Positions 1 through 43,717 of a stretch of DNA of 43,717 bases are shown here, piece by piece. The first letter of the stretch is position 1, and the number at the start of each line of letters is the position of its first letter. The stretch is from a virus. The DNA lies in the IMG/VR virus record IMGVR_UViG_3300020472_002670, positions 1 through 43,717 of that record. One strand, written 5' to 3'. Position numbers and translations under genes: made by a program. Below the pieces are notes generated by a model, which saw only the letters and a program-made list of their open reading frames with translations, did not search any database and was not told the origin of the DNA.

Positions 1-730
1 TATTAACTAACGCGTTTATATCTTTTGGAAAACAACTACCACCAAACCCTAACTTACCATCAGGTCCAGGTACAGCCCAATGTGATTTACCTAATCGTTC
101 ATCATAAGTAGCATACTCCACAACTTTATCATAATCAATATCAAAATAATCACATACTATTTTCATTTCATTTGCAAATGATACTTTTGTAGCCAAGAAT
201 GTATTTGTAAAATACTTAACCATCTCTGCTGTTATTGAACCTGTCTTAACTATTGTAGCTTCTGGAAATACCAATGAGTACACTTGTCTTAATATTGTTG
301 TTTGTGGTCTCTGTCCACCAATTATAATTCTGTTCTGATTTTTAAAGTCTTCTATAAAATTAGCTTCTGTAAGAAATTCAGGGTTGAATAAAACAGTTAC
401 ATACTTATTCTCTTTATTTAATCTATTCGTAGTTCCTGGTGGTATTGTAGATTTAATTGCAATTATCTTATTTTCATATTGTCTTACCTTACATACACTA
501 TTTATATCTTTTACCACACCTTCAACTATACTCGTATCACAACTACCATCTTTTTTCATTGGTGTTGGAACACATACAAATATAATATCTGAAGATGAAA
601 TTAATTCACCTATTGATTCACAATTACAATTTCCATTTAAATCATATGTATGAGTTTCATAATGTTTTTCAAACATAACCTTAACAGCTGTTCCAACATA
701 TCCTTGTCCCACTATTCCTACTCTTTTCAT
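1..730 (-). CDS. ugd: UDP-glucose/GDP-mannose dehydrogenase family protein, 3' end cut by window
   Basis: Translation from the ATG at 730 gives 243 residues that run off the left window edge, so the C-terminal part is missing. An N-terminal Rossmann motif GQGYVGTAV is at about residues 8-16, the conserved NPEFLTEA segment at about 116-123, and the catalytic cysteine motif GFGGSCFPKD at about 228-237 (Cys233). These are hallmarks of NAD-dependent nucleotide-sugar 6-dehydrogenases, which oxidise the C6 hydroxyl of UDP-glucose or a related sugar to a uronic acid in two steps. The start overlaps the preceding stop as ATGA, with AGGAG upstream. It is the last gene seen in the glycan operon. Substrate (UDP-glucose versus another sugar) cannot be fixed from this fragment. 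Confidence 0.9.
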   Translation of the reverse strand, partial: MKRVGIVGQGYVGTAVKVMFEKHYETHTYDLNGNCNCESIGELISSSDIIFVCVPTPMKKDGSCDTSIVEGVVKDINSVCKVRQYENKIIAIKSTIPPGTTNRLNKENKYVTVLFNPEFLTEANFIEDFKNQNRIIIGGQRPQTTILRQVYSLVFPEATIVKTGSITAEMVKYFTNTFLATKVSFANEMKIVCDYFDIDYDKVVEYATYDERLGKSHWAVPGPDGKLGFGGSCFPKDINALVN

Positions 731-927
731 TTGTTCTCCTCTAAATCAAAATTTTCTTCTAAAAAATCAACACCTCTTGTTATCGCCCAAGTTTTAGAAG
801 TACTATCAAAGTGATTATGTGATTGTAATATTCTAATAGCTTCAGATACAACTTCACGAATAAGTGTTTTAGTTGAATCATCACCAACCATCTGTAACTC
901 TATTCCATCTTTATTTTTGTATTTCAT
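727..927 (-). CDS. small hypothetical protein (66 aa)
   Basis: A 66-residue acidic protein that I do not recognise. It starts at an ATG preceded by a GGAG ribosome site and overlaps the end of the upstream epimerase gene by 17 bases. Its stop overlaps the ATG of the nucleotide-sugar dehydrogenase gene (ATGA). The middle is rich in helix-favouring residues (about 20-40) and the C-terminus is strongly acidic. No signal peptide, membrane segment or metal motif is visible. Tight packing in the operon is the main reason to believe it is expressed. Confidence 0.6.
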   Translation of the reverse strand: MKYKNKDGIELQMVGDDSTKTLIREVVSEAIRILQSHNHFDSTSKTWAITRGVDFLEENFDLEENK

Positions 928-1777
928 TTTTAATCCACTCCTCTAAATTAATTTCAGGTTTCCATTTTAAAACATTTAAAGCGTTATCATTTGTTCTTAA
1001 TGTTTCTCTTACTTCACCTTGTATCGCATCTATATAAGTTCTTTCACCACCAATCATATCAACTATCTCATTAATAGAATAGTTTTTTCCTTTACCCAAT
1101 TCATAAGTTGAACATAAATCAGAGGTATGTTCCATACATTTAACTAAACCATCTACAACATCATCAACATGCGTAAAGTCTCTTCGTTGTTCTCCATCTC
1201 CTGTAATAGTTAATGGTTTACCACTCTTCTGTTGTTCTTTAAAAATAGATAACACAGTTCTATACGCTCCTTCATCTTGCATATAATCACCATAAACATT
1301 ATAGAATCTACAAATAGTAGTTTTTAATCCAAATATCTCATTATACATTCTACACAATTCCTCACCTTGCCATTTTGTAAATGTATATGGATTTTTATAT
1401 GTACCACCGTGAAATGAACTTGAACCAGCATAGATTACAGGTATATCATATTTACGAGCACATTCAAGAATGTTCTGTGTCCCTGTAACATTAACATTAA
1501 AAACTTCTTTTGGATTTTTAAACGAAGGAGCTATTCTCGGTAAAGCTGCCATATGAAATATCACATCAACACCACTCATAATATCTTCCATCGTTTGAAT
1601 TTCAAAAAGTTCTTGTAATGAAATATCAACCATAAACAATTTAGATTCTTTATTTATATTTTTTTGTTTACCTGTGGATAAATTATCAAAGACAATTACC
1701 TCGTGGTTATCTTTTACTAATCTATTAACTAAATTAGTACCAATGAATCCCGCACCACCTGTTACTAACGCTCGCAT
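911..1777 (-). CDS. NAD-dependent epimerase/dehydratase (extended SDR)
   Basis: A 288-residue extended short-chain dehydrogenase/reductase. The nucleotide-binding motif GGAGFIG is at residues 7-13, the HMAALP segment follows at about 75-80, and the catalytic YxxxK is Tyr131/Lys135 in YTFTK. The family acts on nucleotide sugars as 4-epimerase, 4,6-dehydratase or decarboxylase; a GalE/WbpP-like UDP-sugar epimerase is the closest general match, but the substrate is not readable. It overlaps the end of the upstream kinase-glycosyltransferase fusion by 13 bases and has GGAG before its ATG. Placement next to Ugd and Gmd supports a role in nucleotide-sugar supply. Confidence 0.88.
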   Translation of the reverse strand: MRALVTGGAGFIGTNLVNRLVKDNHEVIVFDNLSTGKQKNINKESKLFMVDISLQELFEIQTMEDIMSGVDVIFHMAALPRIAPSFKNPKEVFNVNVTGTQNILECARKYDIPVIYAGSSSFHGGTYKNPYTFTKWQGEELCRMYNEIFGLKTTICRFYNVYGDYMQDEGAYRTVLSIFKEQQKSGKPLTITGDGEQRRDFTHVDDVVDGLVKCMEHTSDLCSTYELGKGKNYSINEIVDMIGGERTYIDAIQGEVRETLRTNDNALNVLKWKPEINLEEWIKNEIQK

Positions 1778-3525
1778 TTAATTAACTCCTCTTCATATGT
1801 TTTTAGTTTATTAATTGTAAATTTAAAAATACCTAATTCAAACTCACCAACTTCAAGTTCTTTGTCATTAGCGAGTATTTCTGATAAATTTGTAAGTACA
1901 TTAAAATTTTCTTGATTTAAATCTCTAGCGTTAAATTCAACAACTATATCGTTAGTATGTTTATCCATCAAAGATGAAACTTTATCTCTTAAATTAAACA
2001 TTGTTTCTTTTTGTTCATCTTCAATATAATTATTTATCAATGGACTATCTACATAAAGTGTTGAACACCAGGGTTCTAATTCATACAAAATATCATCTCT
2101 ACAACCATACGCTACTAAACCAATATCATATTTAGGTGGTATGATAGGTTTTAACAAAGCATCGTGTTTAACCATATGTCCCCACTTACGAATAAAGTTA
2201 CGAGTAGATTTGTGATTCTGTTTCAACCACTCATCAGTCTCTCTACCTTTCATAAACACTTGTCCATCTGGATTTCTTTTAGCACCATCAGCAAATCTTG
2301 AACCTCTACAAGTCATATGATATACGAAACCTTCCCAAGTTTGTACAAACTCATATCCAGCTAATTGAAATCTATTAAATATATCTGAATCTTCTTTTGA
2401 TTGTGGGGCGTACAATGGGTCGTGTCCTCCAATACTTTGGAAGTCTTTTTTCATTATAGCCCACGGCGCGAATATACCTTCTGTCGTTTTACCTAAATCT
2501 TTAAATTTATCCAAGTCTCGTAATAATTGTTGTTCATCAAACTCTTCAGGTTCAATTCCATAGTCAGCCAATATCTTTTCAGGACCATCTGGATGTAGTG
2601 GTGGTTCTATTCTTGTACCACTAACCACAACACCTTCTTTGATATATTTATTTACCTGTTCATCAAGTCCTGGTAAAGCATACATATCAGCATGGTATAT
2701 CATAACAATATCATTGGTAGCGTAATCGTTAATCAATGTATCATACAATATTGTGTGTCCTAATCTTGTAGGGCCTTCATTTCTGTGAATCTTTACATTT
2801 AAATCTTTCTTCGCAATCTCCTGCATCCACTCCCAAGTACCATCATCTGAAAAATCATCAGCCATACATATTTCGTGTATGTATCCAAGATTCTTTCTGA
2901 TTGAATTGTAACTCCACTTCAAGTATTTTAAATTGTTTCTACTTGGTTGTATAAAACTAATTGGTTTCATTTGTTTTCTCCACTCTTGACGAACAACATC
3001 ATACAAAAATCTTGGTTTTATTTTCGCGTTGTGTTCTGACATCTTATTAAAATCCTCTGTTTCATATAAACTTTCCAAATCTATTAAACTATATTGTCCA
3101 TCTTTTAATTTTACTATATTTGACGGAACTAAATCATAGAAAAATATTCCTGTCTCTTTATACTTTTCCATTACTTTAACTTTTAAAGTATCTGGTATTA
3201 AATGTTCATCAAATTCACTATCTGATAATACTTCTCCACCTTCTGAAATATATCCTACAATTAGATCCCAGGGACAATCATCATCTAATATAACACCTTT
3301 TAATCCTGGAACTAATCCTTCAAAATAATTACTTTCAATAGCCTTTTCAAAAGTCTCTCTTCTTACATAATCTTTATGAAATAATTTATACCACTCATTA
3401 TTTTCTTTATCATAATAAATACTCCTTCCGTGATTTACACCATTGTCATCAATACGATTATACTTATCTCGTATCAATTCAAATTTATCAAAATCTATTT
3501 CATTAGTCTTTATCTTTAACATCAT
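1765..3525 (-). CDS. kinase-like domain fused to GT2-type glycosyltransferase
   Basis: A 586-residue multidomain protein. Numbering here counts from an upstream TTG, so subtract one for the ATG start. The first ~180 residues end in kinase-like catalytic motifs: DLVPSN at about 132-137 and IDLES at about 149-153, resembling the HxDxxxxN and DxD/E motifs of aminoglycoside-phosphotransferase or lipopolysaccharide-kinase folds. From about 188 a GT-A family 2 domain begins (PISFIQPSRN), with the DD pair at about 224-225 and a YHADM metal-site-like segment at 278-282. The last ~100 residues are an unrecognised domain. I chose the ATG at 3525 because AAGGA sits just upstream; an in-frame TTG precedes it. 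Likely a glycan transferase with an attached kinase, by inference. Confidence 0.75.
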   Translation of the reverse strand: MMLKIKTNEIDFDKFELIRDKYNRIDDNGVNHGRSIYYDKENNEWYKLFHKDYVRRETFEKAIESNYFEGLVPGLKGVILDDDCPWDLIVGYISEGGEVLSDSEFDEHLIPDTLKVKVMEKYKETGIFFYDLVPSNIVKLKDGQYSLIDLESLYETEDFNKMSEHNAKIKPRFLYDVVRQEWRKQMKPISFIQPSRNNLKYLKWSYNSIRKNLGYIHEICMADDFSDDGTWEWMQEIAKKDLNVKIHRNEGPTRLGHTILYDTLINDYATNDIVMIYHADMYALPGLDEQVNKYIKEGVVVSGTRIEPPLHPDGPEKILADYGIEPEEFDEQQLLRDLDKFKDLGKTTEGIFAPWAIMKKDFQSIGGHDPLYAPQSKEDSDIFNRFQLAGYEFVQTWEGFVYHMTCRGSRFADGAKRNPDGQVFMKGRETDEWLKQNHKSTRNFIRKWGHMVKHDALLKPIIPPKYDIGLVAYGCRDDILYELEPWCSTLYVDSPLINNYIEDEQKETMFNLRDKVSSLMDKHTNDIVVEFNARDLNQENFNVLTNLSEILANDKELEVGEFELGIFKFTINKLKTYEEELIKCER

Positions 3526-4222
3526 CAAATTCCTTAAAAATTACTTTTTGTGGTAAGAAGCATTTCCAATTTCTAAATCTTCTCATACCATTATTAAAAT
3601 CATAATATCCTTCATAAAAGTTTGGAAGATGTCTGCCTCTAAATGGTATATCGTGTGTACAATTCTCCCCATTAGCTAAAAATTCTTCCAATGCTCCCTT
3701 CAACCATTCAGTTTTAAACATAGAATCAACAGGTACTCTTTTATGTGGAGCATGTTTACCTAAATAAAAATAAGCGTGTTCCATCTTTTTATATCCTGGT
3801 GATGGTATTGTATTAAATGGTGTAAATCCATCAACAAATTGTTGTTGAGTATATTTATCTATCTTACCAAAAAAACCTAAATCACCATCATTGTCAATCA
3901 TCTCTTTTAAAAAATTAGATATATCTTCTTTAGGAGCTGTAACTTCTATATCTTCACATAAATATATAGTGTATGGTGTTTTAATTTCATTAACCATTGC
4001 TAATGTAACTAACGCCCAATCTTTTTCTAAATTATTATAAAAGTTTATCTTTGGAATATCAGATAAATATAAATCTCTTACCTCTTCCAAATTTTTATCA
4101 CTATTAAAATTAACATAAAATTCATACTCACTAAATACATCACCTAACTTTTTAGTATTTCTTCTTATGACTTCTAATCTCTCTTCGTGATTACAAACAA
4201 AATTTTGAACTATACTTATCAT
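3503..4222 (-). CDS. putative glycosyltransferase-like protein, paralog A
   Basis: A 239-residue protein clearly related to the next gene upstream: both begin with an MIS-V/F-QNF segment, share a TPY-I--CED motif near residues 80-95 and have similar length. The CED acidic pair after a buried beta strand, a Trp-rich C-terminus and the position in a glycosyltransferase cluster suggest a GT-A-like fold, but I cannot name a family. It overlaps the downstream fusion gene by 23 bases and shares an ATGA junction with its paralog. Transferase function is inference. Confidence 0.6.
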   Translation of the reverse strand: MISIVQNFVCNHEERLEVIRRNTKKLGDVFSEYEFYVNFNSDKNLEEVRDLYLSDIPKINFYNNLEKDWALVTLAMVNEIKTPYTIYLCEDIEVTAPKEDISNFLKEMIDNDGDLGFFGKIDKYTQQQFVDGFTPFNTIPSPGYKKMEHAYFYLGKHAPHKRVPVDSMFKTEWLKGALEEFLANGENCTHDIPFRGRHLPNFYEGYYDFNNGMRRFRNWKCFLPQKVIFKEFDDVKDKD

Positions 4223-4905
4223 TTATTTAACATTGTCTCCGTATCATCACAATTGTGTTTTATAATTTCTCTTTTTGGTATCGCACACTTAATTTTACTA
4301 CCCCACATAGTCACACCATTAGGTTCGTGAAATATATCCTCAAAATGATGAGGAAGACTTAATGGAAATCTCCTTGCTGTTGGATAATATGTAACCAATT
4401 CTTCCAATTTTTCTATTAACATATCTGTTTTATAAATAGCATCTACTGATAAAGAAGAACCTGGAGATTTATTCGCAGAATATAACCATAGATTTTTACC
4501 TTCATCATAACCATTTAAATATTGTTCTCTTGTATATTTCCACAATCTTCCTATTGGTAAATAACTTATGTCTCTTTCTACAATTTCTTCCATCAATTCA
4601 TTCCATTCAGTATCTGTAATATCATATTCATAATCTTCACAATGAGTAATAACATATGGTGTTTTTACTTTTTTAACTAAATCTAATGTAACCTTCCCCC
4701 AATTTTCATCTAAATCATTATTAAAAGTTAAATTACTAATATTATCTTTATATAATTTATAAACTTCATCATAATTAACTTTAGTATTGTAATTAATATA
4801 AAAAGGTGTATCTTTAAATACATTGCCTATTTTTGGTAGATTGGTATTTAAAACTTTTAATCTAGCTTCTTTTGTACATATAAAATTTTGAACAAAACTT
4901 ATCAT
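4219..4905 (-). CDS. putative glycosyltransferase-like protein, paralog B
   Basis: A 228-residue protein and tandem paralog of the gene at 3503-4222. The N-terminal strand (MISFVQNFICTKEARL), the D--W-KVTL region and the TPYVI-HCEDYEYD segment align with the paralog. The C-terminal thirds diverge, as expected if acceptor specificity changed. The ATG at 4905 has AGGAGA just upstream and overlaps the preceding stop as ATGA. No membrane segment is seen. Probable role: a sugar or modifying-group transferase in the glycan pathway; the family is not recognised. Confidence 0.6.
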   Translation of the reverse strand: MISFVQNFICTKEARLKVLNTNLPKIGNVFKDTPFYINYNTKVNYDEVYKLYKDNISNLTFNNDLDENWGKVTLDLVKKVKTPYVITHCEDYEYDITDTEWNELMEEIVERDISYLPIGRLWKYTREQYLNGYDEGKNLWLYSANKSPGSSLSVDAIYKTDMLIEKLEELVTYYPTARRFPLSLPHHFEDIFHEPNGVTMWGSKIKCAIPKREIIKHNCDDTETMLNK

Positions 4906-5621
4906 ACTCTTCTCCTAAATATATCTATGGTTAATGCACCACTATCAATTAACTCGTATACATTGTGTTCACGACTATTGTTAAAAAGTGAACCTCTTAT
5001 TCCATAATGTCCATCTAATAAAAGATAATCAAATACTACTTCATCAAATGGCTCTCTATCTACATACATCTCACAACTACATAAAATTGTTGGAACAGGA
5101 GTCATTGACTTTATTGAAGTTTTAGGTGGTTCTATATTATATTTTTTGTAGAACTCCCAATCTTTTTTAAACATATCTTTCCAATAAGAAATATCACCTA
5201 AATGTATTTTGTCTTCAATAGGTAATTTTCTTCTGTAAGGTCCTTTATAAGTATAATAATGTGTTAATGGATCATAATTAAAACATTTAATACCTATCTT
5301 ATCTAAAAAAATTGACAACAAGCCAAATCCTGAACCATTATCTACAAATGTTGTATTTTTAAATAATTCATTCTTTTCTATTGATACCAACACTACATCC
5401 ACAGCGGCTTTAGATAAAAGTCCACGAAAATACTTATTATAAATGGTATCAGGAGTAGCGTACCTATCATAATCACCAGGTGAATGAAAATAAGGATGTT
5501 TATCCATTCCAAATCCTTTTAATAGTTCCTTATAATCATCTGATAATTCTTCTATCCAAGATTCTGAAAAATGTTTTTTCAATAAAGATATACTATCGTT
5601 TTTATCTAATTTATTTATCAT
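4902..5621 (-). CDS. class I SAM methyltransferase-like protein
   Basis: A 239-residue protein with a plausible SAM-binding motif I, FVDNGSGFG, at residues 92-100, followed about 15 residues later by an acidic strand end (NYDP, 115-118). A later PVPTILCSCEMYVD segment resembles a motif IV region, and LLLDGHYGIRGS lies near the C-terminus. The pattern fits a Rossmann-fold methyltransferase acting on a small molecule or sugar. It lies between gmd and the paired glycosyltransferase-like genes, with short overlaps at both ends. Motif I is slightly non-canonical (N in place of the usual E/D), so the call is tentative. Confidence 0.55.
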   Translation of the reverse strand: MINKLDKNDSISLLKKHFSESWIEELSDDYKELLKGFGMDKHPYFHSPGDYDRYATPDTIYNKYFRGLLSKAAVDVVLVSIEKNELFKNTTFVDNGSGFGLLSIFLDKIGIKCFNYDPLTHYYTYKGPYRRKLPIEDKIHLGDISYWKDMFKKDWEFYKKYNIEPPKTSIKSMTPVPTILCSCEMYVDREPFDEVVFDYLLLDGHYGIRGSLFNNSREHNVYELIDSGALTIDIFRRRV

Positions 5622-6594
5622 TAAATATTTCCAACCAATGTTCTGTCATTTCTTTCATCATTGTTTCAAATGTATATTTAGGTTTCCAACCTAATGTTTC
5701 TCTTATTTTTGTAGAATCACCTTTTAGATATTTTAATTCTTCTGCTCTTAAAAATTTAGGATTCTGTGTAACATAATCTTTGTAATCTAAATCAAGTAAT
5801 CCGAACACATATTCACACATCTCTCTTACAGAATGTGTAACACCTGTTGCTACAACAAAATCATCTGGTGTATCGTGATTCACAATCATATTCATAGCTC
5901 TCACATAATCATATGAATGTCCCCAATCACGATAGGCATCCATATTACCAAGTTCTAATTTATCTTGTAATCCTAATTTAATTCTCGCTGCGGCCTTAAC
6001 AACTTTGTTAGTTACAAAATTTGAACCTCTTCTTGGCGATTCGTGATTAAACAATATACCATTTACAGCAAATAGATTGTGAGCGAATCTATAATGTCTC
6101 ACAATGTTATAACCAAATACTTTAGCACAACCATAAGGACTTGTTGGCTCCATCTTTGTAGTTTCTCTTTGGTAGCCATCTTCCTCAACACTCCTACCAA
6201 ACATCTCTGATGATGATGCTTGATAAAACCTAGCAGTAGGACAATGATATTTATAAGCCTCTAACATATTTAATACACCAAGAGCATTTGTTTGAACGGT
6301 AAATTGAGGAACATCAAAACTTATCCTAACATGCGATTGTGCACCAATATTATAAATCTCATCAGGTTTGATTGTACCTAACATTCTTTCCAATGAACTT
6401 ACATCAAGTAAGTCACCATACTCTGTGTTGACTCCATTACCAACTAAATGATCAATTCTACTTTCTTGATTTTCAGCTATAGAATTTCTTCTAACTATTC
6501 CATACACCTCATAATCTTTTTCTAATAAATGTTCTGCAAGATAACTACCATCTTGTCCGTTAATTCCTGTTATAAACGCTTTTCTTTTAGCCAT
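5611..6594 (-). CDS. gmd: GDP-mannose 4,6-dehydratase
   Basis: A 327-residue extended SDR with close family signatures: GINGQDGSYL at about 10-19, QSHVRISFD at about 86-94, SSSEMFG at 127-133 with the catalytic Ser/Glu, YGCAK with Tyr154/Lys158, and NHESPRRGSNFVTNKV. These are diagnostic for Gmd, which converts GDP-D-mannose to GDP-4-keto-6-deoxymannose, precursor of fucose, colitose, perosamine and rhamnose. Length matches the usual 320-370 residues. GGAGAT precedes the ATG. A DegT-type aminotransferase directly upstream suggests possible conversion to an amino sugar such as perosamine, although that enzyme is shortened. Confidence 0.97.
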   Translation of the reverse strand: MAKRKAFITGINGQDGSYLAEHLLEKDYEVYGIVRRNSIAENQESRIDHLVGNGVNTEYGDLLDVSSLERMLGTIKPDEIYNIGAQSHVRISFDVPQFTVQTNALGVLNMLEAYKYHCPTARFYQASSSEMFGRSVEEDGYQRETTKMEPTSPYGCAKVFGYNIVRHYRFAHNLFAVNGILFNHESPRRGSNFVTNKVVKAAARIKLGLQDKLELGNMDAYRDWGHSYDYVRAMNMIVNHDTPDDFVVATGVTHSVREMCEYVFGLLDLDYKDYVTQNPKFLRAEELKYLKGDSTKIRETLGWKPKYTFETMMKEMTEHWLEIFNDK

Positions 6595-7183
6595 TTTTAA
6601 ATATCTCCATTTGTGTTAAGTCGGGCCAATCAGTAACCACCCATTGTCTCGGTTTAGTTTTAATAGCTTTTGGTAATTTCTTTAATCCATTAGCTGCTGT
6701 TTCAGGTGCCATATAATAATGATAACCTCTTGTTGTAATATTTTGTTCACGCCAAGGTATATCTGGATGTCTACCATCGTATGACATTTTTTTAAGTTCC
6801 ATAGCTGCTTCTTTATTATCTGTTAATATCATTCCACCTCTACCTAAACTTAAATGTTTTTGAAATTGAAAACTCAATGACATAAATGAACCAGATATGT
6901 AACTATCTTCTCTCCATAATACAGCTGCATCATAAATGTTAGTACCACCTATTTTGTAATAATCTGTCCACTCTTCATCCTTCCATTTTAAATCAATACC
7001 AAGTTTATCTGCTAAAAATGGAACTGATAGATAAGTTCTTTTTGGAACTTCAATAGATTGTATATCCATATATCTTAAACACAATTCTATTCCGTGTGTA
7101 CAACAATCAACCGCTACACCATAAGGTGCACCGAACCAATGTGCTACTTCATTTTCAAAATCACTCACTACTTTAAAACTCAT
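6587..7183 (-). CDS. DegT/DnrJ/EryC1-type PLP aminotransferase, short form
   Basis: A 198-residue protein matching the large domain of sugar aminotransferases. CCTHGIELCL (about 27-36) corresponds to the GT-AL phosphate-binding region, IYDAAVLW (about 83-90) carries the Asp that pairs with the PLP ring, and SFQFQKHLSLGRGGMI has the probable Schiff-base lysine at Lys109. Usual length is 360-400 residues, so most of the C-terminal small domain is missing. No continuation is seen in any frame before the next gene. It may be a minimal active form, a partner subunit or a remnant. AAGGG lies upstream of the chosen ATG. It overlaps gmd by 8 bases. Confidence 0.8.
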   Translation of the reverse strand: MSFKVVSDFENEVAHWFGAPYGVAVDCCTHGIELCLRYMDIQSIEVPKRTYLSVPFLADKLGIDLKWKDEEWTDYYKIGGTNIYDAAVLWREDSYISGSFMSLSFQFQKHLSLGRGGMILTDNKEAAMELKKMSYDGRHPDIPWREQNITTRGYHYYMAPETAANGLKKLPKAIKTKPRQWVVTDWPDLTQMEIFKNG

Positions 7184-7199
7184 AATTTTATACCCTTCA

Positions 7200-7958
7200 T
7201 TAATTTAATGTCCGTTCTCTATACCCTGTGTTTACATCATTATATTCTTCAAAGTTAGACATATCAAATTCCCCATCAATGTATTCACAATTTTTGTATT
7301 TACATCTTACAGGATAATGATCAAATCTATCATAAAATTTATGTTTTAATCTTGGCTTCAACCCTGTTTTTTGTATATGTTGTAATGTATCTTTATGAGA
7401 ATGTCCCTTATAAGAACTTAAATTTTCATATAGTGTACTAAATAAATCTACATCAGATGAATTACCGATAAACCAAGGATCTGAATACATCCCCCAATTA
7501 TCACATACACAAGCACCATCTATACATTCTTGAATATGAGAAATGTAAAAGTTATCACTATCCCAATCTTTTAAATTTATATCTTTATTAAAAATATAAT
7601 CAAATCTACTCAAAATAACCCAATCATATTTAAAATCATTTTCTTCTTCATATATACTTTTTAATTGATTAGCCATCGCCAATGAATACCATCTACTAGC
7701 AAAACTATTCTGTCTAATACTACTCTGTTTAAAATCTATCTGTTCCTCTATCACATAACTTTTTGGTTCGTATGTTTCAATTAAACCTTCTTCGTGATTA
7801 GTACTCCAACTATGTATAAAAGTATCAATATCATCATTTTGATCAAAAATATGTTTCTTATTAAAATGATGTCCAATTCTATAATCAACATCTCTACCCA
7901 CACCATATTTTTGTGTAGCTGAACCAACTAATCCATATAAACAAAAAGCTATTTTCAC
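7200..7958 (-). CDS. putative glycosyltransferase (capsule-cluster family)
   Basis: A 252-residue protein beginning MKIAFCLYGL. The pattern of a KIA-CL-G start, then DIDTFIHSW, then Y-PKSYVIEEQ, then ILSRFDYIF with an acidic pocket, is one I associate with putative glycosyltransferases in capsule and LPS clusters. The start is a GTG at 7958 with GGGAG immediately upstream (the end of the preceding gene); extending 13 codons further would run inside that gene and remove the natural N-terminal strand. Donor and acceptor are unknown. Confidence 0.65.
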   Translation of the reverse strand: MKIAFCLYGLVGSATQKYGVGRDVDYRIGHHFNKKHIFDQNDDIDTFIHSWSTNHEEGLIETYEPKSYVIEEQIDFKQSSIRQNSFASRWYSLAMANQLKSIYEEENDFKYDWVILSRFDYIFNKDINLKDWDSDNFYISHIQECIDGACVCDNWGMYSDPWFIGNSSDVDLFSTLYENLSSYKGHSHKDTLQHIQKTGLKPRLKHKFYDRFDHYPVRCKYKNCEYIDGEFDMSNFEEYNDVNTGYRERTLN

Positions 7959-7959
7959 A

Positions 7960-9105
7960 TTACTCCCAAAACATTGTGTTATGATTGATATTATCAATTA
8001 TATCTTTTTTAATTTCTTCATTATAAGTAGCAGTTTTTAAAATAACAACCGCATCATTTATATCTTTTAATATCTTTGGTGACTCAACCATAAAATTAGT
8101 ACCATACAATCTCTTACCTTGTTTCATCTCACTATTATCTAAAATACAATTAATCTTTTCTGTATCTAATCCATTATATATTAAAAATTGTGAAAATATA
8201 TGAGCACCAAACAAATATATATTTCCTTCACATCTTTTAATCAGAGTATTTAAAACTCTAACATCACCTTTATAATAATTTACAAAATCTAAAAATACTT
8301 TTTTATTTTTCTTATAAAGAGAACTTGGCCATTTTACTACCGTCGGTGTTACTTTAACACACGCATAAAAAATACAAGGTAGTTCTTCGTGATGATGTTT
8401 TTTTATTATTTTAAACCCAACTTGACTTAATAATAAATCAATAATTTCTTCTGTCAAAAATGCAGTGTGTTCAAAGTTTAATGCATTTGTAAATTTATTT
8501 TCAATATAATGATATAAATTTGGAACACTAAATATATGTAAAGTGTCTTTATTTATTTGTTGATGAATCGTTTTTAAAAATGTTAAAGGTTCATAAGTAT
8601 GTTCAAAAACATGCGAGTGTACAATAGCATCGTACTCTTTTTCAATTACATAGTTCTCATCAAACCATTCTCGAAGATGAACAAAATTATCCATAACAAC
8701 TTCTTCATATGTATGATTAGGTTCAAGAGCTGTCCAATGATTATCTTTATTTTTAGATAAATACAATTTACCCAATCTACCTTTTCCAGCTCCTATCTCT
8801 AAAGCTGTTTTAACTTTTAGAGTTTCAATGAAATCAGCTAAAGCTATATCGTGATTCTTCCAAACTTCTCCAATACCATCATTGTGTGGAAACTTATAAA
8901 CTAATTCTAATGGAAATAATTCTCTCAACTGAATTACTCCACTATCTTTACAAATATCCCAAGTTTGATTCATTACAACATCTTCACTAACATCTTGACT
9001 TGTACACGCCATAGACGCTGGAACATTTTCAAATGTATGTAGGTGTTCTAAATTAGATTCACCTGTCACTATACTTTTATCTCTAATTATTGTATTATAT
9101 TTCAA
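7960..9105 (-). CDS. sugar C-methyltransferase-like SAM methyltransferase
   Basis: A 381-residue three-part protein. Residues about 1-65 resemble the N-terminal zinc-binding domain of NovU/TylC3-type C-methyltransferases (S-LEHLHTFENVP, then WDICKDSGVIQL), but most zinc cysteines are replaced. A Rossmann core has motif I LEIGAGKGRLG at 102-112 and HSHVFEH about 60 residues later. The C-terminal domain (LFGAHIFSQFL, then CILDNS-MKQGKRLYGTN) matches the family's usual tail. These enzymes methylate keto-sugars on nucleotide diphosphates. The start is a TTG at 9105 inside the end of the upstream HAD gene; it is chosen because the family's N-terminal domain begins there. Confidence 0.78.
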   Translation of the reverse strand: MKYNTIIRDKSIVTGESNLEHLHTFENVPASMACTSQDVSEDVVMNQTWDICKDSGVIQLRELFPLELVYKFPHNDGIGEVWKNHDIALADFIETLKVKTALEIGAGKGRLGKLYLSKNKDNHWTALEPNHTYEEVVMDNFVHLREWFDENYVIEKEYDAIVHSHVFEHTYEPLTFLKTIHQQINKDTLHIFSVPNLYHYIENKFTNALNFEHTAFLTEEIIDLLLSQVGFKIIKKHHHEELPCIFYACVKVTPTVVKWPSSLYKKNKKVFLDFVNYYKGDVRVLNTLIKRCEGNIYLFGAHIFSQFLIYNGLDTEKINCILDNSEMKQGKRLYGTNFMVESPKILKDINDAVVILKTATYNEEIKKDIIDNINHNTMFWE

Positions 9106-9460
9106 CAGATTCCAATCCTTTATTTCTTTCTAAATTTATAGCGAAACAAGTATCATCATCTCTACTTGGTTTTCTATCATTTATAATATATCTGAAAGCT
9201 CCACCAAAACCCATAACTAACTGGTCATAATTTATACCAGCTCTTTGCATTTGTTTAATAGTAGCTTCTCTAGCACTTTCTTTTCTACCTGTTGTGATTA
9301 CAATATGATAACCTTTTGAATCCCATTCTCTTAACTTGTCGTGAACACCAGGTAAAACTTCTAATTCATAACTTGGATTTTGAATATCAATAGGATTAGA
9401 ATGTTTTACCAAAGTACCATCTAAATCACAAAATATTGTTTTTGATTCACCTTTATACAT
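9095..9460 (-). CDS. HAD-family phosphatase, small
   Basis: A 121-residue haloacid dehalogenase-fold protein. Motif I is CDLDGTL (Asp12 nucleophile, Asp14 acid/base), motif II is ITTGR at about 52-56, and the C-terminal NDRKPSRDDD segment supplies the acidic motif III/IV cluster. No large cap domain is present, as in small sugar-phosphate or polynucleotide-kinase-3'-phosphatase-like HADs. The ATG at 9460 has AAGGAG eight bases upstream. Tight overlap with the GatZ-like gene and the methyltransferase suggests dephosphorylation of a sugar-phosphate intermediate in the glycan pathway. Confidence 0.85.
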   Translation of the reverse strand: MYKGESKTIFCDLDGTLVKHSNPIDIQNPSYELEVLPGVHDKLREWDSKGYHIVITTGRKESAREATIKQMQRAGINYDQLVMGFGGAFRYIINDRKPSRDDDTCFAINLERNKGLESVEI

Positions 9461-10412
9461 CAAGTAAACTCCTTAACTTATTTTTAATAACTGATTTAAT
9501 TTTGTTATCGATATTAGGTTTCATTTCTAAAAACTTCTCATCTGATAAAACATAATGTCCACAAATTTTAATAAGTTCTTCTTTATTATCATATGGTACA
9601 AAACCTTTATCTACCCATTTCTCCCATCTTCTTGAAGAAAAACAAATTCTATAATAATCTTCCACCCCGCGTCCCATAATATTCATATGTTGTAAGTAAC
9701 ACATAGTTTCTAATTGTCCAAACTCTGGTGCGATATTAATTGAATCTAAACCAATATTAAATTTATCTTTAATCTCTTGATTGGATAGATAATCTCCATT
9801 ATGTTCTTTACTTAACACACTCCAATATTTACACACATCAATGAACTCACTTAATCTAGCTTCATCATACTTTCCTGTATTAATTTGTTTACCTAAATCT
9901 ATACCAACTCCTGATTGTACTACTGCATATTTAATGTTATCGAAGAAATCAAACTCCGAAGCAGTTCTTAATAATATATTTAATTCATCAGGTGTAAACT
10001 TTCTGATAGCTTCTTCTGTTCCAACTTCAAACAATACCTTTGGATTTATATCATAAATCATATTCATATTTTGTAAAGTCTCATCTATTCCAGCATTTAA
10101 TTCTGGATATTTTTTCCACGGATCTATATGAATAATATCAAGATGTTCTGCATCAGCTTGAAAAGAACCAACTCCATCATCTTCTACATAACCTTGTCCT
10201 GCTCCTCCGTGATCTCTTTCAATTGGAACTCTACCATTTACATATTTTGAAAATTCTTCTGTTGTCCAATTATTAACATAACCACCACTAAATTCAACTT
10301 GTCTTCGTGATGGAATGAATCCAATCTGTTTACCATTCTCTTCTGTAAATTCGATTACCGCATCTACTACATTCTTACTCATCGGGCCTATCCAAAATTT
10401 AATATTATTCAT
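9453..10412 (-). CDS. GatZ/KbaZ-like TIM-barrel protein (tagatose-bisphosphate aldolase superfamily)
   Basis: A 319-residue protein. Several spaced segments fit the GatZ/KbaZ (tagatose-6-phosphate kinase-like, non-catalytic aldolase subunit) pattern: PSRRQVEFSGGYVNNW near 34-49, ERDHGGAGQG near 84-93, HIDPWKKYPEL, FEVGTEEAIR, QSGVGIDLG, a KEHNGDYLS motif and INIAPEFGQ. DH, HID, EVGTE, EH and APEFG sit at expected strand ends of an aldolase barrel. I infer binding of a phosphorylated sugar, with aldol or isomerase chemistry, in a biosynthetic rather than catabolic context, because its neighbours are a HAD phosphatase and an AroE-like protein. Substrate unknown. AGGAAT precedes the ATG. Confidence 0.65.
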   Translation of the reverse strand: MNNIKFWIGPMSKNVVDAVIEFTEENGKQIGFIPSRRQVEFSGGYVNNWTTEEFSKYVNGRVPIERDHGGAGQGYVEDDGVGSFQADAEHLDIIHIDPWKKYPELNAGIDETLQNMNMIYDINPKVLFEVGTEEAIRKFTPDELNILLRTASEFDFFDNIKYAVVQSGVGIDLGKQINTGKYDEARLSEFIDVCKYWSVLSKEHNGDYLSNQEIKDKFNIGLDSINIAPEFGQLETMCYLQHMNIMGRGVEDYYRICFSSRRWEKWVDKGFVPYDNKEELIKICGHYVLSDEKFLEMKPNIDNKIKSVIKNKLRSLLDV

Positions 10413-11025
10413 AATCTATTCCTGTATAAAGTTTGAATTGTGCTTTCGCTTGTTCTAAAGCTATTCTTTTACCTATCGGTGTAAATGGTCTTCCATCAAT
10501 CACCTTATTATTAGTAGCTATAACATCAATTGGTGTAGCGTTAAATAATGTTTCATTTTTCAAAGTATCAATTAAACTCCAAGTGTCTCTTGTTATTATT
10601 GTATATTTAATATCTAACAAATTACAAGCGTATTGGACTGCTTTACTAAAACCACCATTACCTAAAATATATAAATGACTATGAACTGATTTTAAAATAT
10701 CCATAACACCTATATAATCAGTATTATATGATTTTAATCGTCCATCATCATTAATTATTGTATTCGCTGAACCAATTTTACGAAATGATTCATCCCAATC
10801 ATCTACAAACTTATTCACCTCTATCTTAAAAGGCATACTCACGGCACATCCTTTTATATTCAATGTTCTTACAGCTTGAATGGATTTTTCTATATTATCA
10901 GAATAAAAAGATTTATAAATAGCATCTATATTATTATACATAAACGCGGCATTAAAAAACTCACATCCATTGTTACCTGGATTTGATGAAAATGAACAAT
11001 ATATTTTTGTATCTTTATTTATCAT
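10405..11025 (-). CDS. shikimate dehydrogenase-like (AroE family) short oxidoreductase
   Basis: A 206-residue protein with the AroE layout. CSFSSNPGNN-CEFFNAAF (about 10-28) corresponds to the shikimate-pocket Ser region. Then SMPFK has the catalytic-type Lys67, IGSANTI is at 84-90, and SYNTDYIG at about 99-106 has the catalytic-type Asp103. A dinucleotide-binding GNGGFSKA is at 122-129. Shikimate dehydrogenases are about 270-290 residues; this one lacks much of the C-terminal half of the NADP domain. In a phage glycan cluster it more likely reduces a different polyol or cyclitol-like compound than serves aromatic amino-acid synthesis, but that is inference. Confidence 0.75.
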   Translation of the reverse strand: MINKDTKIYCSFSSNPGNNGCEFFNAAFMYNNIDAIYKSFYSDNIEKSIQAVRTLNIKGCAVSMPFKIEVNKFVDDWDESFRKIGSANTIINDDGRLKSYNTDYIGVMDILKSVHSHLYILGNGGFSKAVQYACNLLDIKYTIITRDTWSLIDTLKNETLFNATPIDVIATNNKVIDGRPFTPIGKRIALEQAKAQFKLYTGIDYE

Positions 11026-12925
11026 TTATATTTTGTAACATTTCTTTTGCTTTAAAGAACAATAAGTTACCAAACTCTTTTTCGTGTAATGGTGACATAT
11101 TTAAAAATATTAAAGCTGTTATCAATTGTACTTTTTCTAAATCATAACCATTTCTTGATATCCATTTTTCATACATTGGTTTGAATTTATCAAGCTCTAG
11201 CTCGGATTCATAGGTATAAGTTACAACATTTTGATCAATTAAACAAGCAAAATTTTCATTATCTTTCATTAATTTATATGACATTAAAATTCCACCATAC
11301 ATTTTAGCTAAATCATAATAGACATCACCAACATTACTACCAGCAAAATCTTGTCTCCAATCTAACAAATGAAATTCACCATCTCCATAGATTACATTAT
11401 CAAATTGTAAATCACCGTGAAATAGTTTTGTAGGTATTCCCTCATAAACTTTACCCCAATTAAAATCTATTAATAACTCATTAATAGTGTTTGTTTCAAC
11501 ACCATTAACAATATGTTTTCCGCTGAATGAATTATCTCTATTCTCTAAAAATAATTGTAATCTCTCTGAAGTTTTGGTTAAATAAAAAGCTTGACACTTA
11601 TCAAAAAACTCCGTGTCTTCAAGTGTCTCTTTTTGCCATAGATTTTCCTTCGCGAAATTTAAAAATTGTTTCCAAGTTTTTAAATCATTACAATTATAAA
11701 GTGTATCACCATTAACCCACTCGTAAGCGTATAGATTATCTCCTGTATAATTTAATGTTGGTACTAAATCATCTAAATCATCAGTTCTTTCTATTCTACC
11801 TTTTATAAAGTTTTTATCAGATGATAACTTTATAAAATTGTTTTTGACTTTATATAGAAATTCTCCATTTGTTTTTGGTATACTATAATTTTCAGATTTT
11901 TCAAATAACTTTTTAGCTCTCATATAATTATCAACAGTTCCAACATCATACCAATCAAACTTTTTAGCTTTCATACTTGAATATTTATCTATATTATAAT
12001 AAGCACTTACAATTTCTCCACCCTCAACATCAAGTTCATCCCAAAATGTTTCATAATCATAAACACTAGCCAATCCAATAAACGCGTACTCATATCCATT
12101 TTTATCTTTATTTTTCAAATCAGTAACATCACCATTATCAGTATGAACCGTAGAATAAAGTTCTGGTATACTTGTAGGATAAAGTCCTAACCAATTGTCA
12201 TCTATCTTTGGTAGTTCATCTGAAATAATTGTATCAGCGGTTACCCAAACAAATGGTTTCTGTAAATGCTCTTTACATTTATCAATTGAATACGCTGGTC
12301 CTGTTCCTTCACCTTCGTATTTATCTACTTCAACAAATTTGAATGTTCTGTCTGGATGAGCAGCTTCACAATATTCTTTAACCACATCACCTTTGTAACC
12401 AAGTGCGATAACTATCTCATATTCCTTTGGTGTTTTATCTATCATATGTGATATTATAGCTTTGTTATCTAATGGTAACAATCCTTTATTGATGTGGTTT
12501 GATAAATTTTCTAATCTACTACCAACACCAGCTGCTAGTATACATAAAGCTGGTTTCATATGTTCGTGTTCTATCTTTCCTGAACCTCTATTTGAATCAT
12601 CTGATATTCTAATCACATCATCAACTTCAGGTGTTGATACTTCTTGTAGTATGATATCAGTAACAGCGATAACTCTATGTTTTTTAGGTGGTTCAACCGT
12701 AAAAAACTCACCAGCTTTCATTATCTTTTTCTCAACAACACCTTCGTCATTTTCTAACCAAACTTCAGCTGTACCATCTATTATAAAGTTAGTTTCTAAC
12801 TTTTGTTCGTGATATTGATAGCTAGTTTTTGTTCCAGCGTTGATATAAATTCTTTTATAACAATACTTATCATTAAGTTCTAACCATACTTCTTTTCCCC
12901 AGGGTTTGTAAACCGTTTTAGACAT
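11015..12925 (-). CDS. cupin + sugar nucleotidyltransferase + aminoglycoside-phosphotransferase-like kinase fusion
   Basis: A 636-residue three-domain protein. Residues 1-~110 are a type II mannose-6-phosphate-isomerase-like cupin (KPWGKEVW at 7-14, YHEQKLE at 38-44, IDGTAEVWL). From about 126, LAAGVGSRL at 130-138 and Lys147 mark a GT-A sugar-1-phosphate nucleotidyltransferase, with DVGTVDNY near 327-334. From about 350 an APH/choline-kinase-like domain follows, with HGDLQFDN at 503-510 and LDWRQD near 521-526. Such a protein could phosphorylate and activate one sugar. The ATG at 12925 has AGGAGA eight bases upstream; the longer reading into the sulfotransferase gene is unlikely. Confidence 0.85.
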   Translation of the reverse strand: MSKTVYKPWGKEVWLELNDKYCYKRIYINAGTKTSYQYHEQKLETNFIIDGTAEVWLENDEGVVEKKIMKAGEFFTVEPPKKHRVIAVTDIILQEVSTPEVDDVIRISDDSNRGSGKIEHEHMKPALCILAAGVGSRLENLSNHINKGLLPLDNKAIISHMIDKTPKEYEIVIALGYKGDVVKEYCEAAHPDRTFKFVEVDKYEGEGTGPAYSIDKCKEHLQKPFVWVTADTIISDELPKIDDNWLGLYPTSIPELYSTVHTDNGDVTDLKNKDKNGYEYAFIGLASVYDYETFWDELDVEGGEIVSAYYNIDKYSSMKAKKFDWYDVGTVDNYMRAKKLFEKSENYSIPKTNGEFLYKVKNNFIKLSSDKNFIKGRIERTDDLDDLVPTLNYTGDNLYAYEWVNGDTLYNCNDLKTWKQFLNFAKENLWQKETLEDTEFFDKCQAFYLTKTSERLQLFLENRDNSFSGKHIVNGVETNTINELLIDFNWGKVYEGIPTKLFHGDLQFDNVIYGDGEFHLLDWRQDFAGSNVGDVYYDLAKMYGGILMSYKLMKDNENFACLIDQNVVTYTYESELELDKFKPMYEKWISRNGYDLEKVQLITALIFLNMSPLHEKEFGNLLFFKAKEMLQNINDK

Positions 12926-13538
12926 TAAATTTTCTCCTATATTTAAAACATTTAAAATCATCTTCATATATTTCAGCTACTCTTTTCATAGACCACTCAC
13001 TATAATATTCTTTATATGGTTTATGTTCACTTTTAGCGTAGTGTCCCAATGATACACAATCTGTACCAGTTATTTCACAATATTTTTTCCAATCATTATT
13101 TATATTTTCAACTTTACCAATGAAGTTATATTTTTTCTTTGAAGAATAAAATAAACTTGTTTGTGTTTGATAATGTAATCTTTTTGGCTTTCCATCTGAA
13201 TCTAAAATATTATTCTCAACAAAATCATCAAAATTAGGATATGTTTGTCTATCTATATCATTCCACGCTGAAACCAATCTAGCAAATGGATTTCTAGCAA
13301 AGGTAAATTTAAAATATTCATAATATAATTCTCTATCAGTTATTCTATTTAACCACGCGTTAAATTCATTAGGATTATCTTTTTTAATTATCCAGCCACC
13401 CATTGGTTGTAGAGCTTTTCTAAAAATAGTTGTACCTGCTACTTTACCTGGTTTAAGATAGATTCTTTGAAATTTTGGATGAACACAAATACTCATCTGT
13501 ATTCTGTCATTTTGTTTTATATGGTTAACCCAATCCAT
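12918..13538 (-). CDS. sulfotransferase (PAPS-dependent, Sulfotransfer_2-like)
   Basis: A 206-residue protein with both PAPS-binding signatures. The 5'-phosphosulfate loop KPGKVAGTT is at about 29-37, and the 3'-phosphate motif RNPFARLVSAW is at 82-92. A later FIGKVENINNDW segment matches Sulfotransfer_2 carbohydrate sulfotransferases. The enzyme would move sulfate from PAPS to a glycan hydroxyl, which needs PAPS made by the host. The ATG at 13538 is chosen because GGGAG lies six bases upstream; longer in-frame starts lie inside the preceding gene. Sulfation fits a marine virus or host glycan. Confidence 0.85.
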   Translation of the reverse strand: MDWVNHIKQNDRIQMSICVHPKFQRIYLKPGKVAGTTIFRKALQPMGGWIIKKDNPNEFNAWLNRITDRELYYEYFKFTFARNPFARLVSAWNDIDRQTYPNFDDFVENNILDSDGKPKRLHYQTQTSLFYSSKKKYNFIGKVENINNDWKKYCEITGTDCVSLGHYAKSEHKPYKEYYSEWSMKRVAEIYEDDFKCFKYRRKFNV

Positions 13539-13539
13539 T

Positions 13540-14067
13540 TTAACTCCCATTGAAAACAACTCCATATAACTCTAACAACTCTACATTATAAACCATACAA
13601 GTTTTTTTAACTCTGTCTTTTAGATTCAAAAATAACTCAACATCATTTCCTATATCTGTATATAAATCTTCACTATCCAACATAATATGTTTTATCTTTC
13701 CAGTATCAAATAGTTTATCAAGATTCAAAACACCTCTTAAAGTTTCTATTTTAGGAACAAAAGATACTCCTTCAGGTAACATTTCACATATTAAATTTAC
13801 CTCTGATACTTCTTCTATGTTAGATGTAGCAAAATACTTTATATTTTTATATTTTTTAACCTTATCAATAGCTTCTGGTAAAGATAATGATGGGATTGGT
13901 GGTTTTGATCTTCCTTTTGGATAATCCAAAAATATATCATAATCCACATTTACAAATTTATTTAATTCTTTTTCATCTTTTACATGCGCCATATTAATTC
14001 TTACGACTACATTTTCTACATTTTTAAACTCATCTAATGTCAATAAATGATTTGATAATAATATCAT
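13540..14067 (-). CDS. pyruvate kinase/HpcH-like TIM-barrel domain protein
   Basis: A 175-residue protein resembling a trimmed phosphoenolpyruvate/pyruvate-superfamily barrel. VVRINMAH at 21-28 looks like the R-N-sH region of pyruvate kinase. FVPKIETLRGVLNLDKL near 102-118 closely follows the KIE--eGv-Nld-I motif shared by pyruvate kinase and HpcH/CitE lyases, and HIMLDSEDLYTDIG near 126-139 follows the D-GDL--E motif. It is far shorter than either family, so catalysis is uncertain. Context suggests a C-C lyase or PEP/pyruvate-handling step in the glycan pathway. GGAGG lies upstream of the ATG, at the end of the small membrane gene. Confidence 0.55.
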   Translation of the reverse strand: MILLSNHLLTLDEFKNVENVVVRINMAHVKDEKELNKFVNVDYDIFLDYPKGRSKPPIPSLSLPEAIDKVKKYKNIKYFATSNIEEVSEVNLICEMLPEGVSFVPKIETLRGVLNLDKLFDTGKIKHIMLDSEDLYTDIGNDVELFLNLKDRVKKTCMVYNVELLELYGVVFNGS

Positions 14068-14068
14068 T

Positions 14069-14218
14069 TTATTTTCCTCCTAATAGTTTATTTAAATAAT
14101 TACTAACAAATGATAAACCAACAGCTACCAATACATCAAAGATTGGTAACGCTCCTGGTACTCCAAAATTCCATAAGGTTACGAGAAATAACCATATTGT
14201 AAAAACTTTATAATCCAT
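14069..14218 (-). CDS. small membrane protein (49 aa)
   Basis: A 49-residue ORF beginning MDYKVFTIWLFLVTLWNFG. It starts at an ATG with AAGGAAAG upstream, overlaps the preceding nucleotidyltransferase gene by 11 bases and ends two bases before the next ATG. Residues about 5-20 and 25-42 are hydrophobic and could form one or two membrane passes split by a GVPGALP turn; the C-terminus is basic. It fills an otherwise unused 140-base gap in a fully packed operon. Function unknown. Confidence 0.6.
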   Translation of the reverse strand: MDYKVFTIWLFLVTLWNFGVPGALPIFDVLVAVGLSFVSNYLNKLLGGK

Positions 14219-14555
14219 ATTCTTTCCTTATATTTGTTGCTGATATTTTTTTAATATTTTCTGGTGGTTTATGTTCTATTACATCATACCCAACATCTCT
14301 TCCATAGTTTACAGATTCAATTGGTGGGATTGAAATAACTTTAACAGAACCAGTTAAAACTTCATTTTGTAATTCAGTTTCTATTTTTAAAATAACATTC
14401 TGTGTTGTAAGTGGATTCTTATCAGGTTCAGTATCGTGTATATCCATAACAGCTATACATACTTTTTTACCTAACTTTAATCTCTGTTCTATCAACCACT
14501 TATGTCCATCGTGAAATGGTTGAAACCTACCTATAAACATTGAATATCTATCCAT
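14208..14555 (-). CDS. cytidylyltransferase-fold nucleotidyltransferase (NMN adenylyltransferase-like)
   Basis: A 115-residue nucleotidyltransferase with GRFQPFHDGH at 9-18 (the HxGH-type ATP site) and SATNIRKE at about 104-111, the ISxTxIR motif. These are typical of NadM/NMN adenylyltransferases and related enzymes, which join a nucleotide to a phosphorylated small molecule. Usual length is 160-180 residues, so this is a compact form. It may make NAD, feeding the many NAD-dependent dehydrogenases here, or activate a sugar phosphate. It overlaps the carbamoyltransferase gene by 8 bases. Confidence 0.8.
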   Translation of the reverse strand: MDRYSMFIGRFQPFHDGHKWLIEQRLKLGKKVCIAVMDIHDTEPDKNPLTTQNVILKIETELQNEVLTGSVKVISIPPIESVNYGRDVGYDVIEHKPPENIKKISATNIRKEYGL

Positions 14556-16785
14556 TTTTAAACTCCGAGTGTGGTTTAAATACTACATTAAAACAGAGAC
14601 TTGTATGTTTTTTATTACCTTCTTTCGCGTTTTCTATTTTTCTTAATTGAGCTTTTGGTAAATCATAAGTACCTGATGTTGCTTCTAACTTATACATTAA
14701 CATTTCTAATCCGTGTCCATTAGGATTCATAGTATCATATTGTGGTGCTGTTGAACACAATTCCCAACCATCTAAATCTTTAAATGTTTCTGTAAACATT
14801 CCGTCACAAGTATTATGAAAGAATACATAAATATCTGTTGGTTCTTTTACATCAAATGATATTTGAGTATGTTCTGGTATTCTATGAACAGGTTGGTATA
14901 AGTAACCACCTTCTAATTCTGATGGAATAATATCATAAGTAAAATTCCTATCAACATGCTGTCTAACACCCTTTGTCATTATATCAAAGTCATATAGTTC
15001 TGATGTAAATTTTTTACCAGTTTTTAAAGATTCTTTTATAGTTGTATGTTCGTCTTCTTCCATTTCATATATTTTTTCAGAATCTTGAACATTCTTTATC
15101 ACTACTGATTTACTTAACTTCTTTTCAATTTGATTTTTTGAAACTAAAATACCATACTCTCTAAAATATAAATAATCTATATTAGTTCTTAAAAAACAAT
15201 CAATAGCGTGTGCTGGTGTTTCAACAATTGGTTCTCTATCATTAAAACTTGTGTTCAATACAATAGGAACACCTGATATCGATTCGAACTTTTTAATAAA
15301 AGTATAATACCAAGCGTTATCATTTTCAGTTACTGTTTGTAATCTAGCTGAACCATCAAAGTGAACAACCGCTGGAACTTTATCTCTAACTTCTTCTTTA
15401 AATTTAATAACTGTTGTCATATATGGACTTTCCACATCTCTTTCAAACCAATCCTTTACATCTTCTGCAGTTATAGAAGGTGCGAATGGTCTGAACCATT
15501 GTCTGTGTTTTACCTTTTCATTTATAATGTCTTTCATATCAGGACTTCGTGGGTCCGCCAATATACTTCTATTACCAAGAGCTCTTCTACCTGATTCAGA
15601 ACCTCCACCAAATACTGAAATGACATTATCATCTTCTGACAATAACACAGCTACTGCATCATCATCTACTTCCTCTGTAAAAACTCTATCTTTAACTTCA
15701 TTTAAAGATTCTTGAATATCGTCTAAATCATAAGAACAACCCAAATAAGTATTAGAATTATCTTCCCATTTAACTCTTGGATAATCTAACACTTGGTGAT
15801 AGATATATTGAGCGGCTCCAATTGATAACCCACCATCATAAGGCACAGGACAAACATATATTTTTTCAACAATACCATCATACCAATCATACATTTTTCC
15901 AACCATAACTGAATTTAATGTAACACCACCTGACATACAAATATTTTTAGGTTTTAATTCCTCTATAATTGGTGTCATATATTCTCGTGCTATTACTTCA
16001 ACAGCTTTTTGTATTCCAGCTGATATATCAAACTTTAAAGTTTCTTTCTTTTTATCATCTGTTTCATTATCAAGCATTTGTTTAAACTTAACACATAATT
16101 CTTTATTATGTGGTGAAGGACCACCTCCACCTTTTTTAATACTATCATAGAAAGTTTTCCAATACTTTTCTGAATCTCCCATACAAGCCATTGCCATAAC
16201 TGTTCCACATTGATTTCCATATGGATACCCAGCTGACAATCCAAATATATCTCTTGTAAATATTTTATATGGTGAACCCAAAGTACATTCAAACATATCA
16301 ACTCTTTTAATTGGTTTTATTTTAGTTCCTTTACCTTCCCAAAAAGTAAAAGCGGTTGAGAAAGTTTTTGTTTCACCTTCTTCACTTTTTACATCTTCCC
16401 AATCTACTTTATCAGTACCACTACCATCGATTGTTATTATTAGAGCTTCATCAAAATTACTTGAGAAGAATGCATTAGCCGCGTGTGACTGGTGATGTCC
16501 AACAACAGAATAATCAACATCCATTGATTTTAATTTGTCGTCCGCTTCCTGTAAACCACACTTTTCTTGATACCTTCCAATTCTTCCACCTGGATTACCA
16601 TAACAGATATGTGATATTTCACTTAATTCATCATCTGGTATTCTTTGAAAAGCCATATCTAAACCATCTCCAAGTGGTTCTTTCTCTCTTGTAAATCTTT
16701 CTAACTCTTCGTGTATAACTGGTACACCATTTTCCAATACACAATAAGATACATCGTGTCCTGATTGAAATCCTAATATTTTCAT
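14548..16785 (-). CDS. NodU/CmcH-family carbamoyltransferase with C-terminal extension
   Basis: A 745-residue protein. The N-terminal Kae1-like domain starts MKILGFQSGHDVS and carries the metal-binding HHQSHAANAF (His97, His98, His101) and an ITIDGSGTD nucleotide motif. A central GGVTLNS segment and the YrdC-like-domain GGGSESGRRALGNRSIL region follow. The enzyme transfers a carbamoyl group from carbamoyl phosphate, via carbamoyl-AMP, to a sugar hydroxyl. Family members end near 560-620 residues; the extra ~150 residues here look like a beta-sandwich of unknown role. It overlaps the cupin gene by 4 bases. Acceptor sugar unknown. Confidence 0.92.
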   Translation of the reverse strand: MKILGFQSGHDVSYCVLENGVPVIHEELERFTREKEPLGDGLDMAFQRIPDDELSEISHICYGNPGGRIGRYQEKCGLQEADDKLKSMDVDYSVVGHHQSHAANAFFSSNFDEALIITIDGSGTDKVDWEDVKSEEGETKTFSTAFTFWEGKGTKIKPIKRVDMFECTLGSPYKIFTRDIFGLSAGYPYGNQCGTVMAMACMGDSEKYWKTFYDSIKKGGGGPSPHNKELCVKFKQMLDNETDDKKKETLKFDISAGIQKAVEVIAREYMTPIIEELKPKNICMSGGVTLNSVMVGKMYDWYDGIVEKIYVCPVPYDGGLSIGAAQYIYHQVLDYPRVKWEDNSNTYLGCSYDLDDIQESLNEVKDRVFTEEVDDDAVAVLLSEDDNVISVFGGGSESGRRALGNRSILADPRSPDMKDIINEKVKHRQWFRPFAPSITAEDVKDWFERDVESPYMTTVIKFKEEVRDKVPAVVHFDGSARLQTVTENDNAWYYTFIKKFESISGVPIVLNTSFNDREPIVETPAHAIDCFLRTNIDYLYFREYGILVSKNQIEKKLSKSVVIKNVQDSEKIYEMEEDEHTTIKESLKTGKKFTSELYDFDIMTKGVRQHVDRNFTYDIIPSELEGGYLYQPVHRIPEHTQISFDVKEPTDIYVFFHNTCDGMFTETFKDLDGWELCSTAPQYDTMNPNGHGLEMLMYKLEATSGTYDLPKAQLRKIENAKEGNKKHTSLCFNVVFKPHSEFKNG

Positions 16786-17204
16786 TCTCTATTATCTCCT
16801 ATAAATACTTTATCGTTTTCTTGTCCTTTGTAAGGTCCTGTTTTATATTCATATACAATTGTATCATCTTCTAAAATTTCATAAGTGTGGCCACCTTGAA
16901 ATGTCATTGAACAATCACCTGGATATAAAATAGGTGTAGCTATAACTTTATCATCCAAATCATACATTATAACTTTAACACTACCTTTTATAATTACCCA
17001 AGATTCTTGAGCAATAACTTGTTCTTCACCTGGTTTCCATATATGTTTATGAGGTTGAAATGTTTTTCCATTTTCCATTTTTAAGGTAGCTAATTGAATA
17101 AATTCATTTTCAGGGGCAATATCTGTTCTTCCCTCAATTTCATCTACTCTATTAATAATGTGAAGTAATGTATCTGGTTTTACTTTTGAATATATCTTTT
17201 TCAT
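16782..17204 (-). CDS. cupin-fold protein
   Basis: A 140-residue single-domain cupin. FQPHKHI near 51-57 and a later GDCSMTFQGGHTYEI carry the two cupin motifs, with histidines placed for a metal site, and VIIKGSVKVIMYD forms the central strands. Relatives in sugar clusters include RmlC-like epimerases, FdtA-like isomerases and WbuC-type proteins of unclear role. It overlaps both neighbours by 4 bases (ATGA). Probably a sugar isomerase/epimerase or a sugar-binding regulator; the specific reaction is not readable. Confidence 0.7.
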   Translation of the reverse strand: MKKIYSKVKPDTLLHIINRVDEIEGRTDIAPENEFIQLATLKMENGKTFQPHKHIWKPGEEQVIAQESWVIIKGSVKVIMYDLDDKVIATPILYPGDCSMTFQGGHTYEILEDDTIVYEYKTGPYKGQENDKVFIGDNRE

Positions 17205-18163
17205 ATTGTTGTAACCTTTTCTATAACCTTATTCATATTATAAATATATTCTTTTTCTCCGAAAATAGATTTATAATTATGTTTTGCTTTATTACTGATA
17301 AAACCATAAAATGTTTTATCCTCTTTAAGTTTTCTAGCTAATTGTTTAGCTGTTTTTACATCACCCATCTCGACACTCAATTGTGGGAAACAAAGTTCTT
17401 GTGTATCCAATCCCTTATAACCAATACAGGGTATTCCGTGATAAGCACAATTCAATGCGAATGTCCCAGCTGCGTGAGTTGTCATTAAATGAACACCATA
17501 TTTAAATCTTGATAAATTATTTACCCAAGTAATCCAATTCATATATGGTAAATGATTTAAATTTTCCATCTGCTCTTCATTATCTATTTTTCTACCCATA
17601 CTTGGCGCGAATATTTCTTCTCCAAACTCTTGGGCTACAATGTAAGAATCAAAACCACCATACCACCTAACCATATTACCACCAATCATTACACCACTAC
17701 GAGCGTCTGGGTTAACTATATGTGATTCTATCTTGTCTTCAATCATCAATGATTTATTTTGAAATACATTATCTTTTCCTGTTAATCCTTTATAATAATC
17801 TACATCAATTTTATTATGTGCGAATATTACATCTAAATCCATCAGAGTATTATAAAACCATATCTGTTGATGTAATGGATAATCTTGAAAATACCAATGA
17901 GGACCCTCCTGCATAGTTCCTATCTTTTTACAAACTCTTTTCATTTGTTCAATTAAAGGAAAATTCATTAAGTGTTCTATATTAGTTTTTGGAATTATCA
18001 CAATACCCAAATCATATGTATTATCTTCTAATTTAGTTAATGTATTGATATGATGATGAATAGCATCAAGTCCAACATACCAAGCATACTCTGTTCTCAT
18101 ATTTTCAAAGTCTCTTGATATCTTACCATCAAAGTTTGATTCACTAAAAAAAGCTATATTCAT
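17201..18163 (-). CDS. putative GT-B glycosyltransferase
   Basis: A 320-residue protein with GT-B character. It has an N-terminal Rossmann half (MNIAFFSESNFDGK), a mid-protein GGNMVRWYGGFDS strand-loop, and a C-terminal donor-site half with YGVHLMTTHAAGTFALNCAYHGIPCIGY followed by a conserved acidic position, similar to the E-x7-E region of retaining GT-B enzymes. TMQEGPHWYFQDYP lies near residues 103-116. AAGGAG precedes the ATG. It overlaps the cupin gene by 4 bases. Family number and sugar cannot be assigned. Confidence 0.65.
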   Translation of the reverse strand: MNIAFFSESNFDGKISRDFENMRTEYAWYVGLDAIHHHINTLTKLEDNTYDLGIVIIPKTNIEHLMNFPLIEQMKRVCKKIGTMQEGPHWYFQDYPLHQQIWFYNTLMDLDVIFAHNKIDVDYYKGLTGKDNVFQNKSLMIEDKIESHIVNPDARSGVMIGGNMVRWYGGFDSYIVAQEFGEEIFAPSMGRKIDNEEQMENLNHLPYMNWITWVNNLSRFKYGVHLMTTHAAGTFALNCAYHGIPCIGYKGLDTQELCFPQLSVEMGDVKTAKQLARKLKEDKTFYGFISNKAKHNYKSIFGEKEYIYNMNKVIEKVTTI

Positions 18164-18933
18164 TTATACAACTCCTTGTAAACTCTTTCCATCCAATAAC
18201 TAGCATCTCTTTTTAAAGGATTTGGTGGTATAGCATTAAAATGATATATCCAACCTGAATTATATAAGTTCTCTAAATTATCTTCCCACCAACATTGTTC
18301 TGCTATATATAATAAATTCTTTCTATATAAATCTTGTAAGTTATAACAACCAGGTAAAATCTTTACATCTATCTCATACTTCCTTAATAGATAATTTAAT
18401 GGTGTTTGATCTGTTCCCACTTTAAATGTATGTTGTGCTTCTATAAAATCATCTGAATGTAACCAATAAAATTTTACTATATCTTGAAAAAATTGTCTAT
18501 GTGATTGATTTACAATTTGAAACCCACCATTTATATATTGATGTGGTTTTAGTAATTCCTCATCTTTAAACATAAAGTCACGATAATTTCTGATACTTCT
18601 TGAAACCCATTCATAATCACCATCATTCATCACACCACAATATTTATTTTCAGTTTCTTCAAAAAAGTTAGGACAATCAGGATGAATAATAGTATCAGCA
18701 TCAACAATTAAAGCTTGGTCAAATTCAACTTTATTCTTTTCACATATATCAAACAAATAATATCTCTGTAATGTTATCTTCATTCGTTCAACAGGAAACA
18801 CCAAATCTTCCCATACAACAAGTTCAACATCATTTTTCTTACACCAATGTTTCCAACTATTTACTGAATAATCATATGATGAGTTTCTATTATCTCCCAA
18901 TTTTATATTAGGTATAAACACTAAATTTTTCAT
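18160..18933 (-). CDS. GT8-like (GT-A) glycosyltransferase
   Basis: A 257-residue protein. ALIVDADTIIH contains a clean DxD metal/nucleotide-sugar motif after a beta strand, preceded by W-HWCKKNDVELVVWED and followed by YINGGFQIVNQS, the usual GT-A acceptor-side strand. GTDQTPLNYLL matches the TDQ segment common in GT8 and related galactosyl- or glucosyltransferases. I set the start at the ATG at 18933, which forms an ATGA overlap with the upstream stop and has GAGAGGAAT in front; an extra seven-residue N-terminus is possible. Transfers an unknown sugar to the phage or host glycan. Confidence 0.75.
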   Translation of the reverse strand: MKNLVFIPNIKLGDNRNSSYDYSVNSWKHWCKKNDVELVVWEDLVFPVERMKITLQRYYLFDICEKNKVEFDQALIVDADTIIHPDCPNFFEETENKYCGVMNDGDYEWVSRSIRNYRDFMFKDEELLKPHQYINGGFQIVNQSHRQFFQDIVKFYWLHSDDFIEAQHTFKVGTDQTPLNYLLRKYEIDVKILPGCYNLQDLYRKNLLYIAEQCWWEDNLENLYNSGWIYHFNAIPPNPLKRDASYWMERVYKELYK

Positions 18934-20573
18934 TTTATATATTCCTCTCCCCATTGTTCTAATGTCAATTTATTAAAAGGATATCCTTTATAATTTTCCA
19001 TATCAAAAAAGCGTTTCATACCTTCCCAATCTTTTAAATCTTTTTCTGTCTTTTTATTTTTTCTACTAAAATAAAATCTTGGTTCAAGGAAATTATATCC
19101 ACCTACTTCAAAACTATAATTGTCAATCAAGTCATCATCACCTTGAGCATTAAAATATTTGAATTTAGATTTATTCGCTTCAAATATTTCAACACCATCA
19201 AATCTCATAAATTCTTGACTCCCATTAAATAATTGTTTTCTTGCTTCTGATGATATTATTATATCTAAATCATCATTCTGTCTAATACCCATCAGAGCTA
19301 AAATACCACTTTGACATATAGTAAACTCACCTTTTGGTATCCCAAGTCTATCTAATAATTTAAGACAATTTATGTTACGAGTCAAGGAAAATCTTCGTTG
19401 AATACCATCTTTTTTTCTTGGTTCATTATAAATTTGTTCTTTTTTCATATAAAATGGAATATATTTTTTACCATTAATCAATCTACCAATCATTGCACAC
19501 GCTCTGTGATAACTATGTCTGATAAAACCATTATCAAATTCTGCTGGATTGTCTTTTAAAAACTTTTCTATTTCTTCATCAGACATATCTTCTAAATTAG
19601 AATAGTATTCTTCTGTCATTTTATCCCAGCCTAATTCGTGGTGGTCACCAACATCTTTTTTAAATCCAGCTGTCATACAATTAAAATATTGCCAATTGGT
19701 TGGATGTAGTTTAGATTTCTGTTCTTCTAAATTGTTAGGATCAGAATAAAAATTAACCACATCTTCAACAGTATTTAATTTATGATCATTAGTTATTCTT
19801 TCTTTTCCTCCTCCACCTTTTTGTAACTCCATACTTAAAAAATAATCAAGATTTATAGGTTCAATAACTTGTTCTACATTTTTACCTTTCCCAGTATGTT
19901 TTCCTAAACTAATAAAATATTCATTATCTCGTGAATCACCATCCATATAGTTAAATTTTACATCTGTTTTCCACGCTGAATAATTAAAACTTAATTGATC
20001 TCTCTTACTATTATACTTTATTTCTTCCCACCACTTTTCCATAACTTTGATACAATCTGTTTCATTGTGTTTTCTTAAAATAACCATACCTGTAATTAAT
20101 CCGTTCTTTTGAGGATAACCTTCTTGTTTATATCTTTCCATCTGTTTTTGTATTAATATAGGATTGTCCTTATAATTTCCATTATTCTTTTGTCCTAAAT
20201 AAAAAATATAATCTGCTTCCCTATAAATACAATTGTTTGGATCTAATCTATTTTGAGCATGATCAAAAAAAGCTACATTTGAATCTGATAAATGTTTATT
20301 TATTAAATCATTAACATCACCTCTGATAGTCATATTACCATCTATAAAAATACTATAATCATAATCACTTAAATATTTATGTGGTAGTACTTTAAATCTT
20401 TTAGCTGTTCTTGTATTATCTGTATAAACTAATGGTTTTTTTACAATCTTCCAAGTATCTGATTTTAAATCGGAATCAGTAAAACATATAAAATCCCAAC
20501 CTTCTGGTTTATATTGTGGCTCTACTAAATTATCATAACCACCAAATATAGTTGTATAGATTACTTTTCTCAT
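18930..20573 (-). CDS. DUF616-family glycosyltransferase fused to nucleotidyltransferase-like domain
   Basis: A 547-residue protein. Residues 1-~230 match the DUF616 glycosyltransferase pattern: VIYTTIFGGYDNLVEP, DFICFTDSD, RTAKRFKVLPHKYL and SIFIDGNM. After a ~150-residue middle part, the C-terminus (about 390-547) has LLDRLGIPKGEFTIC, LALMGIRQNDDLDIII and YSFEVGGYNFLEPRFYF. This resembles a minimal nucleotidyltransferase or LicD-like fold with a DLD acidic pair. The fusion could couple sugar transfer to attachment of a second group such as a phospho-substituent; that coupling is inference. Confidence 0.7.
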   Translation of the reverse strand: MRKVIYTTIFGGYDNLVEPQYKPEGWDFICFTDSDLKSDTWKIVKKPLVYTDNTRTAKRFKVLPHKYLSDYDYSIFIDGNMTIRGDVNDLINKHLSDSNVAFFDHAQNRLDPNNCIYREADYIFYLGQKNNGNYKDNPILIQKQMERYKQEGYPQKNGLITGMVILRKHNETDCIKVMEKWWEEIKYNSKRDQLSFNYSAWKTDVKFNYMDGDSRDNEYFISLGKHTGKGKNVEQVIEPINLDYFLSMELQKGGGGKERITNDHKLNTVEDVVNFYSDPNNLEEQKSKLHPTNWQYFNCMTAGFKKDVGDHHELGWDKMTEEYYSNLEDMSDEEIEKFLKDNPAEFDNGFIRHSYHRACAMIGRLINGKKYIPFYMKKEQIYNEPRKKDGIQRRFSLTRNINCLKLLDRLGIPKGEFTICQSGILALMGIRQNDDLDIIISSEARKQLFNGSQEFMRFDGVEIFEANKSKFKYFNAQGDDDLIDNYSFEVGGYNFLEPRFYFSRKNKKTEKDLKDWEGMKRFFDMENYKGYPFNKLTLEQWGEEYIK

Positions 20574-21436
20574 AAATAAGTTTCACCTTTTACAAAATTA
20601 TGTCCTATTGGAAATTGTCTTTGAACTTCATAAGTATCAGAATATCTAGCCACCAACTGATTTGTTCCACATTGATTTGAGATGTTAAACTTCGCCCTTG
20701 ATTTTATATACAATTGTATTCGTAAGTCGATATGTCTCATATCTAAAGCGGTATCTATTTCAAATGGCAACTGGTTAAGTGGTTTATATGTATAATAAAA
20801 TACAGGCTGCCGTTGGGCGGCCATAAATGCTTGAATTTTACCAGTTTCATTTTTATATGTCTCTTCATCATATTCACCTTTTTGAGTTCCAAATCTATCT
20901 GATACTAAAAGAGAACCAAATTCTTGACTACCAACATATTCTTTTATTATAGCATCACCATAATATTTTTCTTCATCTGTCCAATATATTTCAGGTTGTG
21001 AATCTTTCATCTCATCTTCTGTAAATTGCCAAAATTTTAACATTTGTTCAACTAATGGAATATCTGTATTTTCTTCATCATATATTCTATAATGATCGTG
21101 AAATACTTCTCCACTTATATAATCTTTGAAATCATCAACATAAGGATTATTTTTAAAAACAGCTTCCATAGTAGTTCCACTATTTTCAAACAACTTTTTT
21201 AATAACTTTTTTGATGGTAAATACACTTTACAATTTGGATATTTTTCTTTTAATAATCTAGGCATTGATGAAATAATTCCCCAATCACCAATACCCATAG
21301 CAGTCCTCAAAATAGTAAATTCTTGTGTTTTTAAATATTCATCAGGTATTCTTAAACCAGAAGATTCTTCAAAGCCTAATTTTTCAACTTCTCCGGCGTT
21401 GTATATTACATTATCTAATATTCTGAAAAAAATCAT
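20570..21436 (-). CDS. GT9/heptosyltransferase-like GT-B protein
   Basis: A 288-residue protein. ILRTAMGIGDWGIISSMPRL followed by KYPNCKVYLPSKK matches the N-terminal acceptor half of ADP-heptose:LPS heptosyltransferases (R--giGD---t-P-l). The second half has LLVSDRFGTQKGE, TYKPLNQLPF and RAKFNISNQCGTNQLVARY, resembling the donor-binding segment. It overlaps both neighbours by 4 bases. Likely transfers a sugar in core or capsule-like glycan assembly; sugar identity unknown. Confidence 0.68.
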   Translation of the reverse strand: MIFFRILDNVIYNAGEVEKLGFEESSGLRIPDEYLKTQEFTILRTAMGIGDWGIISSMPRLLKEKYPNCKVYLPSKKLLKKLFENSGTTMEAVFKNNPYVDDFKDYISGEVFHDHYRIYDEENTDIPLVEQMLKFWQFTEDEMKDSQPEIYWTDEEKYYGDAIIKEYVGSQEFGSLLVSDRFGTQKGEYDEETYKNETGKIQAFMAAQRQPVFYYTYKPLNQLPFEIDTALDMRHIDLRIQLYIKSRAKFNISNQCGTNQLVARYSDTYEVQRQFPIGHNFVKGETYL

Positions 21437-22053
21437 ATTGTATCATAAAATGCGTTTTGTTCTTCTTGTCTATCTATATCTTTATGATGATAAAAACAAT
21501 ATTCTTCTTCTGGTGGAAGGTGAGTATATTGGTTATGGCCTTCTAATACTTCGTGTACTTTATTTTTCCACATAATGTTTGGTCTGTTTCTCCAAATTCT
21601 ACCTTGATAATCAGGAAAGTTTACCCAACCATTATCATTTATATTCCATCCCCATTTTGCTATATGTTGTTTTGTTAATCCACTTACTGTATTAACTCTT
21701 GGCACCCAATATAAATCTATTTTTGGATTAGCTTCTAATATTGGTTTAAGATTCTTCATTAGATTATAATGAGGTAGTTCATCAGCATCAAGATTAAATA
21801 TATAATCACCAGTACACATATTTTTCAAATGATTCTTTTGTCCTGCATAATCTTTCATCAAATGTCGTTGTTCAAATTTGATTTCGTGGATTGAACACAT
21901 TGTTTCAAGTATTTCTTTTGTTGTTTCATTATCTGAATAATCATCAAGAATTACTATCTCGTCTTCTTCGTCTTTATGTTCTACTATAAAATTAATTAAC
22001 TCTAACAAAGAATCTGTTTCATTGTGAGTTAACATACTATAACTTATTTTCAT
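21433..22053 (-). CDS. family 2 glycosyltransferase
   Basis: A 206-residue compact GT2. KISYSMLTHNE opens the fold, IVILDDYSDNETTKEIL carries the UDP-binding DD, and GDYIFNLDADELPH carries the DxD-like DADE motif. WRNRPNIMWKNKVHEVL is the conserved segment of the WaaE/KdtX-like branch (W-n-kvHE). Length is a little short for the family but the catalytic core is complete. AAGGT lies upstream of the ATG. Inverting transfer of a hexose, heptose or similar sugar is expected. Confidence 0.87.
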   Translation of the reverse strand: MKISYSMLTHNETDSLLELINFIVEHKDEEDEIVILDDYSDNETTKEILETMCSIHEIKFEQRHLMKDYAGQKNHLKNMCTGDYIFNLDADELPHYNLMKNLKPILEANPKIDLYWVPRVNTVSGLTKQHIAKWGWNINDNGWVNFPDYQGRIWRNRPNIMWKNKVHEVLEGHNQYTHLPPEEEYCFYHHKDIDRQEEQNAFYDTI

Positions 22054-22541
22054 TATTTTTTACCTTTATTTTTTCTAGCACCTTTTGAATCAGCTACTCT
22101 TGGTGGTGGTTTTACAGGAGGAGCTGGTAAATTATGTTCTTCTCGTCTTTCTTGTCTTAATACAATATCTGTTTTATAATTAATTAATTCAAATGTACCA
22201 GCTTTTGACATACTATATGTTCTATATGCGTGTTCGTATTGTTCATATCTTTTTAAGTTCATCAGATTTTTTTCTGCTAGTAATTTATTAACTAAAGCTG
22301 TAGTTAAATAATTTATATTAAAACCTTGTAACATTTCACCTTTAACAGTACCTTTTTTACCAGTTATATATACTATCGGTTGTTTATCCCAAATCTTATA
22401 TCCACTTTTTCTATCTCGTCTATACTTAAAACGAACTAAATCACCAGTACTTGGTCTTGTTTTTTTTTCTGTAAGGTTTTCATCAATCCTTCGAGAATGA
22501 TTTATTCTTCGTAAGCCTCTACCCCTTGTGTTCCAAGCCAT
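22053..22541 (-). CDS. hypothetical phage protein (basic, 162 aa)
   Basis: A basic 162-residue protein I cannot assign. It begins MAWNTRGRGLRRINHSRRI, has a central YKIWDKQPIVYITGKKGT region followed by GFNINYLTTALVNKLL, and ends in a Pro-rich then Lys-rich tail. The compact W-D-PIVY plus NINYL pattern resembles conserved proteins of unknown function in T4-like marine phages, and it is paired with the zinc-finger gene upstream. The ATG at 22541 has AGAGGAAAG in front; a GTG two codons upstream is the alternative. Confidence 0.65.
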   Translation of the reverse strand: MAWNTRGRGLRRINHSRRIDENLTEKKTRPSTGDLVRFKYRRDRKSGYKIWDKQPIVYITGKKGTVKGEMLQGFNINYLTTALVNKLLAEKNLMNLKRYEQYEHAYRTYSMSKAGTFELINYKTDIVLRQERREEHNLPAPPVKPPPRVADSKGARKNKGKK

Positions 22542-23064
22542 CTTCACTTTCCTCTATTTCTGGTTCATTTGGTATTGGTTCTTCTCTTCCACCATAAACA
22601 CCTTCTTGTTCTTGTAGCTCTTTAAATAGAGCGTTTATATGATCTAATCCAAGTAAAAAAGAATCAAACATAATTGGATTTTCAGTATCATATCTTCGTT
22701 GATAAAACTTATTTTCTTCATTTGGCATTGGATAATTCTTTTGTTCTTCTTCTGGAATGTCTAACATTTGACAAAAAGTCCACTTCATCATACCATCATC
22801 ATCTTTTGGATATAACATACCAATTGGTAAAGTCATCATAGTTGGAATCCACATTCTTCCATTTTCTATTTTTACCCAATTTTTCATATCATCTGATAAC
22901 ATTTTATATTGTTCAGTTTCTTCTATTGGAATTTTAGCGTCAAGGATAAATTTATCAGACGAAACATATCCACAATTTATACATTGTTGAACTTGCTGAT
23001 TTCCCTTACCTGTTGCGTGTAATCCCTTTTCTTCACATAAAGGACAATTTGATATAACTTTCAT
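22519..23064 (-). CDS. zinc-finger hypothetical phage protein
   Basis: A 181-residue protein with an N-terminal treble-clef-like zinc site: CPLC at about 8-11 and CINCG at about 28-32. An IPTMMTLPIGMLYPKDDDGM region and MKWTFCQMLDIPEEEQKNYP follow, then a low-complexity acidic C-terminus. I do not recognise a named family. It overlaps the end of the basic hypothetical gene by 23 bases and is probably co-translated with it. GGAGAC lies before the ATG. Function unknown; the pair interrupts the glycosyltransferase run and may be unrelated to glycans. Confidence 0.65.
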   Translation of the reverse strand: MKVISNCPLCEEKGLHATGKGNQQVQQCINCGYVSSDKFILDAKIPIEETEQYKMLSDDMKNWVKIENGRMWIPTMMTLPIGMLYPKDDDGMMKWTFCQMLDIPEEEQKNYPMPNEENKFYQRRYDTENPIMFDSFLLGLDHINALFKELQEQEGVYGGREEPIPNEPEIEESEDGLEHKG

Positions 23065-24437
23065 TATGTTGTCTCCGTTAATTTTTTAAGTTTTGGTAAT
23101 TTTATATCAGGTATTGTTTGAGGTTTACCAGTAGGTTTTAATTTCTTTAATTTAGGTAAATTTACATTAACTTGTTCAGGAATGTCACTCATATGTTTTG
23201 ACATTATATCATCAAGTTTTTCTGTCATTTTCTTTAATGTAAATTTATCTCTATTAATCCCCATTAATTCTTTAGCTTGTCTTTTCTGATTCATTATATC
23301 ATCTTTAACAAAATTTAAAGCATTTGATGCGTTCTTCTCATCAACAACAAACCACTTACTACCTTCTATCAAAATTCCCTTCCATACAGCACTTTGAGGA
23401 ATCTGTTCTAATTTTCCACTTAATAAAGCAGTGTATTTAGGATCTAAAAAGTCAATCTGTCCACTCCAATTAGGTGCTATAACTGGTAATCCTGTCATTG
23501 AAGCTTCAAGTAATGGTCTCCCAAATCCTTCTCCGTGTGTAAATGAAACCATAGATTTTACTTTTGGATGATTGTAAAGATAATTCATTTCTTCTTTTGA
23601 TAAATCTCCGTGTAATAAATACACATTTGGAAATTTCCAATCTGATGGGAATTGTGATTTACACCATTGTATTTTACTTTTCATTTCTTCTCTATCCATT
23701 ATAGAATAAGTAGCACCATTTGTTTTTAATATCAACGCTGGTTGTTTTTTCTTGTTAGCGAATGTTTCATAAAATACTTTAATTGTTTTACCAATATCTT
23801 TTCTATCTTCACCATAATTACCTTTAGTCCATTGTCCTACTAATAAGAACGCAAACTTTTCAGGTACTTCAGTATTTAACCAATCAAAAAACTCTGAATC
23901 TATTTCTTTTGTATCTAAAGGTTTATAAACATCTTCATCAGCACCTTCAAATAATACTTCCATTGGTTTTTCAAGTTTTAATTCTCCAACTTTTTGTTGT
24001 TGTCCATTTGGAGCTTGTTGTATTTCATCATATAAAGAATTTACAAATCCAGCTTTTGAATGATTTGATGGAACTATACATAAATCCATTTTATTACAAC
24101 CTTGTAACCATTCTTGTGAAACCGCATTAGTTTCTGTACCAGCTGTAATACCAATATTATATTTACCAATTGTCTGAAATTCATTCGGTATTCTAATATC
24201 AACATATATATCTGGTTGTCTTGGTAATGATGGTTCTTTTAAAATAAGATCTAACATTTGCTTATCTGTTGGATTTTTTTTATCCAATGCGTTTCTTGGA
24301 CAATCACCCCACCTAACATCTTGTATATGAATTTCATATTTATCGTGCTCCATATAAGATCTTACTAAATCTCTAGCGTGTTCTCCATATCCACTTCGTG
24401 AAGTTATAGGTGCACATATTAACATCATTTTTTTCAT
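23064..24437 (-). CDS. GT4-type glycosyltransferase
   Basis: A 457-residue GT-B glycosyltransferase. The N-terminus (LICAPITSRSGYGEHARDLV) is the acceptor half with the G-G loop. Residues about 195-205 (FLLVGQW) start the donor half, and SFTHGEGFGRPLLEASMTGLPVIAPN is the classic GT4 E-x7-E donor-site segment. The last ~30 residues contain a repeated LPKLKKL sequence (twice). It follows a second GT4 gene with a TAATG junction. Retaining transfer from a nucleotide sugar is expected; the specific sugar is unknown. Confidence 0.88.
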   Translation of the reverse strand: MKKMMLICAPITSRSGYGEHARDLVRSYMEHDKYEIHIQDVRWGDCPRNALDKKNPTDKQMLDLILKEPSLPRQPDIYVDIRIPNEFQTIGKYNIGITAGTETNAVSQEWLQGCNKMDLCIVPSNHSKAGFVNSLYDEIQQAPNGQQQKVGELKLEKPMEVLFEGADEDVYKPLDTKEIDSEFFDWLNTEVPEKFAFLLVGQWTKGNYGEDRKDIGKTIKVFYETFANKKKQPALILKTNGATYSIMDREEMKSKIQWCKSQFPSDWKFPNVYLLHGDLSKEEMNYLYNHPKVKSMVSFTHGEGFGRPLLEASMTGLPVIAPNWSGQIDFLDPKYTALLSGKLEQIPQSAVWKGILIEGSKWFVVDEKNASNALNFVKDDIMNQKRQAKELMGINRDKFTLKKMTEKLDDIMSKHMSDIPEQVNVNLPKLKKLKPTGKPQTIPDIKLPKLKKLTETT

Positions 24438-25819
24438 TACATAGCCTCCATTACATATTTAGGTTGTGGTTTCCATTTATCAAACGCTGTATTCATATGT
24501 TCTTTAAATCCATCACACATTGCATCAGCATCCATTCCTATTTTTCTATCTTTAACAAATTCAATCCCAGCATCTCCTGCTTTTTCTCTTCCCTCTGGAC
24601 CCTTGTCATACCAATATCGTAAAGCTTCACCAGCATCTTCAAAACTACATCTATCATCAAAGATGTATGGTGTCATAGGTGAACCTTGACAACTTATATT
24701 AGATGGCCATACAGGTTTAACCCATTCTCCGTGTTCTTTATAAGTTCCTCTGTGATTAGTTTCTAACTCAACATAATCATCAGCGGTTAGATACTCACCT
24801 TTTTCATTTTTAAATCCACATTGGTCTTGTAATCCACCAGTAACATTAACCACTATTGGTGTTCCTACTGTTAGAGCTTCACAAGAACCCAATCCAAATC
24901 CTTCGTTAGAAGCTAAATTAATATAGACATCAACTGAATTATAAAGAAAGTTCATTTCCTCATCATTTAAAACTCCATTTTCTTTTCTGAAGTCGTGAGT
25001 AAAAAGAACTGGATATTCTGGAAGTAAATTTTCACATACTGCTCTTATATCTGTTCCATTTTCATCTGATGGTGATGTATGAAATATCATAAGACAATCT
25101 TTTCTCTGTTCTTCTGTCATATTATCCATCATATGTTTATAAGCAAGAGCGACATCTCCTGGCATTTTTCTTCTAATATTTCTATTAAGAAAAAGTATTT
25201 TATATTTGTATCTATCTAATCCATATTTTTGTTCAAACTTAACAAAATTTGGATTTTTCTTATGAACCTGAAAATACTTTTTTGAACTTATTCCGTGTGG
25301 AACATATTGTGTTTGCCAATCTTCGTAACCGTGAGGTTTCAATAGTCTTTTATTGATACCATAAGTTTGTTTTGATATAGCCATAAGTAAATCAGAACTT
25401 CTATAAAAATTAGTATTCCAATGTGGATCTGGTGTATCATCCCAAATGTTATAATAAAAAATAGGTATATTTCTTCTTATTTCATTCTCCATATTATATA
25501 ACCAAACCCAAAATCTTGGGTCTGTAAAATGTAATATCGCATCTGGTTTTTCTATTTCCAATATTTGTCTTATTATATCTGGATTACCATACCCAGAGAC
25601 TGGATATATTTTAAGATACGCATCTTTGATACCGTGTTCTTTTTGTAATGCCTCTTTCATATCAATTATCTTACCTTCTTCTGGATGTTTTATCGCACCA
25701 CCTACCTGGACCCAATCATATTTATCTAATGTTCCTACAACAACATCCTTTGAAACAGTTCCAACACCTGAATGCATTCTTAAATCATCGGAAAGTAAAA
25801 GTATTTTCTTTTTCGCCAT
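24437..25819 (-). CDS. GT4-type glycosyltransferase
   Basis: A 460-residue GT-B glycosyltransferase. KKILLLSDDLRMHSGVGTV forms the first Rossmann strand and glycine loop, KILFLNRNIRRKMPGDV opens the donor half, and INLASNEGFGLGSCEALTVGTPIVVN is the E-x7-E donor site. It is arranged similarly to the following GT4 gene and may have arisen by an old duplication. GGAGAAA precedes the ATG. It is the first large gene of the glycan cluster in the direction of transcription. Confidence 0.88.
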   Translation of the reverse strand: MAKKKILLLSDDLRMHSGVGTVSKDVVVGTLDKYDWVQVGGAIKHPEEGKIIDMKEALQKEHGIKDAYLKIYPVSGYGNPDIIRQILEIEKPDAILHFTDPRFWVWLYNMENEIRRNIPIFYYNIWDDTPDPHWNTNFYRSSDLLMAISKQTYGINKRLLKPHGYEDWQTQYVPHGISSKKYFQVHKKNPNFVKFEQKYGLDRYKYKILFLNRNIRRKMPGDVALAYKHMMDNMTEEQRKDCLMIFHTSPSDENGTDIRAVCENLLPEYPVLFTHDFRKENGVLNDEEMNFLYNSVDVYINLASNEGFGLGSCEALTVGTPIVVNVTGGLQDQCGFKNEKGEYLTADDYVELETNHRGTYKEHGEWVKPVWPSNISCQGSPMTPYIFDDRCSFEDAGEALRYWYDKGPEGREKAGDAGIEFVKDRKIGMDADAMCDGFKEHMNTAFDKWKPQPKYVMEAM

Positions 25820-25837
25820 AACCTATTTTCTCCTAAA

Positions 25838-26032
25838 TTATAAATTACTGCCACTTATCGTAAGGGCTTCGTTTGTCTCGATCAATTCTCTAAATTTGTT
25901 ATCTTCTAAAAATAAGTAAACTGAACGATTTGTTAATTTCTGAAGTGTCATATCAGTATTTACAGTATTTAATTTGAATTTATTATACAATCCTTGTAAA
26001 ATTTTAACTGATGTTAATTTTGAGTTCTTCAT
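25838..26032 (-). CDS. small hypothetical protein, possibly ribbon-helix-helix
   Basis: A 64-residue protein starting MKNSKLTSVKILQGLYNKF. A short strand-like K-T-VKI start followed by two helix-like stretches (LQKLTNRSVYLFL and FRELIETNEALTI) resembles small ribbon-helix-helix DNA-binding proteins, but I cannot confirm this. The ATG at 26032 is chosen because GAGGAGA lies 6-7 bases upstream; longer in-frame starts would put the ribosome site inside the gene. It stands just before the glycosyltransferase run, where a regulator would be plausible. Confidence 0.55.
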   Translation of the reverse strand: MKNSKLTSVKILQGLYNKFKLNTVNTDMTLQKLTNRSVYLFLEDNKFRELIETNEALTISGSNL

Positions 26033-26090
26033 AACCATTCTCCTCATAGTTTGTGTATATTCATATATAAGTATATACAAATATAAAAAA
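26033..26090 (-). promoter_or_regulatory. AT-rich gap, possible weak promoter
   Basis: This is one of the few true intergenic gaps. On the minus strand it contains TTGTAT and TATACT/TATACA boxes but with poor or short spacing, followed by GAGGAGA just ahead of the start at 26032. A promoter for the glycan operon would sit well here, but the match is weak. Confidence 0.25.
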
Positions 26091-26492
26091 CTACGAAATT
26101 ATTACATATTTTTTATCAAATTTTTTAGCATAACTTATAGTATTCAATGTTCCTCTACCTTCAATACCATCTGGAATAAACCCTACTACAATATCACTTG
26201 TACCTGCTATAATTTTATTCCGTGCAAAAAAGTTCTTTACACTATAAGGTTTATTATATCTTGATGATGGCATTGTACAATATAAATTATGTACTTCGTG
26301 AAATGGTGGATACTCCTCATATTGTAATCCTAACTCTAATGCATATTTTTTAGCATATTTATCAGCACCTTGTTTACAACCACCACTTACTATTATTGTA
26401 TTGTTCCCATATTCATTTTTAAGTTTGAATATAAAATCTTTAATCTTTTTTTTATTTTCGTATCTTCTACTACCAACGATTGCTATTTTCAT
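26091..26492 (-). CDS. SLOG/DUF2493-like nucleotide-binding protein
   Basis: A 133-residue protein. KIAIVGSRRYENK at the start, then TIIVSGGCKQGADKYAKKYA, then FARNKIIAGTSDIVVGFIPDG and GRGTLNTISYAKK, follow the YspA/DUF2493 and DprA/LOG-like pattern (GSR, SGG--GAD, NK-ia--sD, GT--ti--Ak). SLOG proteins bind nucleotides or nucleotide-derived ligands; some act in defence signalling, but this phage copy could instead sequester or cleave a nucleotide signal. The start is the ATG at 26492, with AAGGAAA upstream. Confidence 0.75.
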   Translation of the reverse strand: MKIAIVGSRRYENKKKIKDFIFKLKNEYGNNTIIVSGGCKQGADKYAKKYALELGLQYEEYPPFHEVHNLYCTMPSSRYNKPYSVKNFFARNKIIAGTSDIVVGFIPDGIEGRGTLNTISYAKKFDKKYVIIS

Positions 26493-26599
26493 TAACAATT
26501 TCCTTTAAAAAATAAAAACATAATTAACATTATCAGTTTGTCTAATATCCATAATAAAATTAACCAAGTTAGTTTTTTATTTACGCCCTCTTTTGCCAT
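26492..26599 (-). CDS. very small membrane peptide (35 aa)
   Basis: A 35-codon ORF starting MAKEGVNKKLTWLILLW. Residues about 10-31 are strongly hydrophobic (a single membrane pass) with a basic N-terminal flank, so N-in topology is likely. AGGAG lies seven bases before the ATG. It overlaps the end of the upstream gene in another frame, and its TAA shares a base with the ATG of the SLOG-like gene (TAATG). The strong ribosome site and exact junction argue for a real gene. Function unknown. Confidence 0.6.
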   Translation of the reverse strand: MAKEGVNKKLTWLILLWILDKLIMLIMFLFFKGNC

Positions 26600-26972
26600 A
26601 TCGTCTCTCCTCTTTGAATGAAGGTAACGCTTTAACTAAATTAACATATTCAACCAATCCATCTAAAACATCACCTTTCCATCGATATCTTGAACGACTA
26701 CCATCTTCATTTTCTGTATCTATAACAAACCAAGCATATTCTACTTGTTTTGTAATTCTTGTATTTATTTCAAATAATAAATGCTCATTTCTTTTTATAA
26801 AAGCTTTTATGTCCTTTTGACTTACTGACTTATGCCACAATGATATTCTAAATACCTTTAACCCCACCACTCTAGCACATCTTCTTATATTTTCAAGTAT
26901 CAATTGTTCGTCTTCAGTATTTATTATTTTTTCCAAAGGAACTCTCATTGAATATATCCTTGTCAAATTCAT
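26577..26972 (-). CDS. hypothetical protein (131 aa)
   Basis: A 131-residue protein that I do not recognise. It starts MNLTRIYSMRVPLEKII at an ATG forming a TAATG junction with the nuclease gene, with AGAGGG upstream. Features are a basic SLWHKSVSQKDIKAFIKRN stretch, an aromatic VEYAWFVIDTENEDGS strand-turn, and a very basic C-terminus (EERRYGKRGRK). Basic ends and small size fit a nucleic-acid-associated phage protein, but that is a guess. Position next to the Fe-S nuclease may be functional or only packing. Confidence 0.6.
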   Translation of the reverse strand: MNLTRIYSMRVPLEKIINTEDEQLILENIRRCARVVGLKVFRISLWHKSVSQKDIKAFIKRNEHLLFEINTRITKQVEYAWFVIDTENEDGSRSRYRWKGDVLDGLVEYVNLVKALPSFKEERRYGKRGRK

Positions 26973-27838
26973 TAAATACCCTCTGTACAATATTCTGTTT
27001 TTCTAAACTCACACCATCTACAAGCTTTCTTACTTGGTAACGCGAATATCTTCTCTGTTTTATATTCACCTTCATCATCGAAAGCTGTCTCTAAAAATAA
27101 ATCTAATCTTTTAGCCACTTTATTTAAACTCGGTTTACCGCTCGCAGGTACGAACTTCTGTACTCTTTTCTGTGGGAAATCTGTATTCTCCCATAATTTT
27201 CTTTTAACTATAAAATACTCTACTTCTATCTTATCTACTGGATGATTGTATTGTTTAGAATAGAATTGTTTATATAATAACAATTGTTGAGTTTTATTCT
27301 CATCTCTCTTTTGCCATTTATTCCAACCACGAGTAGATGTTTTTATATCATATATTTTTATTGTATCACTTATCTCGTCATATATAACTATATCAATATA
27401 GCCTAACATTTTAATATTTTTTCTTAAATCAAAATTAATTGGAACTTCACAACCTATAAGTTTGTATCCCCGTTTACTGAAATAATCAGCTCTTCTCTTT
27501 TTAAAGAAATCTATTATATCACAACCATCTTGAAAGAACTCGTGTAAATCTTCTTTTGTACAAGGTGCTTTTTCATCTCGTTCTTTAGCTATATTAAATT
27601 GTTCTATTAATTTATCTCGTAACATTTCTTCAAGATTTAATAAATCAGCATTCTTTATACTATCATTATACATAATTTCAAGATAAGTTTGTAATACCTC
27701 GTGCATCGCTGTTCCAAATATTAAATGTATATTTGATTCAAATATTCTTAACCCATCTATATAATTAAGTTTCCATCTTTTAGGACACTCACTAAACATT
27801 GATATTTGACTATAACTTATTTTTTTACCCATACCCAT
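26972..27838 (-). CDS. PD-(D/E)XK nuclease, Cas4/RecB-like, probable Fe-S cluster
   Basis: A 288-residue nuclease. SYSQISMFSECPKRW at the N-terminus (Cys18), FGTAMHEVLQ at 41-50, the GYID strand (Asp149), IKIYDIKTS (Asp164, Lys166) and a Q--LY segment form the PD-(D/E)XK core. The C-terminal CRWCEF-x-n-YC triplet plus Cys18 gives the four-cysteine pattern that holds a 4Fe-4S cluster in Cas4, AddB and related nucleases. In a phage it would most simply be a 5'-3' exonuclease for recombination or host-DNA breakdown. No CRISPR array is nearby. The start overlaps the upstream methyltransferase end by 22 bases and has a weak ribosome site. Confidence 0.85.
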   Translation of the reverse strand: MGMGKKISYSQISMFSECPKRWKLNYIDGLRIFESNIHLIFGTAMHEVLQTYLEIMYNDSIKNADLLNLEEMLRDKLIEQFNIAKERDEKAPCTKEDLHEFFQDGCDIIDFFKKRRADYFSKRGYKLIGCEVPINFDLRKNIKMLGYIDIVIYDEISDTIKIYDIKTSTRGWNKWQKRDENKTQQLLLYKQFYSKQYNHPVDKIEVEYFIVKRKLWENTDFPQKRVQKFVPASGKPSLNKVAKRLDLFLETAFDDEGEYKTEKIFALPSKKACRWCEFRKTEYCTEGI

Positions 27839-29031
27839 ACAGGTTCACCAAAGGTGTCACCTTCCTTTTCTATTCCAATACAATTTGGTCTTTTTGCCAT
27901 TTCCATTCCAAAACATTCTACATATTCTGAATCATCAAATGTTTTAATATAATCATTCATTGGGTCACATATACTTAAATTTGATTTACCCATCCATTTA
28001 CCATTTTCATCTTTTGAATTAGCATTAACATCAGATATGTTTACCATTAATATACCACCTTTTCGTAGTGTTTTCCAAACATTATCTATTGCTCTATGTA
28101 AAAATAATTCATTCCATCTATCAATATTTTGATATCTAACCCACGATTGTGTATCATCATTAGAATATCTCTCAACATTAAAATATGGTGGTGATGTAAA
28201 TACTATATCCATCATCCCTTCATATTTAGATAAATCAGCATCTTCTGCAGGTGAACATAAAAATTCACATTTCTTTTCTGTTTCGAAAATGGTAGAATGT
28301 TTTTTATAAAATTGTTCTTGTTTTTTGTAGATAGGATGATTTTCTTTTCTTGGATCTATACCTACAAAAAATTCTCCATAATCAGATGCGTAGAAACCTG
28401 CTAACCTATCTCCCCATCCAGCTGAAAAATCCAATACATTCTTACATTTATATTTATCATATATTGATTTAGCAACATTTGGTTTAAATTGAGAACAAAT
28501 ATACTTTCTTAATGATATAGAAGTTCTTAATATTGATCTGTTTACCTTTGGAACTTTTAATGTAAACAAAGAACCTAATAAGGTAAACATAAATTTCTTT
28601 TCTTGCCAAGTTCTAATTGGGCCAGGAGATATAGTTCCATCAACTGACCATCTATTCGCTTGTTGAAAATAATTACTTGATTTATTACCAGTATTTATTC
28701 TTTTAATTAAGTTTTCACTTCTATCCCATTCATATTCTGAACGAGCAAACCAATTCTTTGTTATATATAAATCATTCCACTTGATACCTTTTAATTTTTG
28801 ATAATCTTTTAGACAATCTTTCTCATCTATCTCTTGGAATGGTGGTTCATACTCCATAAGAATATCAGCAAGTTTATCTTTAATTGTATCTTTATCAAAA
28901 GTTTCCTTTATGTAAGTCCACTCTTCTTCATTTATTTCAAAGTATGGTTTCATATCTTTGAATCTATCAAAGTAACTCAATTTAGATTGTTGTTCTTCGT
29001 GATATTCATCTATTTCTAAATCAAAGGGCAA
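27817..29031 (-). CDS. TSPPY DNA methyltransferase-like protein
   Basis: A 404-residue protein. Motif I is NVLDFSAGWGDRLAGF near 199-214, followed by FVGIDPRKEN (motif II). The catalytic motif IV is FTSPPYFNVERYS, then WKTLRKGGILMVNISD. TSPPY/SPPY marks amino-group DNA methyltransferases (N6-adenine or N4-cytosine). The ~190-residue N-terminal part is unrecognised and may hold target recognition. It is related over motifs I-IV to the gene at 39300-40394. The only start that fits is a TTG at 29031 with GAGGT upstream. Target sequence unknown. Confidence 0.78.
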   Translation of the reverse strand: MPFDLEIDEYHEEQQSKLSYFDRFKDMKPYFEINEEEWTYIKETFDKDTIKDKLADILMEYEPPFQEIDEKDCLKDYQKLKGIKWNDLYITKNWFARSEYEWDRSENLIKRINTGNKSSNYFQQANRWSVDGTISPGPIRTWQEKKFMFTLLGSLFTLKVPKVNRSILRTSISLRKYICSQFKPNVAKSIYDKYKCKNVLDFSAGWGDRLAGFYASDYGEFFVGIDPRKENHPIYKKQEQFYKKHSTIFETEKKCEFLCSPAEDADLSKYEGMMDIVFTSPPYFNVERYSNDDTQSWVRYQNIDRWNELFLHRAIDNVWKTLRKGGILMVNISDVNANSKDENGKWMGKSNLSICDPMNDYIKTFDDSEYVECFGMEMAKRPNCIGIEKEGDTFGEPVWVWVKK

Positions 29032-29235
29032 TTACTTTACCTCAAAATTCTTATCTAATGTTGATAAACAATCTTCTGCTGTTGCTAAACTCTCTGTCCA
29101 TTTTTTTACTTCAGTTGTTAAATCCGTGTGTTCACCTATCGCTGTTGCATCATTAAATAATATATCTAAATGTGCGAGTGCCTCTGTTCTTTGTGCTTGA
29201 TATGTATCTATCGCAGCTTTTATTAGTTGATTCAT
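29032..29235 (-). CDS. small hypothetical protein (67 aa)
   Basis: A 67-residue, mostly helical-looking acidic protein (NQLIKAAIDTYQAQRTEAL at the N-terminus, then LATAEDCLSTLDKNFEVK). It probably forms a helical hairpin. GAGG lies upstream of the ATG, the start overlaps the gp62 stop as ATGA, and the stop is directly followed by the TTG start of the methyltransferase gene. Not recognised. Confidence 0.55.
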   Translation of the reverse strand: MNQLIKAAIDTYQAQRTEALAHLDILFNDATAIGEHTDLTTEVKKWTESLATAEDCLSTLDKNFEVK

Positions 29236-29651
29236 TTTATCATCCTCTTTATTTTTTTATCTTCTATTCCATAACTCTTCACTATATCAATTAATTCATC
29301 TTTACCTATTAAATCAATATAACTTTTTACATTTAATTTACTTTCTTCAAAATGTTTAGAAAGTATTTCTAATAATTCTTTATCATATTTTTTATCTTTT
29401 TTACCTTTGATATACTTATTGAATCTTTTACCTTTTGGTAGTAAATTACGATAAAATTCATATACATCTTTTGATTCTAACATACCAATTGAATACGGCT
29501 GAAACATATTTATATATTCACAAAATTCTTTATCCATTGAAAGCCAACGATTTATAATAAAAGTATTAAAGGTTTTTTGATCTTCTTCCGAAAAGGAATC
29601 CCAGGGCTTTTTGTGAATCAAGACTTGATTTATCCAGTCTATAATTGTCAC
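29232..29651 (-). CDS. 62: clamp loader small subunit gp62
   Basis: A 139-residue protein matching T4-type gp62 by pattern: MTIIDWINQVLIHKKPWDS, then FNTFIINRWLSMDKEF, then YEFYRNLLPKGKRFNKYIKGKK, and an ending ELIDIVKSYGI. Gp62 joins gp44 to load the sliding clamp gp45 onto primer-template DNA. The start is a GTG at 29651: GGAGGGAAG lies upstream, it overlaps the previous stop as GTGA, and it gives the family N-terminus. A longer reading would run into the zinc-ribbon gene. Smaller than T4 gp62 (about 187 residues), as in other marine relatives. Confidence 0.8.
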   Translation of the reverse strand: MTIIDWINQVLIHKKPWDSFSEEDQKTFNTFIINRWLSMDKEFCEYINMFQPYSIGMLESKDVYEFYRNLLPKGKRFNKYIKGKKDKKYDKELLEILSKHFEESKLNVKSYIDLIGKDELIDIVKSYGIEDKKIKRMIK

Positions 29652-29857
29652 CCTTTCTTCCCTCCGAAACCCCACGAACCATCTTTGGACGCAGGTTTAG
29701 CATTTGGTTTAAATATTTTTTTCATTCTTTCATATTTACCATCTGCTTCTGGATTATAACAACAAGTTGGACATAATGGTTCTTTAAAATCATCCATAGT
29801 TCTCTTTTCTTCTTGTTCTAAACCACAAGTTCTACATTTAAAAGTATAGAAAGGCAT
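29648..29857 (-). CDS. FmdB-like zinc-ribbon protein
   Basis: A 69-residue protein with PFYTFKCRTCGLEQEEKRTM and a later LCPTCC, giving a two-pair cysteine zinc ribbon close to the FmdB/regulatory-protein pattern. The C-terminus is Gly/Lys-rich (WGFGGKKG). It lies between clamp-loader genes gp44 and gp62. In T4-like phages small zinc proteins here could bind RNA polymerase or DNA, but no function is shown by the sequence. Its stop overlaps the GTG start of gp62. Confidence 0.7.
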   Translation of the reverse strand: MPFYTFKCRTCGLEQEEKRTMDDFKEPLCPTCCYNPEADGKYERMKKIFKPNAKPASKDGSWGFGGKKG

Positions 29858-30084
29858 TATTGTCCCATTTCTAAATTTTTAAATTCCTCATTTACATGCC
29901 CACATTTTTCACAAGCAAATACTGCTGATGGAACTATTGTTTCTTGTCCTGTTGGTGACATAAGTGCTGATAATCTTGCTAACATTAATGTTTGTTTAAA
30001 TGTATCGTTTCCACACTCATCACATTTCATATTTGTAGCTTTTGATGTATCTGGTGGTGTATTACCTAAATCTGGTATTGACAT
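29857..30084 (-). CDS. zinc-ribbon protein (75 aa)
   Basis: A 75-residue protein with MKCDECGN near residues 19-26 and FACEKCGHVN near 56-65, a clear CxxC-x(n)-CxxC zinc ribbon separated by a hydrophobic LARLSALMSPTG stretch. It sits next to the FmdB-like zinc gene and the clamp-loader genes. The TAATG and adjacent-stop junctions show coupling with both neighbours. Possible transcription- or replication-associated factor; not assigned. Confidence 0.65.
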   Translation of the reverse strand: MSIPDLGNTPPDTSKATNMKCDECGNDTFKQTLMLARLSALMSPTGQETIVPSAVFACEKCGHVNEEFKNLEMGQ

Positions 30085-30248
30085 TATTCTATCTCCTTAA
30101 CAACTAATTCTGTTATTGTAACATCTTTTTTATTCCAACCTGTTTTATATAATATATTTTCATCTTCATAAGGTGGATTATGTAATGTTATTATTAATCT
30201 ATCTGGTGAAGCACCTTCACCAATCTTTTCTACTCTGAATCTTTTCAT
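30084..30248 (-). CDS. small hypothetical protein (54 aa)
   Basis: A 54-residue ORF starting MKRFRVEKIGEGASPDRLII and ending in an acidic TELVVKEIE. The start forms an ATGA overlap with the gp44 stop and has GAGG eight bases upstream; the TAA shares a base with the ATG of the following zinc-ribbon gene. The predicted strand pattern fits a small beta-rich protein. No family recognised. It occupies the only gap between gp44 and the zinc-ribbon pair. Confidence 0.6.
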   Translation of the reverse strand: MKRFRVEKIGEGASPDRLIITLHNPPYEDENILYKTGWNKKDVTITELVVKEIE

Positions 30249-31150
30249 TTTAATATCCTCGTTAGTCTTATTATTAACGACACAAAATTTATTTCTTTGT
30301 CAACTACATTGACATCTTGATATTGTGCCTCTGCTATATTCAAAATACATTCCGATTCTTTACCTTTACCATAAGTTCCTACCTCATCATACAATAATCT
30401 ATATATTTCTGAATAATCACTTACTGAATTATCTGCTATCAATTTTCTAATAACATTTAATTCAGTTTTACTTGATAACATATCCAATAATTGTAACTTA
30501 TAATTATTTTGAATCATTGAACTTGTATCTATTTTTAATTTACCATCAACAATTTGTCTTTGAGCTGAATTGATAACTCTACGAATATCAGGATAAGCAG
30601 CGTTCACAATAAGAGCTACATCATCAAGTTCATATTGACAATTTTCTTGATTTAAGATATTAACCATTTGTTGTGCAACTTCTTTTTTAGAAGGTGGTAT
30701 AACTTTATATGATTGACATCTTGATTGAATTGGATCTATGATTCTCTCAACATAATTACAAGTTAATATAAACCTACAATGTTTTGAGAATGTTTCCATT
30801 AGGTTTCTCAACGCGGCTTGAGCGTTTGGTGTAAGATAATCACACTCGTCAAGTATAATTACTTTCAAGGATTTGAAACCCACAGATGAAGCGAATGTTT
30901 TTATTTTGTTTCTAACATCGTCAACTTTGTTTTCATCAGAAGCATTGATATACATAAAATCACAATCAATGTTTTTTACAACTATCTTTGCTAATGTTGT
31001 TTTACCAGTACCAGCTTTTCCATAAAGAAGAAGATGAGGTACATCTTCACTTGTGATATACCTCTTTACTTTTTCTTTAAGATGCTCGTTACCAATATAA
31101 GTTGATAAATCAGTTGGACGATACTTTTCTACCCATAAAGAATGACTCAT
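30245..31150 (-). CDS. 44: clamp loader large subunit gp44 (AAA+ ATPase)
   Basis: A 301-residue AAA+ ATPase of the RFC/gp44 type. It has LWVEKYRPTDLSTYIG at the N-terminus, Walker A GKAGTGKT at 44-51, Walker B VIILDECD near 103-110, the SRC arginine finger (IQSRCQSY) and the sensor segment PDIRRVIN. It drives ATP-dependent loading of gp45 with gp62. I place the start at the ATG at 31150: it forms a TAATG junction with the 42-residue ORF upstream and gives the family N-terminus. A four-residue longer form is possible. Confidence 0.95.
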   Translation of the reverse strand: MSHSLWVEKYRPTDLSTYIGNEHLKEKVKRYITSEDVPHLLLYGKAGTGKTTLAKIVVKNIDCDFMYINASDENKVDDVRNKIKTFASSVGFKSLKVIILDECDYLTPNAQAALRNLMETFSKHCRFILTCNYVERIIDPIQSRCQSYKVIPPSKKEVAQQMVNILNQENCQYELDDVALIVNAAYPDIRRVINSAQRQIVDGKLKIDTSSMIQNNYKLQLLDMLSSKTELNVIRKLIADNSVSDYSEIYRLLYDEVGTYGKGKESECILNIAEAQYQDVNVVDKEINFVSLIIRLTRILK

Positions 31151-31278
31151 TAATCCATCCATTTTTTATGTTTTAATAAATGCCACATTCTATGTTTTAC
31201 CATTTCCCATAAAAGAGAAAATATATTATCCGCCTCATATGTTCCAGTTGGAACTTTTAGTGTATAATAACTTTTCAT
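31150..31278 (-). CDS. small hypothetical protein between clamp and clamp loader (42 aa)
   Basis: A 42-residue ORF starting MKSYYTLKVPTGTYEADNIF and ending KHRMWHLLKHKKWMD. It has TAATG junctions at both ends, with gp45 upstream and gp44 downstream, and an AGGA ribosome site inside the end of gp45. The C-terminal half is basic and Trp/His-rich. It fills the gap exactly. Not recognised; it does not look like T4 RpbA, which is larger. Confidence 0.6.
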   Translation of the reverse strand: MKSYYTLKVPTGTYEADNIFSLLWEMVKHRMWHLLKHKKWMD

Positions 31279-32000
31279 TAATCAACATCCTGTAAAGCTA
31301 CAATATAATATGTAGAATCATAATCATCAACTTTAAAGTTTATTTTAGCTAAACCATCTGTTGAAACTTCAAATAAAGCTGTTGAACATTCACGATTAGC
31401 AATCAATAATTCTTTAAACAAATTCGCGTTAAATGTAATTGGTGAACTAACATCACAAGTATCACATTCAACTGGAATATTTATACGATTTGTATTTGTT
31501 TGAGAATAACCAATGATGATATCACAACCACCAGTTTTATTAGCTCTCAAAGTGAATGAATCAGTATCACTTAAAGCACTTTTACCTTTAATAAAAGTAT
31601 TTATAAAATGATTATCTAATTTAATCTGTGTTCCAAATTCAGGTATTCTTTTTAATGCTGGTGCATCAGGAATAACTGATAAATCACTTAATACATAGTC
31701 AAGAGAAACTGAACCATTTTTTACATTAAGTGAAACAGGTATGTCACCAGCTTTAGTTAAAGATAAATTTACATCATCTCCTAAAGCTCCTAACATTTTT
31801 TGTAATACATCTGTCTGATAAACGCCTATCTCTGATGAATCAAAATTAAAATTATCAACTTTGACACTACCAAGTAACGATTTATCTGCAGATATAAATG
31901 ATGTGCTTAATTTATCTCCATTGGATTTCCATTTAACACTATTTATATTTCCACCCAAATTATATTTTTGAATGAATTTATCTAACTTACTTTTTTGCAT
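31278..32000 (-). CDS. 45: sliding clamp gp45
   Basis: A 240-residue protein of the T4 gp45 clamp type by length, context and pattern. It has KSKLDKFIQKYNLGG at the N-terminus, FISADKSLLGSVK, an EIGVYQTDVLQKMLGAL strand-helix, and the interdomain VIPDAPALKRIPEF, ending STYYIVALQDVD. The trimeric ring tethers gp43 to DNA and in T4 also activates late transcription. It is followed by the 42-residue ORF and gp44. Its own promoter lies in the 68-base gap upstream (see 32033-32062). Confidence 0.9.
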   Translation of the reverse strand: MQKSKLDKFIQKYNLGGNINSVKWKSNGDKLSTSFISADKSLLGSVKVDNFNFDSSEIGVYQTDVLQKMLGALGDDVNLSLTKAGDIPVSLNVKNGSVSLDYVLSDLSVIPDAPALKRIPEFGTQIKLDNHFINTFIKGKSALSDTDSFTLRANKTGGCDIIIGYSQTNTNRINIPVECDTCDVSSPITFNANLFKELLIANRECSTALFEVSTDGLAKINFKVDDYDSTYYIVALQDVD

Positions 32001-32015
32001 CTTATTCTCCTATTG

Positions 32016-32023
32016 AATTTATA
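32016..32023 (-). promoter_or_regulatory. late-promoter-like TATAAATT box
   Basis: On the minus strand this reads TATAAATT, one base from the T4 late consensus TATAAATA. It lies between the sigma70-type promoter and the gp45 start. In an AT-rich genome such a match can arise by chance, so it is weak evidence. Confidence 0.3.
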
Positions 32024-32032
32024 TAGTATCTA

Positions 32033-32062
32033 AATATACGAATGTATACTAACATATGTCAA
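32033..32062 (-). promoter_or_regulatory. sigma70-type promoter upstream of gp45
   Basis: On the minus strand a perfect -35 box TTGACA (32057-32062) is followed after 18 bases by a -10 box TATATT (32033-32038). It lies in the short gap after the DNA polymerase stop and would start transcription about 25 bases ahead of the gp45 ATG, which has AGGAG upstream. This is the best promoter in the window and fits early host-polymerase transcription of the clamp and loader genes. Confidence 0.75.
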
Positions 32063-32068
32063 GCTTTT

Positions 32069-34585
32069 TTAAAAAAATCTATCTAATGTATTCTTCTTAT
32101 CAAGTGGTAAACCCCAATCTAAAGCTTCATAAAAAACCTTTACCTTTTTCTCTAACGCTCCTTTATATAATTTATCAACATCAATATATTCTTTTATGAA
32201 ATTCATTATCTCATCTGGATCATCATAACCTTTGAACGCTATTGATTCTATACCAAAGGGATTGTTTTTTAAGTATACCCATTTAATTTTACCTGCATTT
32301 GATATTGGTTCTACATTATTCAACTTATGATACTTCAATAAATCATTGTATCTGATAGCTGATTTTACATGCACTGGTGTACCTTTATACAAAGTTCTAA
32401 ATATTGATTTTTCACCATATATTTTTCCTGTATGTCTTTTATCTATAAATTTATCCATTCTTTTAACACCAGTTGGTAATGCTATTTCTTCAACATTAAT
32501 TTTCTTCATACCATTTTTAAAATTTATAATTTTATCATCAATAATTTCTTTATCTTCATTTGACAATATATCTTTTAAAACACCTCTCATTAAATCTCTC
32601 ATAGCAGGTGGAAAGTTACTCCTTACAATATCTAATCCTTTAACATCAAGTTTATTACATTCGATACCACCATCGTTGATAATCCATTGTCCATATCTTT
32701 TCTTGGTAACCCAAAACGCGGCTTTAGCAATACATTCTTGTTTAATATCAAATCTATGATCACTTTTAACATTTAATATTTTACTAGCAAACATATCATA
32801 TGATTTATTAATATAATCTTGAACTTCTTTAGCAATCAATAATATTTGTTCCGTCATAAATTTCTCATCTGTAACATCAGCTTTAGGAAATCTATTCTTA
32901 ACTAAAGGAACGGCTGGATAGAATACAGAATCTGTATCAGTATAAATACAATAGTCTTCTTTATCACCAAGTTCTGTATTATAATAATGATTAGTAACTT
33001 TCTCTGTAAATTTTATCAATGTTTGACCAGTTAGTGTTGTCGCTTCAGCGTTATCTAAATCATAAAATCTAAATACTGGTAACCCCAATACACCATAAAG
33101 TGAATTAAGAATAATCTTTTGAATATGTTGTCTACGATTAAAATAACCAGCCTTATCCATTTCACCATTGTCATTATGTTTCTTCATCAATCTTTTATAT
33201 TCAACTCTTTCATTAAACCATTTTTCTAATATTACAGGAATCAAACCTTTTTTATCATTACGATATAAAACACCATTAGAAGATACTGAAACTTTATTAT
33301 TATCAAACATAGTCTTTAATTCATCTTGACTATATTTACCTTTTTCTTTTCCTTCAACCATTAATGTATATGTTTTAGGTGTTCCTTTTATAAACTCTTC
33401 AGCATTCCAACCTACTAATTTACCAAGTTTAGTTTCAGGTGATATATTCAAAGTCATAATTGTTGATGGATACATTGATGTTAAATCTAAATCAAACACC
33501 CAATCATATCTACCAGCTTTAGGCTCTTTAACATAAGCACCACTAAATTTATCATCCCTATCCATTTTAGCTCCGTAAGCTTTATTAGGTGCAACTACAC
33601 CAATTTCTTTCATATAAACTAACATCGCACCTTCTAAATATCTACTACTGAAAAATATATCTTCATATGGAATATGTCCTATGTGACATACACCTCGAGC
33701 CAAATCAATAAATTGTAATTTATCATCAAGAGCCTTTACAATCTTAACATCGTTCAAGTTATACTCTATATACTTATTGATATCATTTTCATATAAATCT
33801 TGTAATGAACCTTCGTAATCAATCTTACCAAGTCCAACTTCTAATTGTCCAATGTAATCTAAACGATATGATGATTGTTGTGTAAATGTAAATTTTCTAT
33901 ACAATCTCAAATAATCAAGTACAGAAACTCCAGCAATTCTAAATTTATCTTGTCGCTCAACATAAAAAACTCTACCAATAGGTGAAAGACAATTAGCTAT
34001 TTGGTGTCCTAAAACTTTCACTGTTCTGTTATATAAATAAGGAATATCAAAACCATCAACATTCCAACCACTTAATATAGTTGGATTTATTTCGAGGTAT
34101 TTCTGATAAAATCTTTGTAGTAATTCTTCTTCTGATTTGAATGATTCTACGACATCTGTATTTGGAACATCACCTAATACATAACAAGAATACTTATCCA
34201 TTGTTTTGTCGTAGAGAGCTATAGCTGTAATTTTATTGTCAGCCCGTTTTGGTTCAGGAAATCCATCTTTAACTTCAACCTCAATATCAAAATAAACTTC
34301 TCTCTGTCCCTTTGATGATTCGTTAGAATCAGGATACATATCAACCAATACTCTTGTTTCTAATGGAACATCAGATTCAAAAACATTACCATTCTGTAAA
34401 TCATCACCAGTCCAAAAGTTTACTTTTTTTAACTTATCACCATATAAGGAACGATATGTTCCACTTTGTGATTTTAGATAAGCGTATGATTTATATTGAA
34501 ATTTTTGATAACCTGTTTTGTCATCCCAAATATGAACCGTTGGTTTCCCGTCTTTTGGTTTTTCTACAAATATATTCTGATACAT
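32069..34585 (-). CDS. 43: family B DNA polymerase gp43
   Basis: An 838-residue B-family polymerase with 3'-5' exonuclease. Exo I is YFDIEVE (Asp100, Glu102), Exo II GWNVDGFDIPYL (about 173-184), and Exo III YNLNDVKIV. Polymerase motif A is DLTSMYPSTI, motif B KIILNSLYGVLG and motif C YTDTDSVF with the catalytic Asp pair; KKRYGQW follows. The C-terminus ends KKNTLDRFF, like a clamp-binding tail. Length is slightly below T4 gp43 (898). It would replicate the phage genome with gp45/44/62. Start at 34585 with little ribosome-site support. Confidence 0.97.
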   Translation of the reverse strand: MYQNIFVEKPKDGKPTVHIWDDKTGYQKFQYKSYAYLKSQSGTYRSLYGDKLKKVNFWTGDDLQNGNVFESDVPLETRVLVDMYPDSNESSKGQREVYFDIEVEVKDGFPEPKRADNKITAIALYDKTMDKYSCYVLGDVPNTDVVESFKSEEELLQRFYQKYLEINPTILSGWNVDGFDIPYLYNRTVKVLGHQIANCLSPIGRVFYVERQDKFRIAGVSVLDYLRLYRKFTFTQQSSYRLDYIGQLEVGLGKIDYEGSLQDLYENDINKYIEYNLNDVKIVKALDDKLQFIDLARGVCHIGHIPYEDIFFSSRYLEGAMLVYMKEIGVVAPNKAYGAKMDRDDKFSGAYVKEPKAGRYDWVFDLDLTSMYPSTIMTLNISPETKLGKLVGWNAEEFIKGTPKTYTLMVEGKEKGKYSQDELKTMFDNNKVSVSSNGVLYRNDKKGLIPVILEKWFNERVEYKRLMKKHNDNGEMDKAGYFNRRQHIQKIILNSLYGVLGLPVFRFYDLDNAEATTLTGQTLIKFTEKVTNHYYNTELGDKEDYCIYTDTDSVFYPAVPLVKNRFPKADVTDEKFMTEQILLIAKEVQDYINKSYDMFASKILNVKSDHRFDIKQECIAKAAFWVTKKRYGQWIINDGGIECNKLDVKGLDIVRSNFPPAMRDLMRGVLKDILSNEDKEIIDDKIINFKNGMKKINVEEIALPTGVKRMDKFIDKRHTGKIYGEKSIFRTLYKGTPVHVKSAIRYNDLLKYHKLNNVEPISNAGKIKWVYLKNNPFGIESIAFKGYDDPDEIMNFIKEYIDVDKLYKGALEKKVKVFYEALDWGLPLDKKNTLDRFF

Positions 34586-34591
34586 ATCTTA

Positions 34592-34620
34592 AATATACAA
34601 CCTTTATTTATTTTAAACAA
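34592..34620 (-). promoter_or_regulatory. possible promoter overlapping gp43 start
   Basis: On the minus strand TTGTTT (34615-34620), 17 bases, then TATATT (34592-34597). The predicted start of transcription would fall on or next to the gp43 ATG at 34585, which would make a leaderless message. The -35 box matches only in part. Plausible but unproven. Confidence 0.35.
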
Positions 34621-34627
34621 GCTTTTT

Positions 34628-35131
34628 TTATTTTTTTCCGTCTATTAACCAAGATGATGATTGTATTTTTCCACCACCGATTCCCCATAACATTGTTACA
34701 TCTTGAGTTCTACAAGTTTCCATTTCAGGAGTATTGCCTTTACCTCTATCTCCACCATTAGCGAAATAGATTTCATAATCTCTTCTACCTGTTGGATTAT
34801 TACCATTCCAATCGTGATTAAACATTCCACCATTGTATGTAGTTCTTACTTGATGTATTAATGATTTAGCTGTATCATCTGAATCATCAAACTTTACAAC
34901 TGAACTAATATATTTAATACCCTCAAGTATTTCTTTTCTTTCATAAAACTCCATAAATGGTTTTCCTTTTTTTCTTGATAACCATTCGTCTGAATTTAAT
35001 CCCACGATTACTTGGTGTCCTAAATTAGCAGCTTCTCTGAACATTCTCATATGTCCTTTATGTACTGGGTCGAAACCACCACTTAATATTATTACTGATT
35101 TTCTCCAATCTATATTATAACTATTACTCAT
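34628..35131 (-). CDS. cytidylyltransferase-like protein (RfaE/TagD type)
   Basis: A 167-residue nucleotidyltransferase. ILSGGFDPVHKGHMRMF carries the GGFDPVHxGH signature of the RfaE C-terminal domain and glycerol-3-phosphate cytidylyltransferases; VIVGLNSDEWLSRKKG and FYERKEIL follow the family pattern. FANGGDRGKGNTPE is the conserved late motif. It would activate a sugar- or polyol-phosphate with ATP or CTP, for instance heptose-1-phosphate, which would suit the heptosyltransferase-like gene at 20570. It lies away from the glycan cluster, next to gp43. GGAGGA is very close to the ATG. Confidence 0.85.
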   Translation of the reverse strand: MSNSYNIDWRKSVIILSGGFDPVHKGHMRMFREAANLGHQVIVGLNSDEWLSRKKGKPFMEFYERKEILEGIKYISSVVKFDDSDDTAKSLIHQVRTTYNGGMFNHDWNGNNPTGRRDYEIYFANGGDRGKGNTPEMETCRTQDVTMLWGIGGGKIQSSSWLIDGKK

Positions 35132-35486
35132 TCATTCCTCCGTGTGCTTTTGGTAACCCATATTTATTTACTCTGATATAAACCATCTTGTCTATACTAC
35201 ATACTACTCTGTCCGCTTGAACACTTCTAACATCACAAGCTAATGTACAAGATGTATTACCTATCTCTATTGTTTGCATTCCTATTTCAACAACATCACC
35301 TTCTAATACAGGAAACTTAAAATCTATTTCTGATATGTATTTAGTTACAATCAATCCTGTTTGTAGTTCAAGTGCCGCGTGAATACCACCTTCTTCGTCA
35401 ATCCATTTAAGTAATTGACCTCCGTGAAGAGTTCCTCTTGGATTTAAATCAGCTGGTGTTATAAGTTTTCGTGTTAAAAATTTCAT
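35124..35486 (-). CDS. hotdog-fold acyl-CoA thioesterase (YciA/BFIT-like)
   Basis: A 120-residue hotdog thioesterase. PRGTLHGGQLLKWIDEEGG near 16-34 is the long-helix signature of BACH/YciA-type acyl-CoA hydrolases, with the catalytic Asp/Glu in WIDE. FPVLEGDVVEIGMQTIEIGNTS follows as in the family. These enzymes hydrolyse acyl-CoA to free acid and CoA. It is a metabolic gene unusual in a phage replication region; it might alter host lipid or acyl pools, but this is speculation. It overlaps both neighbours by a few bases. Confidence 0.85.
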   Translation of the reverse strand: MKFLTRKLITPADLNPRGTLHGGQLLKWIDEEGGIHAALELQTGLIVTKYISEIDFKFPVLEGDVVEIGMQTIEIGNTSCTLACDVRSVQADRVVCSIDKMVYIRVNKYGLPKAHGGMNE

Positions 35487-35692
35487 TTAGGTTGCCTCTT
35501 TTTTTGCATTTCTTTATTTAATTTATCTATTTCATCCCCAGTAAATGTTTCAAACCAAAAGGGAAACACAGAATGTATGAATACAACCATAGATAGTGTA
35601 CAAAGCAATATAGAATACTTCAATGCTTTTTTCATATGTTCAAAATATGTTTCCCCTGTTGAATTTGGATGCTTCGTAAATGGATTAACCAT
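35483..35692 (-). CDS. DUF6356-like small membrane protein
   Basis: A 69-residue protein. FTKHPNSTGETYFEHMKKAL, one membrane segment (about 26-46, ILLCTLSMVVFIHSVFP), then FWFETFTGDEIDKLNKEM and a basic tail, match the DUF6356 pattern (HP-s-GE-Y-eH, then a hydrophobic pass, then H--fPf-f--tg). Function of this family is unknown. It is coupled to the thermonuclease and thioesterase genes by short overlaps. Confidence 0.7.
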   Translation of the reverse strand: MVNPFTKHPNSTGETYFEHMKKALKYSILLCTLSMVVFIHSVFPFWFETFTGDEIDKLNKEMQKKRQPK

Positions 35693-36077
35693 TAAACACT
35701 TTCTTTTTCTCTCCGTGATATTCGTAAGCGTGTCCGTGTTCTTTCAGTAATTCGTTTACTGATTTTTCGTGTCCTTTTACAAACAAATCGGCTAGGACGC
35801 GTCCGTATTTCCCAACACCGTAGGATTTTAATACGAACTTGCCCTCATCCGAATTAGTTAATAAATCTTTTGTAAACGCTTTAGCGGCTAATCCTTTTTT
35901 CTTTTCATCGAGGTTACGAGTACGAGATTCCCAGGTGTCCACGCCATAAAATCGTATTCTCTTTTTAACGAAAGTGTTAAAACCCAAATCGATAAGAGCG
36001 TCACAAGTATCACCATCAACGACTCGTAATAACTTCGCTGAATAATTATGTTTTTCAATTTTTTTCTTCTTTCCCAT
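35685..36077 (-). CDS. thermonuclease (SNase domain)
   Basis: A 130-residue staphylococcal-nuclease fold protein. LLRVVDGDTCDALIDLG near 15-31 gives the DGDT calcium-site motif, RIRFYGVDTWESR near 41-53 gives the catalytic Arg and Glu, and YGVGKYGRVLADLF gives the second catalytic Arg. The very basic N-terminus (GKKKKIEKHNY) looks more like a DNA-binding tail than a secretion signal. Likely degrades host DNA or RNA inside the cell. Length is near the minimal family size. AGGAG precedes the ATG. Confidence 0.92.
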   Translation of the reverse strand: MGKKKKIEKHNYSAKLLRVVDGDTCDALIDLGFNTFVKKRIRFYGVDTWESRTRNLDEKKKGLAAKAFTKDLLTNSDEGKFVLKSYGVGKYGRVLADLFVKGHEKSVNELLKEHGHAYEYHGEKKKVFNG

Positions 36078-36087
36078 TATTTTTCTC

Positions 36088-36465
36088 CTACTTACTAAAG
36101 TATTGTTCTTTATTTAAATTACTCAATCTTTCCCTTGTATTTAATTCAGGAAAATTTTCTTCCAACCATTGAACTGATTCTGAAAATGTTGTTCCAAGTA
36201 TTTCACTAACTAACTGAATTACATCAAGGATATTAATTATACCATCTTGATTCATATCAGCAGTTAATGATTCTTCTTCTGTTGGTGTTTGTCCTAAAAC
36301 AAAATTTATAATTGTTATTACATCTGTAATATTTATTTCACCATCAAAGTTAACATCACCATATAGTTCTACTACGAAATCTTCTTCAGGTTCTCCTATG
36401 TATCCAAAGAACCAATTTAATCTACTATGAATTTTAGAGTACACACCTGGGTACTGGGCTTCCGC
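36088..36465 (-). CDS. downstream part of trypsin-dockerin gene after in-frame TGA
   Basis: In the same frame as the protease gene, 125 codons remain open after the TGA at 36466-36468. Residues just after it (AEAQYPGVYSKIHSRLNWF) are the natural C-terminus of a trypsin domain (PGVY--i----W). A dockerin-like pair of calcium loops follows: GDVNFDGEINITDVITIINF and DMNQDGIINILDVIQLVSEI, each with D-x-N-x-DG plus helix. A short acidic tail ends the protein. There is no convincing independent start: the first GTG is inside the protease domain with no ribosome site. So this is either read-through product or a dead 3' fragment. Confidence 0.7.
   Translation of the reverse strand, partial: AEAQYPGVYSKIHSRLNWFFGYIGEPEEDFVVELYGDVNFDGEINITDVITIINFVLGQTPTEEESLTADMNQDGIINILDVIQLVSEILGTTFSESVQWLEENFPELNTRERLSNLNKEQYFSK
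36438..36455 (-). other. short hairpin downstream of the in-frame TGA
   Basis: On the minus strand AGTAC, eight-base loop CCAGGTGT, GTACT form a five-base-pair hairpin. It begins 11 bases after the TGA at 36466, and its loop contains GGT, as bacterial SECIS loops often do. It is short and could be chance. Confidence 0.3.
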
Positions 36466-36468
36466 TCA
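36466..36468 (-). other. in-frame TGA at conserved Cys codon
   Basis: The protease reads IVSWGYG, then TGA, then AEAQYPGVY. In trypsins this position is a cysteine (SWGYGC-A, chymotrypsin Cys220) paired to the Cys before GDSGGP, which is present here. So the stop replaces exactly one conserved residue. Confidence 0.9.
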
Positions 36469-37290
36469 ACCATAACCCCAACTAACTATACCAATCAATT
36501 CATATTCACCTTCATCATTTGTCATAATAAGTGGACCACCACTATCTCCTTGACAAGAATCTTCTCCACCATTACCATCACCAGCACATATCATATTGTT
36601 AGTAATATCTGAATTAGAATAACTACCACAAGAATCATCTATTGGTACATCAACCTCTAATAATATATTAGAACTACTACCACCACTTGATGTAGCACCC
36701 CAACCCATTGTTGTTGACATTACAGGTTCTTCATCGTGTGATGTATCTGTACATAATTGTATAGGTTCAAAATCTGTTATTGGTGATGACAATCTTAATA
36801 GAGCATAATCATTATTTAATGAGTTACCACTATATTGTGGATGAACTATAATTTCTTCTACACCTCTTGTTTGAGAACCATTAGTTCCATTTACATTATG
36901 TAATCCAATCACCACATCTAAATTACTTGCCGATTCTCCTTGAACACAATGAGCTGCTGTCACAACCCAATCTGGTCTGACTAACGAACCACCACAAAAA
37001 TGTCCACCCCACCATCCACTTGATTGTAATGATACCATAAAATCGTATTTACAATTAGGACACGCTGGATTTACAGGACTACCACCAACAATCATTGGTT
37101 GTGGTAAGTCACCAGGATTTATTGTATTCTGTTCCATCGACATTGGTTCAACATCGGGTGGAAACACACAACAAGGTACTTCATTTGTCATTGGATTTGA
37201 TGATTCATCACAACCATTACAGAATAATAGTATTAATCCAAATAGACAAAATGTTTTAAATATATTTGTAATTAGTTTATAATTCCACAT
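36466..37290 (-). CDS. trypsin-like serine protease, lipoprotein-like signal, stops at in-frame TGA
   Basis: A 274-residue S1-family protease. The N-terminus (YKLITNIFKTFCLFGLILLF) is a signal peptide ending in a CNGC lipobox-like site. IVGG (activation cleavage), VVTAAHC (His), NNDYALLRL (Asp) and SCQGDSGGP (Ser) give the full catalytic triad. Cysteines at GHFCGGS/TAAHC, DSCGSY/MICAG and DSCQGD match known trypsin disulfides, but the last partner is the TGA. Export to the cell surface is expected, which is unusual for a phage. GGAGGT precedes the ATG, inside the nrdJ end. If read through, the product is 400 residues with C-terminal dockerin repeats. Confidence 0.88.
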   Translation of the reverse strand: MWNYKLITNIFKTFCLFGLILLFCNGCDESSNPMTNEVPCCVFPPDVEPMSMEQNTINPGDLPQPMIVGGSPVNPACPNCKYDFMVSLQSSGWWGGHFCGGSLVRPDWVVTAAHCVQGESASNLDVVIGLHNVNGTNGSQTRGVEEIIVHPQYSGNSLNNDYALLRLSSPITDFEPIQLCTDTSHDEEPVMSTTMGWGATSSGGSSSNILLEVDVPIDDSCGSYSNSDITNNMICAGDGNGGEDSCQGDSGGPLIMTNDEGEYELIGIVSWGYG

Positions 37291-39298
37291 TTTCTACCTC
37301 CTGTGTTTCTTTGATTTCATTGAAATCAATTTCACAAGTATCATTGTTACAGAACTTTTCAACTTCTGCTTCATTACCTTTTACTTGTCTGAATGATAGA
37401 TAACCTAATTCCTTAACCATTTTATTATATTTCTTTTCAGTAATTTCTTCATAAGGCATTTGTTTATAAGCACCTAATTCTAATTTAGGTAAGAATGAAA
37501 TACCCTTTAATTGATATTGAAAGTAATCAAGAGCTGACGCTAAATGTTTTCCTTCTTTTTCAGGGTCAAAAGTAACCGTACAACTTACTTGATTGTCAGC
37601 CCAGTTACGCTGCATAAATGCGGCTAGACACATCTGTTCCCACATTGATACATCATTAACAGTTCTAATTCCTTCACCTACATCAACAGGTACTTCAATT
37701 ACAACCGTAGAGTCCTCACTCCCGAAAGCAGGTTCAATTTTGTAACCAGCTTTTTCTAAAGGTTTTATCAATGGTGAATTAACCGATAGTCTAATTCTTC
37801 TGATATAGAATCTACTTTCTGGGTAGTGAAGTCCTGGGGTGGAGCCCGCCAATAATGAAACCGTACCACTTGGTTTAACTGATGTAGTTTTTATACTACG
37901 AGGTACAGCTAACCAATCTGAATACCCTTTGTCATATTTTTGTATGGCATCATATCCAGATTCTAACCATCTTCTTAACTCACCTTGTCCTCGATGAGTA
38001 ATAAATTGTGCTATACCACTAACTGAACAACCTATCCTTCTGTTTCTTAACATAACTCTATTTGTTTCAGCCCAATGTGTTTTTCCAAGTGTTACTGTTT
38101 TCGCATATAAATAAGCGTATTTTAATGTTGTTATATAATCATCTAAATCTTTGTGGTTATGTGGAAATGTTTCTACTAAACAACATAACTCATATGATTC
38201 TAATGATTGTTCAAGACAAGGATTACCACCTGCTACTCTATGGTCTTTATCATCACCACCATTCTTCATTCTTGAATAGTGTTTCATATTATCTAACCAA
38301 GCAAGTCCTGGTTCTCCATTGTCTATAATTCTTTCTGCTATATCTGTGTAATCTTGTCCAAGTTCAGCAAATACTGAATTGTTGGATGTCCAACCAAATT
38401 GTTCTCTATGTGGATTTTTCTTATAATTTTTTAGATTGATATATTCTTCTGAATCTGGTTCACCAAATACGATTTCAGCAGTTCGTCTAACATTACCTGC
38501 AACTACACATTTACCAATCAGATTCATTATATCTACAATTGTTGTGATTGTAATTGGTTCACCTATATTTTTATCTAAACATTCTGAAACTGACTTATGT
38601 ACTTCAAGTAATGGTTTATGTCCACTTGATACACCACCAAAGCCTTTAATTGGTTCACCTTCACCTCTTATTTTAGAATAATCAAAATCAACTCCTGTTA
38701 TACCAAGAAAATATGAGTCAAGTAATCGTCTTACTGATTCAACCCAACCTTCTCTTGTATCAGGTATTACATATGTTTCTTTTTCTCTATCTTCTTTTGG
38801 ACCTCTGACTACGAATTGTTCTGCACCTTTTGTATCAAATCCTACACCAACTCCAACCATTGAAGCATCCATTAGGAAACAGAATGGTTTAGATAAATCT
38901 TCTTTTAGATTGTTAGTTGATACGAATGCACAATTATTAAGAGCCGCGTATAGATTTCTTTCTTCTGTAATTGGTGTTCCCATAGCCCATAAACCTCTAC
39001 CAGGAGGTAAGAATTTCATATTGAACATTCTGTCATACATTTCTTGAGCGGACCTCTGGGCCTGCCAAGCGTTCCAACCAAGATGATGTGATTCTATCCA
39101 TTTCTTTTGCATATTGTAAGTACCTTCAACTACTCGTTGACAAGTCTCCCACCACATCTCATTTTTTCCATCATCTTTGATACGAGAATAAGTTCTCATA
39201 TACACCAATTCACCCAATCCGTTAAAACCGAATGGTGCTTTTTTTCGTTTATATCCGTCAATAAAATTATCTGACAAACTGAATCTTTTGTAATCCAT
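37277..39298 (-). CDS. nrdJ: adenosylcobalamin-dependent ribonucleotide reductase (class II, RTPR-like)
   Basis: A 673-residue monomeric class II reductase. EMWWETCQRVVEGTYNMQKK near 47-66 is typical of the RTPR branch. Active-site cysteines are NNCAF (Cys123), NPCLE (thiyl-radical Cys with Glu two residues later) and, 11 residues after it, LCCLVE. The C-terminal CNNDTC supplies the two shuttle cysteines spaced as in RTPR (C-x4-C). It reduces ribonucleoside triphosphates to deoxy forms using B12, so the host must make or import cobalamin. AGGGGATT precedes the ATG. Confidence 0.95.
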   Translation of the reverse strand: MDYKRFSLSDNFIDGYKRKKAPFGFNGLGELVYMRTYSRIKDDGKNEMWWETCQRVVEGTYNMQKKWIESHHLGWNAWQAQRSAQEMYDRMFNMKFLPPGRGLWAMGTPITEERNLYAALNNCAFVSTNNLKEDLSKPFCFLMDASMVGVGVGFDTKGAEQFVVRGPKEDREKETYVIPDTREGWVESVRRLLDSYFLGITGVDFDYSKIRGEGEPIKGFGGVSSGHKPLLEVHKSVSECLDKNIGEPITITTIVDIMNLIGKCVVAGNVRRTAEIVFGEPDSEEYINLKNYKKNPHREQFGWTSNNSVFAELGQDYTDIAERIIDNGEPGLAWLDNMKHYSRMKNGGDDKDHRVAGGNPCLEQSLESYELCCLVETFPHNHKDLDDYITTLKYAYLYAKTVTLGKTHWAETNRVMLRNRRIGCSVSGIAQFITHRGQGELRRWLESGYDAIQKYDKGYSDWLAVPRSIKTTSVKPSGTVSLLAGSTPGLHYPESRFYIRRIRLSVNSPLIKPLEKAGYKIEPAFGSEDSTVVIEVPVDVGEGIRTVNDVSMWEQMCLAAFMQRNWADNQVSCTVTFDPEKEGKHLASALDYFQYQLKGISFLPKLELGAYKQMPYEEITEKKYNKMVKELGYLSFRQVKGNEAEVEKFCNNDTCEIDFNEIKETQEVENVEL

Positions 39299-39299
39299 T

Positions 39300-40394
39300 T
39301 TAATCCCCTATCTTTCTGAATACATATATTGGTTCATATTTAAAACCAGTGCCCTTTCCACCTTTTGCTAAAGTGGAAAGACTCAATTGTAAGGTTTGTT
39401 CTTGCTTGAGGTTAAAACCTTTTGCAATTCTCAAAGTACCATTTTCTATATTTTTTCCACGACTGGTATTCGCTATGTTCAGTAATAAATATCCATCTTT
39501 CTTTAAAGTTTGGTAACAATTTTTCATTGTTTGAAATAAAAATCCATTTATCCATTTATCTTCCGATGGAAACTTTTTATAACTCTGTGTATCCTCATCA
39601 CTATACTTTTCAGTATCAAAATAAGGTGGTGATGTGAAACACAAATCCACTTTTTCCGCTGGTACAAATACTTCACTCCCAAGTTTATGTAATTCAACCT
39701 CTTTGTTTAAATAACTAAAATCTTCTTTAATCTTGCATACACCTTCATAAGCTACGGTTGATGGGTCAGTTCCAATATACTTTTTAACTTTTTTTGACGC
39801 TAAAGCTCCTATCAATCGTCCACCCCAACCAGTTGACATATCCCAAACTACTCCATCACCAGCGTAATTATCATATATTAATTTAGCTGCTGTTGGTCTA
39901 AAATTAGATACTGCTTGTCCTTCATATTGTTTTAAAAGTTGTCTCAACCTATTTTCTGTAAATCTTATATGTTGTCTCTCACTATTAAATTTTTGAAGAT
40001 ATATCCAAGTTTTTCTTAATACTTTTTTTAATTTTTCATCATCGTGAAAGTTTTCCCAAACACTCATTTTAGCGTTACCACATTTTACATCCCAAAAATG
40101 AGGTTCAAAATATGTCCAAGCCAATCGTAAGGCATGCATAGTTTGAATAATTTTATCACCATCAATAATATTAGAAGTATCAAACTTAATTAATTTTTTC
40201 ATATGTAAATGTTTTTCTTGTTCAGTTATAGTGTAGTGTGGAAATCCAACTTCTCTATAATATCTGAACAAAACATCAAGTCCATACTCCATATCAATAT
40301 TTCTAATATCACTTCTAACTTTATCAAATTCTAAATAAAGCTTATCAAAATCAGTAAATTTACCAAGTACTTTATAATCAACTAATGATTTCAT
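39300..40394 (-). CDS. TSPPY DNA methyltransferase-like protein (paralog)
   Basis: A 364-residue protein. VWDMSTGWGGRLIGALAS is motif I, KKYIGTDPSTVAYEG motif II, and CFTSPPYFDTEKYSDEDTQS the catalytic motif IV, followed by LKKDGYLLLNIAN. An upstream FRPTAAKLIYDNY segment and the motifs match the gene at 27817-29031, so the two are paralogs with different N-terminal regions. The fold is an amino-methyltransferase (N6-A or N4-C). A role in self-modification of phage DNA is likely but unproven. Ribosome site weak. Confidence 0.78.
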   Translation of the reverse strand: MKSLVDYKVLGKFTDFDKLYLEFDKVRSDIRNIDMEYGLDVLFRYYREVGFPHYTITEQEKHLHMKKLIKFDTSNIIDGDKIIQTMHALRLAWTYFEPHFWDVKCGNAKMSVWENFHDDEKLKKVLRKTWIYLQKFNSERQHIRFTENRLRQLLKQYEGQAVSNFRPTAAKLIYDNYAGDGVVWDMSTGWGGRLIGALASKKVKKYIGTDPSTVAYEGVCKIKEDFSYLNKEVELHKLGSEVFVPAEKVDLCFTSPPYFDTEKYSDEDTQSYKKFPSEDKWINGFLFQTMKNCYQTLKKDGYLLLNIANTSRGKNIENGTLRIAKGFNLKQEQTLQLSLSTLAKGGKGTGFKYEPIYVFRKIGD

Positions 40395-40470
40395 ATTCTA
40401 TATTATGTGAACATACCCAATAATCTTCAGGTACTTCAATGTGTGTTGGATATTCTGAATCCCAATCCAT
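40378..40470 (-). CDS. very small hypothetical protein (30 aa)
   Basis: A 30-residue ORF beginning MDWDSEYPTHIEVPEDYW and ending EYEIIS. It starts immediately after the helicase stop (TAAATG), with AGAAGG just upstream, and runs 17 bases into the methyltransferase gene in another frame. It is acidic and aromatic-rich. It fills the gap between gp41 and the methyltransferase. Not recognised. Confidence 0.5.
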   Translation of the reverse strand: MDWDSEYPTHIEVPEDYWVCSHNIEYEIIS

Positions 40471-41829
40471 TTAACCTTCTCCCATTAAATCATCAAATCT
40501 ATTCTTTAACAAACCCTTCATTAAATTATCACGATTATCTATTTTTTGTTGTTGTTCTTTACCACCAACACTACTACCTTCATATATTTCAAGATGTCCT
40601 GTATTAGTATTTACTTTTGCTGGATAAGTAATACCATCAGGGCCAAATCTATTTTTAATAATATGAAATCTACCAGTATTAGCAATTTTATCTTCTACTT
40701 TTCTACTTAATGACATCACAAAATCTGCTGTCATTACTTTTTGATATGATTCAGAAACTTTACCTGCTTCAATCACATCCTCATCAAGAGCACTTCTGTT
40801 AGCTTGTGACGCTGTCCACACTGGAACATCAAACTCACCAGCCATACCTCTTAAATCTTCATAAATATTTCCAAGTGCGTGTCTAACTTCTCTACTATTA
40901 CCTGTATCTTTTAATATATCAGCATAATCTACAACCACCATATCTACTTGTGTTCCAAGTGTTGTGATTCTTTTCAGATGAGCAGATAATGTATTTACAC
41001 TTGCAGATTTAGTTGGATAATACTTAATAACCAAATCACCTTTTAATTTTTCCATTTCACCTTGAACATCTTCTTTATGATATTTAAGATTTTGATTCGC
41101 TATACCTGTAAATATAGAATCATATCTCAACCCCACATATGCTTCATTCAATTCAAGTGAATAATGAACTATATGTTTTCCTGTTTTCATAGAGTTCGCA
41201 CCAATCGCGGCTAATACCCAAGTTTTACCAACACCAGCTGGTGCAACAATTACACCAAGTTCTCCACCACCTAAACCACCTTGAGTTAGTTCATCTATCA
41301 CTTCCCAACCAGTTTCAACCGTCTCACGAGCCGTTTCTGAATATCTATCTTCAATATGTTCGATGTATTCGTGTCCTATGTTTCTTTCAGTACCAGCATT
41401 TAAAGCATCATCTACTAATCTTTTAATTTGTTCAAAGTCACCTTTTGATTCCATTATATCAACTGATTGTATGATAGCGTTTTTTAATGTTTGATTCTTA
41501 AAAAAGTCAAGACATTTGTCTTGTATAAAATCTAAATCAGGAGACTCTATATGTCTAAATACTTCTTTTAAATTTTCAACAATAGCTACTTTTAAAACAT
41601 TACTTTCAACTTCTTGTGTTTTTACTTTAAATACATCAAGTGTAATACATTTTCTGTATTCATCATAATATTTTTTAGTTTCCTTTACAATCCATTTTAA
41701 TGAATCATTATCATAATGTTTCTCGTCAAGTATATCGTGTATCTGTTCAAGAAATGTTTGATTCTTCATCAATGATGCTATTGATTTTATTTGAAAATTA
41801 TGTCCAAACTCTGTTAACTTATCTGTCAT
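40471..41829 (-). CDS. 41: replicative DNA helicase gp41 (DnaB-like)
   Basis: A 452-residue hexameric helicase of the DnaB/gp41 type. An N-terminal helical domain is followed by GGLGGGELGVIVAPAGVGKT with Walker A at 196-203, HIVHYSLELNE, Walker B-type DMVVVDYADIL near 300, and PVWTASQANRSAL, the conserved Q-a-R segment. It unwinds the fork and in T4 works with primase gp61. Primase is not in this window. The start overlaps the HNH gene stop by 11 bases. Confidence 0.93.
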   Translation of the reverse strand: MTDKLTEFGHNFQIKSIASLMKNQTFLEQIHDILDEKHYDNDSLKWIVKETKKYYDEYRKCITLDVFKVKTQEVESNVLKVAIVENLKEVFRHIESPDLDFIQDKCLDFFKNQTLKNAIIQSVDIMESKGDFEQIKRLVDDALNAGTERNIGHEYIEHIEDRYSETARETVETGWEVIDELTQGGLGGGELGVIVAPAGVGKTWVLAAIGANSMKTGKHIVHYSLELNEAYVGLRYDSIFTGIANQNLKYHKEDVQGEMEKLKGDLVIKYYPTKSASVNTLSAHLKRITTLGTQVDMVVVDYADILKDTGNSREVRHALGNIYEDLRGMAGEFDVPVWTASQANRSALDEDVIEAGKVSESYQKVMTADFVMSLSRKVEDKIANTGRFHIIKNRFGPDGITYPAKVNTNTGHLEIYEGSSVGGKEQQQKIDNRDNLMKGLLKNRFDDLMGEG

Positions 41830-42181
41830 TTATATACCCTTCTATTAATTTTCCTTTTCTTTTACCTAAATAATCTACTAATAAATTAGGATTATCTAAT
41901 GCTTCAAATTTATATTTTCTATGAAATCCATTGTGACATTTCCAACATAAAACTACTCCGTTATTTCTATCATATCTTTTTTTAGGAAACTTTTGCCAAC
42001 TATATATGTGATGGGCGTGTAGTACTCTTGTTGTCTTTCTTTTCTTATTACACTTGACACATACATAATGTCTTGATAAACCAACTTTTCTTTTGTTGAG
42101 TTCAAAAACCATTTTACGCCAAGTCTTGTATCTTACTTCACCCTTACTATTTTTCCATCTGTTTCCTGGTTTGAATCTCAT
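41819..42181 (-). CDS. HNH endonuclease
   Basis: A 120-residue HNH nuclease. CVKC near 41-44, HAHHIY near 55-60 (metal/catalytic His), NNGVVLCWKCHNGFH near 73-87 with the Asn-His pair and second zinc Cys pair. The N-terminus is very basic (MRFKPGNRWKNSKGEVRYKT). It sits between RNase H and gp41 with short overlaps and could be a homing-type or genome-processing nuclease; no target is deducible. Confidence 0.88.
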   Translation of the reverse strand: MRFKPGNRWKNSKGEVRYKTWRKMVFELNKRKVGLSRHYVCVKCNKKRKTTRVLHAHHIYSWQKFPKKRYDRNNGVVLCWKCHNGFHRKYKFEALDNPNLLVDYLGKRKGKLIEGYINDR

Positions 42182-43242
42182 TTACTCAAACCTCTAAACT
42201 TATCCAACCTCATAAATTCCATAATCCAACTATCAAAATTCTTTATCTGTGTAGATAATTTATCTTGTAAAAACATAGTTTGAAACTTATATTTTACAAG
42301 TTGTGGTATTTGTTGATTGATAGTATTTACCACTTTTCTTTTTATATGTTTTGGAATATCTACATTATTTAACTGCATTAATAGATAATTCCGTTTCACT
42401 AATATAGCACTTTTTTTTATATTTGTCAAGAGTTTTATTTTAGAATCTGTATTTTCTACAAACTCCAATAATTCTCTAACACCAAAATTTTCCGTAGAAG
42501 AAATTCTTGGACAAAATTTTTGTAGACTTTTAAGTCCAGCACCTTGTACTCCATTGATATTATCTGACTTATCACCATCTAATATTCTGTAAGTCAGCAT
42601 ATTATGAGAATGTACACCATATTCTTCGAATACTTTTTCTTTAGTGTAAAGTTTCTTTTTTGTTGGACTCCAAATTTTTACCCTATCATCTACGAGTTGT
42701 AAGAAGTCTTTATCTGTTGACATAATAAATATGTCACTATCTTTCAGAACTTGTTGTGACACATAAGCAATAGTATCATCAGCTTCTATTCCATCCATAC
42801 AAAGTAATGTCAAAGGTAAGTGTTCTAAATACTCAACCAACCTACCCATCTGTTGTCTCATTGAAGCTTCTTCATCTTGAGGAGCTGTTCCCCAATCTAC
42901 ATTACGATTAAGTCTTTGTTTAACTTTTCTATTTGATTTATATTCAGGATAGATTTTTCGTCTTCTTTTACTACCATCTTTACCATCAAAAACAATTATC
43001 ACTCTTGATGGTTTTAAAATATCTGAAGTATACCTAATTGATTTTAGAAAACCCATCATCCCACCAATATGTAATCCATCATCATTCATAGAAGGATTAA
43101 CCGCGAAGGCTCGAATAAATGTATTCAAGCCATCCACAATTAATACTCTATCATTTAGATGTGTTACTGATTTATGTTCTTGATTTTTTGTTTGTTCTAA
43201 AAATGATATAAACTTCTTGTTTAAATCAACATTAGAGCTCAT
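42178..43242 (-). CDS. rnh: RNase H / 5'-3' exonuclease (FEN-like)
   Basis: A 354-residue FEN/Rad2-family nuclease. LIVDGLNTFIRAF, VIIVFDGKDGSKRRRKIYPEYKSN, DGIEADDTIAYVS, FIMSTDKDFLQLV and RILDGDKSDNINGVQGAG carry the acidic metal ligands and the helix-hairpin-helix (GVqGaG). In T4, RNase H removes RNA primers and adjacent DNA during lagging-strand synthesis. The ATG at 43242 has GAGG seven bases upstream; a four-residue longer form is possible. It overlaps the UvsX gene end by 11 bases. Confidence 0.9.
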   Translation of the reverse strand: MSSNVDLNKKFISFLEQTKNQEHKSVTHLNDRVLIVDGLNTFIRAFAVNPSMNDDGLHIGGMMGFLKSIRYTSDILKPSRVIIVFDGKDGSKRRRKIYPEYKSNRKVKQRLNRNVDWGTAPQDEEASMRQQMGRLVEYLEHLPLTLLCMDGIEADDTIAYVSQQVLKDSDIFIMSTDKDFLQLVDDRVKIWSPTKKKLYTKEKVFEEYGVHSHNMLTYRILDGDKSDNINGVQGAGLKSLQKFCPRISSTENFGVRELLEFVENTDSKIKLLTNIKKSAILVKRNYLLMQLNNVDIPKHIKRKVVNTINQQIPQLVKYKFQTMFLQDKLSTQIKNFDSWIMEFMRLDKFRGLSK

Positions 43243-43717
43243 CAACAACCTCATTGGTTTCGCTTACATCATCGATACCAAGTTCTTTAGAATCATATTT
43301 AAGAATACAAGCTTCACAGATTTGTTCATAACAATATTGTTTAAGTTTAGGATTAGTATTCATAAGTTCTTCAAAATCTTTTGATTGAAACTTATGTTCT
43401 TTAATCACCTCACCAGTATCTGTGTCTGTTTCATTTAAAGTATACCAAGAACCACCGACTTTACAAATCTTATGTTCTTTCATTACTGTTAACCAACTAC
43501 CGTAATCATCAATACCTGTATCAAAAAACAATGGAAACTCCGCAGTTCTCATTGGAGGGCCAAGACGATTCTTAATCACTTGTCCTTTAATTTTAATACC
43601 AATAGTATTTTTCTTACTTGAGTCTTTAATTTGTCCTACATTCTTAAATCGAACACGAGTTGATGAATGGAATGGAAGAGCCTTACCACCTGAAGTAGTC
43701 CAAGGATCTCCAAACAT
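43232..43717 (-). CDS. uvsX: UvsX recombinase (RecA-like), 5' end cut by window
   Basis: 161 residues of a protein that continues beyond the right window edge; the Met at the edge is internal. PWTTSGGKALPFHSSTRVR followed by KNRLGPPMRTAEFPLFFDTGID matches the C-terminal part of T4-like UvsX (G-ALPF-aS-r-rl, K---gPP---a-f-i-f--Gi). It drives strand exchange and recombination-dependent replication. The Walker A region is outside the window. The C-terminus is acidic (SETNEVVDEL), as in RecA-like proteins. Confidence 0.88.
   Translation of the reverse strand: MFGDPWTTSGGKALPFHSSTRVRFKNVGQIKDSSKKNTIGIKIKGQVIKNRLGPPMRTAEFPLFFDTGIDDYGSWLTVMKEHKICKVGGSWYTLNETDTDTGEVIKEHKFQSKDFEELMNTNPKLKQYCYEQICEACILKYDSKELGIDDVSETNEVVDEL

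Follow-up and report, generated by a model that had tools for sequence, protein, structure and literature searches.

A candidate cassette for an activated rare sugar or alditol in a T4-like marine phage and its relatives in bacterial glycan clusters

The locus described here raises the question of why relatives of GatZ/KbaZ and AroE are found next to a phosphatase and a nucleotide-activating fusion protein in a phage glycan cluster, and whether these enzymes serve one pathway. The window, i.e. the whole 43,717 nucleotide stretch of IMG/VR record IMGVR_UViG_3300020472_002670, originates from a T4-like marine phage, a virus of bacteria. An earlier note on this DNA had singled out six open reading frames as one coupled block (9095–14067), and all six were present at those positions on the minus strand with family assignments backed by profiles or folds (Table 1). 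Our analysis suggests, with somewhat better than even confidence, that the region 7960–12967 is a single biosynthetic cassette of methyltransferase, HAD, GatZ-like, AroE-like and cupin-nucleotidyltransferase-APH fusion genes, which would provide an activated rare sugar or alditol to the surrounding glycosyltransferase cluster. The block is better started at the methyltransferase, while the sulfotransferase and the PK/HpcH-like gene fall outside it. What was observed directly for this cassette is its gene content and co-occurrence, the conservation, fold and catalytic residues of its proteins, and the clustering of partner genes on a kinase tree.

Table 1. Position, strand and basis of assignment for the cassette genes, the fusion domains and the neighbouring genes.
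Feature	Position	Strand	Basis or remark
Methyltransferase	7960..9105	-	Pfam Methyltransf_23 and C-methyltransferase C-terminal domain; frequent, optional module member
Small capless HAD phosphatase, 122 aa	9095..9463	-	Pfam HAD/PNKP models, 6e-7 to 2e-6
Barrel related to GatZ/KbaZ, predicted to act on ketose phosphates as a Zn-dependent C4-epimerase or aldolase	9453..10412	-	Fold, catalytic residues
Compact AroE-family reductase	10405..11025	-	Shikimate_dh_N 6e-13
Triple fusion: PMI-like cupin, NTP transferase, APH kinase	11015..12967	-	
Fusion domain 1, PMI-type cupin	12578..12967	-	Pfam MannoseP_isomer 1.2e-8
Fusion domain 2, sugar/alditol-phosphate nucleotidyltransferase	11888..12559	-	Nearest solved relative LicC (CTP:phosphocholine cytidylyltransferase)
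Fusion domain 3, APH-fold kinase	11015..11875	-	HGD...N and D motifs invariant
Sulfotransferase, neighbour outside core	12918..13565	-	Profile 7e-16
Small PK/HpcH-like barrel, neighbour outside core	13540..14067	-	HpcH 1e-3, fold matches
Small cytidylyl/adenylyltransferase, outside core, travels with the PK/HpcH-like gene	14208..14555	-	Profile and neighbourhood

Gene overlap had been taken as the sign of coupling. The overlaps are real, but they are not special here because 24 of 26 neighbouring gene pairs overlap in the 0.9–26 kb cluster, and the PK/HpcH-like gene overlaps only the sulfotransferase. The signal above chance is instead the recurrence of the cassette genes elsewhere: over 100 further virus fragments, along with some bacteria, carry the set. 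A first set of 49 viral loci contained GatZ in 47, the fusion or its parts in 46 and HAD in 43, and loci seeded with the fusion (n = 80) contained GatZ and cupin in 74 each, AroE in 64 and HAD in 44, although these counts, as well as the clustering on the tree, are inflated by the many near-copies among the phage loci. Conversely, 63 of 75 AroE-seeded loci possessed the kinase-nucleotidyltransferase, and nine of the twelve that lacked it were provirus-edge loci with AroE matches of only 35–39%. Recovery of AroE from viral contigs depended on the query, where a single sequence retrieved one relative and an alignment retrieved 78 loci. AroE matches in phage collections were set aside as most likely host DNA, being mostly Listeria, Salmonella and gut-sample records at approximately 23–34% identity. 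Cassette membership held across loci despite varying gene order and fusion state.

Two bacterial genomes (L143 and L341) also have the full cassette set within their glycan clusters, and partial sets were identified in five further loci (L066, L067, L068, L081 and L145). L143 encodes a cupin (79%), GatZ, the kinase-nucleotidyltransferase, a full-length AroE, a KdsC-like HAD and a methyltransferase (47%); methyltransferase relatives adjoin GatZ, HAD or kinase genes in phage loci and the module in Patescibacteria and Bdellovibrionota. No relatives of the fusion were found in plasmids. The GatZ slot is taken elsewhere by Rpe and HxlB (L144, L146 and L147) or by GmhA and a split transketolase (17 loci, some of them near-copies), both of which are ketose-phosphate remodelling sets. 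In phage L314 GatZ adjoins GmhA/transketolase, which rules out that these units are strict alternatives. On a kinase-nucleotidyltransferase tree of 127 proteins, the identity of this slot (GatZ, transketolase or Rpe) required four changes and AroE presence three, and all labels together required 14 changes in comparison to a shuffled mean of 56. It is hard to reconcile this reciprocal co-occurrence, the presence of the same set in two bacterial phyla and the label clustering with independent insertions into a variable phage glycan cluster without a common pathway, an explanation that we regard as highly improbable even though the wider cluster is patchy and two of its genes are indeed independent of the core.

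These two genes are the sulfotransferase, which was missing from nearly all other cassette loci, and the PK/HpcH-like gene, which travels together with the small cytidylyltransferase (L015, L045 and L048) and in L045 and L048 is present without the GatZ set. The sequence match of the PK/HpcH-like protein is weak, but its assignment is supported by fold matches to HpcH/citramalyl-CoA lyase and pyruvate kinase (E ~1e-4) from a model with a pLDDT of only 74. The gene was dropped as a block member on the neighbourhood comparison. The proposal of a coupled pathway to an activated building block is supported for the GatZ-like, AroE-like, HAD and fusion genes but not for these neighbours.

The GatZ-like window protein had no Pfam, PHROG or NCBIfam match of its own, including PF08013 and TIGR02810. 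The best fold matches to its AlphaFold model (pLDDT 96) were two crystal structures of the GatZ/KbaZ family, 3txv and 2fiq (E 2e-13; TM 0.72–0.77 on the query), and Firmicutes relatives that are 28% identical to it pass the Pfam GatZ_KbaZ-like model (PF08013). The protein is a sister branch of GatZ/KbaZ and not a strict member. Residues D67, H68, E133 and H204 correspond to E. coli Asp87, His88, Glu171 and His257, the D/H/E/H set proposed as catalytic and metal residues of E. coli GatZ (PMC11907403). D67, H68 and H204 were kept in all 61 sequences compared and E133 in 59, with Asp in the remaining two. This conservation goes against one refuting outcome named in the earlier note, namely structure models lacking catalytic pockets. 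Proposed pocket residues of E. coli GatZ are changed by alignment (K279 to N226, E44 to I33 and C20 to G9), so the substrate may not be F6P or T6P.

The best reading of the GatZ-like protein is that it epimerises a ketose phosphate or forms one by aldol chemistry. The earlier note had proposed an aldol step followed by reduction. A true aldolase could join, for example, dihydroxyacetone or DHAP to an aldehyde and yield a new carbon skeleton for reduction by AroE. The barrel does belong to the class II aldolase superfamily with the metal site and general base kept, epimerisation in the GatZ family already requires retro-aldol and aldol steps, the E44 and K279 positions differ from the epimerase, and transketolase, a C–C bond enzyme, occupies the same slot elsewhere. 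Nevertheless, we consider a true aldolase unlikely, though worth keeping in view, as the characterised GatZ/KbaZ members epimerise and an epimerase with an isomerase (Rpe and HxlB) occupies this slot in bacteria. Since E. coli GatZ and KbaZ are reported to convert F6P to T6P as C4 epimerases (PMC11907403), the aldol step is better described as ketose-phosphate epimerisation by retro-aldol/aldol chemistry. The old family name ('non-catalytic subunit', TIGR02810) would make the barrel a non-catalytic aldolase chaperone, but this role was rejected as scarcely credible: a search for the GatY partner came up empty both in the window and in the loci covered, the catalytic and metal residues are essentially invariant, and Flavobacteriaceae carry solo GatZ copies. 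Fourteen marine Flavobacteriaceae/Bacteroidetes genomes possess a GatZ of ~50% identity with the kinase-nucleotidyltransferase nowhere in the genome, indicating that the barrel can act outside the cassette pathway.

Conservation extends to the adjoining enzymes, as DxDGT and the other HAD motifs were conserved across 125 homologues of the phosphatase. The AroE-like protein matched the HI0607/1NPY profile (4e-40), and the ketose-reducing homologue 5-ketofructose reductase (7COK) was among its profile matches. Its substrate-domain Lys67 and Asp103, the GxGG motif and Arg146 are invariant. The protein is shortened (206 aa in comparison to about 270–280), with a trimmed rather than full Rossmann half, and scores far under the TIGR00507 cut-off. 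As for a shikimate-pathway role, scans of the window turned up no further enzyme of that pathway.

The true start of the fusion is probably Met15, at about position 12925. Its cupin domain (MannoseP_isomer 35.6 bits, cut-off 23.6) corresponds to the C-terminal part of TIGR01479 and is a separate ORF in other phages. In the kinase domain the HxDxxxxN motif and the Asp downstream of it (H517, G518, D519, N524 and D536) were invariant in an alignment of 18 rows, and the L066 protein scored above the Pfam APH cut-off while the window protein scored below it. The nucleotidyltransferase domain matched LicC (1jyk) at 3.6e-13 over profile positions 31–166, which is part of the domain only. With LicC as nearest solved relative and an APH fold that includes choline kinases, the fusion might activate a choline- or ethanolamine-like phosphate in the LicA/LicC manner, leaving the sugar enzymes to another branch. 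This is improbable in our estimation, as the LicC match is partial and glucose-1-phosphate and inositol-1-phosphate enzymes rank closely behind. Furthermore, if the partner enzymes make the substrate of the fusion, kinase-nucleotidyltransferase clades are expected to track GatZ, AroE and transketolase, and they do.

For the preferred reading, a sugar- or alditol-activating cassette, we infer substrates, step order, nucleotide, final product and a use in glycan synthesis as follows. Using Zn-dependent retro-aldol/aldol chemistry, the GatZ-like barrel would invert C4 of a ketose phosphate, comparable to F6P to T6P by E. coli GatZ/KbaZ, and interconversion between ketose and aldose may fall to the PMI-like cupin. 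The HAD enzyme would then remove the phosphate and pull the equilibrium, after which the AroE-like enzyme, where present, could reduce a keto group with NADPH, perhaps to an alditol. The APH domain would phosphorylate the product and the LicC-like domain would add a nucleotide, with CTP as a first guess, while the methyltransferase may decorate the final product. The activated compound would probably enter glycan synthesis, e.g. the building of a surface coat. The cupin, AroE and HAD enzymes are compatible with several orders of these steps.

The enzyme families of the cassette are all known already, and their combined pathway appears to be undescribed, as no description was found in searches of the open-access literature. 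The E. coli tagatose route from F6P through T6P to tagatose likewise pairs a GatZ-family epimerase (GatZ/KbaZ) with a HAD phosphatase (HxpA) and has the same proposed D/H/E/H set (PMC11907403). However, the window protein has 320 aa in comparison to 420 aa, an aligned identity of 15% (48/310) and other pocket residues, and its gene is clustered with those for a reductase and for nucleotide activation inside a glycan cluster. AmgK/MurU and LicA/LicC also couple an APH-fold kinase to a nucleotidyltransferase that activates a phosphorylated compound, whereas here a single chain holds both, joined in the clade of the window by a PMI-like cupin. GDP- and ADP-heptose pathways (GmhA, HldE/HddA, GmhB, HddC) share ketose-phosphate remodelling, a HAD phosphatase, a kinase and a nucleotidyltransferase, and the transketolase variant of the cassette has a GmhA-like gene. 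The cassette kinase, however, is of the APH and not the PfkB/GHMP type and, to our knowledge, neither an AroE reductase nor GatZ takes part in the heptose routes. The AroE-like protein shares the substrate domain, catalytic Lys/Asp and NADP motifs with the SDH-like HI0607 (1NPY) and 5-ketofructose reductase (7COK) but differs in its shortened Rossmann half and the lack of a shikimate-pathway context.

Taken more broadly, we see an even chance that these loci represent a modular pathway of nucleotide activation, not described before, that marine T4-like phages have in common with Patescibacteria, Bdellovibrionota and an archaeon, where it lies in glycan clusters. In this pathway swappable ketose-phosphate units (GatZ, Rpe with HxlB, or GmhA with split transketolase) would feed one line of phosphatase, AroE in some cases and kinase-nucleotidyltransferase towards a range of rare sugars or alditols in activated form, among them possibly a new CDP-alditol. 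If true, this would give a function to phage families now listed as unknown (PHROG 4098 and 21938), bring the C4-epimerases lately recognised in the GatZ family into glycan biosynthesis and assign a reductase of AroE type to a role other than aromatic metabolism, and the natural module swaps would make substrate assignment directly testable. Ocean phages would then carry whole private sugar-activation pathways that are seen too in bacteria such as Patescibacteria.

The window is an IMG/VR record of 43,717 bases. T4-kind genes (DNA polymerase, clamp loader, DnaB-like helicase, ribonucleotide reductase and UvsX-like) were carried in its right part, and a cluster at 0.9–26 kb held all six ORFs named in an earlier note on this DNA, each at the position given there (Table). 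That note described members of the block as overlapping and coupled; overlap is ordinary here, with 24 of 26 adjacent pairs in the cluster overlapping. A short DegT-type aminotransferase was also observed.

Table. Coordinates of features in the window and in collected loci (L-numbers)
Sequence	Coordinates	Feature	Observation
Window	0.9–26 kb	Gene cluster	Minus strand throughout; glycosyltransferases, GDP-mannose dehydratase, DegT, carbamoyltransferase, six-ORF block
Window	6587–7183	DegT-type aminotransferase	198 aa only (Pfam model, 360); relatives (64–72% identity) in L004, L015, L035
Window	9095–14067	Six-ORF block	HAD, GatZ-like, AroE-like, triple fusion, sulfotransferase, PK/HpcH-like
Window	13540–14555	PK/HpcH-like barrel and small cytidylyltransferase	Recurring pair in L015, L045, L048; barrel 175 aa, R23, K106, E108, D134 invariant among four relatives
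L209	7931–10242	Phage transketolase, separate N and C halves	GmhA-like isomerase adjoining; likewise L207, L261, L273
L314	7176–13448	GmhA and split transketolase plus GatZ next to AroE	One run; GatZ 57% identical to the window's

The GatZ-like query retrieved 42 relatives from viral contigs, most of them 43–57% identical, and GatZ, HAD and cupin/nucleotidyltransferase/kinase genes occurred together in nearly all of these loci and their sister sets. AroE was present in 22 of them, the window's own included, with a fusion of the window's type; in those loci without AroE that were read, the cupin was a separate ORF and the kinase-nucleotidyltransferase only about 30% identical. Scans seeded by the fusion (GatZ and cupin in 74/80 loci, AroE in 64/80) and by AroE (kinase-nucleotidyltransferase in 63/75) agreed with the GatZ scan on the shared set. 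Nine of the 12 AroE-seeded loci lacking the kinase-nucleotidyltransferase were weak AroE matches at provirus edges. Gene order varied, with GatZ on either side of AroE and HAD on either side of the block, while membership was constant.

Conversion of fructose-6-phosphate to tagatose-6-phosphate has been reported for both GatZ and KbaZ of E. coli, and Asp87, His88, Glu171 and His257 of the E. coli protein were proposed from models as general base and Zn ligands (PMC11907403). These align to window D67 (conserved in 61/61 sequences), H68 (61/61), E133 (59/61, Asp in the other two) and H204 (61/61). The predicted structure was confident (pLDDT 96), and its closest solved folds were two crystal structures from the GatZ family, deposited under the name 'putative tagatose 6-phosphate kinase', followed by class II aldolases. 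Three further positions that separate E. coli GatZ from aldolases differ in the window protein, so its substrate is perhaps not that of E. coli GatZ. A search of the window and the loci covered turned up no GatY-like aldolase, which speaks against a chaperone role for the GatZ-like protein.

The AroE-like protein kept Lys67, Asp103, GxGG and Arg146 and was missing sections of its second Rossmann half. The motifs of the HAD, kinase and nucleotidyltransferase were intact, the cupin matched type II phosphomannose isomerase, and the nearest nucleotidyltransferase profile was LicC, no more than a hint of CTP as nucleotide. From this evidence, together with that on GatZ, we infer an activated-sugar scheme in its substrates, step order, nucleotide and product, in which GatZ would epimerise a ketose phosphate, HAD dephosphorylate it, AroE reduce it and the fusion phosphorylate it and transfer the nucleotide.

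The GatZ position was occupied in L144, L146 and L147 by ribulose-phosphate 3-epimerase and 6-phospho-3-hexuloisomerase, with no cupin seen in these three loci; in L146 the two enzymes each scored above the curated cut-off. A GmhA-like isomerase and transketolase were found in 17 phage loci (L305–L320, L330), a count that includes some near-copies and two incomplete loci; the transketolase was two ORFs where read closely, and AroE was retained wherever the locus extends far enough. These units are not strictly exclusive, because L314 holds both GatZ and GmhA/transketolase. If the genes shared one pathway and their substrates were matched, partner labels should cluster on the kinase-nucleotidyltransferase tree, and clustering was observed among 127 proteins (slot type, 4 changes; AroE presence, 3; all labels together, 14 versus 56 in shuffles), with near-copies favouring it and the two deepest branches weak. 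The transketolase (SH-aLRT 100) and GatZ+AroE phage (97) clades were well supported.

The sulfotransferase and PK/HpcH-like genes, which the earlier note had included in the block, were rare among cassette loci. L015 and L046 shared the window's backbone (carbamoyltransferase, cytidylyltransferase, PK/HpcH, sulfotransferase, then GatZ, HAD, GT, DegT and GMD), lacked AroE and carried activating enzymes of the other type, and L045 and L048 had PK/HpcH with cytidylyltransferase and without GatZ. These sets are separate modules.

Eighty loci were retained from a collection of genomes of bacteria and archaea. GatZ and kinase-nucleotidyltransferase occurred in glycan clusters of a Yanofskybacteria, a Bacteriovoracaceae, an archaeon and a further bacterium, most also with cupin, KdsC-like HAD or methyltransferase. 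Sampling of the phylum to which the Yanofskybacteria locus belongs yielded L143, with consecutive genes for methyltransferase, cupin (79% identical to that of the window), GatZ, kinase-nucleotidyltransferase, an AroE of full length and KdsC-like HAD. Sampling of the phylum of the Bacteriovoracaceae locus yielded L341, with AroE, kinase-nucleotidyltransferase, cupin and GatZ. L050 and L064 were located in bacterial MAGs and appeared phage-like. In-frame stops (TAA, TAG, TGA) within some kinase-nucleotidyltransferase matches of Patescibacteria genomes G261 and G251 (L134, L136, L142) are possibly pseudogenes, frame ends or assembly errors. A solo GatZ about 50% identical occurred in 14 marine Flavobacteriaceae/Bacteroidetes genomes (L051–L061, L063, L065, L069), and no kinase-nucleotidyltransferase was found in these genomes; in L052 and L065, whose surroundings were read, the neighbouring genes were unrelated. 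Firmicutes relatives (L070–L129) were more distant (28%) and passed the GatZ_KbaZ profile; in L072, the operon read closely, GatZ lay amid fructose-type PTS genes, which may reflect a catabolic use of the same family. PTS genes also adjoin GatZ in L119, and L072 additionally has genes for a GmhB-like phosphatase and for a phosphomannomutase-like protein.

To our knowledge this enzyme combination is not a described pathway. Each family in the cassette is known and no account of the combination was found in the open literature; we regard it as a probable activated-sugar cassette with unusual enzyme content and swappable first steps.
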